Shown here: one piece after another, positions 1 to 64,000 of the stretch
Layout: the number at the start of each line of letters is the position of its first letter
How positions within the stretch are numbered: the first letter of the stretch is position 1
NCBI RefSeq assembly: GCF_011405515.1
Contig: NZ_AP022671.1
Coordinates: forward strand, 4,092,001-4,156,000
Direction: 5' to 3'
DNA: 64,000 nt
DNA from: Nitrospira sp. KM1
GTDB lineage: Bacteria > Nitrospirota > Nitrospiria > Nitrospirales > Nitrospiraceae
Notes under the pieces: generated by a model
Told to the model about the DNA's origin: nothing
Seen by the model: the letters and a program-made list of their open reading frames with translations, nothing else
Database searches by the model: none
Made by a program: the position numbers and the translations under genes

Positions 1-36
1 ACAAAGACGTTCCGGTCGATTTCAAATACTAGGCAA

Positions 37-90
37 ACGGACAAAGGCGTCCGTCATTCTGAGAATGAGTGGCGGGCGCCTTTTGATTTT
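37..90 (+). promoter_or_regulatory. Hexaloop hairpin overlapping an intrinsic terminator (attenuator 1)
   Basis: A 6-bp stem (ACGGAC 37-42 with GTCCGT 49-54) closes the hexaloop AAAGGC (43-48), which has A at loop position 1 and G at position 4. The 3' part of this hairpin (46-58) also pairs with 62-80 to form a terminator-like hairpin with a four-base bulge, followed by TTTTGATTTTG. The two folds exclude each other. In the frame starting at base 3 an open frame ending ...VPVDFKY stops at 30-32, so this element may sit just behind an upstream gene whose 3' end is at the window edge. The A1/G4 hexaloop is the known signature of ANTAR-protein RNA targets. No clear first hairpin (P1) can be judged this close to the edge. 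Confidence 0.6.
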
Positions 91-140
91 GTCCCTGGGA
101 AGTCCGGAAACCGGATTTCCCGCAGGACGTACAACGATTC

Positions 141-210
141 GATGGGTCGGCGGAGACCCGTCTTCTGGACAAAGGCGTCCTTTTCCCGAGAGGGAAGAGG
201 ACGCCTTTTG
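141..210 (+). promoter_or_regulatory. Two-hairpin leader with terminator upstream of the ABC transporter operon (attenuator 2)
   Basis: An 8-bp stem GATGGGTC/GACCCGTC (141-148/155-162) closes a six-base loop GGCGGA. A second hairpin, GGAC/GTCC (167-170/177-180), closes the loop AAAGGC. Bases 174-187 then pair with 192-205 (GGCGTCCTTTTCCC against GGGAAGAGGACGCC) to make a strong terminator followed by TTTTG. The terminator reuses the 3' half of the second hairpin, so formation of the two-hairpin structure would allow read-through into the gene at 257. This is ANTAR-type antitermination architecture, although the first loop has G rather than A at position 1. The ANTAR protein itself is not in the window. 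Confidence 0.65.
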
Positions 211-256
211 TGTTTCAGGCCGTTCACGACGACCGCGGAGCGGAAAGGGGTGAGCC

Positions 257-1567
257 ATGATGGATGAGCATGCGGAAACATCGGACGGATCCACGAAGAC
301 CCGCTCTTCGGAGGAGCATCTCGAGCGGACGCTGGATCAAGCGGTCACGGCCGCAGTGCTCGAGGCTGCCGGACCGACCAGGCGCCAACTCTTGATCGGC
401 CTCGGAGCCGCGACACTCAGTGCACTCATCGCGGAGCTGTTTCCCCTGGACAAGCTGAAGGCGTTTGCCGCCGACCCGGCCGGCAAACCGGAAAAGACCG
501 ATGTGACGATCGGATTTATTCCGATCACATGCGGAACGCCCATCATCATGGCAGAGCCGCTGGGCTTCTATAAGAAGCATGGATTGAACGCAGCGGTGAA
601 ACGTGCGGCCGGATGGGCGATGATTCGCGACTGGGCGGTCAACAAGGAAGTCGATGCGGCGCACATGCTCACGCCGATGCCATTGGCAATCACGCTGGGC
701 GCGGGATCCGTTCCCACGCCGATCTACATGCCCGCCGTCGAAAACATCAACGGCCAAGCCATTACACTGCACGTCAAACATAAACACGTTAAGACCGCCG
801 AGGAGATGAAAGGGTTCCGGTTTTGCGTCCCGTTCGATTTTTCCATGCACAATTATCTGCTCCGATACTTTCTGGCGGAAGGAGGCGTGCATCCCGACAA
901 GGACGTGCAGATCCGGGTCGTGCCACCGCCTGAAATGGTCGCCAATCTCAAGGCGGGAAACGTTGACGGGTATCTCGGACCCGATCCGTTCAATCAACGG
1001 GCGGTGTATGAGAACGTTGGGTTCATCTTCAAGCTCTCCAAAGAGATTTGGGACCGCCATCCCTGCTGTGCCTTTACCGTGACGAAGGAATACGCGACGA
1101 CGTATCCGAATACCTTTCTGGCGATGTGGCGCGCGATCGTGGATGCCACCCACTATGCTTCGGATCCCGCGCATCGGAAGGAGATCGCGACGGCCATTGC
1201 GCCGACCAACTACTTGAACCAGCCGGTGACGGTGTTAGAGCAGGTGCTGACAGGCACGTATGCCGACGGGCTCGGCAGCATCAAGAAAGACCCGAGCCGC
1301 ATCGATTTTGATCCCTATCCCTGGCATTCGATGGCCATTTGGATCATGACGCAAATGAAACGCTGGGGTCATCTGAAGGGGGATGTCAATTACAAGGAGG
1401 TGGCCGAGCAGGTGTATCGCGCGGCGGATTGCGACCGGATCGCCAAGCAGCTCGGATACCAGACGCATCAAGGCACGTCGATGAAGCATCTGATCATGGG
1501 CCGGGAGTTCGATCCAAATCAGGCGGAGGCGTATGTGAAAAGCTTCAAGATCAATAGCATGGCGTAG
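257..1567 (+). CDS. Nitrate/nitrite/cyanate-type ABC transporter substrate-binding protein (NrtA/CynA family)
   Basis: This 436-residue protein belongs to the NrtA/CynA/CmpA solute-binding family. After an unusually long polar N-terminus it has a twin-arginine stretch (TRRQLLIGLG, residues 41-50) and a hydrophobic segment, suggesting Tat-dependent export. The mature part carries the family opening GFIPITCGTPIIMAEPLGFY and the internal AHMLTPMPLA stretch. It would bind the anion outside the membrane and deliver it to the permease that follows. The start follows a GAAAGGGGTGAG ribosome-binding site. Gene order binding protein-permease-ATPase-cyanase matches cynABDS of cyanobacteria, where the system transports cyanate and nitrite, so cyanate is as likely a substrate as nitrate. 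The ligand cannot be read from the sequence alone. Confidence 0.9.
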   Translation: MMDEHAETSDGSTKTRSSEEHLERTLDQAVTAAVLEAAGPTRRQLLIGLGAATLSALIAELFPLDKLKAFAADPAGKPEKTDVTIGFIPITCGTPIIMAEPLGFYKKHGLNAAVKRAAGWAMIRDWAVNKEVDAAHMLTPMPLAITLGAGSVPTPIYMPAVENINGQAITLHVKHKHVKTAEEMKGFRFCVPFDFSMHNYLLRYFLAEGGVHPDKDVQIRVVPPPEMVANLKAGNVDGYLGPDPFNQRAVYENVGFIFKLSKEIWDRHPCCAFTVTKEYATTYPNTFLAMWRAIVDATHYASDPAHRKEIATAIAPTNYLNQPVTVLEQVLTGTYADGLGSIKKDPSRIDFDPYPWHSMAIWIMTQMKRWGHLKGDVNYKEVAEQVYRAADCDRIAKQLGYQTHQGTSMKHLIMGREFDPNQAEAYVKSFKINSMA

Positions 1568-1591
1568 CACGGCTGAACGCAAGGAGGGTCA

Positions 1592-2569
1592 ATGTACGCA
1601 GATGTGGCGGTGACGACCGATGGGCCATCGACGACGACGGAACAACGCGCGCGGTCTCTTCCTGTGAAAAAGAAACAATCCGTCGCCGGACGGGCGACGG
1701 GAAATCCCTATGTCATCTCGGGATCTCTTCTCATGCTGTTCCTCGTTGCCTGGCATCTGTTCACCCTTCCGCCGACGTTCGACGCGCGGGGACTGACGGA
1801 AGAACAACTCCAGTTGATGGAATTCAACGGAGACATCATGCGCACGCCGAGCGGGGCGTTCGATTGGAATCCGGAAAAGCAGAAAGTGAGCGGGATCCCG
1901 GGCCCGCTGGCCGTGCTGGACAAGGCGAGGGTCGAACTCGGCGAAGCCTTTGTCAAGAAGGGCACCAACGATCACGGTATCGCCTATCTGGTCGGATATA
2001 CCGTGTCGCGATTTGCCGCGGGATTTCTGGTTGCCTCGTTGGTGGCGGTCGTGCTCGGAGTCGTGCTGGGATTGAACCGGGTGCTCTTCCGCGCCATGAA
2101 CCCGTTTATTCAGATCCTGAAGCCGATTTCACCGCTGGCCTGGATGCCCCTCTTGCTCTATACGGTGAAGGATCCCAAGTGGACGGCGATGCTGGTCGTC
2201 TTCATGGCGGCGCTCTGGCCCACGCTGGCGACAACGGCATTTGGCGTGAATTCGTTGCGGAAGGACTATCTGCACGTGGCGTCGATTCTCCAGTTGTCCT
2301 GGTTCAAGCGGCTCTTTCTGGTGATCCTTCCGGGGGCGGCTCCCACGATCGTCAACGGGTTGCGCATCTCGTTCGGCAGCGCATTGGTTGCGGTCGTCCC
2401 GGCCGAGATGCTCCTCGGTGAGTTGGGCGTGGGGTACTTGAGCTGGATCGAATGGAACAATCTCGACATCGCGGGCGTCATATTTGCGATCCTGGTCGTC
2501 GGGGTCGTCGGCGTGGTCCTGGATTCGGGCTTCAACAAACTGGCCAGTATGGTCACCTATCAGGAGTAG
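1592..2569 (+). CDS. ABC transporter permease, NrtB/CynB family
   Basis: A 325-residue inner-membrane permease of the nitrate/sulfonate/taurine (BPD inner-membrane component) class. An N-terminal hydrophobic segment (around residues 40-60) is followed by a periplasmic stretch and then several membrane helices from about residue 130. The EAA-loop region is recognisable near LRKDYLHVASILQLSWFKRL, and the C-terminal helices read IAGVIFAILVVGVVGVVLDSG. A perfect AAGGAGG ribosome-binding site lies 7-8 bases upstream of the ATG. It starts 24 bases after the binding-protein gene and ends 3 bases before the ATPase gene, so the three are one operon. It should form the translocation channel for cyanate, nitrite or nitrate. 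Confidence 0.88.
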   Translation: MYADVAVTTDGPSTTTEQRARSLPVKKKQSVAGRATGNPYVISGSLLMLFLVAWHLFTLPPTFDARGLTEEQLQLMEFNGDIMRTPSGAFDWNPEKQKVSGIPGPLAVLDKARVELGEAFVKKGTNDHGIAYLVGYTVSRFAAGFLVASLVAVVLGVVLGLNRVLFRAMNPFIQILKPISPLAWMPLLLYTVKDPKWTAMLVVFMAALWPTLATTAFGVNSLRKDYLHVASILQLSWFKRLFLVILPGAAPTIVNGLRISFGSALVAVVPAEMLLGELGVGYLSWIEWNNLDIAGVIFAILVVGVVGVVLDSGFNKLASMVTYQE

Positions 2570-2572
2570 ATC

Positions 2573-3442
2573 ATGTCATTTCTGCAAATCGACCACGTCA
2601 GCAAATGGTTTCCGAACCCGTCCGGTGAGGGACAGGTCTGCATCTTCAAGGATGCCACGGTCAAAATCGAGAAGGGGGAATTCGTCACGGTCATCGGACA
2701 TTCCGGCTGCGGGAAGAGCACATTGCTCAATATCATCGCGGGACTGGAAACCCCATCGGAAGGGGGCGTGATCCTCAACGGCCGCGAGGCCTCAGGCCCA
2801 GGATTGGACCGGATGGTGGTGTTTCAAAACTTCGCGCTGATGCCCTGGATGACCGTGTATGAAAACATCGCGCTCGCCGTCCGGTCCGCCTATCCGGACT
2901 GGAGTAGAGAGCAGGTGGATACGCACGTTCGCAAATACATCACGCTCGTCGGTCTGAAGGGAGCGGAGGACAAACGACCCACGGCACTGTCCGGCGGCAT
3001 GAAGCAACGAGTCGGACTCGCACGGGCGTTCTCGATTGAGCCCAAAGTGCTGTTGTTGGACGAGCCGTTTGCGCAGATCGATGCGTTGACCCGCGGCGTC
3101 ATCCAGGAGGAACTGATTCAAATGTGGAACACCTCCAGGAATACGGTCTTCATGGTGACGCACGATGTGGACGAGGCCATTCTCTTGTCCGATCGTATTC
3201 TCCTCATGACGAATGGGCCGGAGGCTCGGATCGCCGAAATGGTCAAGGTGTCGATCCCGCGTCCCCGTTCGCGTGAAACGGTGATCGAGCATCCACACTA
3301 TTACAAGATCCGAAACCACATCATCCACTTCCTGGTCCGGCATGCGAAGCACGGAACCGGCGAGGGACAGCCGTCGGGAACATCGACGAGTGCCGATCCA
3401 ACAATAGTCGATTTCGAAGAGGAGGCGCTGGTTGCGCCGTGA
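2573..3442 (+). CDS. ABC transporter ATP-binding protein, NrtD/CynD family
   Basis: A 289-residue ATPase subunit. Walker A is GHSGCGKST, the signature is LSGGMKQRV, Walker B is LLLDEP, and the switch His is in VTHDVDEA. The D-loop region reads DEPFAQIDALTR rather than the common DEPFGALDALTR. The first 260 residues are a single nucleotide-binding domain; there is no fused NrtC-type C-terminal binding domain, so only one ATPase gene powers the transporter, probably as a homodimer. It begins 3 bases after the permease stop. The last 30 residues (GTGEGQPSGTSTSADP...) are low-complexity and probably unstructured. The cyanase gene follows about 70 bases downstream on the same strand. Confidence 0.9.
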   Translation: MSFLQIDHVSKWFPNPSGEGQVCIFKDATVKIEKGEFVTVIGHSGCGKSTLLNIIAGLETPSEGGVILNGREASGPGLDRMVVFQNFALMPWMTVYENIALAVRSAYPDWSREQVDTHVRKYITLVGLKGAEDKRPTALSGGMKQRVGLARAFSIEPKVLLLDEPFAQIDALTRGVIQEELIQMWNTSRNTVFMVTHDVDEAILLSDRILLMTNGPEARIAEMVKVSIPRPRSRETVIEHPHYYKIRNHIIHFLVRHAKHGTGEGQPSGTSTSADPTIVDFEEEALVAP

Positions 3443-3511
3443 GACGGTGCTCGCAATCGATAGGCCGTGGTTGGGCCAGCAGAGCAGATCAACATCCTGA
3501 GGGAGGATACG

Positions 3512-3952
3512 ATGGACAAAGACGGGATCCGGAAGGCGATCAAGGAAAAGCGTCTGGCGAAGAAGGTGTCAATTGCGGATGTCGCCAAGACGGTCGGCAA
3601 GAATCCGACCTTCGTCGCAGCGGCGTTAAACGGCAATCATCGCTTCACTCCCGATGAGGCGGGAAAGATCGGCGGGCTATTGGGATTGGACGCCGAGCTC
3701 ACCGCCGCGTTAAGCAAATTCCCTGTTCGGACGGATTTTCCCAACGCCACGGATCCCTTCAAGTACCGCCTGCTGGAAATTATCGGCGTCTACGGCGATT
3801 CGCTGCGTGACCAGGCGAACGAGATGTTCGGGGATGGCATCATGAGCGCCATCGATTTCACGCTCGACATGGAAAAAGTGACGGGCAGCCAAGGAGAGGC
3901 CCGCTGCAAGATTACGCTGAATGGCAAATGGCTGGAGTATAAAACATTCTGA
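3512..3952 (+). CDS. cynS: Cyanate hydratase (cyanase)
   Basis: A 146-residue cyanase that converts cyanate and bicarbonate to ammonium and carbon dioxide (via carbamate) in the cytoplasm. The N-terminal helical region (KEKRLAKKVSIADVA) and the conserved C-terminal catalytic domain (FGDGIMSAIDF) are complete. By alignment with the E. coli enzyme the catalytic residues Arg, Glu and Ser fall at R86, E89 and S112, with the same 3- and 23-residue spacings. A longer reading starting with GTG at 3467 is possible, but the GAGGGAGGA ribosome-binding site at 3500-3508 fixes the ATG at 3512 and gives the normal family length. Its position behind a Nrt/Cyn-type transporter suggests that cyanate is imported and used as a nitrogen source. 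Confidence 0.95.
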   Translation: MDKDGIRKAIKEKRLAKKVSIADVAKTVGKNPTFVAAALNGNHRFTPDEAGKIGGLLGLDAELTAALSKFPVRTDFPNATDPFKYRLLEIIGVYGDSLRDQANEMFGDGIMSAIDFTLDMEKVTGSQGEARCKITLNGKWLEYKTF

Positions 3953-4037
3953 CCGGCAACGTGCGAACAACGATGTCATGTTCGTGGACGGAGACTCGAT
4001 GATCGGTTGATGGATCAATACAGGTGACACGACGGAT

Positions 4038-4135
4038 GAGGACAATGTCGTCCTCTCTCCGGATTCAAAACGGTGTCGTACGGACAAAGGCGTCCGTCAT
4101 TCTGGGCGAAGAATGGCGGACGCCTTTGTGTTTCT
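4038..4135 (+). promoter_or_regulatory. ANTAR-type two-hairpin leader and intrinsic terminator upstream of amtB
   Basis: The first hairpin GAGGAC/GTCCTC (4038-4043/4050-4055) closes the hexaloop AATGTC. The second, ACGGAC/GTCCGT (4080-4085/4092-4097), closes the hexaloop AAAGGC. Both loops have A at position 1 and G at position 4, the known ANTAR recognition pattern. The terminator pairs 4089-4102 with 4111-4124 (14 bp with one mismatch) and runs into TTTGTGTTTCT. Its 5' arm is the 3' half of the second hairpin, so the two structures are mutually exclusive. The amtB start codon lies 50 bases downstream. This is the cleanest of the three such elements in the window. An ANTAR response protein encoded elsewhere is inferred. 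Confidence 0.8.
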
Positions 4136-4174
4136 AGGCAGGAATGTTCATCAGCGCGTGAAAGGAAGAGACGC

Positions 4175-5512
4175 ATGGGGACTTGGACCGGAATGCAGTG
4201 GCGGTTGGCGGCAGCGGCAGGAGCGATGCCAGGAGCGTTCTTCATCGCGCCGGGGCTTGGATGGGCGCAGTCTCCGACCGGTACGGCTGCCCCTATCAGC
4301 GGGGCCGATACCGCGTGGGTCTTGCTTTCGTCCGCTCTGGTCTTGGCGATGATCGTCCCAGGTCTGGCGCTGTTTTATGGCGGACTCGTGCGCAGCAAGA
4401 ACGTGCTCGGAACGATCATGCAGAGCTTCGTCATTCTCTGCCTCGTCAGCCTCTTGTGGGTGATGGGAGCGTACAGCCTGGCCTTCGGTCCCGATGTGAA
4501 AGGCGTCATTGGCGGTCTCGAATGGATCGGTTTGAACGGAGTGGGATTGACTCCGAATCCGACCTACGCGCCGACCGTTCCACACGAGGCCTTCATGGTC
4601 TTTCAGCTCATGTTTGCCGCGATTACGCCCGCCCTCATCACGGGCGCCTTCGCCGAACGGATGAAGTTCAGCGCGCTGCTGCTTTTCTCCGCACTGTGGT
4701 CCGTGTTCGTCTATTGTCCGGTCGCCCATTGGCTGTGGGGCGGGGGATGGTTGGCGAAGCTGGGAGCGTTGGATTTTGCCGGCGGTGCCGTTGTGCACAT
4801 CAGTTCCGGCGTGAGCGCGCTCGTCTGCGCGGTGGTTCTGGGGCAGCGACAAGGATATGGAAGCGACTACATGGCCCCTCACAATCTGCCCATGGTGCTG
4901 CTGGGGACCGGGCTGCTCTGGTTCGGCTGGTTCGGATTCAATGCCGGGAGCGCCCTCGGCGCCAATGAAACGGCGGTCGTCGCGTTCGTTGCGACTCACA
5001 CCGCGGCCGCAGCGGCGGCCATGAGCTGGATGGCCGTTGAATGGTGGCATCGCGGAACCCCCACCGTTCTGGGGCTCGCCAGCGGAGCGATCGCGGGATT
5101 AGCGACCATCACACCGGGGGCCGGGTACATGAACCCGATGTCCGCGCTCGCCGTCGGTTTGATTGCGGGAGGGCTGTCATATCTCGCCATCATGCGGAAG
5201 GGAAAATTCGGATACGACGATTCACTCGACGTCGTGGGAATCCACGGCGTCGCCGGAGTGGCCGGAATTCTGTTGACGGGGATGCTGGCCTCCAAGAGCG
5301 TGAACCCCGCCGGTGCGGACGGGCTGTTTTCCGGCGGGGGCGCGTTTTTTATCGCTCAGGCCGCGACCGTGATCGTGGTCGGGGCGTTTTCAGCCGTCGG
5401 CACGCTCGTCATCCTCAAGGTCACCAATCGTTTGGTGGGACTGCGGGTGACGCCGGACGAAGAACGGATGGGCCTGGACATCAGTCAGCACAATGAGCGG
5501 GCGTATTCGTGA
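4175..5512 (+). CDS. amtB: Ammonium transporter Amt
   Basis: A 445-residue ammonium channel of the inner membrane. An N-terminal signal sequence ends near GLGWAQS, followed by eleven predicted membrane helices. Conserved pore features are visible: LALFYGGLVRSKNV, FAAITPAL (Phe gate), the pore Trp in HWLWGGGW, the first twin His in VVHISSGVSA, the Phe/Ser recognition residues in WFGFNAGSA, and the second twin His in VVGIHGVAG. The ATG at 4175 has an AAAGGAAGAG ribosome-binding site; an upstream in-frame start at 4073 would lie inside the attenuator and is rejected. No GlnK gene follows. The leader hairpins suggest control by transcription antitermination according to nitrogen status. Confidence 0.93.
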   Translation: MGTWTGMQWRLAAAAGAMPGAFFIAPGLGWAQSPTGTAAPISGADTAWVLLSSALVLAMIVPGLALFYGGLVRSKNVLGTIMQSFVILCLVSLLWVMGAYSLAFGPDVKGVIGGLEWIGLNGVGLTPNPTYAPTVPHEAFMVFQLMFAAITPALITGAFAERMKFSALLLFSALWSVFVYCPVAHWLWGGGWLAKLGALDFAGGAVVHISSGVSALVCAVVLGQRQGYGSDYMAPHNLPMVLLGTGLLWFGWFGFNAGSALGANETAVVAFVATHTAAAAAAMSWMAVEWWHRGTPTVLGLASGAIAGLATITPGAGYMNPMSALAVGLIAGGLSYLAIMRKGKFGYDDSLDVVGIHGVAGVAGILLTGMLASKSVNPAGADGLFSGGGAFFIAQAATVIVVGAFSAVGTLVILKVTNRLVGLRVTPDEERMGLDISQHNERAYS

Positions 5513-5629
5513 TGCTGAAAAGGCCTCCAACTTCGTCTCGGTCGGTCGCGCCCTTCAACGGACGGCGCTTTGGTACGTCTCGGGGTCCGACCTTCCCTGC
5601 GGCCTTGCTGGAAGTCCTTTTTGAGCATC
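5511..5629. repeat. 119-bp imperfect palindrome (MITE/REP-like intergenic element)
   Basis: The element begins GATGCTGAAAAGGCCTCCA and ends TGGAAGTCCTTTTTGAGCATC; the reverse complement of the right end is GATGCTCAAAAAGGACTTCCA, so the ends form a long imperfect inverted repeat. The left end overlaps the amtB stop codon (5510-5512). The inside is GC-rich. I recall similar GATGCTSAAAAAGG-bounded palindromes between genes in Nitrospira genomes, but no second full copy is in this window. It may act as a transcription end hairpin for amtB or be a non-autonomous mobile element. Confidence 0.6.
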
Positions 5630-5725
5630 ACACAGGACATTGGAACGTTATCAACGTTTGGGTATGCATCGAGTGCTCTTAGCATAAAAGCTACCGGAAC
5701 CGGACCAATTCATAAGGAGAGTGCC

Positions 5726-5956
5726 ATGAACATCAGACAAGACGAGAGAGACGATGCATCGATGAGCAACCGGCGGTTGTTGGAACTGCTGCGCGAACGG
5801 GGACCTCAAACGCTCGACCATCTTTGCGCAATTTCAGAATTGGGATGGTCGCAAGTGCTGTTGGCGGTCGATCGTCTGAGCCGGACCCGTGAAGTCGTCC
5901 TTCACCTGATCGGTCCATGCGAGTACCACGTATCGCTTACGGGAGCGGACCGGTGA
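5726..5956 (+). CDS. Small winged-helix-like protein between two amt genes
   Basis: A 76-residue protein without a secure family name. Residues 13-70 read like a minimal winged helix: a first helix (NRRLLELLRERG), a helix-turn-helix (TLDHLCAISELGWSQVLLAVDRLS) and a two-stranded wing (EVVLHLIGPCEYHVSL). A good AAGGAGA ribosome-binding site precedes the ATG by five bases. Its stop codon overlaps the next amt gene's GTG start (GTGA), so the two are translationally coupled. The context suggests a DNA- or RNA-binding regulator of nitrogen uptake, or a partner of the divergent Amt. Both are inferences. Confidence 0.65.
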   Translation: MNIRQDERDDASMSNRRLLELLRERGPQTLDHLCAISELGWSQVLLAVDRLSRTREVVLHLIGPCEYHVSLTGADR

Positions 5957-7092
5957 CGCCTGGGGATCGCACGTTGTGGCTGCTGGCCTCGACGACATTA
6001 CTCGTGCTGGTCGTGCCGGGAGTCTCATTGTTCTACGGCGGCATGGTCAGGCGGAAGAATGTCATGAGCACGATCGCGCTCCCATTCACGGCGCTGGCCA
6101 TGGTGTCGATCGAATGGATGGCGACCGCGCCGCCGGTCGATCTGTCCGAAGACGCCGGCCCATTATGGTCGCTGTTTTGGGGGATCACGGCGTCGGTTGC
6201 GCTGGGGCTGGTGGCGGGAGGCGTCGTGGAGCGAGTCCGGTTTGCATTCTTCGTCGTCTTCGCATTGTGTTGGATTCCTGCCGTGTTTCTGCCGCTCGCA
6301 CAATCGCTGTGGGGCGGCGGTTGGCTGAATCGATTCGGCTGTCTGGATTTTGCGGGAGGGGCGGTGGTCCACATCAGCGCCGGCGTCAGTGCGCTGGTCT
6401 TCGCGCTGACCATCGGTCCGCGCAAAGGCTACGGACGGATCGAAATGATTCCCAATCATCTTCCATTCTCATTCTGCGGAGCGGCGCTCATGTGGGTGGG
6501 TTGGTTCGGCTTCACCGGGTTTGCCGCCATGGCCTCGATGGAAATCGTCGCCTCCGCATTTCTCGCCATCCAGTTGTCCGCGGCGGCGGCGGCGTTGTCC
6601 TGGATGTCGATGGAATGGCTGCAGCGGGGCAAGCCCACCGCCTTGGGAGTCATGAGCGGCGCGGTCGCGGGCCTCGTTTCCATCGCGCCGGCCGCCGCCT
6701 ACGTCGGTCCCTTGCCGGCAATCGTCATCGGGATCGGCGCCGGAGGCCTCTGCTACATGGTGGTCAACTACGTGAAACTGATTCTGGGCTATGACGATTC
6801 ACTGGACGTGTTCGGCATGCACGGGGTCGGAGGGACCTGGGGCATGATTGCAACGGGACTATTTGCCAATGTCCAGGTGAATCCGGACGGGAGCGACGGA
6901 TTGTTTTATGGCTATCCCTACCAGTTGTTGGCTCAAGCGGTAGCCGCCTGTGCGGCATGGGCACTGGCTGGAGGAGCCACGTGGGTGCTGGTACGGGTGC
7001 TGATGCTGATCATGCCGGCTCGTGTGAGCGAGGAAGCGGAAATGACGGGTTTGGACCTCGATCAACATGGAGAGAAAGGATACACAGGGTGA
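5953..7092 (+). CDS. Divergent Amt-family transporter or sensor
   Basis: A 379-residue Amt/Mep paralogue that is clearly unlike the first copy. The LFYGGMVRRKNV motif, the pore Trp (SLWGGGW) and both twin-His motifs (VVHISAGVSA, VFGMHGVGG) are kept. However, the segment between the second and third helices is about 35-40 residues shorter, the outer Phe gate aligns with Thr, and the ligand Ser of FNAGS is replaced (FTGFA). High-affinity ammonium recognition at the outer vestibule is therefore doubtful. The chosen GTG start overlaps the previous stop (GTGA); an ATG at 5917 is an alternative. It ends 3 bases before the Rieske gene, so it is transcribed with the redox genes. It could be a sensor or an ammonia channel tied to that module. 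Confidence 0.85.
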   Translation: MTPGDRTLWLLASTTLLVLVVPGVSLFYGGMVRRKNVMSTIALPFTALAMVSIEWMATAPPVDLSEDAGPLWSLFWGITASVALGLVAGGVVERVRFAFFVVFALCWIPAVFLPLAQSLWGGGWLNRFGCLDFAGGAVVHISAGVSALVFALTIGPRKGYGRIEMIPNHLPFSFCGAALMWVGWFGFTGFAAMASMEIVASAFLAIQLSAAAAALSWMSMEWLQRGKPTALGVMSGAVAGLVSIAPAAAYVGPLPAIVIGIGAGGLCYMVVNYVKLILGYDDSLDVFGMHGVGGTWGMIATGLFANVQVNPDGSDGLFYGYPYQLLAQAVAACAAWALAGGATWVLVRVLMLIMPARVSEEAEMTGLDLDQHGEKGYTG

Positions 7093-7095
7093 ACT

Positions 7096-7542
7096 ATGGC
7101 TATCGTGCATGATGATGCGGGTCGCCGCCGGTTTCTCAGCCAAGCCGTGATGGGGTTCGGCATGTTGTTCGGGATCGGCACGCTCGGGTTGCGGTTCGTG
7201 CAATTTCTCATTCCCAGCGGGAAAGAGAAGCCACTCGAAACGGTGTTGATAGGGGCCGCATCCAAGATCCCGATGGGCGAGGCGGTGTCGATGGACCTCG
7301 GCGGTCAAAAGTTACTGGTCCTCAAGACCGATGACGGGGTCGTCGCGTTTTCGAGGCGTTGTACCGATCTCGGTTGCTTGGTGTCCTGGAACAAAGAGCG
7401 GGAGCAGTTCATCTGCCCCTGTCACCAGGGCACATTCGACAAGACCGGGAGGAACATCTCCGGTCCTCCGCCGCGTCCATTGGACCGTTTCATGATCACG
7501 AAACGCGGAGAGCAGCTCTACGTGAGCATCCAGAGTGCGTAA
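7096..7542 (+). CDS. Rieske-type iron-sulfur protein with Asp in place of a cluster His ligand
   Basis: A 148-residue membrane-anchored Rieske-domain protein. A twin-arginine-like RRRFLSQAVMG and a hydrophobic segment (residues 10-40) suggest Tat export with an uncleaved anchor. The second cluster box is normal (CPCH, C107-H110), and the disulfide Cys residues C94 and C109 are present. The first box reads CTDLGC instead of CTHLGC, so the residue at the His-ligand position is D91 (codon GAT). The proline-rich stretch SGPPPRPLDRF is typical of quinol-oxidising complexes. It lies directly upstream of a cytochrome b gene. A reduced or altered cluster potential, or loss of the cluster, is expected. 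Confidence 0.88.
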   Translation: MAIVHDDAGRRRFLSQAVMGFGMLFGIGTLGLRFVQFLIPSGKEKPLETVLIGAASKIPMGEAVSMDLGGQKLLVLKTDDGVVAFSRRCTDLGCLVSWNKEREQFICPCHQGTFDKTGRNISGPPPRPLDRFMITKRGEQLYVSIQSA

Positions 7543-7595
7543 GCCGACACTGCCTGGGCGTCGAAATCGGGTTTCTGTCGAAGGAGGACCGTCTC

Positions 7596-8618
7596 ATGGC
7601 CACCCAGACCGCACACGCGGAACAGGACGTTAAACCTAAGAGTCTGATCGACTACATCCAGAAGGATCTGCCCGAACACCTGGACTGGTGGCCGTACACG
7701 CTGGGAGCCATTCCGATGACGTTGTTCGGCATCCTGGTCGGCACGGGCCTGTTGCTCACGTTCTATTACGTGCCGTCCACCGAGAGAGCCTATGAGAGCG
7801 TGGATCAGATCACGCATGAGATCTATCTGGGCTGGTTTGTACGCGGCCTCCACAAGACGTCGGTCGATCTCATGATTTTGTTTTTGCTGTTCCACGTCAT
7901 TCGCGTCTTTCTGACGCGCGCCTACCAGGCGCCGGGTGAGCTCAAATGGGTCAGCGGCTCGATTGTGTTGTTTGTCACGTTTGCCATGGGCTTCACGGGA
8001 TATTCGCTCGTGTTCGACAACGTGTCGTACTGGGGCATGACGGTTGTGACCAACATGATTGGGACTCTGCCCGTGATCGGCATGCCGCTATTGCATTTGT
8101 TGCGGGGAGGAGAGGACGTGTCAGGCGTCACGCTCCTCAGGCTCTACGACTTGCATACGAAGCTGCTGCCGGTTCTCTTGGGCGGCTTGGTGATCGGACA
8201 TGTCGTGATCGTCAGATTGATGGGGTTCGTGGAGGTGAAGGAGAGCCGGCATTTCCATCAGTTCTATCCGGAACACACGTTGAAAATGGGGATGATCGCG
8301 GTCGGCCTGCTCGTCGTGATCGTGGACCTCGTCATGATCTTCCCTCCGGTTCTTGGCCCGCCGGCCAATCCGCAGGAAGTGGCATCCGATGTATCGCCTC
8401 CTTGGTATTTTTCTGCGCCGTTCATGTGGATCACGCTGCTGCCGGGACCGCTGGCCCTATGGACGTTGATCGGAGCGTCCGGCTTGTTCGTTGTCTATCC
8501 ATTTCTCGATCGGGCGCTGGTTGAGCGCGGTGTGCCGATGGAATTGGTCAACCGTGTCGTCGCCACGGTCGCAGTGGCCGCGATGGTCGCGCTCATGTAC
8601 CTGGATACACAGATGTAA
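7596..8618 (+). CDS. Cytochrome b/b6-type membrane subunit with altered Qo motif
   Basis: A 340-residue cytochrome b with about eight membrane helices. Haem ligands are H86 and H100 in the second helix and H187 and H202 (b6-type 14/15 spacing). GYSLVFDNVSYWG matches the b6/b family motif. The Qo-site PEWY motif is PPWY here (residues 268-271), so the proton-accepting Glu is missing. A strong AAGGAGG site precedes the ATG at 7596. Together with the Rieske gene upstream and the octahaem cytochrome downstream it looks like a quinone-linked electron-transfer unit rather than a standard proton-pumping bc complex. That functional reading is inference. Confidence 0.88.
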   Translation: MATQTAHAEQDVKPKSLIDYIQKDLPEHLDWWPYTLGAIPMTLFGILVGTGLLLTFYYVPSTERAYESVDQITHEIYLGWFVRGLHKTSVDLMILFLLFHVIRVFLTRAYQAPGELKWVSGSIVLFVTFAMGFTGYSLVFDNVSYWGMTVVTNMIGTLPVIGMPLLHLLRGGEDVSGVTLLRLYDLHTKLLPVLLGGLVIGHVVIVRLMGFVEVKESRHFHQFYPEHTLKMGMIAVGLLVVIVDLVMIFPPVLGPPANPQEVASDVSPPWYFSAPFMWITLLPGPLALWTLIGASGLFVVYPFLDRALVERGVPMELVNRVVATVAVAAMVALMYLDTQM

Positions 8619-8670
8619 CCGTACCGCCGACGGCTTGTTTACGCGAAGACTGTTTTGCAAGGAGGATGTC

Positions 8671-10107
8671 ATGAATGAGTTCGATAAGGTGACCGGCGAT
8701 CCGGATTCGCAAAAGGAGCATGACGGCAGCGGCAAGAAGAACTTCACCCGCTACATGATCGGAGGACTCTGTCTGATTCTTTTTCTTGCCCTGACCGGAG
8801 TCGGATATGTCCAGGTCGAAGAGCGACGCGGGGGCGGCCTCCGTCCATTTGTCTCGGCGGAGAACAAAAAATGTATCGATTGTCACATGGCCAAAGACGT
8901 CGGGGTCGGCGGCATCAACGATTGGAAAACCAGTCGCCATGCGCCGAAAGGGATCGGCTGTGTCGAATGTCACAGGGCAGAAAAGGGCGATGCGGATGCC
9001 TATGACCACGAAGGGTTTCTCGTGTCGACCCTCGTGACGCCGAAGGACTGCATGCGATGTCATGACCGTGAGGCCAAGGAGTTCGACAAATCCCACCACG
9101 CAAAAGCGGCGCAGTTCGTCGGTTCGCTGGACAATTTTCTGGGGAACGTGGTCGAGGGGCCGGAGGTCGGTACGACCGGCTGTGCCGGGTGCCACGGCAG
9201 CGTTGTGAAAGTCATGGAAAACGGCAAGCTGCACCCCGCGACGTGGCCGAATTCCGGCATCGGCCGCGTCAATCCCGATGGATCGAAAGGCACCTGTTCG
9301 GCTTGTCATGCGCGGCACAGTTTCTCCATCGCACAGGCGCGTCAGCCCGAAAGCTGCGGCCGCTGCCACATGGGGCCGGATCATCCCCAGATCGAGGCAT
9401 ATATGGAAAGCAAACACGGTGTGATGTTCACGGCGAACAAAGACAAGATGAAGCTGGGCGAGCCAGCAGAAAAATGGCGTCCCGGCAAGGACTATATGTA
9501 TCCGACCTGCGCGACCTGTCACATGAGCGCAACCGGGACACAGGAAGTCACGCACGACGTCGGCGACCGCATCAGCTGGACTCTGCGGCCAGTGGTGTCG
9601 ACCAGGCTCGAAGGTCATGAATCCAGACGGAAAGCGATGACGCAGGTCTGCGCGTCCTGTCATAGCCCGGAGATCGTCGAACGGTTCTTCACGCAGATGG
9701 ACAGCGGCGTGAATCTGTACAACGACAAATTCGGGAAGCCGGCGAAACTCGCGATGGACCGGCTCAAGGACATGGGCAAAATCACGCCCACGCCGTTTGA
9801 CGAAGAAATCGAATGGATCTTCTATGAACTCTGGCATCACGAGGGAAGGCGGGCACGGCACGGGCTCACGAAAATGGCTCCGGACTTCGTCCATTGGCAA
9901 GGGTTCTACGAAGTCGCCAAGCATTTCTACATCAAGTTTCTTCCCAAGGTGAGGCAGTTGTCGCCGCAAGTGGCCAAGGAACTGCTTTCGCAAGAAACAC
10001 ATCGCTGGGCCGAGAAGGGCCTGACGAAGGAGGAAATCGCGCAGATGTTGGAGTTCTATGACAAGGAGATGCAGGGTAAGCGCGGCGGCGACGGAAAGCC
10101 GATGTAG
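8671..10107 (+). CDS. Membrane-anchored octahaem cytochrome c of the hydroxylamine oxidoreductase family
   Basis: A 478-residue protein with one N-terminal membrane anchor (about residues 28-48) and exactly eight CXXCH motifs, at C68, C97, C127, C171, C209, C229, C280 and C327. The stretches CGRCHMGPDHPQIE and WHHEGRRARHG place it in the HAO family. It has no CXXCK motif, so it is not a classical octahaem nitrite reductase of the Thioalkalivibrio type. In the segment PDFVHWQGFYE, where I recall oxidative HAOs having the Tyr that cross-links to the catalytic haem, this protein has Phe (F406). Members without that Tyr are thought to act reductively, for example nitrite to hydroxylamine or ammonium. 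An AAGGAGG site precedes the ATG. Assimilatory nitrite reduction fed by the upstream cytochrome b is a plausible role. Confidence 0.88.
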   Translation: MNEFDKVTGDPDSQKEHDGSGKKNFTRYMIGGLCLILFLALTGVGYVQVEERRGGGLRPFVSAENKKCIDCHMAKDVGVGGINDWKTSRHAPKGIGCVECHRAEKGDADAYDHEGFLVSTLVTPKDCMRCHDREAKEFDKSHHAKAAQFVGSLDNFLGNVVEGPEVGTTGCAGCHGSVVKVMENGKLHPATWPNSGIGRVNPDGSKGTCSACHARHSFSIAQARQPESCGRCHMGPDHPQIEAYMESKHGVMFTANKDKMKLGEPAEKWRPGKDYMYPTCATCHMSATGTQEVTHDVGDRISWTLRPVVSTRLEGHESRRKAMTQVCASCHSPEIVERFFTQMDSGVNLYNDKFGKPAKLAMDRLKDMGKITPTPFDEEIEWIFYELWHHEGRRARHGLTKMAPDFVHWQGFYEVAKHFYIKFLPKVRQLSPQVAKELLSQETHRWAEKGLTKEEIAQMLEFYDKEMQGKRGGDGKPM

Positions 10108-10260
10108 CGTGGTGGAGGAGCCCCGGCCCTTCAGAATCTCCGCTGAATCGCGAAGGCGCGCCTCATGCCGCTGGAGGGCCGAAGCCGAGTCGCATGTCGG
10201 TGAAGAGCGAACCTTATCCAGGGAGATCTCGCCTCTTGAATCCTCCGTCTTAGAAGGGAT

Positions 10261-10548
10261 TCAGAACTCCCGGCGACGATCCTCTACCTGCCGGTCGAAA
10301 TACTGCCAGGGATTGAAATCTCTCCACATGTCCCTCTTGATGCGGCACCCTCGGGCGAATGCTGCAATGAGTTTCTGAGGGTTCGCTTGCAGTCGTTGCG
10401 GGGGAGCAACCGGCGCGACTTGGATGTTCAGATGGTACTGGGCGAGGCCGAAGAGAATCCCGTAGATCGGGTCCTCGAATTGGCAGCTGGCCCGGAATGC
10501 CGCGATCTCGATTTTTTCCAGCGCGCTGGTGTGAATTTCGGTGGTCAT
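10261..10548 (-). CDS. Small conserved-looking protein of unknown function
   Basis: A 95-residue protein with no recognised family. It has a soluble, mixed composition without a signal sequence; the middle (FEDPIYGILFGLAQYHLNIQV) is aromatic and hydrophobic and the C-terminus is Arg/Lys-rich (RIKRDMWRDFNPW). An AGGA-type ribosome-binding site lies five bases before the ATG. It is transcribed against the octahaem cytochrome gene. The amino-acid composition looks protein-like rather than random, but no function is proposed. Confidence 0.5.
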   Translation of the reverse strand: MTTEIHTSALEKIEIAAFRASCQFEDPIYGILFGLAQYHLNIQVAPVAPPQRLQANPQKLIAAFARGCRIKRDMWRDFNPWQYFDRQVEDRRREF

Positions 10549-10973
10549 TATTCCTGGGTGACCTCAACCTGACCTCAAAACGACAGCAGCTCCAGAATCC
10601 TTTCATAACGTCTCGACGCCACATTGATCCCGCCGGCACCCTGCCGCAATCGAGTGCCGTACGGATCGGCACGAGCAGATACCTTCGCTGTGCCTATTCA
10701 TTTTTTCTTTGGAGCGGAATTCACATTTTGTGAATTTGTTTGTCGTCCACGCCCACTCGATATATGAAAGGTATCCTTATGATTGCTTGCACAGATTGGA
10801 CACGATGGATCGACGATCCAGGCTCAACAAGATCGGCGGCGTGCAGCAGTCCGATTCTTTTCATGGTCATCGCCGGTGTTTGTATCCGGGTTCGGCATCG
10901 CTCGAAAGGCGATGAGGGGAGACATCCCTTTACCGCTCTGACGGTCCGATTAATTTAACGAGGAGTCATACCT
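10549..10973. other. Intergenic stretch without a convincing gene
   Basis: About 425 bases between the small minus-strand gene and the remnant Rhs start. Base composition is lower in GC than the flanks around 10690-10800. Short open frames here have no ribosome-binding site and random-looking composition. A promoter for the Rhs remnant probably lies near 10900-10960, but no clear -35/-10 pair was seen. The GAGGAG motif at 10958-10964 serves the next start codon. Confidence 0.4.
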
Positions 10974-11243
10974 ATGCGTTCCCCTTCGTTCCTCGCCGTT
11001 GCCGTTGCACTCTGGATCAGTGTAATCGTTCTGCCCTCATCCCTTTTTGGGAAGGAAACCGATGCCGATGTACCAGCGCACGACCAACTGGGGTCAGTTC
11101 TTGACTTTGCACGTGACAGAGACTCGGACCTGCTGCGGAGAATGTGGTGTGGCTTCGATCGCTTTCTGAATTTTCGAGGCTCGCGAAGAAGAATCAACTC
11201 TTGCGATCCAGCATCAACTCGGTTCCACTGCCACGCTGTTTGA
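10974..11243 (+). pseudogene. 5' remnant of an exported Rhs-type protein gene
   Basis: The first 28 residues are a credible signal peptide (MRSPSFLAVAVALWISVIV, ending near LFGKE) behind a good GAGGAG ribosome-binding site. From about 11085 the reading frame turns into out-of-frame, Arg-rich sequence that coincides with the start of a DNA segment repeated at 13458. The natural body of the gene therefore seems to have been deleted or replaced by recombination, leaving its start next to the tail part of an Rhs gene at 11290-12735. Confidence 0.5.
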
Positions 11244-11330
11244 CGCTCCTCCCGCGAGGATACCTGACAGGGTAACGTCCTCCCCCCACGCTCGACTACG
11301 ACCTCGAGAACCGCCTCCCCAGCATCACGG
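11091..11330 (+). repeat. Direct repeat copy 1 flanking the Rhs tip cassette
   Basis: The segment begins GGGTCAGTTCTTGACT and includes CTGAATTTTCGAGGCTCGCG and, at its end, CTCGACTACGACCTCGAGAA followed by CCGCC, which encodes the Rhs/YD signature LDYDLENR. A diverged copy lies at 13458-13720 in the same orientation. The copies match well for the first 120 bases and the last 40 bases, with indels between. They bracket the toxin-end cassette, as expected for duplication or displacement of Rhs tips. Confidence 0.75.
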
Positions 11331-11376
11331 CCAATGGTCAGACGACGACCTTCGTCCATGACGGCGACGGGGGCGG

Positions 11377-12735
11377 GTGAAGAAAGTCGTGGGCGGCACC
11401 ACCACGCGCTACATCAGCAAACTGTACGAATGTGAGACGACGGGGGCCGGCACCACGTGCACGCGGTTCATCTGGGCGGGCAATACGCGGATTGCCACGG
11501 TGGCCGTGAGCACGGGTACCGTGCAGTACTGGCATCCGGATCATCTGGGGTCCAGCACCGTCATCACCGACGGAGCGGGAGCCAAGGTCCAGTCGCTGGC
11601 GTATTATCCGTATGGCGGGACGCGGACGAATACGAGTTCGAGCACCCCACCGGTCGATGTGCCCTACAAGTACACGGGCAAGGAACTCGATGCCAGCACG
11701 GGCCTCTACGACTATGGAGCCCGACTGTATGATCCGGTCCTCGGACGCTTCATCAGTGCCGATACAATTGTGCCCAACCCGCGGGATCCGCAAGATCTCA
11801 ATCGCTACACCTATGCGGGGAATAGTCCGTTCATGTACACGGACCCGACGGGGCACTTTAAACTCAATATCGGGAAATTCTTCCGACGCGCGCTCGGCGA
11901 TGTGGGGACAACTTTGGTCGGAGTGGCGATTCAAGGGTTGGGCGCCTCAATTTTCGGCCCTGCTCACTTCCTTATTGGAGGCGCTGTCCTAACACAGTCT
12001 AAAACAGGCCGTGCTATTGTGGCCGCGGAAGCAGGTACTGCAGCGGGAGTATTTTGCGGACCAATATGTGGGGGAGCAGTTGGGGGAGCTTTTGGCGCAG
12101 CTCTTCAGGGCGGCGATATTGGAAGGGGTACAGCATTCGGTGCGCTCACAGGAGCAGTTTCTCTTGGTGCTGGCTGGTTTGCTGGCGGATTAATAAACGT
12201 CGATACAGGCTCGTATTGGGCCCAAATCGGCAAAGGAGTAGCGGTCGGAGCTCTAAAGGGTGCTTCGGTGTCTCTAGCAGTTTCCATTGCTCATGATAAA
12301 TTAAGCGGAAATGCACTTTGGCAGTCAGCGGTTATGGGAAGCGTAATTGGAGGCGGCCTGGGAGCTGCCCGTCCAATCGTTCTGGGGCAGGACATCACAG
12401 ATAGGCAAGAGATGCTCGGGGCGCGGATCGTAGCCGAGAACATTCAAGGAAGAGACTTCAGTGGCGTACGATTTGTGGAAGGAGGAATTCTGCAAGGACT
12501 AGGACCCCATGACGGTATAACTCTAGGAGGCCTAGTTAACTTTGATAGTGGGCGACTGGGTCAGTTTGATTGGGTAGGTCTTGTTGGTCATGAACTCGGA
12601 CATGTTTCCCAACAGCAGGATGTTGGATTACTTCGATTCCAATTCAACTATGTGTTTGGCGACCATAGTGCGATTGAACTCGACGCAGATTTTAGAGCAG
12701 GATCAACCTGCTACGCTGGTGTTGGCCATTGTTAA
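11377..12735 (+). CDS. Orphan Rhs C-terminal tip with metalloprotease-like toxin domain
   Basis: A 452-residue open frame holding the C-terminal part of an Rhs/YD-repeat protein. Residues 1-150 are Rhs core: YWHPDHLGSSTVITD, YKYTGKELDASTGLYDYGAR, FISADTIVPNPRDPQDLNRY and the terminal DPTGH. Beyond that the sequence changes to a Gly/Ala-rich hydrophobic stretch (about 165-320) and ends in a domain with HELGH (HExxH), a zincin metalloprotease motif and likely toxin. The frame is broken upstream: YDLENR and FVHDGDGG coding at 11291-11375 is out of frame with the ORF at a GGGGGCGGG run. It is therefore an orphan tip, probably not expressed as a full Rhs. GC falls in the toxin part, as in variable Rhs ends. 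Confidence 0.8.
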   Translation: MKKVVGGTTTRYISKLYECETTGAGTTCTRFIWAGNTRIATVAVSTGTVQYWHPDHLGSSTVITDGAGAKVQSLAYYPYGGTRTNTSSSTPPVDVPYKYTGKELDASTGLYDYGARLYDPVLGRFISADTIVPNPRDPQDLNRYTYAGNSPFMYTDPTGHFKLNIGKFFRRALGDVGTTLVGVAIQGLGASIFGPAHFLIGGAVLTQSKTGRAIVAAEAGTAAGVFCGPICGGAVGGAFGAALQGGDIGRGTAFGALTGAVSLGAGWFAGGLINVDTGSYWAQIGKGVAVGALKGASVSLAVSIAHDKLSGNALWQSAVMGSVIGGGLGAARPIVLGQDITDRQEMLGARIVAENIQGRDFSGVRFVEGGILQGLGPHDGITLGGLVNFDSGRLGQFDWVGLVGHELGHVSQQQDVGLLRFQFNYVFGDHSAIELDADFRAGSTCYAGVGHC

Positions 12736-13175
12736 TCATCACTCAACGATTGGCTGGGGCTCTACTTTTGGCAATACTATTTGGTTGCCAAGTAGATGGC
12801 ATCGTGATTGAGGTTCTGAAGCGAGATTCTAACGTCATATTGAATTTTCGGTACGATGGATCAGAGAATCCGGTAGGCATCACGGATATCCTCGTTCAAG
12901 AATCCAATAATGGTCCGATCGTATGGGACTTGAAGACCTATGATCCCTCTATGTTTGCGGAGAAACGGCGTGAGACGTTTGATCTAGAAAAGCTGAAGAA
13001 ATCCCCAATAAAACTGCTCGTTCTTTCCCAATTGGTGTTGGGAATTGTCCCAAATGGGTTCAGACAGGATTTCCCTGTGTTAGAGGAGCAACCGAGGTTT
13101 GTGATCGGTAAATCATACGAGATATTTGTCCGTGGCGTTGGGCATCGCGGGCGAGAAAAGTTTACGTTCGACTGA
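12729..13175 (+). CDS. Lipoprotein, candidate immunity protein of the Rhs tip
   Basis: A 148-residue protein starting inside the end of the Rhs tip gene (7-base overlap). It has a signal peptide ending in the lipobox LFGC (Cys about residue 20), so it is probably membrane-anchored in the periplasm. The rest is a soluble beta-rich domain (VILNFRYDGSENPVGITDILV) with no recognised family. A small, lower-GC gene coupled to a polymorphic toxin end is the usual place for the cognate immunity gene; a lipoprotein location would fit a toxin acting in the envelope. The role is inferred from position only. Confidence 0.65.
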   Translation: MLIITQRLAGALLLAILFGCQVDGIVIEVLKRDSNVILNFRYDGSENPVGITDILVQESNNGPIVWDLKTYDPSMFAEKRRETFDLEKLKKSPIKLLVLSQLVLGIVPNGFRQDFPVLEEQPRFVIGKSYEIFVRGVGHRGREKFTFD

Positions 13176-13457
13176 TCCATCGTCAGCTAGGGAAAACAAA
13201 GGGGTCGAGAGCACTGCTGTCCAAAAAATCTGCCCGTTAGGGTCTTTCCTACGTCAATCCCGAAAAAATGGGGTCATTCAAGTCAAGGAAGAGCAGCCGA
13301 ATTGCCGCGCCTAAAACGAACCTCAGCTTCCTCTTACACACATAGATGACTATAAATAACGCTTCTGACGCGGTGATTTATTGAACACGATCCGCAAACA
13401 GTCGGTGACTGACGAAGCGGGGCATCCCGTCGGGGGTCTTGGCTGTAAGACCAAAAT

Positions 13458-13720
13458 GGGGGTCAGTTCTTGACTGTGCACGTGGCAAAGACTCGGGTCT
13501 GCTGCGAAGAACGTGGTGCGGCTTCGATCGCGTTCTGAATTTTCGAGACTCGCGAAGAAAAGCCCAAAAGGGATCAAGTCTTGCGGTCCAGCATCGGCCG
13601 ACATAGCCGAATGTCCGATTCCGCTTCCCACTCTGTCTTGATGATCCTCCCGCGGGCGATCACCTGAGGCCCCGACTACCACCCTCGACTACGACCCCGA
13701 GAACCGCCCCACCAGCATCT
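13458..13720 (+). repeat. Direct repeat copy 2 (Rhs remnant)
   Basis: This is a diverged copy of 11091-11330. It begins GGGTCAGTTCTTGACTGTGC, contains CTGAATTTTCGAGACTCGCG, and ends with CTCGACTACGACCCCGAGAA and CCGCC. A stop codon (TGA) follows the YD-type coding (AGCATCTGAGG), so it is non-coding debris. The 13176-13457 stretch just before it holds no credible gene, though an open stretch reading VTDEAGHPVGG (near 13400-13440) may be more Rhs debris. Confidence 0.7.
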
Positions 13721-13855
13721 GAGGTGGCCCGGAAATAACGGACGCCTGGGTTAAGACTCACTTGTCTGTGCTCGAACTCCTAACCTCCTAAAAGTGCAAT
13801 CCCAGCGGATGATATATTTTGTGGTGGCCGGTCGTCAGTTGCCTCCTCTTTTTCA

Positions 13856-14262
13856 TTGAACCCTCTTGCGATCCCATCAGTCACTGCCTGTGTTTGGGAA
13901 CGGTTCGTCTACGAAACGAAGGCGAACCTCGTCGGAGGTCTTGCTGTCGATCTACCCACCGGCCTTGCCGCACTGGAACAGGCACTGACTCCTGCCAGTG
14001 TAGAAATATTCCGAGATCGGCTGGGGGGGCACTGGCAGAGATCTATGGTGACAGACTACTGCAATGGCTCGATGGCACGATGCATTCCCACCCGGAAACG
14101 AAATCCCATGGGACTCAGCTGGTCTATATAGGTTTACGTGTCTTTGTTAAGCCAGCACGCTACGGTACAGTAGGTTGTCGTGAGGTGACGCTTCTTCCGG
14201 GTGGCGATGCCGACGTGCCAGTCGTCCTAAGAACATTGTCGATGCCACTTACTCCACCTTGA
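13856..14262 (+). pseudogene. Frameshifted gene of unknown function
   Basis: Two overlapping frames read as one protein if a single base is corrected at a GGGGGGG run near 14025-14031. The first half contains LPTGLAALEQALTPASVEIF, the second continues ALAEIYGDRLLQWLDGTMHS and ends in a beta-rich stretch (TLLPGGDADVPVVLRTLS). Both halves have good protein-like composition, which argues for one original gene of about 135 residues. No family was recognised. Slippage, true decay or sequencing error at the G-run are all possible. Confidence 0.4.
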
Positions 14263-14269
14263 GGACTTC

Positions 14270-15418
14270 ATGTCACGATGGTTCATATCTCTCCAGGTAA
14301 GGTACCTGCTGTTTTTCATGCTTCCTCTTTTTCTGATCAATTGCAGCGGTGGGTCCGATAGTTCGATTCCCCAGCCCGGCCCGACCAATAATGGCGGTGG
14401 CGGTTCCTCAGGCATCCCCAGTTTTACTCTTGAGCCCATGGTTGCCGCATCCGCCACGCAAATGGCATTTGCTCCGGGTGATCAGCTGTTTTACACCGAT
14501 GGCAAGGGCGGGAACGTCTGGGTGATCGATACGGCCGGTGGGGCATGGCAGCGGCGCCCTCAGCCCTTCTATCACACGGAGGTAGGCCAGTTGGGGGAAC
14601 AAGGGATTTCGGGCGTGGCTATTGATCCCGATTATGCCGCAAACAAATTCGTCTACATTTATTTCACGACGCCGCAATATAGTCGTCTCGTTCGGGTAAC
14701 AGATACCAATGGTCGATCGAGCAATGAGCAGATACTTATTGACGGGATTCTTGCGGCGAATGTCCACAACGGTGGAGTGCTGCTGTTCGGAGCAGACGGC
14801 AAGCTGTATGTTACGACCGGGGACGCCACGCAGCAGCATGTAGCCCAAGATCCGGTGTCCCTAAACGGTAAGATTCTTCGTATCAATGCTGATGGGAGTG
14901 TGCCGTCTGATAATCCGTTCCCAGGCTCTCGAACGTGGCTCTATGGTGTGAGAAACAGCTTCGGATTGACGGTGCATCCGGCTACCAACGATCTCTGGTT
15001 TACGGATAATGGGCCCACGGTAGATGACGAGGTAAATCTCGCTGTGAAGGGAAGCAATTACGGGTGGCCTGAGACGACCGGGAAGGGCGATACCCGGTTT
15101 ATCGATCCTGCTTTTGTCTTGGCTCAACCCGTTGGCATCACGAACATCGTGGCCGTACAGGCCACCCCGGTCTATCCCTCTCAGTATCACAACAATCTAT
15201 TTTTTACAGACTTCGTGGAAGGGAAAATCCGTCGCCTCGTGTTAGATGCTTCCCTGAAAACGGTGGTCTCGGATTCAGTGGCCTTGGACATTCAACATGC
15301 CGCCGGTGCATTGATTGCCTTCAAGCAGGGACCGGATGGGTATATGTATGTCAGCGGTTCCTCATCGAGCGGGAGCAGCATTTACCGGGTTGCCCTGAAT
15401 CCCAATGCGCCGCAATAG
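14270..15418 (+). CDS. PQQ-dependent sugar dehydrogenase-type beta-propeller lipoprotein
   Basis: A 382-residue secreted lipoprotein: signal peptide with lipobox (LINC, Cys about 25) and a Ser/Gly-rich linker. The remainder is a soluble glucose/sorbosone dehydrogenase-type six-bladed propeller: MAFAPGDQLFYTDGKGGNVW, GLGEQGISGVAIDPDY-like blade turns, HNGGVLLFGADGKLYVTTGD, LNGKILRINADGSVP, YGVRNSFGLTVHPATNDLWF and the final GPDGYMYVSG. The HNGG and YGxRN motifs are family hallmarks. The substrate is unknown; many members oxidise aldose sugars with PQQ, but no PQQ synthesis genes are in the window. It has its own operon position after the frameshifted gene. Confidence 0.85.
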   Translation: MSRWFISLQVRYLLFFMLPLFLINCSGGSDSSIPQPGPTNNGGGGSSGIPSFTLEPMVAASATQMAFAPGDQLFYTDGKGGNVWVIDTAGGAWQRRPQPFYHTEVGQLGEQGISGVAIDPDYAANKFVYIYFTTPQYSRLVRVTDTNGRSSNEQILIDGILAANVHNGGVLLFGADGKLYVTTGDATQQHVAQDPVSLNGKILRINADGSVPSDNPFPGSRTWLYGVRNSFGLTVHPATNDLWFTDNGPTVDDEVNLAVKGSNYGWPETTGKGDTRFIDPAFVLAQPVGITNIVAVQATPVYPSQYHNNLFFTDFVEGKIRRLVLDASLKTVVSDSVALDIQHAAGALIAFKQGPDGYMYVSGSSSSGSSIYRVALNPNAPQ

Positions 15419-15698
15419 GCACGCAAAAGTTTCACGATTGGTGGGTCGGTCAGTTCATCCATGACTCAAATCGTCAGTTACTGGTGTGGAAGCTTCTTGC
15501 GTCCGCGCGACGACCGAAAGGGTCTTGAGGAAAGACTCCCGACCTCTTTGTTTTTCAGGGTCTGACCCCCCTTTATTTTCGCCACGAGCACAATCACAAT
15601 ATTTTCACTGCAAAACAAAACCTATCATAGACGAAAATCTTGGCATAATAATCGAGCAATTCATTTTTAGTTCCCATTGCCTGGTTAGGGTAATTGTC

Positions 15699-15956
15699 AT
15701 GCATGAAAAGCGGTGGACCATCGCAATTTCGTTTGCGTTAGTATTCGGGATGTCAGTGGGAAGCACGGCCGTACTATTGATAAGTAGCATATATTGTTTT
15801 GATGGTGGCTTACCCATGGTATTTGAGTTTTGGGAAAATAATGGGGCAGGTTTCTCCGATGCATGGAAATGGGTGGGTTATGTGACCATTTTTGCAGGAG
15901 CGGGAGTAAGTATTATTGTGTGGCGATGGTTAATGTTAGGAACTGGGATCCTCTGA
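15699..15956 (+). CDS. Small two-helix membrane protein
   Basis: An 85-residue protein with two hydrophobic segments (about residues 7-30 and 58-80) joined by an acidic, aromatic loop (FEFWENNGAGFSDAWKW). No family was recognised. The upstream region has lower GC than the rest of the window and no strong ribosome-binding site. The open frame extends further upstream to 15486, but that part has poor composition. It lies alone between the propeller lipoprotein and the HtrA-like protease. Confidence 0.45.
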   Translation: MHEKRWTIAISFALVFGMSVGSTAVLLISSIYCFDGGLPMVFEFWENNGAGFSDAWKWVGYVTIFAGAGVSIIVWRWLMLGTGIL

Positions 15957-16115
15957 GAAGCGATGATCGGCTGTACCATGCCCGACCTTTGACCGGCTGC
16001 TTCCCTTCCAACATGCAGGTCGCTGTAACCTTTTATCCGCTCGAGACGACTGTGAAGCAGAATGTAGCCGAGCGGCGGCGCTGTGGAATGTCTCGCAATG
16101 AAAGAGAGGCCCTAT

Positions 16116-17294
16116 ATGAAATGGAGTGATGATGCACTGACCGCCAGTCGCAGCGTGGCCTTTGCCCGGAGCGTTGGAATCGTTGCAGTGATTTCGATCT
16201 TCTCTTTCAGCTCTCCGCCATCCCCCGCATGCGCCTTGAACACCCCTGAAGAGATCAACACCGTCCGGGTCTACAAGAAGATGTCCGCGGCGACCGTGCT
16301 CATCACTTCCGCGTATGCGAGTTCTCATCACGTGAACCAGGATCTGGGAAAGGGAATCGGCTCGGGCGTGCTCATCGACGATCAGGGTTTGATCGCGACG
16401 AATGCCCACGTCGTTCAAGGCGCTGCCAAGCTGACGGTGACGCTGCACGACGGCGCGCGTCTTCCCGCTGAGCTGATCGGCAGCGACATGGTCTCCGATG
16501 TGGCATTGCTGCGCGTCGCCGTTCAAAAGGGGAAGTACCCCCATGCCCACCTCGGCAACTCCGACAAACTGGAGGTCGGGCAGAAAGTCATCGCGATCGG
16601 CCATCCCTTCGGTTTGGGCTATGCGATGTCGACCGGTATCATCAGCGGATTCGGGAAGCTATGGGAAACGAAACAGGAAGTGTTTCAGGACCGCATCATT
16701 CAAACCACGACGCCGATCAATCCGGGGAACAGCGGCGGACCGCTGGTGGATTCGGACGACCGAGTGATCGGGCTCAATACGGCGATTCTCATGGGAGCGC
16801 AAAACATCGGATTCGCCATTCCCATCAACACCGTCAAAACCGTCATGGGGGAATTGCAGGCAAGCGGCCGCATCATCCGGCCGTGGCTGGGCGTCAAGGG
16901 AAAATTCGTTACGGAAGAGTTGCGGACGTTGATCGCCCTTCCCATCGTAGACGGGCTCATGGTTCAAGATGTCGAGGAAGGAAGCCCTGCCGCCAAAATA
17001 GGACTTCAAGCCGGCGAGTTGGATGTCGCGATCGAAGGGGAGCCATGGGTGCTCGGAGGGGACATTCTCGTGTCTGTAGACGGCCAGGATGTGAAATCGG
17101 TGGGACAGTATACCAAGGTCCTGCAGGGTCTCAAGGCCGATCAGACGATTGAATTGCGGGTGTTCCGAGACGGCGACTATCGGACCGTCAGCGCCAAGCT
17201 CGGCGAGCGACCGACGCCACCGCTGCCACAGCAGCGGGCAAAGACCGACGTGCCGCCTTTGATTCCCCAAGTGCTTCCGTATTCTCAGTTTTAG
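16116..17294 (+). CDS. HtrA/DegP-like periplasmic serine protease
   Basis: A trypsin-like serine protease of about 392 residues with an N-terminal signal/anchor segment. The catalytic triad is visible as His in ATNAHVV, Asp in SDVALL and Ser in NPGNSGGP. A single PDZ domain follows (LGVKGKFVTEEL ... GSPAAKIGLQAGE ... GDILVSVDGQDV), with an extra Gly/Glu insertion between its halves. The C-terminal tail is Pro-rich. An AGAGAGG ribosome-binding site supports the ATG at 16116; in-frame starts at 16083 and 16098 are alternatives. It should degrade or refold damaged envelope proteins. Confidence 0.9.
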   Translation: MKWSDDALTASRSVAFARSVGIVAVISIFSFSSPPSPACALNTPEEINTVRVYKKMSAATVLITSAYASSHHVNQDLGKGIGSGVLIDDQGLIATNAHVVQGAAKLTVTLHDGARLPAELIGSDMVSDVALLRVAVQKGKYPHAHLGNSDKLEVGQKVIAIGHPFGLGYAMSTGIISGFGKLWETKQEVFQDRIIQTTTPINPGNSGGPLVDSDDRVIGLNTAILMGAQNIGFAIPINTVKTVMGELQASGRIIRPWLGVKGKFVTEELRTLIALPIVDGLMVQDVEEGSPAAKIGLQAGELDVAIEGEPWVLGGDILVSVDGQDVKSVGQYTKVLQGLKADQTIELRVFRDGDYRTVSAKLGERPTPPLPQQRAKTDVPPLIPQVLPYSQF

Positions 17295-17391
17295 GGTCCT
17301 GTTCGTGAAGAACGTTTTCGTTGGAAGTGCGAATCATGACTCAATTCTATCCTAATAGGAGCAGAGTGAGATCCAGGAGAGACCCATGAGG

Positions 17392-18813
17392 CTATTTGGA
17401 GCGAGATCGGTGCGGTTGAGCGTCTTTGGCGAGGAGTAACGCGCCCAGGACTCCTGCATGTCCTCCTAAGCGGGGCGGCACGATATAACCATCGATTTCG
17501 TCCATAAGAGCTCGTGTGGGGAGATATTCATTGAGCAGTTCTTTCACTCTGCTTCGAATTAATGGAAAAAGAAACTGGCGCTGCATGACTCCGCCACCCA
17601 GGATGATGCGCCGTGGCGACAGGGTGCAGACCCACGTGTGGAGCGCCAGCGCGAGATAATGAGCTTCCAAGCTCCATGCAGGATGATTTTCCGGTAGCTC
17701 GTCGGGAGATATGCCCCAACGGGCGCGCATGGCCGTACCCGAAGCCAATCCTTCCAGGCAATCATTATGAAACGGGCAAATGCCGGCAAATGGGTCTTCC
17801 TTGAAATCGTGAGGCACCTTGATATGTCCCATTTCCGGATGCATGAGGCCATGGACGACCCGCCCGCCGACCATCGCGGCACCTCCGATGCCGGTTCCCA
17901 CGGTCAGGTAGATGAAGTCTTGCATATCCAGTCCGGCTCCCCACCGTGCTTCGGCCAGCGCCGCCGCGTTCACATCTGTATCGATGGCCACAGGCACATT
18001 CAGCGCCCGAGCAAGGGCGCCGTTGATATCGATATTACGCCAGCCGGGTTTTGGAGTAGAGGTGATGTACCCGTATGTCTCTGAGTCGGGATCGAGGTCG
18101 ACCGGGCCGAACGACCCGATTCCTATTGCGCTGAGCCCTTGCCTCGCGTGCTCGGCAAAGAATCGCACTGTATGCTCGATCGTCACGTCTGGAGACTCCG
18201 TGGGGATGGTGATGATGGTGAGATCATCCGGACTGGTCCCGATCCCGCAAACGAACTTTGTGCCTCCCGCTTCAATGCCACCGAATATGGACATTGGTGA
18301 AGAAGCTGGGGCGGGTCGTGCGATCTTCTCCAACAACGAGTCGCCTGAAGGAACATCGGCCGCACAACCGAAGACTGTGCCGGTGCTGCGCGCCTGTTCA
18401 AGCCCGGCTCGAGCCAAGGCGTCGGCCCGCTCGTTCTCCACATGGCCGGCATGACCTCTGATCCAGTGCCACTGGAGTGAATGGCGGGCAGCCAGCGCAT
18501 CGAGCCTCCGCCACAGATCCTCGTTCTTCACCGGGTCTCTTCCCACCGTCTTCCAATTGCGCCGTTTCCAGCTATGAATCCATTCACTGATTCCTTTCTG
18601 GACATACTGTGAATCGGTATAGACCTGCGCCTCAATCGGCTCCTTGAACGATTGCAGGGCCTCGATGACGGCACGCAGTTCCATCCGATTGTTCGTGGTC
18701 GCGGGGTCGCCGCCGCACAGCTCCGTTTCGGCCCCATCGACGCGTAACAACGCTCCCCAACCGCCGGGACCAGGGTTTCCACTGCAGGCGCCGTCCGCAT
18801 AGATTTCGATCAT
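17392..18813 (-). CDS. Fusion of RNase HI and a ROK-family sugar kinase
   Basis: One uninterrupted 473-residue frame. Residues 1-150 are ribonuclease [22 protein letters not shown], acidic residues in [17 protein letters not shown] and TDSQYV, and the terminal [16 protein letters not shown]. Residues 175-470 are a ROK kinase most like fructokinase: [41 protein letters not shown] and the Zn-binding [15 protein letters not shown] linker (residues 150-172) joins them. No internal ribosome-binding site was seen before the kinase Met. RNase HI removes RNA from RNA:DNA hybrids; the kinase phosphorylates a hexose. Why they are fused is unknown. Confidence 0.9.
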
Positions 18814-19279
18814 TCGTCGAGCCTTTGGATAAGATTGAAAACACGTTACGCGAAAGTGCGACAGGGTACTTTTCTATAGGACAAAGGTCAATTGGCAGAC
18901 TCCGGCCGTCAACACCGACATGGCGAGGATTGCAAAGCCTTCAATGTTAATTGTTCGTCAATTTTGACAGGATCAATCGCTCGTATCCACAGTAGTAAAT
19001 ATAGGTTGATAGACTGGAAGGCAACCTCGAGCGGTCTCATATAAATGATCCTCTCATACTGTCCGTCGTGCGCATTGGTTGCTGTTTAGAGGCCGGCCTC
19101 GTGATTAAATGACGAGGAAGGTTCAGGGGTAGAACGTCAGCGAGAGATCGCACCTGCCGCGAAGAACGGATTGATGAAGTGACAAACGAGGGCGCGTGGG
19201 CTTCCGGCATCAAGCATCCAAGCGAATGTGTGTTACGTAGGAGTAGGTAGCGCTCACTCATTCACCAAGGAGGTTTCTC
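18814..19279. other. Long intergenic region between divergent genes
   Basis: About 465 bases between the RNase HI-ROK gene (leftward) and the small TPR gene (rightward). It must contain both promoters. GC is lower around 18930-19020. No tRNA-like or strong hairpin structure was seen. A perfect AAGGAGG ribosome-binding site lies at 19268-19274 for the next gene. Confidence 0.5.
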
Positions 19280-19651
19280 ATGACAACGCGACTAGGAATC
19301 GTAGCCACGATGTGTTTGGCATTGGTGGCAATCGTAGCGGTCAGCTATGCCGATATGGGGCATGGAGCAGCACCGCTCAAGGCGGCTGCGGGGTCGAAGG
19401 CTGAGACCCATATCACTGAAGGGATCATGCATTACGAGAAGGGCCATATGGACGTGGCCAAGACGCACTTCGTGGAAGCCGCCAAGGCTGATCCGCAATC
19501 CGCCGAAGCTCATTTTGACGTTGCCCTGGTCCTGGACAAGATGGGCGACCATAAGAGCGCGATTGAGCATTTCAAGAAGGCTCAAGAGTTGGGGAAAAAC
19601 AATCCAGACATCCAGAATTCTGAAATCCTCAAAAAGCACGTCAAGATGTAA
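19280..19651 (+). CDS. Small exported tetratricopeptide-repeat protein
   Basis: A 123-residue protein with a signal peptide (MTTRLGIVATMCLALVAIV, likely cleaved near SYA-DMG). The mature part has two to three TPR motifs (GIMHYEKGHMDVAKTHFVEA, AHFDVALVLDKMGDHKSAI). It is probably periplasmic and binds proteins. A perfect AAGGAGG site lies five bases before the ATG, so it is probably well expressed. It stands alone. Confidence 0.8.
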   Translation: MTTRLGIVATMCLALVAIVAVSYADMGHGAAPLKAAAGSKAETHITEGIMHYEKGHMDVAKTHFVEAAKADPQSAEAHFDVALVLDKMGDHKSAIEHFKKAQELGKNNPDIQNSEILKKHVKM

Positions 19652-19835
19652 TCTGGCCGAGGCCCGGCGCCTTGTACGACGTGCCGGGCCTCACGGCCGA
19701 TACCATCCATTCACAAGGTGGCTTAAATCTGCTGTGCGGGAAGGGGCCTAAAAGTTCGCGGGCTCGTGCGTCAAACGTTCTGGCAGACTCTTAACCTGTC
19801 AGCGCGACATTTTGGAACCAATTTGAATGCCGATA

Positions 19836-20513
19836 TTATGTCTTGGCGCTCTGACTTGTGCCGCAGCGTGTCGCAACACGACTATGCCATCGATGAAGGT
19901 AGCTGAACCGCGTCGGGATTGCATTGTGACCGCTAAACATCAGGTTGCCGATGACGCCAAACAGATCACAGTCCACAAATCTCATGGACTCGTCAATCAA
20001 GAATGGCCGTACCGAGAGCATTTGCTCTAGCGGTTTCAAGCACTCTTCAAGTTCCTCGTGAAACGAGCCCTGGTTCGCATGCCATTGCGAAATGCAGCCT
20101 GAACCAAATTTCCGTTCTTTATGACGAAGCCACATGGTCCGGTCATGCACGTCGGGTAACCATGATTCGTAGTGGATGTCATTCAGTTTGAAAGCTACAC
20201 CCTCTACATCCGATTCGATGTATCGGGATAGGATAGACTGAATCCCTTCCAGAGCAGGCGGGAAGAGATCCAAGCGAAACTTATCGTCGAGGTAGCGGGC
20301 TATCTCCTGCCCGAGTTCTGTCCTATCCCACACGATGGTCTTTCCGTCTTCAATGATAGGAATCTTGTAGTAGTTGCCTCCTGTTTTCTCGATGATGACC
20401 CGGCGATCGGAGTAGGGAAGGTCAACGACGCGGTGTTCTGCTTTGGCATAGCACAAAATCATTCTGATCGTGATACAGAACGGCGATACTGGATGATGAT
20501 AGAGCGTAATCAT
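19836..20513 (-). CDS. Glutathione S-transferase-like protein
   Basis: A 225-residue protein. The N-terminal 80 residues are a thioredoxin-fold GST domain (MITLYHHPVSPFCITIRMIL ... YYKIPIIEDGKTIVWDRTEL with the cis-Pro region IPII). The C-terminal helical domain is less typical. Glutathione conjugation or a stress role is likely for the family, but the substrate is unknown. Its ATG overlaps the stop of the VOC gene by four bases (20510-20513), so it is the last gene of a three-gene operon. The C-terminus is Ser/Thr-rich and may be frayed. Confidence 0.75.
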   Translation of the reverse strand: MITLYHHPVSPFCITIRMILCYAKAEHRVVDLPYSDRRVIIEKTGGNYYKIPIIEDGKTIVWDRTELGQEIARYLDDKFRLDLFPPALEGIQSILSRYIESDVEGVAFKLNDIHYESWLPDVHDRTMWLRHKERKFGSGCISQWHANQGSFHEELEECLKPLEQMLSVRPFLIDESMRFVDCDLFGVIGNLMFSGHNAIPTRFSYLHRWHSRVATRCGTSQSAKT

Positions 20514-20950
20514 GCCCCTTGCCCTGGTTCATCTGCCGATTCCCAAGCCGGGTTCCACGTCACTTCCCACAGATGCCCGTCGGGGTCCTGGAACGAGCCG
20601 GTGTACCCGCCCCAAAAGGCCTCGTGTGGCGGATCGGTGATGGTCGCACCTGCGTTCTTAGCCTGAGCGATGACCGTATCGACTTCAGCCTTGCTCGAGA
20701 CGTTGTGTCCGAGGGACACCTCTGTGGCGCTTCGAGGCCCCAGAGGGACCTTGGCTTCGTGGGCAAGATCTTTTCTTGGCCATATGGCGAGTCGAAGCCC
20801 GTTGTGTAAATCAAAAAATGCCACGGCTCCGTGTTCGTATTCCGTTCCGACGATTCCCTTCGTGGACAACCCGAGCCCGTCCCTATAAAACGCGAGTGAG
20901 CGGTTCAGGTCATCAACCCCGAGCGTAATGACGGTGATGTGTGGCTTCAT
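20510..20950 (-). CDS. Glyoxalase/VOC-family protein
   Basis: A 146-residue vicinal-oxygen-chelate protein. The two beta-alpha-beta-beta-beta modules are visible: ITVITLGVDDLNRSLAFYRD and, later, YTGSFQDPDGHLWEVTWNP. Metal-ligand candidates are His5, the Glu/His of SLGHN and the Glu in LWEV. Many homologues are lactoylglutathione lyase-like or of unknown substrate. It overlaps the preceding membrane-protein stop and the following GST start by four bases each, so all three are translationally coupled. Confidence 0.85.
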   Translation of the reverse strand: MKPHITVITLGVDDLNRSLAFYRDGLGLSTKGIVGTEYEHGAVAFFDLHNGLRLAIWPRKDLAHEAKVPLGPRSATEVSLGHNVSSKAEVDTVIAQAKNAGATITDPPHEAFWGGYTGSFQDPDGHLWEVTWNPAWESADEPGQGA

Positions 20951-22076
20951 ATGCGCGTTGGTACGATTCTCTTGTCTTTGCCCAAGTTCCAGATCGTTTC
21001 AGCTTTGCTGCCAATGTACCAGAAGCTAGCCGCCAATAGCGCAAAGAAGATAGCCTTGTGCAGGCTGTTCCAGAACAATTCGAAAAAGCGAGTATAGAGA
21101 TTGACGCCCGCAAAGGTGATGCCAAAGCCTTTGGGGATATCGTTGTCGTGCCGCAGACCATGATAAATTGCCCGGCCGGCGACGCCTCCGAAAATAATGG
21201 ACCAATGAAAGAGTTCGATCTGCTTGACGCGTTCCCAGACGTGCATGTCGGAGTAGTTGCCGAAGATCGACATGATCCATAGAGCGATGAAGAGATAGAG
21301 CAGTCCCGCCACCAGGGTGCTCCGATAGAACCGTTGCATCATCGGATGATGTCCCATGGCCAATGCAGAGCCGGTGAGCAAGGCGCCGAACAGCACGAAC
21401 GCAACGGATAGTTCATGCCGAGATAATACGCTCCCCAACCAGACATGTAGCCGGTCTCCGCTCCCATCCAACTGCCCAGCGCCAGTAGGGCAAACACCCA
21501 GATGAGGTTCGATTCCAACATGGTTCCAAGAACCGCATAAACCAGAAATGAGAAGAGCAAGAGGAGGGAATAGTGTCCGGTGCCGGTATCCACAGTGAGT
21601 CCAAGTTGGGAGATGGCTCCGCCTGTGACGAGCACCGCGAGAAAAAAGATTGCTTCATTGCGGTAGACCTTATCAGGTGCATCCCTTCGCCTTGAAAATC
21701 CCCACCGATACAGGCCGGCTGCCACAACGGAAAGCAGAGCGTATTTATGAATGGCCGGCGCTTCGAATATGACCTTGAGCAAGTCCTGGAGCATGCGATC
21801 GGAAAGCGCCGCGCTCACCGACGAAACGATGGAGAAGAGGGCAATCCAGAACGAATATTTTGCAAGCTTTCGCCAATCGAAATACTGCACCTCGATCGTC
21901 GCAGCCAACGTTGCGGCTTGTGCACCGGGAATGACGCCGTCACGCTTCCATTGCTCGATCGCGTCGTGGACCACGGTGGCCTGCTTTCGGGGGAGCTTCA
22001 TGAGGACCTCTTCAACGTGTGAGGAGCCGGCTGACGGTGGCGGGTCGAGAATGTGAGTGTATGTGGTTGTGTGCAT
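20947..22076 (-). pseudogene. Frameshifted multi-span membrane protein (DUF2157-like)
   Basis: Two overlapping frames together form one protein. The first (start 22076) has a soluble N-terminus (LPRKQATVVHDAIEQWKRDG) and helices up to YYLGMNYPL; the second, from about SVAFVLFGALLTGSALAMGH, continues to 20947. The switch is near 21405-21430 and needs a one-base shift; there is no homopolymer there. The combined protein has about ten hydrophobic segments and resembles DUF2157-type membrane proteins. Real decay or a sequencing error cannot be told apart. The downstream VOC and GST genes depend on translation through this gene for coupling. Confidence 0.65.
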
Positions 22077-22299
22077 CCCGTGGACGAACCATCATGTGCA
22101 GTATGTCTCAAGTTTCGGCAGGCTAGCGTTGAATGGGAACGTGTCAACGTGGAAGGGATTGAGGGAACAGCTATTGGAAGTGAGAACCGCATCAAAATGC
22201 AAATTCTAGGCAGCTAGTAAGGGGCAAAAGTTAAAAGCGGCTGGGCGTTCCAAGAGAGCATTACCGATTAATCGAGACGTACCAGCCTATTATCAGCTG

Positions 22300-23553
22300 T
22301 CAGTGTGATGCATTCGACGCGATCACGAAACCTTTTCTATAGGTGGTGACTTTTTCGAGATAGTTGCGGGTTTCTTGATAGGGAAGCTTGGCTTTCAACT
22401 TGTCGTAAAGCGTTGCCGGTCGGAGTTCGTTGATCTGCTGGATCGCGGTCGCACGATTCTTGGAAAATGTCTTGAAGACATTTCCGGCGCCGGTATTGTA
22501 GGCCGCGATCACGCAATATTCGCGTGACACCTGATTGGTCACGTCGTCCAGTTGGTCGAACATCAGGACGTTGAGAAACGCCGTTCCCAGCTCGACGTTC
22601 GCCTCGGGATCGAAAAGGTAATCGCGCGTCGGGATCACATCCTGGCCTTTTGCGCGGCGGTAGGCCTCTCGCCCACCGCTCGTGGGCACCAGCTGCATGA
22701 GGCCGTAGGCCGGCGCTGAACTGACCGCATAAGGATTGAAGTTGCTTTCTGTCCGGATGATCGCCAGGACCAGGCTCGGGCTCATCTTGTATTGCTCGGC
22801 GAACCGCATAACATACGGGCGGTATTTATCGGCCTGTTTCTGCGACAGGTTAGCCACCATCTTCATCGTGACATAGGTGGCCTGCTTCTTATTACCGTCC
22901 TGTTCGATGGTCCTCGTGCCGGTTTTCTTCTCGATCAGATAATCCGCGAACGAGTCGGCAGCCTCCGGTGTCTTAATCGGTTTGCCTTGCTGATCGAGGA
23001 CAAGGCCCAGCAGATAGGGTTCTGTTGCGGCGTTCACCGGGATGTCCTTATCGGAGAATAGATCGACCACGCGCGGGTCCTGTGGCGTCAACAGCGTGGT
23101 CACGATCGCCCGGTTGAGGCTGTTGCGTGAGTCCTTATCGTCCAGCGTCTCCACCACGATCTCGGCCCTGTCGAAATCCACGATGGCTCGGCTCTTATAG
23201 CTTTGCGTATACTTCACGTATTTCTTCTTCTCGGGCAACGTGACTTCTTTGGGGCCCCACTTCTCGACGACCTTGCCCCTGAGTGCTGTATACAGCGCTT
23301 GGAAGTCGCGTTGTGCAGTCCTAAGATCGTTCAGCAATCGTTCGGGGTCTTTGGCATACTCATCGAGATGCCGCTTTGCAACCTGCGAAGGATTCTTGCC
23401 CTGAACGACGTCGAGCACCGTTTTTCCAGTGCGGCTGGCGAGTGCCTGCTCCGTGGCTGCGACCACGCGATCAGCGGATTCACAACTCAGAAGAGAAAGC
23501 GACAGCACAATCAATGCGAGAACGCGAGACGGCAGGCTGTTCATGGCGCGCAT
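22300..23553 (-). CDS. Membrane-bound lytic murein transglycosylase, MltC-like
   Basis: A 417-residue lipoprotein (signal peptide with lipobox LLSC, Cys about 24). The N-terminal 200 residues match the MltC-specific domain (HLDEYAKDPERLLNDL region). The C-terminal SLT domain has the catalytic Glu in IIRTESNFNPYAVS, followed by YGLMQLVPTSGG and CVIAAYNTGAGNVF. It cleaves the MurNAc-GlcNAc bond with formation of 1,6-anhydro ends in the periplasm. An ATG three codons downstream is an alternative start. It is a single gene with about 220-320 bp gaps on each side. Confidence 0.9.
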   Translation of the reverse strand: MRAMNSLPSRVLALIVLSLSLLSCESADRVVAATEQALASRTGKTVLDVVQGKNPSQVAKRHLDEYAKDPERLLNDLRTAQRDFQALYTALRGKVVEKWGPKEVTLPEKKKYVKYTQSYKSRAIVDFDRAEIVVETLDDKDSRNSLNRAIVTTLLTPQDPRVVDLFSDKDIPVNAATEPYLLGLVLDQQGKPIKTPEAADSFADYLIEKKTGTRTIEQDGNKKQATYVTMKMVANLSQKQADKYRPYVMRFAEQYKMSPSLVLAIIRTESNFNPYAVSSAPAYGLMQLVPTSGGREAYRRAKGQDVIPTRDYLFDPEANVELGTAFLNVLMFDQLDDVTNQVSREYCVIAAYNTGAGNVFKTFSKNRATAIQQINELRPATLYDKLKAKLPYQETRNYLEKVTTYRKGFVIASNASH

Positions 23554-23891
23554 TCTACTACAGGAATGAGAAAGCGAATGCAGAATTTGGAAAAAGAGGG
23601 TAGGTATGGACGGAAGGACGGCTAATGTGTGGCGAGATCATGTCGCGGAAGTCTCTTCACCGAGGCTATCGAAATGAGCCAAAGTAGGAATGACGGACGC
23701 CTAAAGACCCTAAAAGCCACCGTTGAAACACGTTGGTGAGTCCCCTTGAGGAGTTATGGCTAGAGCGGAGCGGCTCTAGGATCAAGGGAAAATGTCCCTG
23801 GGATTGTGTAGGCAGGCAAACCGTCACACACTTAGATGTGTAGAGTCCGCGGTGTTGTGACACAATTCATTATTTGTACGTTGACTATCCT
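23554..23891. other. Intergenic region without a gene
   Basis: About 340 bases between divergent genes. One inverted repeat (TAGAGCGGAGCGGCTCTA, around 23761-23779) was seen, with no T-run next to it. The region should contain the promoters of the transglycosylase and the receiver gene. Short frames here have no support. Confidence 0.4.
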
Positions 23892-24302
23892 ATGAGCGCG
23901 ACCACAAAACTCGGTCCGATTCGAGTCCTCCTCGTCGACGATCATGCAGGAATTCGGCAAGCCCTGCGCAATATGCTCTCTACACATTCGGACATTCACG
24001 TGGTAGGGGAAGCCTTTGATGGTGAAGATGCCTGCCGTTCGATTGAACCGCTGAACCCTTCGGTCGTCGTCATGGATCTGAGCATGCCGCGTCTCAATGG
24101 TGTGCATGCCACGCGTTGGATCAAGAAGTACTATCCCCATATCGTCGTGGTGGGGTTGTCGGTCTTTGCGGACGATGAAGGAATGCAAACTGCGATGAAG
24201 GTTGCGGGAGCCGTCACGTTGATTTCAAAGGTGGCAGCGGTCGAACGACTTCATGAAGAAATCATCGAAGCCATGCAGAAACGATCATCGACATTTCATT
24301 GA
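23892..24302 (+). CDS. Single-domain response-regulator receiver protein
   Basis: A 136-residue protein made of one receiver domain. The acidic pocket is VDDH, the phospho-acceptor Asp is in VVMDLSMPRLNG, Thr/Ser in VVGLSVF and Lys in LISKVA. It has no output domain; in NarL-type regulators an HTH would follow, so this is a stand-alone or truncated NarL-like receiver. It has no adjacent histidine kinase; the nearest is the hybrid kinase at 29461-31749. It may relay phosphate or act by protein contact. Confidence 0.85.
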   Translation: MSATTKLGPIRVLLVDDHAGIRQALRNMLSTHSDIHVVGEAFDGEDACRSIEPLNPSVVVMDLSMPRLNGVHATRWIKKYYPHIVVVGLSVFADDEGMQTAMKVAGAVTLISKVAAVERLHEEIIEAMQKRSSTFH

Positions 24303-24686
24303 CAATAGCTGCAGCACGGATCCGCTATCGTTCTGTCTTTCCAAAAAATAATGGTTCACCGAGCTCGTCTTTAAGACAGAACAACATGGAAGGGTTGACT
24401 CGGTGACAGGCGGTGGTATGCATGAATATGATGCTCACACCGCCGGCTGATTTACCCATTCCACTCAGGCGTGTTTGAGAACTGCTCAGCAGTGGTACTG
24501 ATAGTGCGCTCGCGCGCATAAGGTCTCTTATACTGGGTTGGGTTTGAGCCGACTGTCTGATCCGGTCACGCATGTTCGAAGGTCCGTTGATGAGAGTCGC
24601 AACGGACCAAGTTTGCGTAGCCGAGGGGGGCTGCGCCATGCGGGTTCAATCGTCGTGGAGCCTGCGATCCCGTATCCTCCAACTCC
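24303..24686. other. Intergenic region without a supported gene
   Basis: About 380 bases between the receiver gene and the convergent GlnE-like gene. A 104-codon frame on the minus strand (24325-24639) has no ribosome-binding site and a composition like a shadow frame. Nothing else was seen. Confidence 0.4.
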
Positions 24687-26960
24687 TCACACCTTCCCAA
24701 ACATCCTCTCAAAAAACTCCCTCACCTTTTTCATATGCTCTTCAATATCGGTCTGCAGATGCCGCGCTCCGGCCTGCCAGTCGTCGGTCGTATAGCCGAC
24801 GCGTCGGGCCAGGAAGATAAAGTCGTCCGAATCGGGATGGGGCAGGACCAGGTCCTTCGCATTGCCTCGCACCATGCGCAAGCCGTCGATGACCATGCGG
24901 ACGAACAGATAGGCCTTCCGGAGATTGTCGCCGTCCTGCCGTGTCACGAAGCCACGATCGACCAGCGCCGCAAGCGCTTGAAGCGTATTGGAGGTGCGGA
25001 GTGTCGGGTGCTCATGGCCGTGCATAATCTGGAGGTATTGCACCGCGTATTCGATATCCACCACGCCACCCGGACTGTGTTTCACATTGACGGTGCCGCG
25101 TTCGACAAGTTGTTTCACTTGTTGACGGCGAAGATCGAGCGCTGTCGGCAAGTCCAAAGGCTCTCCGCTGTACACATAGTCGTCACGATGACGTTCGACC
25201 TGCCGGCCGAGTTGGGTATCGCCTGCAACATGACGCAGCTTGATCAGCGCCTGGCGCTCGAAGGGGGCCGCGAGTCCAGCCGGGCTATAATAGTTCGTGA
25301 TTTCGTCAAGCGGGTTGCTGAGGGAGCCTTTACCTCCGTGAGGGCGAAGGCGCACATCCAAATGAAAGATGCCTTCTTGTTTTGCCTCAATCCAGCGTAA
25401 CAACTCTTGCGCGAGACGTTCGAAGTATTCGCTATTTTCTATGCCTTGTTTGCCCGCGGTCCGTCCGGTTCCACCGTAGACGAACAGCACTTCGATATCC
25501 GAGGCATAGCCCAGCTCGCCTCCGCCGAACTTTCCCATCCCGAGGATGGCAAACGGGCAGGATTTCTTGTTGTGCAAGCGTGGCGGTCCGTAACGCTTGC
25601 TTAATGTATCGCGGCAATCTTTCAAGCTTCGTTCCAGGATCACCTCGGCGAGGTCGGTAAGGGCAAGCGAAAAATCGGCCAAACCGGTTCCGGGCTCGAC
25701 GATGTGCTTCATGTCGATGCGGAAGAGTTCGCGGTCCTTGAAGCTGTTGAGAGCGGCCTTCTTGTCCTCGCCGGTCTTGGCGCGGCTCACGGTCCTGTCG
25801 AGTTCCTTCCGTAGCGAGGCTTTAGGCTTGATGAGCGGCGAGTCGCGGTAGTTTTGAAGCAGTGACAGCAGATTGTCGTGTTGCCGGCGGAGAAAATCCT
25901 CCCAGAGAAAATCGCTGGTGCCGAGCAGGCGGGCGAGCAGGGGAAACGTCCGCTTGTCGCTCACGAAGTCGAGTGCGCGGCTCTTGTGGGAAGAGCCGGC
26001 TTCTTCGACCAGGAGATCAAGGAATTGGTCAAACGCCTCCAGCGCCTTGGCTGGATTGGGAGCCCATGTCAGGGCATGGGTGAACTGTTTGATCAGCACG
26101 GCGGCGAGACGAAGTTGCTGCTGATCGGCCTCGTCTGTCAGTTTCCTGCCGTAGCGGTTGCGCACGTAGAAGCGGTCATGGAGTTTGCCCCCGTCGATCT
26201 CGAATTCGGCCTTGGTGACATAAATGTCGCGCATAGCGAGCGCATTGGCGAACGCATAGAGAAATGCGGGGGTATCGTCCGACCGAATCTCCATGATGGT
26301 ATCGGTCGGTGACCGGCTGTTGTCGAACGCGATGTGTACCGTGTGCAACAAGCCGCTGAACGAGCTCTGGCGGCTACTCAGTTCCTCCACCAGGCGCCGA
26401 TTGACCTGTTGCCGCGCCTCCTCGAATTGACCCGCATCAAGCAGGCGAATGAGGCGGGTCATTTCGTTGCGCAAACCGTTGCGTTCCGCTTCGTCGAATC
26501 TGCGACCCGGCAACGGGCGCACAGAGAAGACGTCGATGATTTTCTTACGGCTCAGTCCTGGCCGCTTCTTGAGACGCTTGGCCTGAGGCGATTCCGGTCT
26601 GGTGCTTTGGGCGGGCTGCGCCTGATCGGCAAAGGTGTAGATGCGACCCTCATCGATCGTCAGCCCGAAGACAGACAGGACACCACAAATAATTGCAAAC
26701 TCGGAGAAGTAGTCGTAGGCAACGACCGTGACTTCCGTCCGGCCGCCGGGAAGGTCGGCAATCGACAGCTCGCAGGGATTTTCGGGGGTGAGCAGAGCGG
26801 CTGAACGGACATGCTCGACGACCCGTTCTGGCGGGATCTGAGAAAAGTATCCCTGATCCATCCTCGTGACGAAATCCTTGACTACGTCGTTCTCCACATC
26901 CTGGCATTGCCGTGCCAAGCTCGAAAGCCATTCGTCGCGGGATAGCGGGGTAACAGGCAT
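24687..26960 (-). CDS. GlnE-like nucleotidyltransferase (C-terminal/adenylylation-type domain) with N-terminal regulatory domain
   Basis: A 757-residue protein. The nucleotidyltransferase core near residue 470 reads AILGMGKFGGGELGYASDIEVLF, resembling the adenylylation half of GlnE, but the second acid of the D-x-D pair is Glu (SDIE). The GlnE-associated helical domain (HSPGGVVDIEYAVQYLQ ... GLRMVRGNAKDLVLP) follows. The first 110 residues contain a beta-rich ACT-like segment (LPGGRTEVTVVAYDYFSEFA), as in GlnD-type sensors. The ATG at 26960 is preceded by TATACT, which would give an almost leaderless mRNA. It probably modifies glutamine synthetase or a similar target in response to nitrogen; the exact target is uncertain. 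Confidence 0.8.
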   Translation of the reverse strand: MPVTPLSRDEWLSSLARQCQDVENDVVKDFVTRMDQGYFSQIPPERVVEHVRSAALLTPENPCELSIADLPGGRTEVTVVAYDYFSEFAIICGVLSVFGLTIDEGRIYTFADQAQPAQSTRPESPQAKRLKKRPGLSRKKIIDVFSVRPLPGRRFDEAERNGLRNEMTRLIRLLDAGQFEEARQQVNRRLVEELSSRQSSFSGLLHTVHIAFDNSRSPTDTIMEIRSDDTPAFLYAFANALAMRDIYVTKAEFEIDGGKLHDRFYVRNRYGRKLTDEADQQQLRLAAVLIKQFTHALTWAPNPAKALEAFDQFLDLLVEEAGSSHKSRALDFVSDKRTFPLLARLLGTSDFLWEDFLRRQHDNLLSLLQNYRDSPLIKPKASLRKELDRTVSRAKTGEDKKAALNSFKDRELFRIDMKHIVEPGTGLADFSLALTDLAEVILERSLKDCRDTLSKRYGPPRLHNKKSCPFAILGMGKFGGGELGYASDIEVLFVYGGTGRTAGKQGIENSEYFERLAQELLRWIEAKQEGIFHLDVRLRPHGGKGSLSNPLDEITNYYSPAGLAAPFERQALIKLRHVAGDTQLGRQVERHRDDYVYSGEPLDLPTALDLRRQQVKQLVERGTVNVKHSPGGVVDIEYAVQYLQIMHGHEHPTLRTSNTLQALAALVDRGFVTRQDGDNLRKAYLFVRMVIDGLRMVRGNAKDLVLPHPDSDDFIFLARRVGYTTDDWQAGARHLQTDIEEHMKKVREFFERMFGKV

Positions 26961-26992
26961 CGTGCGGGAAGTATACCCGAAGCGCGAGTTTA

Positions 26993-27021
26993 TTGTGCGC
27001 ATGGAAGCGCCTCAGTATAAT
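26993..27021 (+). promoter_or_regulatory. Sigma70-type promoter giving a leaderless mRNA
   Basis: TTGTGC (26993-26998) and a perfect TATAAT (27016-27021) are separated by 17 bases. Transcription should begin about seven bases later, at or next to the ATG at 27028, and there is no ribosome-binding site. On the other strand TATACT at 26975-26970 stands in the same relation to the ATG at 26960, so the two GlnE-like genes would share a compact divergent promoter region. Confidence 0.55.
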
Positions 27022-27027
27022 GCCGCC

Positions 27028-28758
27028 ATGCCGAGACCCAACAAGCCGCGCGCCGTGTCACGGACTACTCCTGCCCCGTCTTTTGAAACGTCCAAACCTG
27101 ATCCTCTCCCGTTGCTTCTCGCTGCCGGACTCGAGCCGGGACAAGCGGAAGGGATCTTGAGGCCGTATGGATTCCGATCCGTTGCAGAGGCGGATGCCAA
27201 CCTGCAAGCGATGGCCGGGGATCCCCACACGAGACGGCAGTTGGCGGAGATCCTTGCGCCGATGCTGGAGGCAGTCAGCCGGACCGCCGATCCTGATCAG
27301 GCCTTGAATCATTGGGAGCGCCTGCTGAACGAAGTGAACCGGTCCGGCTTCCTGGATTATGTACGTCAGTTACCGCGCATGCTGGACGTGCTCTGTACGA
27401 TCTTCGGAAACAGCGATGCGCTTTCCTTCGCCCTCATCCGCGACCCTGCTCTCGTGTATTGGCTCGGCGAGGTGTCGGTTCTTGAGAAGCCTTCGACCCG
27501 GACCGGGATGGAGCAGGAACTCGAAAAAAGCCTACGGTCCGTCCAGTCGCCTGAATTGAAGCTGGAAGCTCTGCGACGGTTCCGCCGTCGTGAAATGCTG
27601 CGTATCGGCGTGCGTGATCTGCTGCGTCTGTCGGATGTCCCTGCCACGACTGCGGCCTTGTCGGATGCGGCCGCCGTGCTTATCGATGCGGCTTATCGGA
27701 CTGTGGATACCAATCTGAAAGTGCGGTACGGCACTCCGATGCATAAGAATCGATCGGGCAAATGGGTGGAAACTCGTTTCGTCGTCATCGGAATGGGGAA
27801 GCTCGGGGCGGGAGAGCTCAATTACAGTTCCGACGTCGATCTGATCTATGTCTACGAGTCTCTGAACGGAGAGACGAGGACGGCGCGAAGATCGACACAA
27901 GCGGGACTCCTCACGACGAGCGGGATCTCGAACGAAGAATATTTCGAGATGCTCTCGCGCGACCTGACGAAGGCGCTCACCGAACAAACCAAAGAGGGCT
28001 CGGTGTTCCGTGTCGATCTACGCCTGCGGGCGGAAGGGACCGTTGGCCGATTGGCGCGTTCACTCGAAGACTACGATCGGTACTATAAGACTCGCGGGCA
28101 GGTGTGGGAGCGACTCGCGCTCCTGAAGTCCAGTCCGATCGCGGGGTCTGTGGAGGTCGGGCGTGCCTTCATGCGCATCGTTCACCCATTCGTGTTCGGA
28201 GATCGGCGGGCGAAACCGGATACGGCATCCGCCCTGAAAGTCATCGAGGACGTGCGTTCCGTCAAGGATATGATCGATGCAAAAATGGCTGGCCGCGGAC
28301 ACGAGCGAAGAAACGTCAAGCTGGGAGTCGGAGGAATCCGCGAGATTGAATTTCTCGTCCAAACGATCCAAACGTTGGCCGGCCGCGCTGTTCCCGCGTT
28401 GATGGACCGCAGCACACTCGGCGGATTGAAGCGATTCGCAGCCGCAAAGTTGATTTCACCGCAGGAACGCGACGCGCTCATCGCCGCCTATATATTTCTG
28501 CGCGACGTCGAGCACAAACTGCAGATGGTGCTCGATCTGCAGACGCACGCGCTGCCGGATGAACTGGATGAATTGGAACGCTGTGCCATTCGAATGGGCT
28601 ATGGCGAGTCTGGCCGCTCAACGGCCAGACGGCGGTTTGCCGCCGATCATGACGCCCACACCGCAGTGGTCCACGAATTCTTCAAGTCGCTCTTCTATGA
28701 ACCGGGATCGTCCTCGCTGCTGAAGGCGACCTTACGGGCGATCAAGGGAGGTCGGTGA
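27028..28758 (+). CDS. GlnE-like nucleotidyltransferase (N-terminal/deadenylylation-type domain)
   Basis: A 576-residue protein, much shorter than the roughly 950 residues of two-domain GlnE. It carries one nucleotidyltransferase core (VIGMGKLGAGELNYSSDVDLIYVYE, about residues 253-280), which has the ELNxSSD form of the deadenylylating half. DLRLRAEG and the associated helical domain (GVGGIREIEFLVQTIQ, EHKLQMVLDLQTHALP) follow. The partner half appears to be the divergent gene to its left. The start at ATG 27028 is favoured by the promoter spacing; ATG 27001 is possible. It should act on glutamine synthetase adenylylation. Confidence 0.82.
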   Translation: MPRPNKPRAVSRTTPAPSFETSKPDPLPLLLAAGLEPGQAEGILRPYGFRSVAEADANLQAMAGDPHTRRQLAEILAPMLEAVSRTADPDQALNHWERLLNEVNRSGFLDYVRQLPRMLDVLCTIFGNSDALSFALIRDPALVYWLGEVSVLEKPSTRTGMEQELEKSLRSVQSPELKLEALRRFRRREMLRIGVRDLLRLSDVPATTAALSDAAAVLIDAAYRTVDTNLKVRYGTPMHKNRSGKWVETRFVVIGMGKLGAGELNYSSDVDLIYVYESLNGETRTARRSTQAGLLTTSGISNEEYFEMLSRDLTKALTEQTKEGSVFRVDLRLRAEGTVGRLARSLEDYDRYYKTRGQVWERLALLKSSPIAGSVEVGRAFMRIVHPFVFGDRRAKPDTASALKVIEDVRSVKDMIDAKMAGRGHERRNVKLGVGGIREIEFLVQTIQTLAGRAVPALMDRSTLGGLKRFAAAKLISPQERDALIAAYIFLRDVEHKLQMVLDLQTHALPDELDELERCAIRMGYGESGRSTARRRFAADHDAHTAVVHEFFKSLFYEPGSSSLLKATLRAIKGGR

Positions 28759-28800
28759 AGACGGGTGCGAATCCATACGGGACGATATCGAGCAGATCCG

Positions 28801-29442
28801 CTACACATTTCTCAGCGGCTTTGACGAGTGTTCACTCGTGCATTTGGTGCACACACTGGAGGTAATCTTGGCGTTGAGTTTTTCCTCCAGATAGTCTTCC
28901 ATCCGCTGCCACAGCCCGGACGCAGTTTTCACGCGTTTGCATTTGGCGCAGAGGCAAAGCGTGCCGCGCAGGGTCTTGAGTTCCTGGACGGTCCTGCCCA
29001 GCGCCTGGGTTTGGGCATGCAGTTCATTTTCACGTTCGATGCGGCTATCGAATTCTTCCTTGAGGCTCATGGCCATGGAGACTCTGGCTACCAACTCGGC
29101 GGGAATGACCGGCTTTCGGATGTAGTCCGTCGCTCCAGCGGTATACGCCGCAGTGAGGTCCGACGCATCGGTCTTGGCGGTCACCACAATGACGGGGAGA
29201 TGTTCGAGTCGTTCGTCCGATCGGATTCTCCGGCAGGCTTCGAGTCCATCCATGTCGGGCATGGACAGGTCCATGAGGACGATATCCACGCGATCCGAAG
29301 AAGCTCCAGCGCCGATTCCCAAGCGTGCCAGCGCTTGTGAGGCGGATTCGGCAAATACGATAGAACGGTATCCTGCGCGTTGGAGTGTCATGGCCAAGAG
29401 TTCGCGTTGCTCTTCAAAGTCGTCAACGATCAGTATGCTCAT
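28801..29442 (-). CDS. Response regulator with C-terminal zinc-ribbon-like tail
   Basis: A 213-residue regulator. Residues 1-125 are a receiver domain (VDDFEEQRE, phospho-Asp in VLMDLSMPDMDG, TAKT, Lys in YIRKPV). A helical linker leads to a short Cys-rich tail (LCLCAKCKRVK ... SVCTKCTSEHS), like the CASCKKI...CPEC tail found on some response regulators. No DNA-binding domain is present. It begins 19 bases after the stop of the hybrid kinase gene and is very probably its partner. Confidence 0.85.
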   Translation of the reverse strand: MSILIVDDFEEQRELLAMTLQRAGYRSIVFAESASQALARLGIGAGASSDRVDIVLMDLSMPDMDGLEACRRIRSDERLEHLPVIVVTAKTDASDLTAAYTAGATDYIRKPVIPAELVARVSMAMSLKEEFDSRIERENELHAQTQALGRTVQELKTLRGTLCLCAKCKRVKTASGLWQRMEDYLEEKLNAKITSSVCTKCTSEHSSKPLRNV

Positions 29443-29460
29443 GTCGTCCTCATGTGGTGC

Positions 29461-31749
29461 CTATTGGGATCGGTTGGGGGTGTCTGTCACAGACTCCATG
29501 GCGCGTTCGGCCTTTCCAATGGCTCCGGCCAACGCTTCGATCAGTTCGGTCACTGTCTGGAGATCTTGGGCGGAGGCGGCCTTTTCCAAGCGGTTGCCGA
29601 TGGAGCCGATGTCGTCCAATTGATAGGAGCCCGCCAGCCCTTTCATGCGGTGACCGATAAAGGCGATCTGCTCGAAGTGTCGTTCGGTAAGCGCGGTTTG
29701 TAAGGCTTCGACGTCGCCGCGCCGGTTCTTGAGGAACTTCGGTTTCATTTGGAGCAGGGCTTCGTCGTACGATCGGCTATCGAAATCCGCCACGGCTTGG
29801 CCGACTGACTGACTGGCCTGAGGCGTGGCGGTGGCGTAATGCTGGACGGTCTGTAAGATCACGTCCATTTTTATCGGCTTCGTGAGAAATTCATTGCAGC
29901 CGGCTTCCAGGCTTTCTCGCCTGGCTTCGTTCATCCCGTTCGCGGTGAGGGCAACGATCGGCGTCCGCGGCCGTCCCTGCTTCAACTCCCACTCACGGAT
30001 CAGGCGCGTCGCGGTGAGCCCGTCCATATCGGGCATTTGGAGGTCCATGAAGATGAGATCATATGATCCAGACTGGAAGTGTTCGATGACGCGCTCGCCG
30101 CTTTCCGCGCATTGGAGTTGGTGCGGGGTATTGCGAAGGTACAGGCGTATGACCTGTTGTGATTCAATCGAGTCTTCCGCCAAGAGAATCTTGATGCCTT
30201 TCGGGGGAAGCATGTCCGCAAGAGAAGACTGCCGCATTGCCGATTTTGGGGCGGGTCTGGTCTCATGCGAAGGTTGCGGTGCCTGCACCGGGCGGAGCGG
30301 AATCGTGAAGGCGAACGCGCTGCCCCGACCTTGTATGCTTTCTACCCCGATGTGTCCCCCCATCAGGGCGACAAGTTGCTTGCAGATCGACAATCCCAAG
30401 CCTGCTCCGCCGTAGTGCCGGTTGGATTGCGAGTCTTCCTGAGTGAATCGATCGAAAATCATCTTGGTATGCGATGGATCAATGCCAATCCCGGTATCGG
30501 TGACCGTGAATCTGACCATCTCTCGTCTCGCGTCCTCGGGAGAAGACTCCACGCGTACGGTCACGGCCCCGGAAGCCGTAAACTTGATGGCGTTCCGGAT
30601 AAGGTTCAACAGCACTTGCCGAAGGCGATAGGCATCCCCTTCGACGTGAATCGGCAGGCCCGGTTCGAGTTCCATCTTGAGCGCGAGGCCCTTCTGATTG
30701 GCTTCCGCCGTGAGCATAGCGACCGTTTCGCTCACGATTTCCGGGAGGATGAAGGGATCCTTTGCCAGTTCCAGGGTGCCGGACTCGATTTTGGCGGCGT
30801 TGAGCAGATCTTCGATGATCCGCAGAAGACCGTCGCTGGCTTTCATAGACAACTTGACCAGTTCACGCTGCTCCGCTTGCAGTCCGGAACGCAGGAGATA
30901 CTCGGAAATTCCCATGATCGCATTCAGGGGTGTGCGCATTTCATGGCTCATGTTGGCCAGAAAGTCGCTCTTGGCTTTGTTCGCTCTCTCCGCGGCGAAC
31001 CGCGCCTTGACCAGCGTCGTTTCGGCTTCCTTCCGCGCCGTGACATCTTCCGAGATTCCAAGCAGATACCGAGGGGTGCCATCGGCGTCGAACAGTGGAA
31101 TCTTTTTCGTGTGCAGAAGACGGGTGTTGCCGTCACGCGTTCGAAGCGACTCTTCGGGAATGTCCAGCAGACGGCCGCTTGTCAGAGTTTCCCGGTCTTT
31201 TGCCGTGAAGAAATCGGCTTCTTCCGCCGGAAAGAAATCATAATCGTTTCGACCTACCAGTTCGGCGCGTGAGAGGCCCATCAAGTCCTCGCCGGCTTTG
31301 TTGACCCGGACGAACCGCAGGTCTTTCGCGTCCTTGACGAACACCATGTTGGGAAGGTGTTCGAAGAGAGATTCGACGAATGCGGTGGTCTGCCTGAGTG
31401 TTTCTTCCGTCTGTTGTCTGGACCGACGCGCACGGCTGTCGACATACAGCAATCCGGCCAGAATCCAAAGTGTCGCGATTCCCGCTGAGCGATTGATAAC
31501 CGCCAACGATAGGGGTTCGCCGGAATGCGGCGGCAGAAATGGTTCTCCCATGATCGCGAGGGACCACAGCACGGTGGCCGTCAGCAGCGTTTCCGGCCCG
31601 TACCATCGCGCAACGAAGAAGGCCAAGACGAAATAGGGGAGCCAGAGAACGAACCCAATGGGAAAATACAGATCCGCCGCGAAGATGATGAGGCTGGCAC
31701 CGGTCAGTACGGCGGGTGTAAGCCTATGAAGGGAAGACACCATCGACAT
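29461..31749 (-). CDS. Membrane hybrid histidine kinase with PAS, receiver and HPt domains
   Basis: A 762-residue hybrid kinase. Domain order: four or five N-terminal membrane helices (1-105), a PAS domain (about 120-240, LPNMVFVKDAKDLRFVRVN), HisKA with the phospho-His in FLANMSHEMRTPLNAIMG, HATPase with NLIRNAIKFT and DTGIGID and GGAGLGLSI, a receiver (LLAEDSIESQ, MDLQMPDMDG, LTKPI), and a C-terminal HPt domain (IGHRMKGLAGSYQL). Such proteins run an internal His-Asp-His relay to a separate regulator, most likely the one encoded just downstream. The signal is unknown. Confidence 0.9.
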   Translation of the reverse strand: MSMVSSLHRLTPAVLTGASLIIFAADLYFPIGFVLWLPYFVLAFFVARWYGPETLLTATVLWSLAIMGEPFLPPHSGEPLSLAVINRSAGIATLWILAGLLYVDSRARRSRQQTEETLRQTTAFVESLFEHLPNMVFVKDAKDLRFVRVNKAGEDLMGLSRAELVGRNDYDFFPAEEADFFTAKDRETLTSGRLLDIPEESLRTRDGNTRLLHTKKIPLFDADGTPRYLLGISEDVTARKEAETTLVKARFAAERANKAKSDFLANMSHEMRTPLNAIMGISEYLLRSGLQAEQRELVKLSMKASDGLLRIIEDLLNAAKIESGTLELAKDPFILPEIVSETVAMLTAEANQKGLALKMELEPGLPIHVEGDAYRLRQVLLNLIRNAIKFTASGAVTVRVESSPEDARREMVRFTVTDTGIGIDPSHTKMIFDRFTQEDSQSNRHYGGAGLGLSICKQLVALMGGHIGVESIQGRGSAFAFTIPLRPVQAPQPSHETRPAPKSAMRQSSLADMLPPKGIKILLAEDSIESQQVIRLYLRNTPHQLQCAESGERVIEHFQSGSYDLIFMDLQMPDMDGLTATRLIREWELKQGRPRTPIVALTANGMNEARRESLEAGCNEFLTKPIKMDVILQTVQHYATATPQASQSVGQAVADFDSRSYDEALLQMKPKFLKNRRGDVEALQTALTERHFEQIAFIGHRMKGLAGSYQLDDIGSIGNRLEKAASAQDLQTVTELIEALAGAIGKAERAMESVTDTPNRSQ

Positions 31750-31912
31750 GCAATCACTACGCGCAATGGTTAGGCGAATTGGCTGTTCGGCACCATGTCA
31801 TTCCAGTATAGGCAGGGACGGCGCGGCCTCAAACGCATTTCGAGAAACACGCCTGGCCGGTGTGCGAATGGTGACGGACGAGTCTATCGAAGGCTGTGGC
31901 AGAGGTGAGGAA

Positions 31913-32266
31913 TCAGAGATAGCGGAGGTCGCGTTCGCTGGACAGGGCCAGATAACTTTCGCCCCATTGTTCGGGGTTATCGATCGACCAAGGTTCGTCT
32001 CGATCGGATTTGAAGCGTAAGCCATAAATGCCGCCGAACACGAGATAGGCAAGGCCGGCTCCGGAATCTTCGACCGGCTGCGCATGAGCCGGGCAAACCG
32101 GCATGCCCGGGTCGTTGCCCCAGCCCGTGACCCAATACCATTCTCCAGCCGGATTTCGGTCAAAGAGCCTGATCTGGCCGATCGCTCTCGCAGGACCTGC
32201 CTCCTTGAAGCGCGCGAAGATGCCTTCTTCGCAATTGGCGCTCGATTCGACTTCCAGGATCATCAT
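31913..32266 (-). CDS. Hypothetical soluble protein
   Basis: A 117-residue protein with aromatic-rich sequence (GEWYWVTGWGNDPGMPV, AYLVFGGIYGLRF) and no signal sequence or known motif. The ATG at 32266 has a GGAG ribosome-binding site; the frame is open further upstream but that part overlaps the groEL terminator. No family was recognised. It lies downstream of the groEL terminator on the same strand. Confidence 0.65.
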   Translation of the reverse strand: MMILEVESSANCEEGIFARFKEAGPARAIGQIRLFDRNPAGEWYWVTGWGNDPGMPVCPAHAQPVEDSGAGLAYLVFGGIYGLRFKSDRDEPWSIDNPEQWGESYLALSSERDLRYL

Positions 32267-32318
32267 TGGACTCCAGGTGATTCTGACGGCGATTGTATCA
32301 AGGAAGGTGGCAGAAACA

Positions 32319-32352
32319 CGAAGGGCCCGGTGGATGTCCACCGGGCCCTTCG
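32319..32352 (-). terminator. Intrinsic terminator of groEL
   Basis: A perfect 16-bp stem (32319-32334 with 32337-32352, CGAAGGGCCCGGTGGA and complement) with a two-base tip lies 39 bases past the groEL stop. On the minus strand it is followed by TGTTTCTG, a weak T-run. It should end groESL transcription before the hypothetical gene. Confidence 0.75.
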
Positions 32353-32390
32353 TCGAACGTCGATAGCGGCCGGCTATCGATGTCGAGTTC

Positions 32391-34043
<1,653 letters not shown>

Positions 34044-34078
34044 TTAGGATATCGATCGTCTTGCAGATGATGGTGATG

Positions 34079-34378
34079 TTAGTTCGAGAAAATGCCGAGA
34101 ATGTCTTCTTCCTTGAGGATCAGGCATTCCTCATCCTCGATCCGGAGCTTGCTGCCCGAATACTTGTCGAAAAGGACCTGGTCGCCGACCTTCACATTCT
34201 CGACTTTCTTCCCGACGGCCTGGACAATGCCTCGCTGCGGCTTTTCCTTGGCTGAATCCGGAACATAAATTCCGCCGGATGTGCGCTCCAGCTCCTCGGT
34301 GTAGGTGACGAACACGCGGTCGCCGAGCGGCGTGAAGCCCTTGGCAACGTTCTTCTTTTCCTTGGCGGCTGTACTCAT
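34079..34378 (-). CDS. groS: Co-chaperonin GroES
   Basis: A 99-residue co-chaperonin. The mobile loop ([21 protein letters not shown]), [21 protein letters not shown] and EEDILGI are all present. It caps GroEL. A GAGGAGGA ribosome-binding site lies just upstream of the ATG. No complete CIRCE operator was found before it; an RpoH-type gene lies 260 bp upstream on the same strand, so sigma-32-type control is plausible. Confidence 0.97.
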
Positions 34379-34638
34379 ATGCAGATCCTCCTCGTGAAAG
34401 TTAACTCGACGTATATCTATGATTTAGATCGGGTTCGCACTCGGTGGCGTCAGCCTGGCACCCAAAACGAGCAGAAGCCCTCATCCCACGATACTGAGGG
34501 AGAGATAGACTCTCCCATTTCCTAGTCAAGAGGGCCGGCAACAAATTTTATCCGGCCGCCAAAACCAGAAACGGTGCATCCTACCCGATGCATATCCGTA
34601 ATAGCCAGGGGAAAATCAGATGGGGAATTGTAAGGGGG

Positions 34639-35631
34639 CTACAGGTGCAAACGGTCAAAATCCTTTACGTCCTTTTTAATGTAATCGCGCAACCGTTTGA
34701 TGATTCGAGCCTCAAGCTGGCGGGTTCGTTCCTTCGTAATGCCATATTTGTCGCCCAGATCATCGAGGGTCAGGGGGCTGTCTGAAAGAATTCGGTTACG
34801 CAGAATGTCCTCATCCCGCTCTTCGAGGGTCTTTGCGAATTCGGCCAGTTTGGTTCGGAACAAGGTCTTGAGCTGCTCCTGTGCCAGCTGTTCGTCGGCC
34901 GGAACCTGCTGCGATGGGATGACATCGAGGAGGCTGCCGTCTTGATCCTCTCCGATCGGCTGATCCAGGGACAGTTCCCAATTGCCCAGCCGCTGATCCA
35001 TCTCGACCACGTCGCGCTCACGAACATTGAGCCGGTCGGCCAAGAGCTTGGTATCCGGTGCGAATCCTTCCCGTTCGAGCTTGGCCTTTTCTTTCTTGAG
35101 ATTGTAGAAAAGCTTGCGCTGGTCTTGCGTCGTGCCGATCTTGACGAGCCGGTAGGTGTTCAGAAGATACCGGAGGATATAGGCGCGAGACCACCAAGCC
35201 GCATACGCATGAAAGCGCACGTTCTTTGATGGGTCGAATTTTTTTATTGCCTGCATCAGGCCGACGTTGCCTTCCTGAATCAAATCCATATGATCGGCGC
35301 CTGTATGCAGATATTCAGAAGCGATGGCCACGGAAACGCGCAGGTTGGCCATGATGAGTTTGACTGCGGCTTCGCGGTTGCCGTGTGTCTGGTACTCTTC
35401 GAACAATCGCAATTCTTCTTCTTTGGACAGGTAGGGATGTCGCCGGACTTCAGCGAGATATTGCTGAAGCGCAGTGACAGGAACGACCGCCGTGCTGCCG
35501 TCGCGTCCGTCTGTCGGTGGAGCCTCTTTCTCCGGCAGGGGAAGGTCCCGCGCCTCCTCTTCCGAAAGCTCCACCACGTCGGGTTCGAGTAACTCTTCCT
35601 GTTCGTCTTCGTCTTTGCCTGACTTCGCCAT
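34639..35631 (-). CDS. rpoH: RNA polymerase sigma factor, RpoH-like
   Basis: A 330-residue sigma factor. After an acidic N-terminal tail (1-45) come sigma region 2 (DLIQEGNVGLMQAIKKFDPS, FHAYAAWWSRAYILRYLL), the RpoH box-like QRKLFYNLKKEK, region 3, and region 4 (TLDDLGDKYGITKERTRQLE). The RpoH-type box and the length favour a heat-shock sigma factor over RpoD. The neighbouring groES-groEL genes on the same strand support that role. A small 7-bp hairpin (GGGAGAG/CTCTCCC near 34500) separates it from groES. Confidence 0.88.
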   Translation of the reverse strand: MAKSGKDEDEQEELLEPDVVELSEEEARDLPLPEKEAPPTDGRDGSTAVVPVTALQQYLAEVRRHPYLSKEEELRLFEEYQTHGNREAAVKLIMANLRVSVAIASEYLHTGADHMDLIQEGNVGLMQAIKKFDPSKNVRFHAYAAWWSRAYILRYLLNTYRLVKIGTTQDQRKLFYNLKKEKAKLEREGFAPDTKLLADRLNVRERDVVEMDQRLGNWELSLDQPIGEDQDGSLLDVIPSQQVPADEQLAQEQLKTLFRTKLAEFAKTLEERDEDILRNRILSDSPLTLDDLGDKYGITKERTRQLEARIIKRLRDYIKKDVKDFDRLHL

Positions 35632-35729
35632 ATGATTGGCAGACTATAACAGAAGCTCCGGCGGTGACAACGCTTGCACCTGCGAAACTCCGTCCCTATG
35701 ATGCGCGACCACACGTAGACGCTGTCTCC

Positions 35730-36923
35730 ATGAATATTGTGACGATATTACGCAGCGGTCATTGGCCGTCGTTGGCCGGTGCCTGGCTGCATCTGACAAT
35801 CAGTTTCATGGTGTGGTTGATGGTCGGGGCAATGAGTATCCCGCTTGTCCGCGACCTAAATCTCAGCGAGCACGAGACCGCCTGGCTGATAGCCTTGCCG
35901 CTGTTAGGTGGTGCGGTTTGCCGTGTCGTCGCCGGTTGGAGTGCGGATTGGATTGGAGCACGGCGGACGGCCGTGGCCATTCTGGCGGCCGAGGTGGCGA
36001 CGCTCCTGTGGGGATGGCTGGGCGTCGAGGGATATCAGCAGGCCGTGTTGTTTGCATCGTGCCTTGGTATAGCGGGAGCGAGCTTCGCGGTTGCGTTACC
36101 CATTGCAGGGAGGGCGTATCCTCCGACTGCACAGGGATTTGTGTTGGGGCTTGCCGCCTCGGGGAACATCGGTACGGTGCTCATCCTATTTCTCGCTCCG
36201 CGCTGGACAATGACGATGAGCTGGCATGGGGTCTGCGGACTCATGGCCGGGGCCTCGGGGATCACACTGGTCGTGTTTCTGCTCCTCGTGCCGGCGGAAG
36301 GTCCGCGGCAGGCCGTGGGGTCGGCCGGGTGGTGGCATCATGCCGCAGGATTGATTCGCCGACGGACTGCCTATTGGCTCTGCTTTCTCTATGCCGTGAC
36401 GTTCGGCGGCTTCGTTGGTCTCTGCAGCGTACTGCCCTTGCTCGTCCACGATGTCTATAAGATGGAAGCGGTCCAAGCCGGTGCGTTAGCGGCCGTCTGC
36501 GGACTCGTGGGCAGCCTGGTCCGCCCGCTGGGCGGCTATGTCGCAGACAAGCATGGCGGACTTCGCACGCTCTACATTGTCTTGCCCGTCGTAGCCGGAT
36601 CCGTCGTTGCGGTCACGAGTCCTTCGCTATTCATGGCTGTTTCTATGATGGTTCTTTCCGCCGGCGCCATGGGATTCGGCAACGGGGTCGTCTTTCAATT
36701 GGTGGCCGAGTGGTTTCCGAAAGACATCGGTCTGGCTTCCGGAATCGTCGGAGCGGTAGGCAGCCTGGGAGGTTTTGGTCTCCCGATGATCATTGGGACG
36801 GTGAAAGGATTCACGGGAACCTATGATCTTGGCCTATGGATCTTTGCCGGATTCGCAATCAGTGCATGGGGAACGGTTATCGTTGCGCTGAAAGGACTGC
36901 ATGGGTCGAGAACTGAGCCTTGA
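35730..36923 (+). CDS. NarK-type nitrate/nitrite transporter (MFS)
   Basis: A 397-residue major facilitator with twelve helices. Two family signatures of nitrate/nitrite porters are seen: GASFAVALPIAGRAYPP with the GNIG motif, and GAMGFGNGVVFQLVAEWFP with GSLGGFG. The conserved Arg positions of NarK-type porters are likely in RAYPP and in VRPLGG. The ATG at 35730 has no strong ribosome-binding site; the frame is open upstream but overlaps the divergent rpoH gene. It would move nitrite in or nitrate out across the inner membrane. Confidence 0.85.
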   Translation: MNIVTILRSGHWPSLAGAWLHLTISFMVWLMVGAMSIPLVRDLNLSEHETAWLIALPLLGGAVCRVVAGWSADWIGARRTAVAILAAEVATLLWGWLGVEGYQQAVLFASCLGIAGASFAVALPIAGRAYPPTAQGFVLGLAASGNIGTVLILFLAPRWTMTMSWHGVCGLMAGASGITLVVFLLLVPAEGPRQAVGSAGWWHHAAGLIRRRTAYWLCFLYAVTFGGFVGLCSVLPLLVHDVYKMEAVQAGALAAVCGLVGSLVRPLGGYVADKHGGLRTLYIVLPVVAGSVVAVTSPSLFMAVSMMVLSAGAMGFGNGVVFQLVAEWFPKDIGLASGIVGAVGSLGGFGLPMIIGTVKGFTGTYDLGLWIFAGFAISAWGTVIVALKGLHGSRTEP

Positions 36924-37019
36924 CAGTCGATGCCAAAACAAGGTTATGTGGTAACGCGACTCCGGGGTAACTCCTGAATCTTTCATCACAAATCAGACCC
37001 TGATTCGGCGATCAAGAAG

Positions 37020-38249
37020 ATGGCAACCAAAGAACGAGCGGGGACCGGGTTCGACAGCATCGAAGAGGCGATCCGCGACATCAGGAAAGGCAAGTTCATC
37101 ATCCTGGTGGACGACGAAGATCGTGAGAATGAAGGCGATCTGGTCATTGCCGCCGAGAAAGTCGCACCGCAGGCGATCAATTTCATGGCAAAGCATGCGA
37201 GGGGGCTCATCTGCCTTGCGTTGACCCCGGAACGGGTTGAAGAGCTGCAGCTCCCGCCACAGGCCGTTGAAAACACGGCTACATTCGGCACCGCGTTCAC
37301 CGTTTCCATCGATGCCAGGAAGGGAATTACCACCGGCATTTCAGCAGCGGATCGCGCGACGACCATTCATGTCGCCATCGACCCCAAATCCAAGCCGTTG
37401 GATTTGGCAAGACCCGGCCATATCTTTCCGTTGAAGGCTCAGCAAGGCGGTGTTCTCAAAAGGGCGGGTCAGACCGAGGGATCCGTCGATCTTGCGCGGC
37501 TCGCCGGCCTGAATCCCTCTGGCGTGATCTGCGAGATCATGAACGAAGACGGCACGATGGCGCGCGTGCCGGAGCTGCTAAAGTTTGCGAAAACGCACAA
37601 GCTGAAGATCATCACGATCAAGGCCTTGATCGAATACCGCATGCAGCGGGAAACATTCGTCAAGCGAGCGGCAAGCGCGCGTTTGCCGACGATGTTCGGC
37701 GAATTCGAAGCGATAGCTTTTGAGAATCAACTCGACGGCGCGACCCATATTGCGCTGGTAAAAGGGCGTGTGGATGATGGCCAACCCACGTTGGTACGGG
37801 TGCATTCAGGCTGCCTGACGGCCGAGGTTCTGGGATCCTTGCGCTGTGATTGCCGTGATCAGCTCCATAAGGCGATGGAGATGATTCAAAAAGAGGGACG
37901 CGGCGTCCTGCTGTATCTGAATAAGCAGGAAGGTCGAGGCATCGGCCTGCTGAATAAGATCAAGGCCTACGGGTTGCAGGATCAAGGTAGTGATACCGTA
38001 GAGGCAAATATCAAGTTGGGCTTCAAGCCCGACCTCAGGACCTACGGTGTCGGCGCGCAGATTCTGGTGAATCTGGGGCTCCATGCCATCAGGGTGATGA
38101 CGAACAATCCGCGAAAAATTGTCGGCATCGATGGGTATGGCTTGAGCGTCGTCGAACGCGTGCCGATCGAGATCCAGCCGCATGACGGTAATGTGAAGTA
38201 TTTGCGGACCAAGAAGAACAAGATGGGACACATTCTGAAAAAAGTGTGA
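37020..38249 (+). CDS. ribBA: Bifunctional DHBP synthase / GTP cyclohydrolase II
   Basis: A 409-residue fusion. Residues 1-205 are 3,4-dihydroxy-2-butanone-4-phosphate synthase ([42 protein letters not shown]). Residues 210-405 are GTP cyclohydrolase II ([22 protein letters not shown] with the zinc Cys residues, [16 protein letters not shown]). It makes both early precursors of riboflavin. It begins a long same-strand run with ribH and nusB. Confidence 0.97.
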
Positions 38250-38290
38250 CGACTGGCGGCCGCACGGGGCGATCATATCTACGTACACGT

Positions 38291-38836
38291 ATGAAATTGC
38301 ACAAGGGCTCTCATAATGCCACTGGGCTCAGCATTGGCATTGTGGTTGCGAGATTCAACAAATTCGTGACGAGCAAGCTTCTGAGTTCCTGCATCGATGA
38401 GTTGACAAAACACGGCATTGCCCCGAGCGATATCGAAGTCGTGCGCGTGCCCGGGGCGTTCGAACTGCCGCTGGTGGCGCGGACACTGGCCGAGACGAAG
38501 CGATTCGATGCGGTGATTTGTCTCGGTGCGGTCATCCGGGGCGACACGCCTCATTTTGATTACATCAGTGCGGAAGCGAGCCGGGGCATCGGACAGGCGG
38601 CCCTCGATGCGGGCGTGCCGATCATCTTTGGAGTCTTGACGACCGACACGGTGGCGCAAGCCATCGAACGGGCGGATCCGGCGAAGTTCAACCGCGGTGG
38701 CGAAGCCGCCAAGGGCGCGATCGAAATGTCTACCGTCATGCGTTCCATTCGGGCGAGCCGCGGCGAGGGAGCCGCAGCCCGTGCAGCCGCAAAAAATGGA
38801 GGAACGGGTCGGACAGCGCGAAGGCGTAGAGCATAA
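38291..38836 (+). CDS. ribH: 6,7-dimethyl-8-ribityllumazine synthase
   Basis: A 181-residue enzyme of the penultimate step of riboflavin synthesis. Motifs are [44 protein letters not shown] (catalytic His) and [19 protein letters not shown]. The last 25 residues are an Arg/Ala-rich tail beyond the usual end ([20 protein letters not shown]), probably disordered. The ATG at 38291 gives the normal N-terminus. It lies 41 bases after ribBA. Confidence 0.95.
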
Positions 38837-38838
38837 TC

Positions 38839-39297
38839 ATGGGATCCCGCCACCAATCCCGTGAACGGGCGCTGCAGATTCTGTTTCAATACGATATCCA
38901 CGGAAAACCCGGCGTCTGGCTCGATGAATTCTGGAATGAATGCAAGGCCGCGGACGATGTGAAGGCTTTTGCCGAACGGCTCGTGCAGGGTGTCTTGGAA
39001 CACAAGAGCGAACTTGATGCGCTGATCGGCCGGTACGCGACGAATTGGAAAGTCAGCCGCATGCAGATCGTCGACCGCAACATCCTTCGGCTCGGCACCT
39101 ACGAGCTGCTGTGGCTGGACGATGTGCCGGCCAAGGTCACGGTGAACGAGGCGATTGAGCTGGCGAAAGATTTTGGCGATGAGGAAGCCGCGAAGTTCGT
39201 CAACGGCATTCTCGACAAGGTGCTGACGGCGGAGCCGCGGTTGACGGAAAAACGGGCCGACCCGGACAAACCGGTCTGGAGGAGGGCGGGAGCGTGA
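38839..39297 (+). CDS. nusB: Transcription antitermination factor NusB
   Basis: A 152-residue all-helical protein of rRNA antitermination. [16 protein letters not shown] at the N-terminus, [19 protein letters not shown] and [30 protein letters not shown] are typical. It follows ribH by two bases and overlaps the purB start by four bases (GTGA). ribH-nusB pairing is common in bacteria. Confidence 0.95.
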
Positions 39298-40634
39298 TCG
39301 AGCGGTATTCGCGGCCGGCGATGAAGGCCGTCTGGGACCTCAAGCACAAGTACGAAATATGGCTCGAAGTGGAACTGCAGGCCTGTGCGGCATTCGAGCG
39401 AGCCGGACAGGTCCCCCGCGGGACGTCTGCGAAGATCCGCAGGCACGCCAAGATCGATGTCGAGCGGATCGCCGAGATTGAGCTGGTCACGAAGCACGAC
39501 GTGATCGCATTTTTGGAATCGCTCATGGACTCGGTGGGCCCGGAGCATCGGTTCCTCCATATGGGACTGACCTCATCCGATATCGTCGATACCTCATTGG
39601 CGGTGCAAATGACCGACGCGCTGGATCTCATTCTTGAAGGCGTCGGGAAGCTGCTTGCAGCGCTGAGGCGCCGGGCCAAGCCACACAAGCACAGTGTCAT
39701 GGTCGGTCGCTCTCACGGTATTCATGGCGAACCGATTTCATTCGGTCTGAAGCTGGCGATTTGGTATGAGGAAATCGGGCGCCATCTGCGGCGGTTGAAC
39801 GAGGTCCGACGCGACATCGCCGTTGGAAAACTGTCCGGAGCGATGGGGACGTTTGCCCATCAGGGGCCGGAGATCGAGGAATTTGTGTGTGCCAAGCTTG
39901 GGTTGACGCCGGACCCGGCTTCAAATCAGATCGTCCAGCGTGATCGCCACGCCGCCTATGCCGCGGCGCTGGCCCTCCTGGCCGCCACCATCGAAAAAAT
40001 TGCCACTGAAATTCGCCACCTGCAACGCACGGAAGTGCTGGAAGCCGAGGAGTATTTTTCTGAAGGGCAAAAGGGCTCCTCGGCCATGCCGCATAAACGG
40101 AATCCGATCGTGTCGGAAAATCTCTGCGGGCTCGCCCGGGTCGTACGGGCGAATAGCCTGGCGGCGATGGAAAACGTCGCGCTATGGCATGAACGGGACA
40201 TCAGCCATTCTTCGGTCGAGCGCATCATCATGCCCGACAGCACGATCGTGGTCGACTATATGCTTGCGCGGGTGACCGACCTCATCGAACGGTTGATCGT
40301 CTATCCTGAACGCATGAGACGGAATTTGGAATTGACCGGCGGCTTGGTCTATTCCCAGCGACTACTCCTGCTGCTCATCGAAAAAGGCGCCCAGCGAAAG
40401 GAATCGTATGAAGCGGTTCAACGCAATGCGATGGCATCGTGGAAGGGAGCCGGAGGGTTGCAGGAACTGGTCGCGAAAGACCCCTTCATCGCGCAGCATC
40501 TGACGAAACATGAAGTCGCGGAATGTTTCGATCCGAAATACTACCTGCGGCATGTCGATCACATCTACCGTCGGGTGTTTGGATCCTCGCGGCACAAGTC
40601 TCCAAAACGAACCCGAAAAGGAGCCAGACGATGA
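39294..40634 (+). CDS. purB: Adenylosuccinate lyase
   Basis: A 446-residue lyase of the fumarase/aspartase superfamily that acts twice in purine synthesis (SAICAR and adenylosuccinate cleavage). It has [28 protein letters not shown] (catalytic His), and the signature [22 protein letters not shown]. The GTG start overlaps the nusB stop. Its own stop overlaps the start of the chlorite dismutase gene (ATGA). Confidence 0.96.
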
Positions 40635-41425
40635 GACGATGGTATGGGACCTGCGCGGGATTGATTGCGTTAAGCATCGTATTCCTATCAGCGCCGGCCC
40701 TGGCTGCAGGGGATCGGGATACATTGCTCAGCGAGCCGGGGGTGTACGGAACGTTCGCCGTATTCAGCCTCGAAGACGGCTGGGGCAAACAGGACCTCAC
40801 GACGCGCATCGCCCATCTGACGGCCATGAAAGGCGTGGTCGAGCAGCATCGTGAACGGATCGCCATCGACGTGTATCTGCTGCGAGGCCTTTCAGACCAC
40901 GGCGATATCATGTTTCGCATCCATGCTCCGGAACTGCGCGATACCCAAAAGTTTCTGGTTGATCTGCAAAACAGCCTGTTCGGAAAATTTCTCGAAACCG
41001 TCGGGATCATGAATGGTCTGACCAAGAAGGCCAACTACGTTCCAGGCTTTTCCGATCAAATGAAGGCGGATCTGAAAGCGGCGAGCGAATCCGGCCCCAC
41101 GCCTTACGCCATCGTCATACCGATCCGAAAAAGCGCCGAATGGTGGGGGCTCGATCAGGACACGCGAGCCGCGATGATGAAGGAGCATACGGAAGCCACC
41201 TTGCCGTATTTGAAGACCGTGAAGCGGAAGCTTTATCATTCCAGTGGAGTGGATGACCTCGATTTCATCACCTATTTCGAGACCTCCAAGCTCGAGGACT
41301 TTCATAGTCTGGTGCTGTCGCTTCAAAAGGTGAAAGAATATCAGTACACGAGGCGGTTTGGTCATCCGACGCTGCTGGGAACGGTCAAGTCGTTGGACGG
41401 GTTGATTGAAACTCTGGCGCAGTGA
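40631..41425 (+). CDS. cld: Periplasmic chlorite dismutase
   Basis: A 264-residue haem protein with a signal peptide (LIALSIVFLSAPALAAGD, cleavage after ALA). The mature part closely follows my memory of the Nitrospira defluvii enzyme: GVYGTFAVFSLEDGW, PYAIVIPIRKSAEWW, and the haem region EHTEATLPYLKTVKRKLYHS, with the proximal His and the distal Arg thirteen residues apart. It converts chlorite to chloride and dioxygen; its native role in nitrite oxidisers is debated (detoxification or other haem chemistry). The ATG overlaps the purB stop, so it is translated with purine genes. It is a strong marker of Nitrospira ancestry. Confidence 0.95.
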   Translation: MRRWYGTCAGLIALSIVFLSAPALAAGDRDTLLSEPGVYGTFAVFSLEDGWGKQDLTTRIAHLTAMKGVVEQHRERIAIDVYLLRGLSDHGDIMFRIHAPELRDTQKFLVDLQNSLFGKFLETVGIMNGLTKKANYVPGFSDQMKADLKAASESGPTPYAIVIPIRKSAEWWGLDQDTRAAMMKEHTEATLPYLKTVKRKLYHSSGVDDLDFITYFETSKLEDFHSLVLSLQKVKEYQYTRRFGHPTLLGTVKSLDGLIETLAQ

Positions 41426-41459
41426 TTGTGGGAGTTTCGGAACAGGGTGGGAGAGGGGT

Positions 41460-42164
41460 ATGACGTCAGGAACCATGCTCTATGAAGGCAAGGCAAAGAA
41501 AATTTTTGCCACAGGCCACCCTGACCAGGTGCTGCAATACTTCAAAGACGATGCCACGGCGTTCAACGCACTGAAGCGGGGGACAATTCTCGGCAAGGGA
41601 GTCATCAATAACAAAGTGTCCGAGCGGCTTTTCCGGCTGCTCGAACAACAGGGAGTGCCGACGCATTTCATCGAACGGAAGAGCGATCGTGAGATGCTGA
41701 CGAAGAAGGTCACGATCGTACCTGTGGAAGTGGTCGTGCGGAACGTCGTCGCCGGGAGTTTGGCCAAGCGGTTAGGATTAAAGGAAGGCGAACCGATTCA
41801 TCCCCCGCTTGTGGAGTGGTACTACAAGAATGATGCGTTGGGTGATCCGCTGCTGTCCGACGAACACGTGCGGCTGCTCAATCTCGCGACACCCGAGCAG
41901 TTGGCCCAAATCAAGCGGCTCGCATTGAAGGTGAACGGCGTATTGCAGCCGTTTTTCGGTGAACGCAAGATGATTCTTGTCGATTTTAAACTGGAGTTCG
42001 GCGTCCATAAGGAGGCGCTGATTCTGGCCGACGAAATTTCGCCGGATACGTGCCGCTTCTGGGATCAGACGACTGGGGAATCGATGGATAAGGACCGGTT
42101 CAGGAAGGATATGGGAAGAATCGAGGAGGCGTATCAGGAGGTGTTGAGGAGGGTGTGCGGATGA
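41460..42164 (+). CDS. purC: SAICAR synthetase
   Basis: A 234-residue enzyme joining CAIR and aspartate. MLYEGKAKKIFATGHPDQVL, PTHFIERKSDREMLTKKV, VPVEVVVRNVVAGSLAKRLG and the C-terminal DEISPDTCRFWD are typical. The ATG at 41460 follows GAGAGGGG. It is 34 bases after cld. A palindromic element follows its stop. Confidence 0.96.
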   Translation: MTSGTMLYEGKAKKIFATGHPDQVLQYFKDDATAFNALKRGTILGKGVINNKVSERLFRLLEQQGVPTHFIERKSDREMLTKKVTIVPVEVVVRNVVAGSLAKRLGLKEGEPIHPPLVEWYYKNDALGDPLLSDEHVRLLNLATPEQLAQIKRLALKVNGVLQPFFGERKMILVDFKLEFGVHKEALILADEISPDTCRFWDQTTGESMDKDRFRKDMGRIEEAYQEVLRRVCG

Positions 42165-42167
42165 GGT

Positions 42168-42362
42168 GATGCGGTGCCTACGGCCGCTCGCTCATGGCCT
42201 CTCGGAACGACCCTTCCGGACTCGGCCCGGCGGAAGCCTTCGGAAATTCCCTCGCGGACTCGGTCAGTTTCCGCGTTCCTCCCAGGCCGAGTCTCGATGG
42301 GGCCCCGCTCCTCCGGCCAATTCCGCTCGCCGCCGTACGGCACCGTTTGAGACGCTCCCCAT
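42168..42362. repeat. Complex palindromic intergenic element
   Basis: The left end GATGCGGTGCCTACGGC and the right end GCCGTACGGCACCGTTTG are inverted copies, and an inner pair GACTCGGCC...GGCCGAGTC is nested inside. The whole 195-bp stretch is very GC-rich (about 65-70%) and could fold into a long branched hairpin in RNA. It separates purC from the next gene and carries no supported ORF. It is unlike the element at 5511-5629. Confidence 0.5.
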
Positions 42363-42390
42363 CCTTTTGGAAGGGGAGTAGGAGGAAGAG

Positions 42391-42657
42391 ATGCTTCGGG
42401 GGTTTTTGAATTACGGATTGGTGGCGGCGGTGCTGGTCTGGGCTGCTGTCGTCGGAATGATGGCCTATCGTTTGGAGGATTCACCATGGCGTTGGGCGTT
42501 CATCGCGCTGGTCTTCGGGGGGCTGCTGACCGTGGTCGGGATTTTCAAGATCAGACGGTATGTCGACAATATGAAAAAAACGGATGAGGAGAAGAGCGAG
42601 CATGAAGGCCAAAATTCACGTCACCTTGAAGCAAGGGATTCTCGATCCGCAAGGTAA
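42391..42657 (+). CDS. Small two-helix membrane protein in the purine cluster
   Basis: An 88-residue protein with two hydrophobic helices (about residues 7-26 and 33-52) and a charged C-terminus ([13 protein letters not shown]). A GGAGGAAGAG ribosome-binding site precedes the ATG. Its last 56 bases overlap the start of purS in another frame. No family was recognised. Its place within a purine operon suggests coupling, but no purine role is known. Confidence 0.65.
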   Translation: MLRGFLNYGLVAAVLVWAAVVGMMAYRLEDSPWRWAFIALVFGGLLTVVGIFKIRRYVDNMKKTDEEKSEHEGQNSRHLEARDSRSAR

Positions 42658-42841
42658 AGCAATCGAGCACGCGCTGGATCATCTCGGTTTTGCCGGCGCC
42701 GCCAACGTGCGGGTCGGAAAGTATATGGAGCTTGAGGTCAAGGAAACCGACAGAGTGAAAGCCGAGGTTCAGGTGAAAGCCATGTGCGAAAAATTATTGG
42801 CCAATACGATTGTCGAAGAATATCGATACGAATTGGTGTAA
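42602..42841 (+). CDS. purS: FGAM synthase subunit PurS
   Basis: A 79-residue subunit of the three-part formylglycinamidine ribonucleotide synthase. [31 protein letters not shown] and the end VEEYRYELV are typical. It links PurQ and PurL. It precedes purQ by two bases. Confidence 0.95.
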
Positions 42842-42843
42842 CC

Positions 42844-43569
42844 GTGAACATTGGCATCGTCGTCTTTCCGGGATCGAACTGCGACCATGATTGCGAGCAC
42901 GTCTTTCGCGACGTGTTGGGGCAATCCGTCACGATGATTTGGCATAAGGAGACCTCGCTGAACGGTCTCGACGCTGTCGTGTTGCCGGGAGGGTTCTCAT
43001 ATGGAGATTATCTCCGTACCGGCGCCATCGCGCGATTTTCTCCCGTGATGCAGGCGATCAAGCAGTTTGCGGCGGGTGGAGGGCTGGTGCTCGGCATCTG
43101 CAACGGATTTCAGATTCTACTCGAGGCCGGTTTGCTTCCCGGTGTGATGCTGCGGAACCGTTCCCTCCACTTCATTTGCAAAGACATCTATCTGAAGGTG
43201 GAGAACGCGGCCACGTCATTCTCCGGACTATGCCGGTCCGGTCAGGTCCTAAAAATCCCGATCGCGCATGCCGACGGCAACTACTATACAGACCCGGTGA
43301 CCCTGGCGGGGCTGCAGGCCAACGCGCAGATCGTGTTCCGGTATTGTACAGAGGAAGGAGAGGTGACGCCGGCCGCCAACCCTAACGGCTCGTTGGACCA
43401 TATAGCCGGCATTCGCAATGCCGAGGGCAACGTGCTGGGAATGATGCCGCATCCCGAACGGTGCGCGGAGCCGGTCTTGGGAAATGAGGACGGGCGATTG
43501 ATTCTGGCATCGATGGTCGAGACATTGAAGGCGCTGAAACGGCCGGGAACGGTCGCGGCGAATCGGTAG
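42844..43569 (+). CDS. purQ: FGAM synthase glutaminase subunit PurQ
   Basis: A 241-residue class I glutamine amidotransferase. The start is GTG at 42844. The nucleophile Cys is in [14 protein letters not shown] and the His/Glu pair in [29 protein letters not shown] is the family motif. It supplies ammonia to PurL. Confidence 0.96.
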
Positions 43570-43631
43570 CGTTTCAGTCGTCCAGCGATCCCAGACATCC
43601 GGTCAGTGGTTGTACATCCTGTAGTCGATCC

Positions 43632-44579
43632 ATGACGGTCCATGACGCGGAGCGCGAAACCGATGTGCAGTTTCAGGCGTGCGTCGCCTTGCAAAATAAG
43701 GCCCTGGTAGAGCTCCGCAAAGCGAGAAATTTCCGGCTTTCTTTTGCGGATTATCTGTGGGGCCGGCGGCTGACGCTGCTCTACGAGCGCTACCATGGTG
43801 TCTCGCACGAGATGGCGGAATTGCAGCAGTCCGTCGCGGAAATTCAACGGGACCTGAACGAATCGAAGGCGGCGGATCATCACTCGCGCATCGCGCTGCT
43901 GACCAATCAATTGCAGGGTCTTGCCTTGGTGATGTCTGAGTTTCGCGAGACCTTGTCCAGCCTGTCCAATCAGGTCATTGCGAGGCGCTCGCTGGGCATC
44001 TCAGTGCTGGCAATCTTGTTGGTGATTCCGCAAATGTGGCTGGCTTTGAGGCAGGTCGATATTTCCGAAGGGCAGGACGGCGTGCTCGCTCGCCAAGATC
44101 AAATGGCGCGCGAACAGCTCGACATTGCCAAACGTCAGCTAACCCTGTCGGAAAAGCAGGAGGAGACCAACGCGTTTCTTCTCGCGAAGCGCGCAAATCT
44201 CAAGCTGCTCGTCAATGACCGTGAGGGTGAGGTCATGCTGACGGATCATCGCGCCGAATTGAAGATCGTGATCGAAAATGCCGGGACGAAACCCGTGAAG
44301 GGATCATACTGCCATTTGCTGGTTCCTGCGCAATTGCGCCCGACGGCGACCGGCTCGCTGGACAAATATCACGAAGACGAGATTGGTGACGTCCTCTACT
44401 CCGTATTCCGTTGCCGTATCGCGGACAGCATTGCTCCACGGCACCACCATCAAGTCGGGGCCATTGTGGTCAATACGATGAAGGCTCCGGGCAGCCACAA
44501 GGTGCTGTGGGAGTTTTCCACTGAGGACGGCATCAATAAAGGCGAAGTGCATCTGCGTGCCCCCGTTTCGCGCAAGTAG
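43632..44579 (+). CDS. Coiled-coil membrane protein of unknown function
   Basis: A 315-residue protein. An N-terminal cytoplasmic helical part (residues 10-115, heptad-like MAELQQSVAEIQRDLNESKA and NQLQGLALVMSEFRETLS) leads to one membrane helix (about 121-140, LGISVLAILLVIPQMWLAL), a second coiled coil (DQMAREQLDIAKRQLTLSEK) and a C-terminal beta-rich domain (ELKIVIENAGTKPVKGSYCH). No family was recognised. It sits between purQ and purL on the same strand, which is an unusual insertion in a purine operon. Confidence 0.75.
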   Translation: MTVHDAERETDVQFQACVALQNKALVELRKARNFRLSFADYLWGRRLTLLYERYHGVSHEMAELQQSVAEIQRDLNESKAADHHSRIALLTNQLQGLALVMSEFRETLSSLSNQVIARRSLGISVLAILLVIPQMWLALRQVDISEGQDGVLARQDQMAREQLDIAKRQLTLSEKQEETNAFLLAKRANLKLLVNDREGEVMLTDHRAELKIVIENAGTKPVKGSYCHLLVPAQLRPTATGSLDKYHEDEIGDVLYSVFRCRIADSIAPRHHHQVGAIVVNTMKAPGSHKVLWEFSTEDGINKGEVHLRAPVSRK

Positions 44580-44626
44580 TCGAATGGAACGGTAACATCG
44601 ATTCATAGGTAGAGGACCAGACCTTT

Positions 44627-46879
44627 ATGACCGCACACGCATCCACGGTAACCAAAGAGTTGATCGCGCAACATAATGTGAGCGAGGACGAGTACAAGAA
44701 GATCGTCGAGATTCTGGGACGCGAACCGAATCTGACCGAGCTTGGAATGTTTTCGGTCATGTGGTCGGAACACTGCTCGTACAAGAGTTCCCGGGTGCAT
44801 CTGAAAAAACTACCAACCACCGGTCCCCGGGTCGTGCAGGGGCCGGGCGAGAATGCCGGGGCGGTCGATATCGGCGACGGTCTGTGCGTGGTCTTCAAGA
44901 TGGAGTCGCACAATCATCCTTCCTTCATCGAGCCTTATCAGGGAGCTGCAACCGGCGTCGGCGGCATTCTTCGCGACATCTTTACGATGGGGGCCAGGCC
45001 GATCGCCTTGCTCGACTCGCTGCGATTCGGTGGACTGGATACGGTCAAGAATCGTCATCTGATGAAAGGAGTCGTCGCCGGTATTGCCGGATATGGCAAC
45101 TGCATGGGCGTGCCGACGGTGGGCGGCGAGGTCCGGTTCGACGATATCTATTCGCTCAATCCGTTGGTCAATGTGTTTTGCCTGGGAATTGCGCAGCAGA
45201 ACAGGATTTTCCGCGGCACGGCCGCAGGGGTAGGGAATCCGGTCATCTATTTCGGTTCGAAAACCGGACGGGATGGCATTCACGGCGCCACCATGGCGTC
45301 CGACTCTTTTGACGATTCAGCTGACCAAAAACGGCCGACCGTGCAGGTCGGCGATCCGTTCACCGAAAAACTGCTCTTGGAGGCCTGTCTCGAATTGATG
45401 GCGAACGATCTGTTAGTGGGCATTCAAGACATGGGGGCGGCCGGACTGACCAGTTCGTCCTGCGAAATGGCATCGCGGGCGGGGAACGGTATTGAACTGG
45501 ATCTCACGCACGTACCCCGCCGTGAGCCGGGGATGACGCCGTACGAGCTCATGCTTTCCGAATCGCAGGAACGTATGTTGATGGTGGCAAAGGCGGGGAA
45601 GGAGCAGGAGTGCATCCGAATTTGCCAAAAGTGGGATCTCGAGGTGGCAGTGGTCGGCACGGTCACAGCCGACGGTATGCTGCGAATCAAGGATCAGGCT
45701 AAGGTCGTGGCCGAGATCCCGGCGAAGGCGTTGGCGGATGAAGGACCTCGGTACGAACGACCCTACCAGCCGCCTGCCTACCAGGATATGCTGACGAACC
45801 TGAATTATGATGCGATCGCCGACGTGAAGGATCCCGGCGGAGCATTGCTATCTCTGCTCGAGTCTCCGACGATCGCGAGCAAGCGGTGGATCTACGAGCA
45901 GTATGACCACATGGTGCGCACGAATACGATGGTCCGGCCGGGATCGGACGCCGCCGTTGTCCGTATCAAAGGGACGAACAAAGCGGTTGCCATGACCGTT
46001 GATTGCAACGGACGATACTGTTTGCTTCACCCATATGATGGCGCCCGGCTGGCCGTAGCGGAAGCGGCGCGCAATCTCGTCTGTTCAGGAGCTCACCCCA
46101 TCGGCCTGACCGACTGCTTGAATTTCGGTAACCCGGAGCGGCCCGATATCATGTGGCAGTTTGTGCTGGGAATCGAAGGGATGAAGGATGCCTGCGAGCA
46201 TTTCCAGATCCCGATCGTCAGCGGGAACGTCAGTTTTTATAATGAAACGAATGGGTTGTCGATTTATCCCACGCCGATGCTCGGTATGGTGGGCTTGATC
46301 GAAGATGCGGACCACATCATGACACAATGGTTCCAAGAGGAAGGCGACGCGGTTGTGCTGCTCGGTAACACGAGGGAAGACCTGGGAGGCACCGAGTATC
46401 TCAAGGTTGCCCATTCTCGTGAGCAAGGGTCGCCTCCATTTCTGAATCTCGATGCTGAGAAAGCCGTGCAGGATCTCGTACTCAAAGTAATCCATGAGGG
46501 ACTCGTTCGATCAGCTCACGATTGTTCGGATGGAGGGTTGGCGGTTGCATTGGCTGAATGTTGCGTTTCGTCGCCGGGCACGAGGCGAGGGGCTGTGATA
46601 AAATTACATCTCGATTCGTTGCGGCGTGATGCCCTCTTGTTCGGCGAAAGCCAATCCAGAGTGGTGCTATCGATGAAGCCGGATTACGTGCAGGCGGTTT
46701 TGCAACGGGCAGCCGAAGCGGGTGTCCCGGCCGCAACGATCGGGACGGTTGGAGGAGATCGACTATTGATCGACGTGGAAAAGGGGCGGTGGACCGATGG
46801 CTGCCGCATCGATCTCCCGACCGAGACGCTGTATGACCGGTGGGCGAATTCACTTGGGCGGATATTGAGCCACGAGTAA
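44627..46879 (+). CDS. purL: FGAM synthase subunit PurL (small type)
   Basis: A 750-residue ATP-dependent synthase subunit of the small (PurQ/PurS-dependent) type. [40 protein letters not shown] and [20 protein letters not shown] are canonical. It converts FGAR to FGAM together with PurQ and PurS. Confidence 0.97.
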
Positions 46880-46884
46880 CACGG

Positions 46885-48321
46885 ATGCAGACACAAAAAG
46901 ATCTTCCCCTCGTCACCCCCGACAAGTTTCATGACGAATGTGCCGTGTTCGGCATCTATGGCCATGAGGAAGCCGCCAACCTGACCTACCTGGGTTTGTA
47001 CGCCCTGCAGCATCGAGGGCAAGAGGCGTCCGGCATCGTATCGGGAGACGGGGAGCAGTTTTGCGTGCAAAAGGGAATGGGGCTCGTCGCCGACATTTAT
47101 AATAAATCCGCGTTGGAAAAGTTGCCAGGCCACATGGCGATCGGCCACAACCGCTATTCCACGACCGGAGGCAATGATCTGAAGAACGTCCAGCCGCTGA
47201 CCGTCAACTTCGCATTTGGTAATCTGGCGCTGGCCCATAATGGGAACCTCATCAACGCCCAGGTGCTGCGACACGAGTTGGAAGCCTACGGGGCGATTTT
47301 CCAGTCGACATCCGACAGCGAAGTCATCATTCACCTGATCGCCCATTCGCGAGCCGATACGTTCTTGGCGCGTGTCATCGATGCGCTCAGTCAGGTCCGC
47401 GGGGCATTTTCAGTCGTGCTGATGACCGACAACGGCCTGATCGCGGCAAGGGATCCCTACGGCCTGCGCCCACTCTGCATCGGAAAAATTCGGAGCAGTT
47501 GGATCGTCGCGTCCGAGACCTGCGCCTTCGATCTGCTCGATGCGGAATATGTCAGAGAAGTGGAACCCGGCGAACTGGTGGTGCTGAGCGAGCAAGGCAT
47601 GGAAAGCCATCACCCGTTTCCGACCGTCAATCCGGCCATGTGCGTGTTCGAGTATGTGTATTTTGCAAGGCCGGACAGCAAGATTTTCGGAGCCAATGCC
47701 GTTTATGCCACGCGTAAAGCCCTCGGGAGACAGCTGGCCGAGGAGTCGTGGGTTCCGGCCGACATCGTCATCCCCGTTCCCGATTCGGGAGTCCCCGCGG
47801 CGCTCGGCTATGCCGAAGGCGGCGGCATTCGATTCGAGACCGGTCTGATCCGCAATCACTATGTGGGGCGCACGTTTATCGAGCCGGAACAGTCGATCCG
47901 GCATTTCGGGGTGAAGGTCAAGCTCAATGCGGTGTCGGAGGTTCTGGAAGGAAAGCGCGTCGTGGTGGTAGACGACTCGCTTGTGCGCGGGACGACGAGC
48001 CGCAAGATCGTGAAGATGATCCGTAATGCGGGAGCCAAGGAAGTGCATATGCGAATCAGTTCGCCGCCGATTATCTCTCCCTGTTTCTACGGGATCGATA
48101 CGCCTACGAAAAAGGAGCTGATCGCCTCCAGCCATTCGACCGAAGAAATTCGGAAGTACATCACCGCCGACAGCTTGGCCTATCTCAGCCTCGACGGCAT
48201 GTTGAAGGCGGCTCCTGGAACGCCGACTCAATACTGCAGTGCTTGCTTCACCGAGCGATATCCGATTTCTTTCACGAGGGCCGAAGAATTGCAGCTTGGA
48301 TTGTTCGAGCCGTCCTCGTAG
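46885..48321 (+). CDS. purF: Amidophosphoribosyltransferase
   Basis: A 478-residue enzyme of the committed purine step. The glutaminase Cys follows a short propeptide ([17 protein letters not shown]), suggesting processing. [14 protein letters not shown], the PRPP-binding [20 protein letters not shown] and the Fe-S type Cys residues near the C-terminus ([20 protein letters not shown]) place it with the Bacillus-type, Fe-S-containing enzyme. The ATG at 46885 lies 5 bases after purL. Confidence 0.96.
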
Positions 48322-48439
48322 GCATTGCCGCGCACGGTCTTTCCACAAGAGCCTCTCCGTTACGCTCCAGCCCATGCATCCCCATGCGATACCGGCGAAA
48401 ACTGGATTTCCCTCCGGTCCTTGCTACACTGAGGCGACC

Positions 48440-48847
48440 ATGTCCGGTCTGGTGTCGAAATATGTGACCATCGCCCAAGCTGGTGCAACCATCCTCCGTG
48501 TCCGATGGCTGTCGAGACGAAGAAAGCTGCCGCAGGTGCTCGCGATATTGAGCCGGGCGGCGACGGTCACGGTTGGTTCCCGCACGCGTATCGACGATGC
48601 GGTGTATTACACCGATCGCTGGCTGGAATTATTCCCCTTTCAAGCCAGAGGCAATTGTTTCCCACGAACGCTGGCGCTGTACTCGATCGCCCGACGTGCG
48701 GGATATCCGGTCCAGTTTCACTGTGGCGTCCGGAGACGGGGATCAGGACTCGATGGACACGCGTGGCTGACGTTGAACGGCTCGGCATTTTATGAGATGA
48801 ACGAGGATTGGAAGTCGTTCACCGTGACATTCTCCTATACGGTTTAA
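48440..48847 (+). CDS. Lasso-peptide-type leader peptidase (B2, transglutaminase-like)
   Basis: A 135-residue protein of the transglutaminase-like family used as leader peptidase in lasso peptide biosynthesis. The catalytic Cys is in GNCFPRTLALYSIARRAGYP and the His in DGHAWLTLNG. Family length is about 140 residues, so the ATG at 48440 fits; an ATG at 48374 would add an atypical N-terminus. It is the first gene of the RiPP locus, 118 bases after purF. It probably cuts the precursor at 53212-53346 with help from the PqqD-type protein at 52746. Confidence 0.8.
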   Translation: MSGLVSKYVTIAQAGATILRVRWLSRRRKLPQVLAILSRAATVTVGSRTRIDDAVYYTDRWLELFPFQARGNCFPRTLALYSIARRAGYPVQFHCGVRRRGSGLDGHAWLTLNGSAFYEMNEDWKSFTVTFSYTV

Positions 48848-48923
48848 CCAGGCCGGTACGGGCAACGCCACGGTCTCATGCGTCAACCCGTGAGGCCGCC
48901 GCCCGGGCGATGAGCACGATGCG

Positions 48924-50744
48924 ATGAACACGATGTACGTCCTGACAGAACGGACCCGAGCGTTCGTGGGAACCCTTCGGCGGGCCCTGCATTTTGTGTG
49001 GCTGAGCAGTCCGGGTCTCACGATCAGCGGCACGCTGGTGCGGGTGATCCAAGGGCTGCTGCCGCTGGCGGTGTTGTACCTGACGAAACTCCTCATCGAT
49101 GCGGTGACCCGAGAACTGAGCGGAGGGGCGCAGGAAAAATCCTTGGCGTCGATCGCCTTCTTTCTGGGCGGCCTCGCCGGTGCCGCCGCGCTCAACGCGC
49201 TGCTGACGGTCGTCGCATCATACATTTCCCGAGTCCACTTGCAGGTGGTAACCGATCACATGCATGCCCTCCTCCAAGCGAAATCGATCGAAGTCGATCT
49301 CGAGTACTATGAGAATGCGAACTATCAGGACACATTGCACCGGGCTCAACAGGAGGCTCCGTATCGCCCCACCGCCATTCTCAATTCCCTGCTGCAGCTC
49401 GTTCAGGACGGCATCTCGCTTCTGGCAATGGCGGCTGTCCTCTGGTGGCTCCATTGGTCCGTCATTCCCGTACTTATCGTGTCATCCGCTCCGTATTTTT
49501 TCGTCCGTCTCAAGCAATCGTCCTCCCTATTCGCCTGGGAGCGTGATCGGACTTCGCTCGAGCGAAAAGCCTGGTACTTCAATTCTCTCCTGACGATGGG
49601 CGTGTCCGCCAAAGAAGTCCGGCTCTTCGGTCTTGGGCCGCGCGTGCGGCGCTGGTTCCAAGATGTCCGAAGGATCCTACGGACGGAGCGGATTGCCCTG
49701 GAGCGTCGGTGGGCGTTGGCCAACTTGGCCGCCCACATGATCGGAGTGATCGGTGTTTTCGGTCTGTACAGTTTCGTGGCATTGCGGACGGTTCAGGGTA
49801 CCCTGACGGTCGGAGACCTCGTGATGTACTTTCAGGCCGTTCAGCGGGCTTCGACTTTCCTCGAAGGATTGGGGTGGGGGCTGTCAGGACTCTACGAAAG
49901 CAATCTGTTCCTGTCGGCGCTCGATGACTTCATGGCTGTCAAGTCACGCCTGCCACTGGCATCGAACCCCGTGAGGTTCCCGGCTCCCATTCGAACCGGG
50001 TTGGTGTTTGAGAAGGTATCATTTCAATACCCGGAGGATGACAGGCTCGTGCTCCGGGACTTCACCTTGTCGATCGCCCCGGGCGAACACGTTGCGCTCG
50101 TCGGAGCGAACGGAGCGGGGAAGACGACGTTGGTCAAATTGCTCTGTCGACTATACGATCCGACGGCCGGCAGGATTACGATCGACGGCGTCGATATTCG
50201 TGACTATGCCATCGACAGCGTGCGCGGAGCCGTCAGCGGAATTTTTCAGGACTTTGGAAGATTTCAGCTGTCCGCCAAAGACAATATCGAGTTGAGCGTG
50301 ACCGCGGGGAACTCGGATTTGGCCGCTGTCATGAGTGCGGCAAGGCAAGCGGGGATTCACGATGTCATTGAACGGTTGCCGCAGGGGTATGACTCACAGC
50401 TGGGTAGGAATTTCGACGGCGGACATGAGCTCAGCATCGGGGAGTGGCAAAAGGTGGCGCTTGCCCGAGCCGTGCTGCGCGAATCGCAGATCCTCATTCT
50501 CGATGAGCCGACCAGCGCCATGGATGCCAAGGCGGAGGCTGAGTTGTTTGAACGGTTCCACGAACTGGCTCGCGGGCGCATGGCGCTGCTCATCAGTCAT
50601 CGCCTCTCGACCGTCAAGATGGCCGACCGGATTTACGTCATCGACAACGGAGGAATTGTCGAACAGGGCACCCATGACGAGTTGATACAGCTTCAAGGCT
50701 TGTATGCGACGTTGTTTCTGACCCAGGCCCGGTATTACCAGTAG
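48924..50744 (+). CDS. ABC exporter (fused membrane and ATPase domains) of the RiPP locus
   Basis: A 606-residue half-transporter that should work as a homodimer. Six membrane helices occupy residues 20-310; the ATPase domain has Walker A GANGAGKTTL, the signature LSIGEWQKVALARAV and Walker B ILILDEPTSAMDA. The signature is LSIGE rather than LSGGQ. There is no N-terminal C39 peptidase domain, consistent with a separate leader peptidase (B2). It corresponds to the D protein of lasso clusters and would export the mature peptide. Confidence 0.88.
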   Translation: MNTMYVLTERTRAFVGTLRRALHFVWLSSPGLTISGTLVRVIQGLLPLAVLYLTKLLIDAVTRELSGGAQEKSLASIAFFLGGLAGAAALNALLTVVASYISRVHLQVVTDHMHALLQAKSIEVDLEYYENANYQDTLHRAQQEAPYRPTAILNSLLQLVQDGISLLAMAAVLWWLHWSVIPVLIVSSAPYFFVRLKQSSSLFAWERDRTSLERKAWYFNSLLTMGVSAKEVRLFGLGPRVRRWFQDVRRILRTERIALERRWALANLAAHMIGVIGVFGLYSFVALRTVQGTLTVGDLVMYFQAVQRASTFLEGLGWGLSGLYESNLFLSALDDFMAVKSRLPLASNPVRFPAPIRTGLVFEKVSFQYPEDDRLVLRDFTLSIAPGEHVALVGANGAGKTTLVKLLCRLYDPTAGRITIDGVDIRDYAIDSVRGAVSGIFQDFGRFQLSAKDNIELSVTAGNSDLAAVMSAARQAGIHDVIERLPQGYDSQLGRNFDGGHELSIGEWQKVALARAVLRESQILILDEPTSAMDAKAEAELFERFHELARGRMALLISHRLSTVKMADRIYVIDNGGIVEQGTHDELIQLQGLYATLFLTQARYYQ

Positions 50745-50866
50745 TCTTCAGCTCAAACTGCATCGCAGTTTTACTTACCTGCCTAAGTAGGGGACTCTCC
50801 AACTTCTGGTGAGCTAGTCAGGTTGAGCATGCGGAGCTAGTCTCCGGTCAAGAACGCCGGAATGGT

Positions 50867-51883
50867 ATGGCGTTTTGCCGGAGACACCTTCCCGTGATCC
50901 TCATTCTCGCCGACACAACAGATCCATGGGCAACGCTGCTGTATCGGGAACTGCGTCATAGCGCCGCAACGGTTGTTTGGATTCCCCCGGCACAGCTTCT
51001 GGAACGGGTGCGGCTGAACTGGTCGGTCCAGTCGAAACGCGGCATTCCCACCGGGTTTCTCAGTATCGATGACACAACGGTGCCGCTTTGCGAACTCACG
51101 GGAGTCTTCGCACAAACTCCGTTCACCCTTTCTGTTGACCCAGAGGGATTGGATCCGAACGATCGAGAATACGTGACAAAGGAGGCCACGGCGGCCTGGC
51201 TGGGATTGCTCAACGCGTTACCCTGTCCTGTCATGAACAGGCCTCTGCCGGGAGGCCGCCCGACCATTCTTTCCGGTCATTCCATCCTGGCAGGTCTCGT
51301 GGCTGAACACGGATTTGAGCTTCCGCCCTCCTTGTACACGATGAGCAAGGATGATGCGGTACACCGCTTTGCCGTCTGGAAGGGCGCCGTCTATCTCAAG
51401 CCGGTGGGTTCTCACGAGGCCGGGATCTACCTGCAGCCGCAGGACGGTGTCGAGCAGATCAAGCGTGTACTGGAGCACCAGGCCGTCACGATGCAGCAGG
51501 TGCCGGACGGTCGGAGGGTCACGGTGTATGTAGTCGGCGGCAATGCTGCGGCCACGTGCGTTCATTCCGATGACTGCTCTGGCACAGACTTCGCCTTGTC
51601 TCCGGTCCCGGCGGAATCCTGTACGAAGTTGACCCGTGCGCTGGGTCTGTCATTCGCGGAGTGCCACCTTGTTGTCACGTCCGGCAGGACGTGCTGCCTG
51701 GATATCAGTAGTACTCCCGCCTATTGGCGCTGCCCGCGAGAAGTGCGGCAGCGGTTGATTTCCCGGCTTGCCGATGGTTTGTCCGAACCGAGGAGCTTGT
51801 TGCTCGATGATTCTCTTGATGGGCTCCATGGCCGATCCGATACTCGCGAACACCTGTGCCAGACTCGCAGCCCGGAATGTTGA
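50867..51883 (+). CDS. Degenerate ATP-grasp-like protein of the RiPP locus
   Basis: A 338-residue protein resembling its downstream neighbour in layout: an N-terminal pre-ATP-grasp domain, then PVMNRPLPGGRPT, GFELPPSLYTMSKDDAV, GAVYLKPVGSHEAG and RRVTVYVVGGNAAATC. The usual metal-binding E-V-N near the C-terminus is replaced by CCLDISSTPAYW, so catalytic activity is doubtful. The last 25 codons overlap the next gene in another frame, and that tail has poor composition. It may be a binding partner or pseudoenzyme for the next protein. Assignment to ATP-grasp is moderate. Confidence 0.65.
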   Translation: MAFCRRHLPVILILADTTDPWATLLYRELRHSAATVVWIPPAQLLERVRLNWSVQSKRGIPTGFLSIDDTTVPLCELTGVFAQTPFTLSVDPEGLDPNDREYVTKEATAAWLGLLNALPCPVMNRPLPGGRPTILSGHSILAGLVAEHGFELPPSLYTMSKDDAVHRFAVWKGAVYLKPVGSHEAGIYLQPQDGVEQIKRVLEHQAVTMQQVPDGRRVTVYVVGGNAAATCVHSDDCSGTDFALSPVPAESCTKLTRALGLSFAECHLVVTSGRTCCLDISSTPAYWRCPREVRQRLISRLADGLSEPRSLLLDDSLDGLHGRSDTREHLCQTRSPEC

Positions 51884-52706
51884 ACTGTTGCTGATCGATC
51901 CGGACGCCGAAGGCGACGACTTGGAGATGATGTGGTCGATGGATCCGGGGTGTCCGGTGAACTGCCTGCAAATCGGAAACCGTACAATCGGCATCTCTGA
52001 TATCGAGGCCGTCTATTTGCGGGGAATGGGCGGCCGGATGCCCCGAACCGTCAATGAACGGATGAGGCTTACCTGTTTATGGGAATTCGTAGACCGGCTG
52101 CCGGCATTGGTGGTGAATCCCAGACAGGCATCGCATACCAACATGTCCAAGCCGTACCAGCTGAGGCTCATTGCCTCGTACGGGTTCCAGATCCCCGAGA
52201 CACTCATCACGATGGAACCGAACGAGGTCCGGGCGTTCTATCACGAGTACAACGGACGCGTGATTTATAAGTCCATCAGTGCGGAACGCTCGATCGTGAA
52301 AACTCTTACGACGGACGACTTCTCCAGACTCGACCGGATTCGACATTGCCCGATCCAACTTCAGGAAATGATTCCCGGCTTCGATATTCGGGTCCATACC
52401 GTGGGAGACCGCGTGTTTGCCACCGAAATTTGCTCCGGAGGTACGGACTACCGTTACGCCGAACGTGAAAATCTGACACGGTCGATGCGGGCGATGGAAC
52501 TCGAAGCCTCCGTGGAGGCGCAATGTTTGAAAATGGCGAAAGGGTTGGGACTGAGCCTGAGCGGGATCGATCTTCGACGCACTTCCGACGGGGCCTATTA
52601 CTGTTTTGAGGTCAATACCAGCCCCGGCTTCACCTTCTTCGAAAATCATACCGGCCAACGAATCGGAGACGCATTGGCCGACATGCTGTGTGCGGCGAGA
52701 GCATGA
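51807..52706 (+). CDS. ATP-grasp ligase, graspetide-type
   Basis: A 299-residue ATP-grasp enzyme resembling the ligases that crosslink graspetides (microviridin family). Landmarks are NMSKPYQLRLIASYG with GFQIPETLIT, the ATP Lys in RVIYKSIS, QLQEMIPGFDIRVHTVG, and the Mg-binding CFEVNTSPGFTFFE (E268-N270). The preferred ATG at 51807 has a GAGGAG ribosome-binding site at 51790-51795 and lies inside the previous gene. In a RiPP setting it would activate Asp/Glu side chains with ATP and join them to Lys, Ser or Thr. RimK-type glutamate ligase is the alternative. Confidence 0.8.
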   Translation: MILLMGSMADPILANTCARLAARNVELLLIDPDAEGDDLEMMWSMDPGCPVNCLQIGNRTIGISDIEAVYLRGMGGRMPRTVNERMRLTCLWEFVDRLPALVVNPRQASHTNMSKPYQLRLIASYGFQIPETLITMEPNEVRAFYHEYNGRVIYKSISAERSIVKTLTTDDFSRLDRIRHCPIQLQEMIPGFDIRVHTVGDRVFATEICSGGTDYRYAERENLTRSMRAMELEASVEAQCLKMAKGLGLSLSGIDLRRTSDGAYYCFEVNTSPGFTFFENHTGQRIGDALADMLCAARA

Positions 52707-52745
52707 ACATGGGTGCGAACGTGCGGAAAAGGAGGAAGCAGCACA

Positions 52746-53204
52746 ATGGATCGACAGCCGTTTATCACTGCCGATTTGAGGCCGGATATGACCGTCGACA
52801 GCGGGCTTCACCGGTCTGCGATACGTGAAAGCGCCACGACTGTTCAACTGGCCGATGCGGCCGCCGCGATTCTCTCCGAGGAAGAGCTCCGCCAGGTGGA
52901 CCGCGGTCGTCCGGGCCGGACGGAGGACATCATGGCCACGGTGCCTCAGCCGAATTCCAACGTGCAGGGGACGACGTTGGACGAAGAAACGGTCCTGCTG
53001 GATCTCAGCACCGGTCGTTACTACACACTCAATCGGGTGGGATCCGCCATCTGGCACGATTGCAACGGTGTGAATTCCCTGCGGGACATCCAGGAACGTC
53101 TTAGCTCGAGATTTGAAGCCCCGCTGGAACGCATTGCCGATGATCTCCTCGCTCTCGTGACGCAGCTGAGTCATGAGGGACTTTTAACATTGGAAAGGAG
53201 GTGA
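52746..53204 (+). CDS. PqqD-type RiPP recognition element protein (B1) with N-terminal extension
   Basis: A 152-residue protein. Residues 63-152 are a PqqD-like winged-helix domain (ETVLLDLSTGRYYTLNRVG, SAIWHDCNG, LRDIQERLSSRFEAPLERIA), the domain that binds leader peptides. The first 62 residues are an unassigned extension. Two starts are credible: ATG 52746 (AAAGGAGGAA) and ATG 52932 (GGAGGA), the latter giving the usual B1 length of about 90 residues. It ends 8 bases before the precursor gene. Confidence 0.8.
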   Translation: MDRQPFITADLRPDMTVDSGLHRSAIRESATTVQLADAAAAILSEEELRQVDRGRPGRTEDIMATVPQPNSNVQGTTLDEETVLLDLSTGRYYTLNRVGSAIWHDCNGVNSLRDIQERLSSRFEAPLERIADDLLALVTQLSHEGLLTLERR

Positions 53205-53211
53205 ATGAAGA

Positions 53212-53346
53212 ATGGAATCTCACAAGAAAGAGACCTACAGCGAGCCTGTGTTGACTGCTCATGAACTCCTGCGCGATATCACAGGCCAGAAGTATCGGGA
53301 GAAGGAAAGAGACAAGTTCAGCGACAAGAGCGGCGTCGAGAACTAG
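53212..53346 (+). CDS. Candidate RiPP precursor peptide
   Basis: A 44-residue peptide, too short for routine gene calling. An AAAGGAGGTGA ribosome-binding site lies nine bases before the ATG. Residues 9-14 are YSEPVL, the YxxPxL motif of lasso-type leaders that B1 proteins bind, followed by HELLRDIT with a Thr at 24, as expected near the leader end. The likely core (from about residue 25-26) is GQKYREKERDKF then SDKSGVEN: no Cys, many Lys, Asp, Glu and two Ser. Such residues could be crosslinked by the ATP-grasp enzyme, and Ser is a possible target of the kinase that follows. It is the only small gene with these features in the locus. Confidence 0.72.
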   Translation: MESHKKETYSEPVLTAHELLRDITGQKYREKERDKFSDKSGVEN

Positions 53347-53378
53347 ACAACGGTCTTGTTGTGCGAGGTTCATACCCA

Positions 53379-53406
53379 GCTGACCGGTCTTGACGGCCGG
53401 TCAGCG
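53379..53406 (+). promoter_or_regulatory. Hairpin between precursor and kinase genes
   Basis: GCTGACCGG (53379-53387) pairs with CCGGTCAGC (53397-53405), a perfect 9-bp stem with a nine-base loop, 32 bases after the precursor stop. No T-run follows. Such hairpins behind RiPP precursors often protect the precursor mRNA or reduce read-through to the modification genes; that role is inferred. Confidence 0.5.
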
Positions 53407-53450
53407 CCTGAAGTCGCGGCGGGTGTGAGATGTAACCAGTGAGGCAACCG

Positions 53451-54485
53451 ATGGGCTCAATCACCGATGCGCGTACGTATCGATTTTGTCTGCACGGAGT
53501 GGATCTTCACTACGAGACCTCCATTCCCTCGCTGGCGGCTCCCGTGCTCTCCTTCCTTCGCCATTTTCATACGCCGCCGGTATCTGGCGGTGCGTCGCTG
53601 ACGATTCGGTTCCAAGAGGCGAAGAGCCGCGAGCAGATTCCTATCAGAGCATCCGACTCTGCAAAGCTCCTGTTTTCCGGTACCAGACCGTCCATGGGAG
53701 ATTCGCTGCGATCGATTTGGCGCTGCGATGTCAAGCAGGACGGTTACCTGCTCATCGCGGATTTCCACGAGCAGGGCTTGCTGGCCATTGATGGACCGGC
53801 CGGGACGGTGGAGGGGTATTTCGTAAAGCCGGATGCCATGCATGCGGACGTCTGTACCAGCTTTTTCCATTACGCGCTGACCGAGTTGCTCAAGCGCCGC
53901 GATCTCTTTACGGTGCACGCGACGGCTCTGGAATATGGAGGCCGGGGCGTCCTGATTCCCGGATACAGCGGGCAGGGTAAAACGACGTCGTTCCTGTCGC
54001 TCCTCCGTGCAGGCTATCGATACCTTTCGGATGACTACCCGTTACTCCGGGACCGTGGAACGCACATGGAATTGTTGGCATTTCCAATGAAGATCGATGT
54101 GACGGATCGTACGGTTACCATGTTCCCTGAGCTGCACAATGCTCCCCCAGGCGTGCTGCATCAGGGGATCTGCAAAAAGTACTTTCAGGTGGAAGACCTG
54201 TACGCGAATTCGATCGGCCAATCCTGCACGCCGGCCATGATTCTGTTCCCTCACGTCGTCGATGTGCCCCACAGCTGCCTGGAACCGCTTCCGAGGAGCC
54301 GTGCGCTCGAGGCGATCATGCCGCAGGCTCTGTTGGTCTATGACAAGGACGTTGCCGTTCGGGAATTCAAGGCGCTGTCTCATTTAGTCGAACAAGCCGA
54401 TTGCTATCGGCTGCATTTCGGCCGTGACGTACTCGATTTGCCGAAATTGATTACCCCGCTATTAGAGATGCGGCGGAGCGCGTAA
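53451..54485 (+). CDS. HPr kinase-like protein of the RiPP locus
   Basis: A protein of about 344 residues with an HPrK-type fold. The P-loop is VLIPGYSGQGKTTSFLSLL, followed by YRYLSDDYPLLR (the second acidic motif) and a C-terminal domain. HPr kinase-like enzymes in some lasso clusters (paeninodin type) phosphorylate a C-terminal Ser of the precursor. The ATG at 53451 is chosen over an in-frame GTG at 53439; neither has a strong ribosome-binding site. The target here is unknown. Confidence 0.78.
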   Translation: MGSITDARTYRFCLHGVDLHYETSIPSLAAPVLSFLRHFHTPPVSGGASLTIRFQEAKSREQIPIRASDSAKLLFSGTRPSMGDSLRSIWRCDVKQDGYLLIADFHEQGLLAIDGPAGTVEGYFVKPDAMHADVCTSFFHYALTELLKRRDLFTVHATALEYGGRGVLIPGYSGQGKTTSFLSLLRAGYRYLSDDYPLLRDRGTHMELLAFPMKIDVTDRTVTMFPELHNAPPGVLHQGICKKYFQVEDLYANSIGQSCTPAMILFPHVVDVPHSCLEPLPRSRALEAIMPQALLVYDKDVAVREFKALSHLVEQADCYRLHFGRDVLDLPKLITPLLEMRRSA

Positions 54486-54492
54486 CGGCCTC

Positions 54493-55530
54493 ATGACAAT
54501 AGACGGCGTTATCTGGGCTCTCAAGAAAATCGCGGAGTACTCGCTCGTGTCGGTTTCGTCCTGGGACGCGTTTTTCACCGGCATCGGGAGGGCGGCCCGG
54601 ACGTTTACAGACCTGGAAAGCGGAATGGCCTGGCCCTATCTCCTCGCAAGCTTCACGATTGCCGCCGGCGTGTTCATGTACGCACGTCGGCGAGGTGAAG
54701 CAAAGCCAGGCACGTTTGTGTCGTTCTTATTCCCGCGCGAGGTCTACGGGCATACGTCCGCTGCGCTCGATTACCAGTTCTACGCGATCAACCTGGTTCT
54801 CAAGTTCCTGTTCTGGGTTCCGATCATGACAGGCATGGGCATGATCGGCTACAAGGCAATGGCTGCCATCCTCGTTGAATGGATGAAATGGGAGCCGCCA
54901 GCGCGGTTGTCGACGGGGCAAGCACTCGGCGCCGCCTTTGGGTTGTTTGTCCTGTATGACTTCGTCAATTACTGCAGCCATGTTCTCTTTCATAAAATTC
55001 CGGTCCTGTGGGCTTTTCACGAGGTCCATCATTCGGCACAGGTGATGACGCCAATCACCGCGTTCCGGGCGCATCCCATGGAATTATTATTCCCTGCGCT
55101 GCTGCAGATGCCGGTGATCGGATTCGCGGCGGTTTTCTACCAGAACGTGGCGCCGCGTGATTTGGAGGTCGATACGGTTTTTGGAATCGGTCTCTTCACA
55201 TTCGCATTCGGCCTGCTCGGACACCATTTGCAGCATTCACACATCTGGCTGTCGTTTGGGCCGATCCTAAGCCGTCTGTACATCAGTCCTGCCCAGCATC
55301 AGATCCATCACAGCGTCGATGCGCGGCATCGGAACAGGAACTTCGGGGTGAAATTCGCCATATGGGACACGCTATTCGGGACGCTCTATGTCCCACCGGG
55401 TCGTGAGACGATTCAACTGGGTGTGCCGAATCAGAAAACAGTGGTATTCACGTCCGTTACACGGATCTACTTTCTTCCATTCGTCAGAGTCTGGACCTCG
55501 TTCAGAGGTGGTCAGGCGGGAAGAATCTGA
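54493..55530 (+). CDS. Membrane di-iron hydroxylase (sterol desaturase/fatty acid hydroxylase superfamily)
   Basis: A 345-residue membrane enzyme. Three His clusters are visible: HVLFHKIP (HX3H), HEVHHSAQ (HX2HH), and HHLQHSHIW with HQIHHSVDARH further on, which together bind a di-iron centre. About five membrane helices surround them. Family members hydroxylate or desaturate lipid C-H bonds. It starts 7 bases after the kinase gene and shares one base with the next gene, so it belongs to the locus; peptide or lipid modification are both possible. Confidence 0.82.
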   Translation: MTIDGVIWALKKIAEYSLVSVSSWDAFFTGIGRAARTFTDLESGMAWPYLLASFTIAAGVFMYARRRGEAKPGTFVSFLFPREVYGHTSAALDYQFYAINLVLKFLFWVPIMTGMGMIGYKAMAAILVEWMKWEPPARLSTGQALGAAFGLFVLYDFVNYCSHVLFHKIPVLWAFHEVHHSAQVMTPITAFRAHPMELLFPALLQMPVIGFAAVFYQNVAPRDLEVDTVFGIGLFTFAFGLLGHHLQHSHIWLSFGPILSRLYISPAQHQIHHSVDARHRNRNFGVKFAIWDTLFGTLYVPPGRETIQLGVPNQKTVVFTSVTRIYFLPFVRVWTSFRGGQAGRI

Positions 55531-56792
55531 TGCCTGTTCAATCCGGCAGGGCCGCAATGCGCAGCGCGAGCACGAAATCGAAGGATTGTGACATCGGGCA
55601 TGTGACCCAAGAGGCCAGGCTTTTGCTTGCGTGCTCGCGAACGTCAATGAGCGATGCCGCGCGGTCGCAGATCTTGAATTTGGCGACTACGATTGACAGC
55701 TGGCGGGCGGTCGTTGAGCTGGCCCGTTATCATGGAGTCGCACCGCTCATGTACCGCGCACTTCGTCTGGTCTGTCCGGACCTCGTTCCTAAAGAACCGC
55801 TGGATGCATTGAGAAGTTTAACCCAGGCGGGGGCGTTGTTGAACCGATCGCTCGCGCAGGAGTTGATTCACCTGTGCCAGGCGTTTGACGAGCAGAGCGT
55901 CCCCGTCATCCCGTTTAAGGGAGCGACGTTGGCGGTGGCGGCCTATGGCGATCTCGCCCTTCGTGACTTTGACGATCTGGATTTCATCGTGCCGAAGGAG
56001 CGCGCGTCGGATGCGCAACAGGTCTTGTGGGCGCAGGGGTATCGTCCCCGGGACCGCTCGCATGGTCCAATGCATGCCGAGGAGCCGTATCATGTCTTTG
56101 TGAAGAAGCAGAGCTTGTTGCGAATCGACCTGCAATGGACCATGGCGCACGAACGGTTCTCGTTTCGGCTCGACCGGCCTGAAATCTGGGACCATCTGTT
56201 GCCTGTTTCAATCGGCGGCGTTCAGATCCGTGCCCTCGCGCCTGAGGAATTGCTGATCGTGTTATGTGTCCACGGTTCGAAGCACGCCTGGGAACAGCTC
56301 AAATGGGTCGCCGACGTATCCGAATTGCTCCGCTCTCATCGGGTGGATTGGAGGCGGGTGTTTGCCGTGGCCAAGAAATGGAAATGCCGCCGGATGTTGG
56401 TGCTCGGACTGATGGTGGCGTATCGATTATTGGACGCTCCTCTTCCTGGTTCGGTTGTCGCTGGCCTTGCCCGCGAGGGCGAAGTGGCTGCGCTGGCGGG
56501 ACGGATGCCCAAGAGCCTACTGACACGTCCGCAGGAAGGCATTGATGACCAGGACAACGCCGCACTGTATCTGTCTCTGAAGGATTCCCGGTGGAATCGA
56601 TGGAATTTCGGATTAACCCTGCTCCGTGACGACCATCCTGTCGTGCATGATCCACCCGCTTGGCTTCGTGCAGGCTCCTCACTGACCATCTTGGCGGGGA
56701 TATTCCAGCCGCTGCGCCGATGTGCGGCGCAGTCCCGACATGTCAAGCGACTGCTGAGAGCCGTAGGGAGACTTCATGAGCATGCCCCGTAA
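55530..56792 (+). CDS. Nucleotidyltransferase-family protein of the RiPP locus
   Basis: A 420-residue protein with a minimal nucleotidyltransferase core: PVIPFKGATLAVAAYGDL followed by RDFDDLDFIVPKE (the D-x-D acids) and DLQWTMAHERFSF. The second half (RALAPEELLIVLCVHGSKHAWEQL) is helical. Proteins of this family are common companions of lasso and related RiPP clusters, with unknown chemistry. It shares one base (TGATG) with the hydroxylase stop. Confidence 0.8.
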   Translation: MPVQSGRAAMRSASTKSKDCDIGHVTQEARLLLACSRTSMSDAARSQILNLATTIDSWRAVVELARYHGVAPLMYRALRLVCPDLVPKEPLDALRSLTQAGALLNRSLAQELIHLCQAFDEQSVPVIPFKGATLAVAAYGDLALRDFDDLDFIVPKERASDAQQVLWAQGYRPRDRSHGPMHAEEPYHVFVKKQSLLRIDLQWTMAHERFSFRLDRPEIWDHLLPVSIGGVQIRALAPEELLIVLCVHGSKHAWEQLKWVADVSELLRSHRVDWRRVFAVAKKWKCRRMLVLGLMVAYRLLDAPLPGSVVAGLAREGEVAALAGRMPKSLLTRPQEGIDDQDNAALYLSLKDSRWNRWNFGLTLLRDDHPVVHDPPAWLRAGSSLTILAGIFQPLRRCAAQSRHVKRLLRAVGRLHEHAP

Positions 56793-56998
56793 GCATGCCC
56801 TCCTCGTCACCACGCATCTCCTCACACATTATGAGTGGTCCCGTTGCTCCCGAAAAAAACTGCGTGGTAGGATAAGCTGCGCAGAACAACAAGACCGGTA
56901 GAGAGAGGTCTGCCGGTTCATCGGGGACTGAGTCGGAGGCCCTCCGGCCCCTGCGCGGATTCATCTGAATTTCCATTCATGCAGAAGGGAGGCGCGTT

Positions 56999-57532
56999 AT
57001 GAAACGGCTGGTTCTCATCGCAGGCGTGCTGCTGTGTCCGCTGCTTGTGACACAGCTCCTTTTCGCCGCCGGCTTTTTTAAGATCGGAGAGAAAGCCCCC
57101 GGATTCCAACTCACGGCCATTACAGGCGAACCGGTTTCGCTGGATGCTGTCAAAGGGAAGGTCGTCGTGCTAGGGCTTTTTCATATTTGTGATCCCTGCA
57201 TGATGCAAGGCACTAATCTGCAAAAGGTGTACGAGGCCACGCAAGGCAAGAACGTTGCCGTGATTGGTATCAATTCCAACGGCAATTCAAAGAAAGATGT
57301 CGGAGAATTTCTGTCCGCCTTTCCTGTGAAGGTGACCTATCCCTATCTCCTTGATCCGGGAAAAGTCACGGATAAGCTGTATGGGGGCGGCAAATTCATT
57401 CCCAACGTGTACGTCATCGATCAACAGGGGGTGATCAAGTGGCAACGCGTCGGGAATATGGACCTGGCTGGAGCGGATGTGATTCTGGCTGAAGTAGAAA
57501 AACTCCTCACGGCCGGTTCATCTGCGATGTAG
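56999..57532 (+). CDS. TlpA/ResA-like thioredoxin-fold protein
   Basis: A 177-residue exported protein. A signal sequence or anchor (residues 1-22) precedes a thioredoxin-fold domain with GEKAPGFQLTAITGEPVSL and the active-site CDPC (FHICDPCMM). The cis-Pro region is FIPNVYVID. It would reduce or exchange disulfides in the periplasm, for example in cytochrome c maturation. A GGGAGG site precedes the ATG. It is 206 bases after the RiPP genes, so membership in that locus is uncertain. Confidence 0.85.
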   Translation: MKRLVLIAGVLLCPLLVTQLLFAAGFFKIGEKAPGFQLTAITGEPVSLDAVKGKVVVLGLFHICDPCMMQGTNLQKVYEATQGKNVAVIGINSNGNSKKDVGEFLSAFPVKVTYPYLLDPGKVTDKLYGGGKFIPNVYVIDQQGVIKWQRVGNMDLAGADVILAEVEKLLTAGSSAM

Positions 57533-57594
57533 ACGAGGTCGGGCTGTGCCGGTGAAGTTGGAATCGAACCGACAACTGTGACCGAGCGAGAGGG

Positions 57595-57840
57595 ATGCGC
57601 ATGGATGAGATGGAACAGGGGAAACTCAAGTTTTTGGAAGTCGTGCAGGCCGTCGATGCGGCGGTCCAGACGGTCATCCCGGTCACGCCATCCAACAGCA
57701 TGTTCTTAATCTCGTTGACCAAGGGTGCCAATAGAAAATTCATCACGGTGTCAGAAGACGACATTATCGACCTTCCCCATGAAGCCGACATCCTCACGAA
57801 GGTCACGAAGACGGTTCGTGATGCGGTTGCGGCGCTCTAG
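57595..57840 (+). CDS. Small conserved-looking protein
   Basis: An 81-residue soluble protein (LKFLEVVQAVDAAVQTVIPV, FLISLTKGANRKFITVSEDD, VTKTVRDAV). No family was recognised. An ATG two codons downstream (57601) is an alternative start. GAGAGGGA precedes it. It is the first gene of a same-strand group that continues to 60782. Confidence 0.65.
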   Translation: MRMDEMEQGKLKFLEVVQAVDAAVQTVIPVTPSNSMFLISLTKGANRKFITVSEDDIIDLPHEADILTKVTKTVRDAVAAL

Positions 57841-57887
57841 CGGGTTCAGCGCCATGGCAAAAAGCACTCGCACGGGCCGATAAGATC

Positions 57888-58487
57888 ATGAAAGCCATTC
57901 TTCCCGGTATCTGGCAGTGGTCATGGTTTTCCGAAGAGAAACAGATCGATTTCAACGGGCTGTTTCTCAGCATCGGGGAACATAAGATCATTGTCGACCC
58001 TCCTCCCATGACCGCCGAAGCGACGACGCTCATTCGCCGGCAAGGAGGAATCGACTACATCGTCATTACCAACCGTGATCATGTCCGTGAGGCGATTGCG
58101 TGCCAAGCGGAATTTCATTGTCAGTTGCACGTGCCGGAGGGTGATGCGTCGCAGATGGATCTCACCCCGACGAAGACGTTCAAGGATGGGGAGCTGTTGG
58201 CCGGAGGCATGTGGGCGATTCGTCTAAAGGACCAGAAGTCTCCCGGCGAATGTGCCTTGTTCATTCCACAGGGGAAAGGCATCATGATCGTCGGGGACGC
58301 GTTGATCGGAAAACCGGCGGGCTCAGTCGGTATGTTGCCCGCGGAGAAATACGCCGATGTCTCCAAGGCCAAAGACGGGCTCACGCGGCTGTTGAAATAT
58401 CAATTCGATAGTCTCCTCGTCGGAGACGGTGCATCCATACTTTCCGGCGCGAAATCAGTCGTGGAGAGTGCGTTGGTGACGGTATGA
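57888..58487 (+). CDS. MBL-fold-like protein lacking the metal-binding His motif
   Basis: A 199-residue protein reading like a metallo-beta-lactamase fold (FNGLFLSIGEHKIIVDPPPM, IDYIVITNRDHVREA, GKGIMIVGDALIG). The usual HxHxDH is reduced to TNRDH, so the first two His are missing while Asp-His remain. Catalysis by a di-zinc site is unlikely; a structural or binding role is possible. It overlaps the next gene by four bases (ATGA). Confidence 0.7.
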   Translation: MKAILPGIWQWSWFSEEKQIDFNGLFLSIGEHKIIVDPPPMTAEATTLIRRQGGIDYIVITNRDHVREAIACQAEFHCQLHVPEGDASQMDLTPTKTFKDGELLAGGMWAIRLKDQKSPGECALFIPQGKGIMIVGDALIGKPAGSVGMLPAEKYADVSKAKDGLTRLLKYQFDSLLVGDGASILSGAKSVVESALVTV

Positions 58488-59308
58488 CAACACTGAAGAA
58501 CGGTCTGTCCGAAGACCTTAACCGTCAGGGAAACGAGCATTTCTCGCATGGCAACTATACCGATGCCTACACGTGTTATGCCAAAGCGCTTGAGTGCGAC
58601 CGTCTTACCGGCGATCGGCGTGCTTTGGCCGCCACGCTTGGCAATCTCGGGAATATCTGTGCTGTCAGCGGCAGGCGGGAGGCGGCTCAGGAGTATTATC
58701 AGGAAGTATTGGAGCTGCAAAAGATTCTAGGCGACGAAAAAGGAATCGGTACGACATTGGCCAATCTGGGAAACTTGCGGGCCGATGCTGGTGAGTGGAC
58801 CCGTGCCAGAGCCTATTATCTCGAGGCGCTCGATTTGATGACCAAGACTCGTGATGAAGCGGCGAAGGCGGTTCTCTATTCGGACTTGGGCTTGGTCTCA
58901 CGGGAGACCGGTAAGTTTGACGATGCGGTCCGGCAGTACGAGCGCTCGCTGACGTTGATGCGCCGCTTGGGCAATCAAGGCGGAATCGCCGATGCCTGGC
59001 GAATGCTGGCCCGCACCTTTCTGATGCAGCAACGATACGATGACGCGATCGCCTGTTGCCAGACCAGCTTGTCCGTCGCGGAACGCTCCCGAGATGACCT
59101 GCGGACAGGCGGCGCCCGCTATATTCTCGCCCAATGTTATGAGGAACTCGGCCGGCTGGAGGAGGCCGGTGCGCTGTTGGAACAAGTCGTCGCGATGGAT
59201 CGAAAGTACCAGCTGCCGAAATTGCAAGAAAATGTCGGACGGCTCGAACGTCTTCGGGAACGGGTTGCCGCTCTCGCATCCCTCGAATTGAAAGAATCCC
59301 GCTCATGA
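58484..59308 (+). CDS. Tetratricopeptide-repeat protein
   Basis: A 274-residue cytoplasmic protein composed of about six TPR units: GNEHFSHGNYTDAYTCYAKA, ATLGNLGNICAVSGRREAAQ, TTLANLGNLRADAGEWTRAR, ADAWRMLARTFLMQQRYDDA, and so on. These mediate protein contacts. It overlaps both neighbours by four bases, which indicates translational coupling. Confidence 0.85.
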   Translation: MTTLKNGLSEDLNRQGNEHFSHGNYTDAYTCYAKALECDRLTGDRRALAATLGNLGNICAVSGRREAAQEYYQEVLELQKILGDEKGIGTTLANLGNLRADAGEWTRARAYYLEALDLMTKTRDEAAKAVLYSDLGLVSRETGKFDDAVRQYERSLTLMRRLGNQGGIADAWRMLARTFLMQQRYDDAIACCQTSLSVAERSRDDLRTGGARYILAQCYEELGRLEEAGALLEQVVAMDRKYQLPKLQENVGRLERLRERVAALASLELKESRS

Positions 59309-59742
59309 GCGACGCGATGTCACCGCTCTGGCCCGATGTGCGCCGAACGCTCGCCGAGTCATTCCCTCAAAGCTATGATCTTGAACCGGGAGGCGCCCTT
59401 GCACTGGATCTTGGACAGGACGGCTGGCTGCTGGAAATCAGGCCGGATGGGAAGGTGTTGTGCCAATACGGGGTAGCCATGGACGACGTGATGAGCCTCA
59501 TGTCGGACGGCACGCCCGAAGATCTCGGTACCGACGAGGTGGCCAAGCAGGCGAAGTATTTCATCCAGCCTGCAGTCTCCAAGTATCGCGACCTGCTGTT
59601 GAAATCAGGATTTGCCGAAGAGTCGGAGATGAATGAAGAATATGTGGCCGTCTCCTTCGAACGCCCGGTCGATTTCCACAATGTCGGTAAAGTGCAGGAT
59701 CTGATCCGGTGGTGCTGCAGGCAGATCGGCGGCAGCATGTGA
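59305..59742 (+). CDS. Conserved-looking soluble protein of unknown function
   Basis: A 145-residue acidic protein without signal or known motif (GGALALDLGQDGWLLEIRPD, AKYFIQPAVSKYRDLLLKSG). It is translationally coupled on both sides: its ATG overlaps the TPR stop and its stop (TGATG) overlaps the methyltransferase start. No function is proposed. Confidence 0.7.
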   Translation: MSDAMSPLWPDVRRTLAESFPQSYDLEPGGALALDLGQDGWLLEIRPDGKVLCQYGVAMDDVMSLMSDGTPEDLGTDEVAKQAKYFIQPAVSKYRDLLLKSGFAEESEMNEEYVAVSFERPVDFHNVGKVQDLIRWCCRQIGGSM

Positions 59743-60782
59743 TGAAGGCGATCCGCACCTTCGAAGAATTCCGCGATGCGCTGCATGCCTACCGGCTGCC
59801 GCGCGTCATGATTGCCGCGCTCGAACTCAATGTGTTCACGACGCTCGATCGCCGGACATGGGCACTTCCCGATTTGGCTCGCGAACTGAAAGTCAGCGAA
59901 CGAGGCCTTCGTATTCTATGCCGGACTCTTGCGACGGCTGGCCTGCTCGTGAAGTCAGGGAATCGATACCGCAATGGCCCTCTTGGCGCCACGGGGTTGA
60001 ATGCGAACCACCCCTCTTTTCACGGAGCATACCTGGAATTGCTGAGAAACCATTGGCATAGTTGGTCGAGAGTGACGGAATCCGTTCGAACCGGCTTGCC
60101 GTTGGATCGCGACCATTCAGACGAGCCCGATTATCGACGGCAATTCACCTGGGCCATGCACCATCGGACGCTCGAAATCGCACCCAAGATTGCCGCTCAT
60201 CTTTCCTTGAAGGGTGCCGGATCGTTATTGGACCTCGGCGGCGGCCCGGGAACGTATGCCCTCGCCTTTCTGGCGAAGAATCGGGGATTGCATGCAACCG
60301 TCTGCGACCGGCCGGCGGCGCTCGATGTCGCCAGGGAAATTGCGGCCACGCATACCGCAGGGAAAAGACTTTCTTTTATCCCGCTCGACCTGCTGTCGGA
60401 TGAGATCCCGGGAACCTACGACGTCATTTGGTATTCAAATGTGCTGCACATCTATTCGCCTGAGGAAAACCGTACAGTATTCCGGAAGGCCAAGGCCGCG
60501 TTGAGTCCCGGCGGAAGGCTGATCATTCAGGATGCCTTTCTCCATGATCCTCAGGGGATCTATCCGGTGGATGCCAGCTTGTTTGCGGTGTCCATGCTGC
60601 TGTTCACGGAGACTGGCGACACATACTCCGTCAAAGATGTCACCGCGTGGTTGGCCAACGAAGGGTTTACCGCGATCCGGTCGCTCCGGATGAAGAAGGA
60701 GAACGAAGATTGGGAGGGTGGAATCCTCGAAGCGAGGAACGCTGCAGTGCCTGTACGAAGGAGACGCCGCCCATCACGATGA
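59742..60782 (+). CDS. SAM-dependent O-methyltransferase-like enzyme
   Basis: A 346-residue methyltransferase of the plant-type/hydroxyneurosporene O-methyltransferase family. An N-terminal winged-helix dimerisation domain (LPDLARELKVSERGLRILCR) precedes the Rossmann domain with SLLDLGGGPGTYALAF (SAM site), VCDRPAALDVAREIA, and LSPGGRLIIQDAFLHD. The substrate is unknown. The last 116 bases overlap a convergent minus-strand gene, and the Arg-rich end (VRRRRRPSR) is unusual. Confidence 0.82.
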   Translation: MKAIRTFEEFRDALHAYRLPRVMIAALELNVFTTLDRRTWALPDLARELKVSERGLRILCRTLATAGLLVKSGNRYRNGPLGATGLNANHPSFHGAYLELLRNHWHSWSRVTESVRTGLPLDRDHSDEPDYRRQFTWAMHHRTLEIAPKIAAHLSLKGAGSLLDLGGGPGTYALAFLAKNRGLHATVCDRPAALDVAREIAATHTAGKRLSFIPLDLLSDEIPGTYDVIWYSNVLHIYSPEENRTVFRKAKAALSPGGRLIIQDAFLHDPQGIYPVDASLFAVSMLLFTETGDTYSVKDVTAWLANEGFTAIRSLRMKKENEDWEGGILEARNAAVPVRRRRRPSR

Positions 60783-61098
60783 GGCCGACATCCAGTAGCC
60801 CGCTGAGGGCGTGCTCTAGATAGAGTCCATTCGAGATCTCTCCTGCCGCAACCATGCTTGTCACTGTTGCCAGGTCCAGGGCCAGGTTGATGGTTCCATA
60901 CCCGACACATGCCATGGCCGTCCAAGCCCATCCGATCAGGACCAGACCTGCGAGCATGACCGGCATTACAACAAGATAGACGGACCACCAAAGCTGTCCT
61001 GTCGTAGAAGCTTCAACCATGCGAGGAGACTGCATGGTGACAGCGCCGATCAAGATCAATAGGGCTAGGACGGTGACAAGAAAGCGAGCATGGGGCAT
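60667..61098 (-). CDS. Small membrane protein of unknown function
   Basis: A 143-residue protein with four hydrophobic segments (FLVTVLALLILIGAV, SVYLVVMPVMLAGLVLIGW, ACVGYGTINLALDLATV, SGLLDVGLIVMGGVSFV). The ATG at 61098 is chosen because the upstream extension has shadow-like composition. Its 3' end overlaps the convergent methyltransferase gene by 116 bases. No family was recognised. Confidence 0.65.
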   Translation of the reverse strand: MPHARFLVTVLALLILIGAVTMQSPRMVEASTTGQLWWSVYLVVMPVMLAGLVLIGWAWTAMACVGYGTINLALDLATVTSMVAAGEISNGLYLEHALSGLLDVGLIVMGGVSFVQALQRSSLRGFHPPNLRSPSSSGATGSR

Positions 61099-61185
61099 GG
61101 CGGGATCATAGCGGTCGCTTGCATTGGCCTGCAAGGGACCTGCATTGTGACCGCATGCAGCGGCAGGATGTACGGGATCGGCGTT

Positions 61186-61581
61186 ATGAGGAATGAGCGA
61201 CCGCAAACGAATCAATTGCTGATCTATGATGGGCGGTGCCGCATGTGCGTGACGGCGAAGGAGGGATTGGAACGACTGAGCGACGATGGTGGATCCCATC
61301 CCGTACGAATGATCACGTACCATAGCGACGAAGCGAGGCAGGCATTGAAAGGGTGCTATCGGGAGGGCAGACCTGAAGCCGCATTTTTAGTCAAACCGGA
61401 CGGGACGATTTCAAGCGGACTCGATGCGTTTCTCCCTTTACTGCCGGGTTTAAAGGGTGGACGGTTTCTCGTCGTCCTTTTCCGTATGTCATGGGTGAGG
61501 ACGTTGGGGAATGTCGTCTATCGAGTTATTGCCAAGCATAGGTACCGGCTGTTTGGCGAAGTTACAAAAGGTTCATCGTAG
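61186..61581 (+). CDS. DCC-family thiol-disulfide oxidoreductase-like protein (DUF393)
   Basis: A 131-residue protein with the family motif YDGRCRMC near the N-terminus (D-x-x-C-x-x-C), followed by MITYHSDEARQALKGC, a substrate-like loop AAFLVKPDGTISSGLDAF and the C-terminal helix LGNVVYRVIAKHRYRLFG. Members are predicted redox proteins of unknown substrate. In-frame starts at 61090 and 61168 exist; 61186 is nearest to the domain. Confidence 0.8.
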   Translation: MRNERPQTNQLLIYDGRCRMCVTAKEGLERLSDDGGSHPVRMITYHSDEARQALKGCYREGRPEAAFLVKPDGTISSGLDAFLPLLPGLKGGRFLVVLFRMSWVRTLGNVVYRVIAKHRYRLFGEVTKGSS

Positions 61582-61780
61582 CGTATCGATCCTCGTCTTC
61601 CAGATCATCCTAATACACAGCCCCCGTTTTTCAACCCGTGGGCGGTGAATAACCTGTGATCTGTACAAATCTGTCCAACTGAACTTTCCCCCCCTTTCGG
61701 GGGTTGCACGCCTACAGCGGAGGAATTTACCCTAAAGCCCTCAACAGAGATACTCAGTCTCATAGGAGGGCCGACACAAG

Positions 61781-62674
61781 ATGCGTATTCGCTCGGTTCT
61801 AGAGTTACTGAGAGTGTTACCGACACTGTTCATTTTCTCCGTTTCCCCCCAGCCTGTCTTCGTGCCTGCGAGGCGCCCGCATCAGGGCGTATTTCGCTAT
61901 GCGGCATTCCTTCTTTTTGTAATCTTCATGTCCGGTTCAGCAGGTGCTGAAGAGTCCATTTCACCATCACAGCATACAAAGCATATCGTGGCGGCAGGCA
62001 TTGGATTTCAGAATGCCGAATCTTCCTCTATCACTGTCCGAACCTACGATGCAGAATCAGGCGAGATTTTATCTGATGAAACGTATGACCTCGATATCAA
62101 AGAAGACGTCCATGCATCAGCTGGGCGAGGTCGTGAACGGATCTTTGCAGGAGGAGTGGGTGTCGAGCGTGACGGATTGAGTGAATTTTCCCTCCGTGTA
62201 TACGACGCCGAAGACGGGAGGTTTCTCTGGGAGGGCCGACTGAACCTCAAAGTGGACAGTGGCGAACTCGACACTGTTCGCGTTACGGCTCGCGTCCAGC
62301 CCCGCGCGGTGCTCAGGTTTACATCGCAGGCTACTTCCGGCGCCGGTCAGCCCTATTTTCTCCTTCGAGCCATGAATCCGGAAACCGGACAACTGGCATG
62401 GTCCGATCAGTTTTCCGCCGCCTTGGGCGGCCCCGCGCGAGCGGAACGTGTTCACGATGCCACTGTGGAACCGGCGGGTGCCTCGGCACCCGATATCGAT
62501 TTCCGTATCAGGATGTTCGACGAACAGGGTCGGCAGATGCTGTGGGAGGACAAGCTCAGCCCAGTGCTGGCTGAGGACACTGCATGGACCGGCCAGGGCA
62601 GCGAAGCGGCGCCGGGGTTTCTGCCCGGTTCATCTCTTGTCGATCAGGAACCGAAGAGGGGAGCAGATATTTAA
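61781..62674 (+). CDS. Secreted protein of unknown function
   Basis: A 297-residue protein. The N-terminus is Arg-rich with a hydrophobic segment (AAFLLFVIFMSGSAGAEE, possible cleavage after AGA), suggesting export from a start further in; the first 45 residues may be non-coding. The mature part is beta-rich with repeated turns (TYDAESGEILSDETYDLD, VYDAEDGRFLWEGRLNLK, AMNPETGQLAWSDQF, MFDEQGRQMLWEDKLS). These four strands look like internal repeats of about 60-90 residues, each with an (Y/M)-D-x-E/P-x-G-R pattern. No family was recognised. Confidence 0.65.
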   Translation: MRIRSVLELLRVLPTLFIFSVSPQPVFVPARRPHQGVFRYAAFLLFVIFMSGSAGAEESISPSQHTKHIVAAGIGFQNAESSSITVRTYDAESGEILSDETYDLDIKEDVHASAGRGRERIFAGGVGVERDGLSEFSLRVYDAEDGRFLWEGRLNLKVDSGELDTVRVTARVQPRAVLRFTSQATSGAGQPYFLLRAMNPETGQLAWSDQFSAALGGPARAERVHDATVEPAGASAPDIDFRIRMFDEQGRQMLWEDKLSPVLAEDTAWTGQGSEAAPGFLPGSSLVDQEPKRGADI

Positions 62675-62714
62675 TGCTCGCGCCGTTGAGCCGAATAGAG
62701 TGTGGACGAAGCTG

Positions 62715-64000
62715 TTACCCTCGTTTTAATTCTCCGTTGAACCGATCCTTCCACCCCGATTCGAACTGCTCATACGACATTGACAGTTGAGATTGAATGG
62801 CGGCATTGAGGGACTGCCTGGCCTTCAGGTGGGTGAGCAGCTGATTGACACTGTGTTGACCAAATCGCTCGATCATATAATGGACAGCCGAATTGGCTTC
62901 GACATACGCCATGGCAGCCGTTTCAGGTGGTAAGTGTCCCCAAGCGCCTTCCAATGCTGTAAGGGGAATGAACGTCCAATCCTGACCCTGTGCCGGTTGA
63001 ATACCGGACCATGTTTCTCCCGACAACTGCATAGCCAACCCTTCGTTCAGCCAGGTGGGAATGGCGGTACTGCCGAGTCCCAACAGATCGTGCAGCAAGG
63101 CGTGTGAGAATTCATGCCGCAAGACCCGTGTGAGCCATGCACGATCGGTGGTGGCGCCCTCGGTCGGAATCTGAATCCGTCCAAGGACAGAATCAAATAG
63201 CCCGTCTGCCCACAACGGGGAACCCGTTTCACTTTGGAATTCGGATTTGGTTTGCAGAACGACCGTGATCGGTTTCGATGGAAAGTGTCCGAACTTTTGT
63301 CCGATCTCACGATAGGCCTCTTCCAGGATTTCCTGCACGACGATCCAGGTATCCGGATCGGCTTGCCCATCGAACTTGACCGTAAAGTGGGTGCTATCCC
63401 GCCTTGTCAGCCGGTCCTCGGAGTCCTCCGTCCGCTTAATCTTTGCCGATACTGTCCGGAGATACGATTGTACTGCGGGATCTTTCCCGGATCTGTCAGT
63501 GGCGTGGTCAAGGTGCCGGGCTGCCTCACGCAGCCGGTCGTGTTCCCGCAGATAGTCCGCCATGGCGAGATGGGGAAACGGTTCATCCGGCGCGAGAGTG
63601 ATCAAATGTTCAAGAAAATCGAGATTCATGGCCGGATCCCGCAGCTCCCAGTATGCATGCGCAAGGTTGAGGAGGATGACCGAGTTCTTGGGATCGAGGG
63701 AAGCCGCCTTCTTGAACGTATGAACTGAGATTTGCGTTCCACCGATCTTCTCTTGTTCGATTCCCAGATTATTCCACAGGATCGCGAGATACGGACGTAC
63801 TGCGGGATCTGAAGCCATTTTGGATGGCGCATTGGCGAGTTTGGATTCGACCAGCTGCAGATTGCCCTTCTCCAGTTCATCGCGGACTTCGGCCAGCATA
63901 TCGTGATGCCTTGTTTCCGGCACCACACTCGGATCGATCGTGCGCGTCTGCTTCGGAAGCGGTTCATTGGCATCCAGGTTGGAAGCATCTCCAGACGCCG
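62715..64000 (-). CDS. TPR protein with zinc metallopeptidase (gluzincin-like) domain, 5' end outside window
   Basis: The frame is open to the right edge (upstream coding reads NLDANEPLPKQTRTIDPSV into VPETRHH), so the start lies outside the window. From about 63930 leftward the protein has TPR-like repeats (VILLNLAHAYWELRDPAMNL, FPHLAMADYLREHDRLREA), then a peptidase_MA-type domain with the zinc motif HEFSHALLHD (HExxH) and the downstream EGLAMQLSGETWSG helix. It is probably a periplasmic or envelope-associated peptidase. A signal peptide cannot be judged. Confidence 0.75.
   Translation of the reverse strand, partial: ASGDASNLDANEPLPKQTRTIDPSVVPETRHHDMLAEVRDELEKGNLQLVESKLANAPSKMASDPAVRPYLAILWNNLGIEQEKIGGTQISVHTFKKAASLDPKNSVILLNLAHAYWELRDPAMNLDFLEHLITLAPDEPFPHLAMADYLREHDRLREAARHLDHATDRSGKDPAVQSYLRTVSAKIKRTEDSEDRLTRRDSTHFTVKFDGQADPDTWIVVQEILEEAYREIGQKFGHFPSKPITVVLQTKSEFQSETGSPLWADGLFDSVLGRIQIPTEGATTDRAWLTRVLRHEFSHALLHDLLGLGSTAIPTWLNEGLAMQLSGETWSGIQPAQGQDWTFIPLTALEGAWGHLPPETAAMAYVEANSAVHYMIERFGQHSVNQLLTHLKARQSLNAAIQSQLSMSYEQFESGWKDRFNGELKRG

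Follow-up and report, generated by a model that had tools for sequence, protein, structure and literature searches.

What does a nine-gene run in Nitrospira sp. KM1 make, given that it places lasso-type leader-handling genes beside two ATP-grasp proteins and lacks a lasso cyclase? We analysed a 64,000-nucleotide stretch (the window; 4092001-4156000 of the 4.51-Mb single-contig genome), whose closest relatives by sequence are Nitrospira records, and located the run on the plus strand at window positions 48440-56792 (Table 1). A preliminary description of this DNA had listed these nine genes, and Pfam and NCBIfam matches confirm all of them in place. The explanation that we favour as likely, taken as a whole, is a RiPP pathway in which lasso- or LPP-type leader handling is combined with graspetide-type core chemistry, and as judged from sequence the cluster very probably makes a side-chain-crosslinked peptide.

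Table 1. Genes of the Nitrospira sp. KM1 cluster and its flanks, in window coordinates
Feature	Position	Strand	Basis
purF (flank)	46840-48321		name from reading of translation
B2-type leader peptidase (Transglut_core3)	48440-48847	+	PF13471 63.8 bits; NF033537 lasso B2 45.1 bits, above cut-off
MsbA-like ABC exporter	48924-50744	+	PF00005, PF00664
G1, degenerate (pseudo) ATP-grasp, probable partner protein	50867-51883	+	TIGR04187 52 bits; no Pfam match
G2, active-type ATP-grasp ligase, graspetide synthetase family	about 51807-52706	+	RimK PF08443; TIGR04187 126 bits; TIGR04184/5 about 100 bits
G2, longer ORF alternative	start 51768	+	
PqqD-type RRE, conserved N-terminal extension	about 52746-53204	+	PF05402 61.4 bits; lasso PqqD models; alignment
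PqqD-type RRE, longer ORF alternative	start 52713	+	
Precursor peptide, 44 aa	53212-53346	+	conserved in all homologous loci; K-x-x-[DE] enrichment
HprK-like kinase (P-loop/PEPCK-like fold)	53439-54485	+	TIGR04352 56 bits, 3.7e-15, below its cut-off of 200
Membrane di-iron hydroxylase (fatty-acid hydroxylase family)	54493-55530	+	PF04116 FA_hydroxylase 87.5 bits
NTP_transf_5 nucleotidyltransferase	55530-56792	+	PF14907 203 bits
Thioredoxin-like gene (flank)	56999-57532		name from reading of translation

We used G2 as a query against 100 relatives, then 84,980 species genomes, and then 396 genomes sampled from the phylum. The same gene set was recovered in loci among the 100 relatives, and the 84,980-genome scan added loci in Nitrospira metagenome-assembled genomes, Nitrospirales, one contig titled Nitrospinota and Nostoc sp. 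UCD121. In the phylum sample a clean gap separates G2 proteins of the cluster, which score at least 490 bits, from all other proteins, which score below 300 bits. The resulting set comprises 20 non-redundant loci (the window, L028-L031, L033, L034, L041-L048, L050, L052, L142, L146 and L205), all of which carry G1, G2, the RRE and precursor genes, with one to three short peptides per locus. Per-protein identity is 40-73% in the nearest loci, and recurrence of the gene set in identical order in other Nitrospira argues that it is not a chance assembly. B2 is not beside the module in L041 and L048, both of which are cut by contig ends (in L048 ahead of any visible kinase), nor in L034, where the B2 of the same genome lies on a separate contig, L144.

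Leader handling in the cluster follows a lasso-type scheme. The precursor, with leader MESHKKETYSEPVLTAHELLRDIT and core GQ-KYRE-KERD-KFSD-KSGVE-N, is accompanied by an RRE (B1) and a B2 peptidase, and the leader consensus across loci, Y-x-x-P-[VIL]-[LVI]...H-x-x-L-[RK]-[DE]-[IV]-T or close variants, is of the lasso type (YxxPxL...DIT). The B2 catalytic Cys (GNCFPR) and His (GHAWL) are kept across homologues, and the single B2 copy of the whole genome is the one in this cluster. Pfam scans found no C39 peptidase domain in the exporter and no signal-peptidase domain among the nine genes, in which the peptidase is B2. Asn_synthase domains are absent from the cluster and its surroundings, and no such lasso cyclase lies near any of the 20 loci examined, so the locus is not a lasso cluster. 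Weak 'ASN' matches of 24-41 bits at purF adjoining clusters were read as the purF glutaminase domain, and genes of ~560 aa in L031 and L033, once suspected to be cyclases, belong by Pfam to GMC oxidoreductase and gluconate 2-dehydrogenase subunit 3 families. The cyclase might instead be encoded at a distance, leaving the ATP-grasp pair a secondary role in a lasso pathway, as the lasso-type leader, B1/B2 and paeninodin-type kinase and nucleotidyltransferase would allow and as five full-length Asn_synthase proteins elsewhere in the genome (classified at Pfam level) could permit. We regard this already disfavoured possibility as highly improbable, since the sole B2 sits in a cluster type with a cyclase in 0 of 20 loci, a ring-forming acid at positions 7-9, counted from a fixed first residue, is not conserved among the cores, and the true lasso clusters of relatives (nine other loci, cyclase above 200 bits) have an adjoining cyclase and a separate B2/PqqD/HprK lineage, with the HprK split at 100/100 in the tree. 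The preliminary description had proposed lasso-type leader handling with a graspetide-type ligase in the place of the cyclase, and had named a cyclase elsewhere with the same distribution as evidence against it; the RRE, B2, leader and missing Asn_synthase bear out the proposal, and none of the 20 loci holds such a cyclase.

The two ATP-grasp proteins, previously listed side by side, share a fold and are not equivalent. G2 is homologous to characterized graspetide synthetases: its profile matches PsnB (6e-34), AMdnB, MdnC, CdnC, PruB (9bou) and MdnB in the PDB ahead of RimK (6e-10), and TIGR04187 is matched by 20 of 20 G2 members, although the window G2, at 126 bits where the cut-off is 350, falls outside this curated graspetide model. 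Residues K155, R195, H197, D255, R257, E268 and N270 are invariant in the 20 G2 sequences. G1 likewise has graspetide synthetases as the best PDB matches of its profile, and its AlphaFold model (pLDDT 81) retrieves AMdnB, PsnB and MdnC as top Foldseek matches (TM 0.54-0.61), but the Mg/ATP-binding acids are missing: all 21 G1 sequences lack the acid of GIDLRR, the counterpart of D255, and the E-x-N pair of FEVN. In nearly all loci the G1 and G2 reading frames overlap: the shared stretch is 77 nt long in most Nitrospira and 4 nt long in L033, L034 and L052. From its sequence, G1 is a conserved degenerate ATP-grasp that probably serves G2 as a non-catalytic partner, and the two may form a complex with the RRE. 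In Nostoc sp. UCD121 (L050:3567-4928), G2 and a PqqD domain that has the same N-terminal extension form one 453-aa ORF; this fused ligase-RRE is followed by a 103-aa precursor (4915-5226) with many K-x(2-3)-[D/E] units. Other G1/G2-like ATP-grasp pairs, which occur in many phyla, are accompanied by a Peptidase_M6-like protein and often also by one of ~100 aa (L032:8391-11952, L071:6885-10621, L080:7350-9200 and L067:7106-9214), and these constitute a different system.

Graspetide cores hold donor residues (Ser/Thr/Lys) and acceptor residues (Asp/Glu) in a conserved register, and the precursor cores do so with Lys and Asp/Glu. Units of K-x-x-[D/E] are repeated in tandem, for example KYRE-KYRD-KVND in L029, KYQE-KTSD-KPGD in L041 and KYRE-KLLD-KFSD in L031. 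Across 29 cores, Lys is followed by an acid at i+3 in 59 instances against 15.5 expected (0 of 2000 shuffles reached this count, shuffles that ignore common descent) and at i+4 in 27 instances against 14.5 in shuffled cores; in a lineage-thinned set the i+3 enrichment persists at 22 against 8.0 (0 of 2000 shuffles). The pattern tracks the ligase, as i+3 pairs are found in 30 of 34 cores beside G1/G2 and 4 of 46 cores from related clusters without them, a difference for which the Fisher p of 2e-13 is overstated because the sequences are related; in the same tests, cores of the clusters without G1/G2 show no K-x-x-[DE] pattern. Two of the 34 cores beside G1/G2 lack a Lys-to-acid pair at either i+3 or i+4 (L142:3621, minus strand; L052:7118, plus strand), and on these G2 would be either inactive or performing different chemistry. 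Highly charged cores could also function as uncrosslinked helices, unmodified or merely phosphorylated, with the ATP-grasp genes acting on something else. The usual helix salt-bridge spacing, acid to Lys at i+4, is however not enriched (14 against 14.6 shuffled), which counts against a helical salt-bridge account, and the concentration of the pattern beside G1/G2 together with the Nostoc fusion, which links the ligase to leader-bearing precursors, makes this alternative very unlikely as a whole. Lys- and acid-rich cores suit the side-chain ester or amide crosslinks suggested earlier, with amide bonds through Lys more likely than esters. Separately, four precursors on the G1/G2 side (L142:3621-3758, L028:3475-3603, L045:13035-13163 and L046:14336-14464) contain a pair of Cys within the core (KYKEQCQKAVDAVCVS type), which suggests a disulfide or other Cys modification.

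Clusters without the ATP-grasp pair define a sister family. In ~23 relatives, clusters whose B2 is of the same lineage contain neither G1/G2 nor a cyclase; most of them include RRE, kinase and nucleotidyltransferase, and they often occupy the equivalent site adjoining purF. This mostly purF-linked family is widespread in Nitrospiraceae (L122, L124, L126-L128, L130, L131, L133-L135, with further loci L138-L140, L145, L149, L150 and L156), its precursors include ...DVT-AIQLSRVLDRTPV and ...DIT-AGQSGYNCDD..., and in the Nitrospira loci L028 and L044-L047 a sister module stands in tandem with a G1/G2 module. Ser occurs at core positions 3-5 in 44 of 46 sister cores (one of the two exceptions being a script parsing error) compared with 14 of 34 cores beside G1/G2; the window core has none there. 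Ser near the sister-core start is a candidate phosphosite, placed similarly to S3 of LPP, the phosphorylated Ser adjoining the leader (PMC13381572), and the sister clusters resemble LPP-like phosphopeptide systems without a cyclase, apparently an equivalent of LPP in which B2 does the processing. Absence of the ATP-grasp gene from homologous loci had been named in advance as evidence against the crosslinking proposal; such B2/PqqD/HprK/nucleotidyltransferase loci do exist, but because their cores differ, the ATP-grasp pair is best described as an optional module that tracks core type. In PqqD and HprK trees the G1/G2-bearing loci are not monophyletic, so a single origin of the module does not follow.

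The window cluster itself has the LPP set of RRE, HprK-like kinase, nucleotidyltransferase and MsbA-like exporter with a YxxP leader and no cyclase (PMC13381572), and the leader YxxPVLxxHELLRDIT resembles the LPP motif YxxPxVLxHQxIxFETxxS, which has Ser at core position 3. The LPP systems described are restricted to Bacillota, use an SpI-like (SipW-type) LppS peptidase and have no ATP-grasp ligase named in the conserved set (PMC13381572); with B2 where LPP has LppS, the cluster falls outside the published definition of LPP. The locus is better described as an LPP-like phosphopeptide pathway that has no cyclase and carries an ATP-grasp module than by the earlier picture of a lasso cluster minus its cyclase. 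On this background G2 could add a free amino acid to a side chain or the C terminus, in the manner of RimK or PEARL enzymes, within a linear phosphopeptide pathway that uses B2 for LppS and forms no crosslink. Sister clusters that equal the exact LPP gene set without ATP-grasp and share an LPP-like Ser position (PMC13381572) are compatible with this, as is the 58-bit match of G2 to the RimK model, a family that ligates free amino acids. We nevertheless judge it unlikely, as graspetide macrocyclases are closer to G2 than RimK is (126 versus 58 bits; PDB 6e-34 versus 6e-10) and aminoacylation leaves the strict K-x-x-[D/E] pairing unexplained.

Tailoring genes accompany the module. The kinase conserves Walker A GYSGQGKT, a His and a DD pair, which correspond to the His-Lys-Asp-Asp motif described for lasso kinases (PMC9266682), and its model (pLDDT 87) has a PEPCK/HprK-like fold with PEPCK as best fold matches. 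In pseudomycoidin biosynthesis the nucleotidyltransferase-like PsmN places hexoses on phospho-Ser (PMC9266682). Phosphorylation of the product had been raised as a possibility and the kinase gene is present, but most KYxE cores, unlike those of the sister clusters, have no Ser near the core start, so action of the kinase on them, and phosphorylation of the window core in particular, is uncertain. Of the 20 loci with G1/G2, 14 also encode the di-iron hydroxylase, whereas none of the 23 clusters lacking the pair does. In L031:4160-6628 and L033:3968-6271 a GMC oxidoreductase paired with a gluconate 2-dehydrogenase subunit 3-like protein takes the place of the hydroxylase, and in Nostoc L050 the module adjoins a WelO5-like Fe/2OG protein, identified by a weak match (21.7 bits; cut-off 27). 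The presence of three unrelated oxidase families (di-iron, GMC/FAD and Fe/2OG) suggests an oxidized product. Lipids are the usual substrates of membrane di-iron hydroxylases, whereas the oxidase here would act on the peptide.

From these features we infer bond type, connectivity, order of steps and chemistry as follows. The PqqD-type RRE would bind the YxxPxL leader and pass the precursor to G2, which would use ATP to activate Asp/Glu side chains and link each one to the Lys that precedes it by three, sometimes four, residues, so that a ladder of isopeptide (lactam) bridges builds up along the K-x-x-[D/E] core. G1, the degenerate ATP-grasp encoded by the overlapping gene, would assist G2 without being catalytic itself, probably within a heteromer. 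A phosphate followed by a sugar or nucleotide may then be added to Ser/Thr, if present, by the kinase and nucleotidyltransferase, the membrane hydroxylase may oxidize the product, B2 would cleave near the 'DIT-G' junction, and the ABC protein would export the product.

By G2 homology and core pattern the cluster belongs with the graspetides, its crosslinks being predicted. In a 2026 survey of 21,584 graspetide peptides, one close parallel is corallotide (group 15), in which the TIGR04187 enzyme CorB forms an isopeptide bond within K-x-x-x-D, whose Lys is then hydroxylated by CorC (PMC13097080). Both systems have a TIGR04187-like ATP-grasp, Lys-acid pairs in repeated short units, an oxidase in the cluster and a partner protein; the corallotide precursor is large and the oxidase there a 2OG oxygenase, whereas the Nitrospira cluster shows mainly i+3 spacing, pairs its lasso-type leader with RRE and B2, has a degenerate ATP-grasp as partner, and includes a kinase and a nucleotidyltransferase (PMC13097080). 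The rosaritide synthetase (group 21, MirB/MirC) also needs a partner protein, but MirC is a PPIase-like chaperone rather than an ATP-grasp homologue, and that cluster includes a peptidase-containing ABC transporter (PCAT) (PMC13097080). Paeninodin and pseudomycoidin lasso clusters share B1/B2, HprK-like kinase, nucleotidyltransferase and ABC exporter with the Nitrospira cluster, which differs in having no macrolactam cyclase and in adding an ATP-grasp pair and a hydroxylase. Microviridin operons also encode two ATP-grasp proteins, MdnB and MdnC, with the fold of both G1 and G2; both Mdn enzymes are active and neither RRE nor B2 is known to be used, whereas one of the Nitrospira pair is degenerate. 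The preliminary description knew of no family with this combination, which holds for the literature searched: no paper joined graspetides with Nitrospirota or described a match to this assembly line, and the text of a 2022 graspetide survey makes no mention of Nitrospir- or transglutaminase (PMC8939145). Groups 33 and 39, listed with transglutaminase-fold proteins in the 2026 survey, may overlap with the Nitrospira loci (PMC13097080). We propose tentatively, at slightly less than an even chance, a distinct RiPP family that is RRE-guided and B2-processed, with an i,i+3 Lys-Asp/Glu lactam ladder, an obligate pair of active and dead ATP-grasp proteins and any of three unrelated oxidases, in which an ATP-grasp module has been joined to a widespread cyclase-less phosphopeptide pathway of Nitrospira.

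If this is correct, leader handling by RRE and B2 and core chemistry by ATP-grasp crosslinking would be exchangeable modules, and their exchange would help to account for the origin of one RiPP class from another. The pseudo-ATP-grasp partner would represent a new way of running a graspetide synthetase, and the short K-x-x-D/E lactam ladder a simple, engineerable staple. For Nitrospira, the cluster would indicate a previously unknown peptide product of this nitrifier genus.

Follow-up and report, generated by a model that had tools for sequence, protein, structure and literature searches.

Lasso peptides and graspetides count as two distinct classes of RiPP. They have been joined artificially only recently, by chemists (PMC13003496). 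Among lasso systems, those closest to the locus described here are split-B clusters with a kinase and a nucleotidyltransferase, such as the clusters of paeninodin and pseudomycoidin; the HprK homologues known from lasso systems have a C-terminal Ser as their target (PMC8498205). Among graspetide systems, the comparison is with the synthetases MdnB and MdnC (microviridin), PsnB (plesiocin), CdnC and PruB. Graspetide synthetases are switched on by a short motif in the leader, either PFFARFL or Phhx(1,2)h; inactive ATP-grasps adjoining active ones have been noted before, and in “branch 8” loci a truncated inactive ATP-grasp stands beside an active one with a peptidase, no precursor having been found there (PMC8939145). 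RPFG is another short leader motif recognised by graspetide ligases (PMC13003496). A partner-dependent graspetide ligase has been demonstrated; rosaritide MirB/MirC is partner-protein-dependent, with a MirC N-domain that weakly resembles an RRE, and graspetide groups 33 and 39 also carry a transglutaminase-fold protein (PMC13097080).

Our locus lies in a window of 64,000 nucleotides, the whole stretch of Nitrospira sp. KM1 DNA that was analysed (Table 1). We consider it likely that a short ORF in this locus encodes the precursor (A) for a hybrid RiPP pathway that combines lasso-type leader handling with graspetide-type cross-linking. With the paeninodin and pseudomycoidin clusters (PMC8498205) the locus shares the YxxPxL leader with Thr at -2, a PqqD-type B1, a transglutaminase-like B2, an ABC exporter, an HPr-kinase homologue and a nucleotidyltransferase. 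Unlike them, it has an ATP-grasp pair instead of an asparagine-synthetase-like lasso cyclase, its core start and ring acid are not conserved, and its kinase is distantly related, the conserved hydroxyl residue lying near the core start and not at a C-terminal Ser. GR2, the presumed active member of the ATP-grasp pair, resembles the graspetide synthetases in sequence, fold and catalytic residues, and as in graspetide systems a Lys/acid-rich core adjoins the ligase. However, the precursor here has a lasso-type leader, the PFFARFL-like motif sits on B1, the B2 protease is lasso-type, and the second ATP-grasp is degenerate.

Table 1. Features of the Nitrospira sp. KM1 locus (window coordinates).
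Feature	Position	Strand	Evidence or remark
B2-type leader protease, transglutaminase-like	48440-48847	+	NF033537 lasso_biosyn_B2 and Pfam Transglut_core3 (PF13471), both over cut-off
ABC exporter, membrane and ATPase domains	48924-50744	+	66-73% identical copies in most sister loci
GR1, graspetide-synthetase-like paralogue without catalytic residues, probable partner subunit	50867-51883	+	
GR2, ATP-grasp ligase of graspetide-synthetase kind, catalytic residues kept	51807-52706	+	PDB profile and fold matches
B1-type PqqD/RRE leader-binding protein with N-terminal extension	52746-53204	+	Pfam PqqD (PF05402) over cut-off, E 1e-16
B1 tail MDRQPFITADLRPD, proposed docking motif for the ATP-grasp ligase	52746-52787	+	FIxx[DEH]LRP
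Shine-Dalgarno AAAGGAGGTGA of precursor gene, strong	53194-53204	+	sequence; overlaps TGA stop of the PqqD gene
Precursor gene, 44 codons, ATG start	53212-53346	+	
Precursor leader MESHKKETYSEPVLTAHELLRDITG	53212-53286	+	conserved YxxP.[LV]..H..LRD[IV]T in 30 homologues, pN/pS 0.17
Precursor core QKYREKERDKFSDKSGVEN and stop	53287-53346	+	variable core
HprK-related kinase	53439-54485	+	Hpr_kinase_C, HprK_rel_A, both below cut-off
Membrane fatty-acid-hydroxylase family oxygenase, probable tailoring enzyme	54493-55530	+	Pfam PF04116, E 1e-24
Nucleotidyltransferase NTP_transf_5	55530-56792	+	Pfam PF14907, E 7e-60

The ORF is real and is a RiPP precursor. It starts with ATG, and its 44 codons and strong Shine-Dalgarno sequence are as the first-pass annotation had given them, and so are the leader motifs Y9-S-E-P-V-L14 and R21-D-I-T24. 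No family model reaches its cut-off in a profile search; the sole match is lasso_cyano, sub-threshold over residues 6-24 (E 0.011, 15.7 bits against a cut-off of 33). We searched for GR2 in 197 related genomes and read about 20 kb around each good match, and further sister loci were added from genome contigs beyond this search. Seventeen Nitrospirales loci, the one in the window included, hold GR1, GR2, a PqqD gene and at least one precursor, with 30 precursors in total; in those Nitrospira loci that were read closely, it is flanked by purF on one side and a TlpA-like gene on the other. The pattern Y..P...(L/A)(R/K)(D/E/N).T is matched by all 30 leaders, and with pS at 0.55 and pN at 0.092, pooled over 23 leaders, the frame must be translated and the leader under purifying selection. 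Several copies occur per locus, and cores diverge even between neighbouring precursors with a common leader; a conserved leader with a core that varies even among neighbours is a mark of RiPP precursors. Two observations that had been named in advance as speaking against a precursor, homologous loci lacking the ORF and conservation over its full length, were not made: 17 of 17 homologous ATP-grasp loci carry one to three such ORFs, and across the 30 homologues conservation lies in the leader while the core is variable. Since same-leader orthologues adjoin each of the other 16 loci that have these ATP-grasp genes, the ORF is far beyond chance.

Judged by sequence, the leader, B1 and B2 are lasso-type. 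The B2 ORF is listed from 48239 and its homologues begin at about 48440; Cys140, His174 and Glu186 (numbering of the long ORF) are invariant in 13 homologues. McjB has Asp at position 12 past the catalytic His, a position at which the B2 proteins have an invariant Glu. The B1 start was re-set to the ATG at 52746, preceded by AGGAGG at 52730-52735, and lasso PqqD models match B1 below threshold. The genome, a single contig of 4.5 Mb, encodes one B2 and two PqqD-type genes, the second PqqD-domain gene lying elsewhere (G000:C1:2520899-2521087). No peptidase domain was matched in the ABC exporter. Counting against our model, the 19 kb that were read at locus L042 contain neither a B2 nor an ABC gene.

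What sets these loci apart from lasso clusters is the ATP-grasp pair. A PDB profile search with 13 GR2 sequences found PsnB first (3.5e-33), then AMdnB, CdnC, MdnC, PruB and MdnB, with RimK-type ligases next after the graspetide synthetases (1e-8). The AlphaFold2 model of GR2 (pLDDT 83) has the same neighbours in the fold search (PsnB at E 1e-22), RimK-type ligases again coming next. The TIGR04187, MvdC and MvdD models give hits in the cluster, all below their curated cut-offs. The GR2 residues K155, E187, D255, E268 and N270 are invariant and, by alignment, correspond to the ATP/Mg site expected of ATP-grasp enzymes. By sequence and fold, GR2 is a ligase of the graspetide-synthetase family and the predicted cross-linker. 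GR1 matches TIGR04187 sub-threshold, aligns to GR2 over its whole length in a profile alignment (E 7e-28), and its model (pLDDT 79) has the same fold, with MdnC, AMdnB and PsnB as best PDB matches. At the positions of GR2 E187, D255, E268 and N270, GR1 has other residues, which vary among its homologues, and it is therefore probably an inactive partner. The two genes overlap by 77 bases (51807-51883) in different frames, an overlap kept in homologues, and the overlapping GR1 tail is predicted to be disordered.

The composition of the core tracks the ligase. The first-pass annotation had described the stretch behind the leader as consisting almost entirely of Lys, Arg, Glu, Asp and Ser; the core is indeed rich in these, but after Thr-Gly they make up 13 of its 19 residues, so that the description is overstated. 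In loci with GR1 and GR2 (GR+ loci) the cores have, as graspetide cores do, recurring donors (Lys/Ser/Thr) and acceptors (Asp/Glu). K-x-x-[D/E] occurs in 26 of 30 GR+ cores against 10.4 expected when each core is shuffled, and K-x-x-[D/E]-K in 20 of 30 against 1.5; these counts are to be read as associations and not as independent trials, since the sequences are related. The shorter motif is found in none of 21 cores from loci without the GR genes (GR-less) and in 2 of 17 cores of a second kind in GR+ loci, and KYxEK and K-x-x-[DE]-K recur only beside GR genes. K/D/E content differs between GR and GR-less cores (P 1e-7, rank test on homologues that are not independent). Four GR+ cores have no K-x-x-[D/E], some use Cys pairs, and Lys/acid spacing varies, all of which counts against the model. 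The earlier suggestion that the core suits side-chain cross-linking and not a lasso cyclase finds support here, as a graspetide-synthetase-like ligase adjoins it, no lasso cyclase does, and K-x-x-[D/E] is enriched only beside the ligase.

An HprK-related gene accompanies nearly all loci, GR+ and GR-less alike. The window's protein scores 55.8 bits against TIGR04352 and 27.9 against TIGR04355, short of the NCBIfam cut-off of 200 for each, and the Walker A motif GxSGxGKTT is conserved. Ser or Tyr stands four or five residues past the leader Thr (T+4/T+5) in 66 of 68 cores of all kinds, against 16.8 expected, and phosphorylation there by the HprK-like protein is a plausible step common to all loci. 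It would differ from that by known HprK homologues, which use the C-terminal Ser. The fatty-acid-hydroxylase family oxygenase is, within the locus family, confined to GR+ loci. Oxygenases differ by lineage (fatty-acid-hydroxylase family in Nitrospira, a GMC oxidoreductase in L041 and L066, a 2OG-Fe(II) oxygenase in L043), which suggests that the clusters have an exchangeable oxidative tailoring slot; in L066 a Gluconate_2-dh3 gene accompanies the GMC oxidoreductase.

GR-less loci occur at the same chromosomal site with the same leader, in the order B2-PqqD-precursor-HprK-NTP5 and with cores such as AIQLSRVLDRTPI. They are widespread at the purF-tlpA site (L077-L079, L082-L083, L085-L088 and L091, with B2, PqqD, an HprK-like gene, NTP_transf_5 and a short precursor). 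In this set the core start is near-constant (AIQLSRV...), no macrocyclase was found near these loci, and they make up a cyclase-free lasso-leader system. The same site holds an HprK-like gene alone, or HprK with a divergent PqqD, in L074, L076 and L080 and in L081 and L089, where no B2 or precursor was found; these are possible decay remnants. The GR+ loci L034-L037, L039, L062, L064 and L065 also hold a second precursor kind next to a short, separate PqqD; its cores, for example AGQSGYNCDDNKKRRWWNND and AGQSGYVCRECEK, often contain Cys.

Could the ORF simply be an ordinary lasso precursor, with its cyclase encoded at another site of the genome? The YxxPxL...T leader, B1, B2, the HprK-like kinase, the nucleotidyltransferase and the ABC gene are all known from lasso clusters, and Asp or Glu stands at 7-9 in 19 of 30 cores if the cut falls after Thr-x. 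However, in the 13 genomes searched no PF00733 lasso cyclase was found in the window's cluster or its sister clusters, nor did seven further genomes show one next to their GR-less clusters. The genomes searched do hold PF00733 proteins, unlinked to the clusters; in Nitrospira sp. KM1 itself the match nearest to the window is about 0.28 Mb off, at 4,439,330, and the strong matches are ORFs of 640-800 aa, unlinked to B1/B2. Residue 1 after a Thr-x cut varies among G, Q, T, L, S, N, K, F and V, being one of the last eight in 17 of 30 cores; just 10 of 30 combine G/A/S/C first with Asp/Glu at 7-9, and 5 of 30 if the cut falls after Thr. The first-pass annotation had pointed out that a cut after Thr would give Gly1 and Glu at position 8; the arithmetic is right, but Glu8 is not conserved, and the proposed ring finds no support in the homologues, with Asp/Glu at 7-9 in just 5 of 30 cores cut in this way. 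A lasso reading also leaves GR1, GR2 and the B1 tail unexplained. With no PF00733 in the locus and neither core residue 1 nor the acid at 7-9 conserved, the product is not a lasso peptide as far as these data go, and we have rejected a remote cyclase as very improbable. Least credible of all is that so short an ORF, which matches no family over cut-off, encodes a small ordinary protein or regulator; the conserved leader with its variable core, the several same-leader copies per locus and the position directly behind B1 largely refute this.

A more serious alternative, though still an unlikely one, is that the peptide is only phosphorylated or nucleotidylated (by HprK and NTP_transf_5) and cut, as in the GR-less loci, with GR1 and GR2 acting on another substrate or adding free amino acids to side chains in RimK fashion instead of cyclizing. 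In its favour are the GR-less loci, which share leader and gene order at the same site, the conservation of Ser/Tyr at T+4/T+5 in both kinds, and the place of RimK-type ligases as the next structural neighbours of GR2. Against it, the presence of GR is matched exactly by changes in core composition and in the B1 tail, and graspetide synthetases rank clearly ahead of RimK by both sequence and fold. The hybrid pathway remains our preferred reading.

That B1 tail offers a possible route to the ligase. All 17 GR+ loci have FIxx[D/E/H]LRP in the PqqD next to GR2, and none of the 30-odd other PqqDs examined has it, the second PqqDs of these loci included. The extension, confined to GR+ loci, reads M-[S/G/D]-RQPFIT-x-DLRPD in Nitrospira and LFIGS[E/H]LRP in distant members. 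PFITADL agrees with PFFARFL at P1, F2, hydrophobic 3 and L7. The likeness is short, and distant members have lost part of it (LFIGSHLRP, without Pro); a PDB search with the tail found nothing. The HELLRDxT part of the precursor leader is common to GR-less loci, and the leader's P-V-L, a possible Phh motif, is also present in GR-less leaders; the GR-specific PFI-type motif sits on B1. By analogy, the ligase-docking motif may lie on B1 as an adaptor, which would bind the lasso-type leader and dock the precursor onto the ligase. We suggest, tentatively and with a little less than even confidence, that the macrocyclase has its recognition sequence no longer in the precursor but on a distinct RRE adaptor, B1, which reads a generic lasso-type leader and itself carries the graspetide docking motif. 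If so, one universal leader, common to GR+ and GR-less loci, could be routed to different enzymes by swapping the adaptor.

In the pathway that we propose, the PqqD-type B1 would bind the lasso-type leader via Y9xxP12xL14, and its N-terminal tail RQPFITADLRPD would recruit GR2, the active ligase, and GR1, its probably inactive partner. GR2 would then activate core Glu/Asp side chains with ATP and join them to Lys, perhaps to Ser/Thr; the K-x-x-[D/E]-K element that recurs in the cores is the likeliest place for the predicted cross-links. Phosphorylation of the Ser or Tyr at T+4/T+5 may be the work of the HprK-like kinase. B2 would cut the leader off after Thr24-Gly25 to give QKYREKERDKFSDKSGVEN, which the ABC transporter would export and which the nucleotidyltransferase and the membrane oxygenase may decorate. 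These reactions, their order and the docking role of the tail are all proposals.

Outside the Nitrospirales, two Verrucomicrobiota loci (L069, L070) and an Amycolatopsis fragment (L071) with GR2 relatives have no PqqD, B2 or precursor (two peptide patterns scanned), so the hybrid looks confined to Nitrospirales at the search sensitivity used. No B1, B2 or precursor was found with the more distant GR2 relatives L044-L052, and no GR2 relative was confirmed in viral contigs. In L044, L045, L046 and L048, distant GR1/GR2-like pairs without PqqD, B2 or precursor lie downstream of similar proteins of about 600 aa, one of which, when scanned, is an M6 (immune inhibitor A) peptidase. These pairs resemble “branch 8” (PMC8939145), and several GR2 relatives adjoin an M6 peptidase or other hydrolases; the Nitrospira loci share with “branch 8” the pairing of a degenerate with an active ATP-grasp, a likeness in gene arrangement, and unlike it they have a precursor, B1 and B2. 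As in rosaritide MirB/MirC, the Nitrospira ligase is expected to need a partner protein; by contrast, the partner here would be a true PqqD-family B1 plus a pseudo-ATP-grasp (PMC13097080). Neither a lasso-leader graspetide nor a RiPP of this kind from Nitrospira or other nitrite-oxidizing bacteria was found in the literature searched, though the Nitrospira loci might overlap groups 33/39 (PMC13097080).

The Nitrospira loci look like a natural junction, in which the lasso leader, adaptor and protease are kept and a graspetide ligase replaces the lasso cyclase. With lasso-type tagging and probable graspetide-type cross-linking in one cluster, two supposedly separate pathways appear to be joined in nature. 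Should B1 prove to be an adaptor whose docking tail can be transferred, it would provide a simple rule for steering one leader to different macrocyclases. The system would also supply a substrate for an ATP-grasp pair of one active and one inactive member, and would give nitrite-oxidizing bacteria a peptide product.
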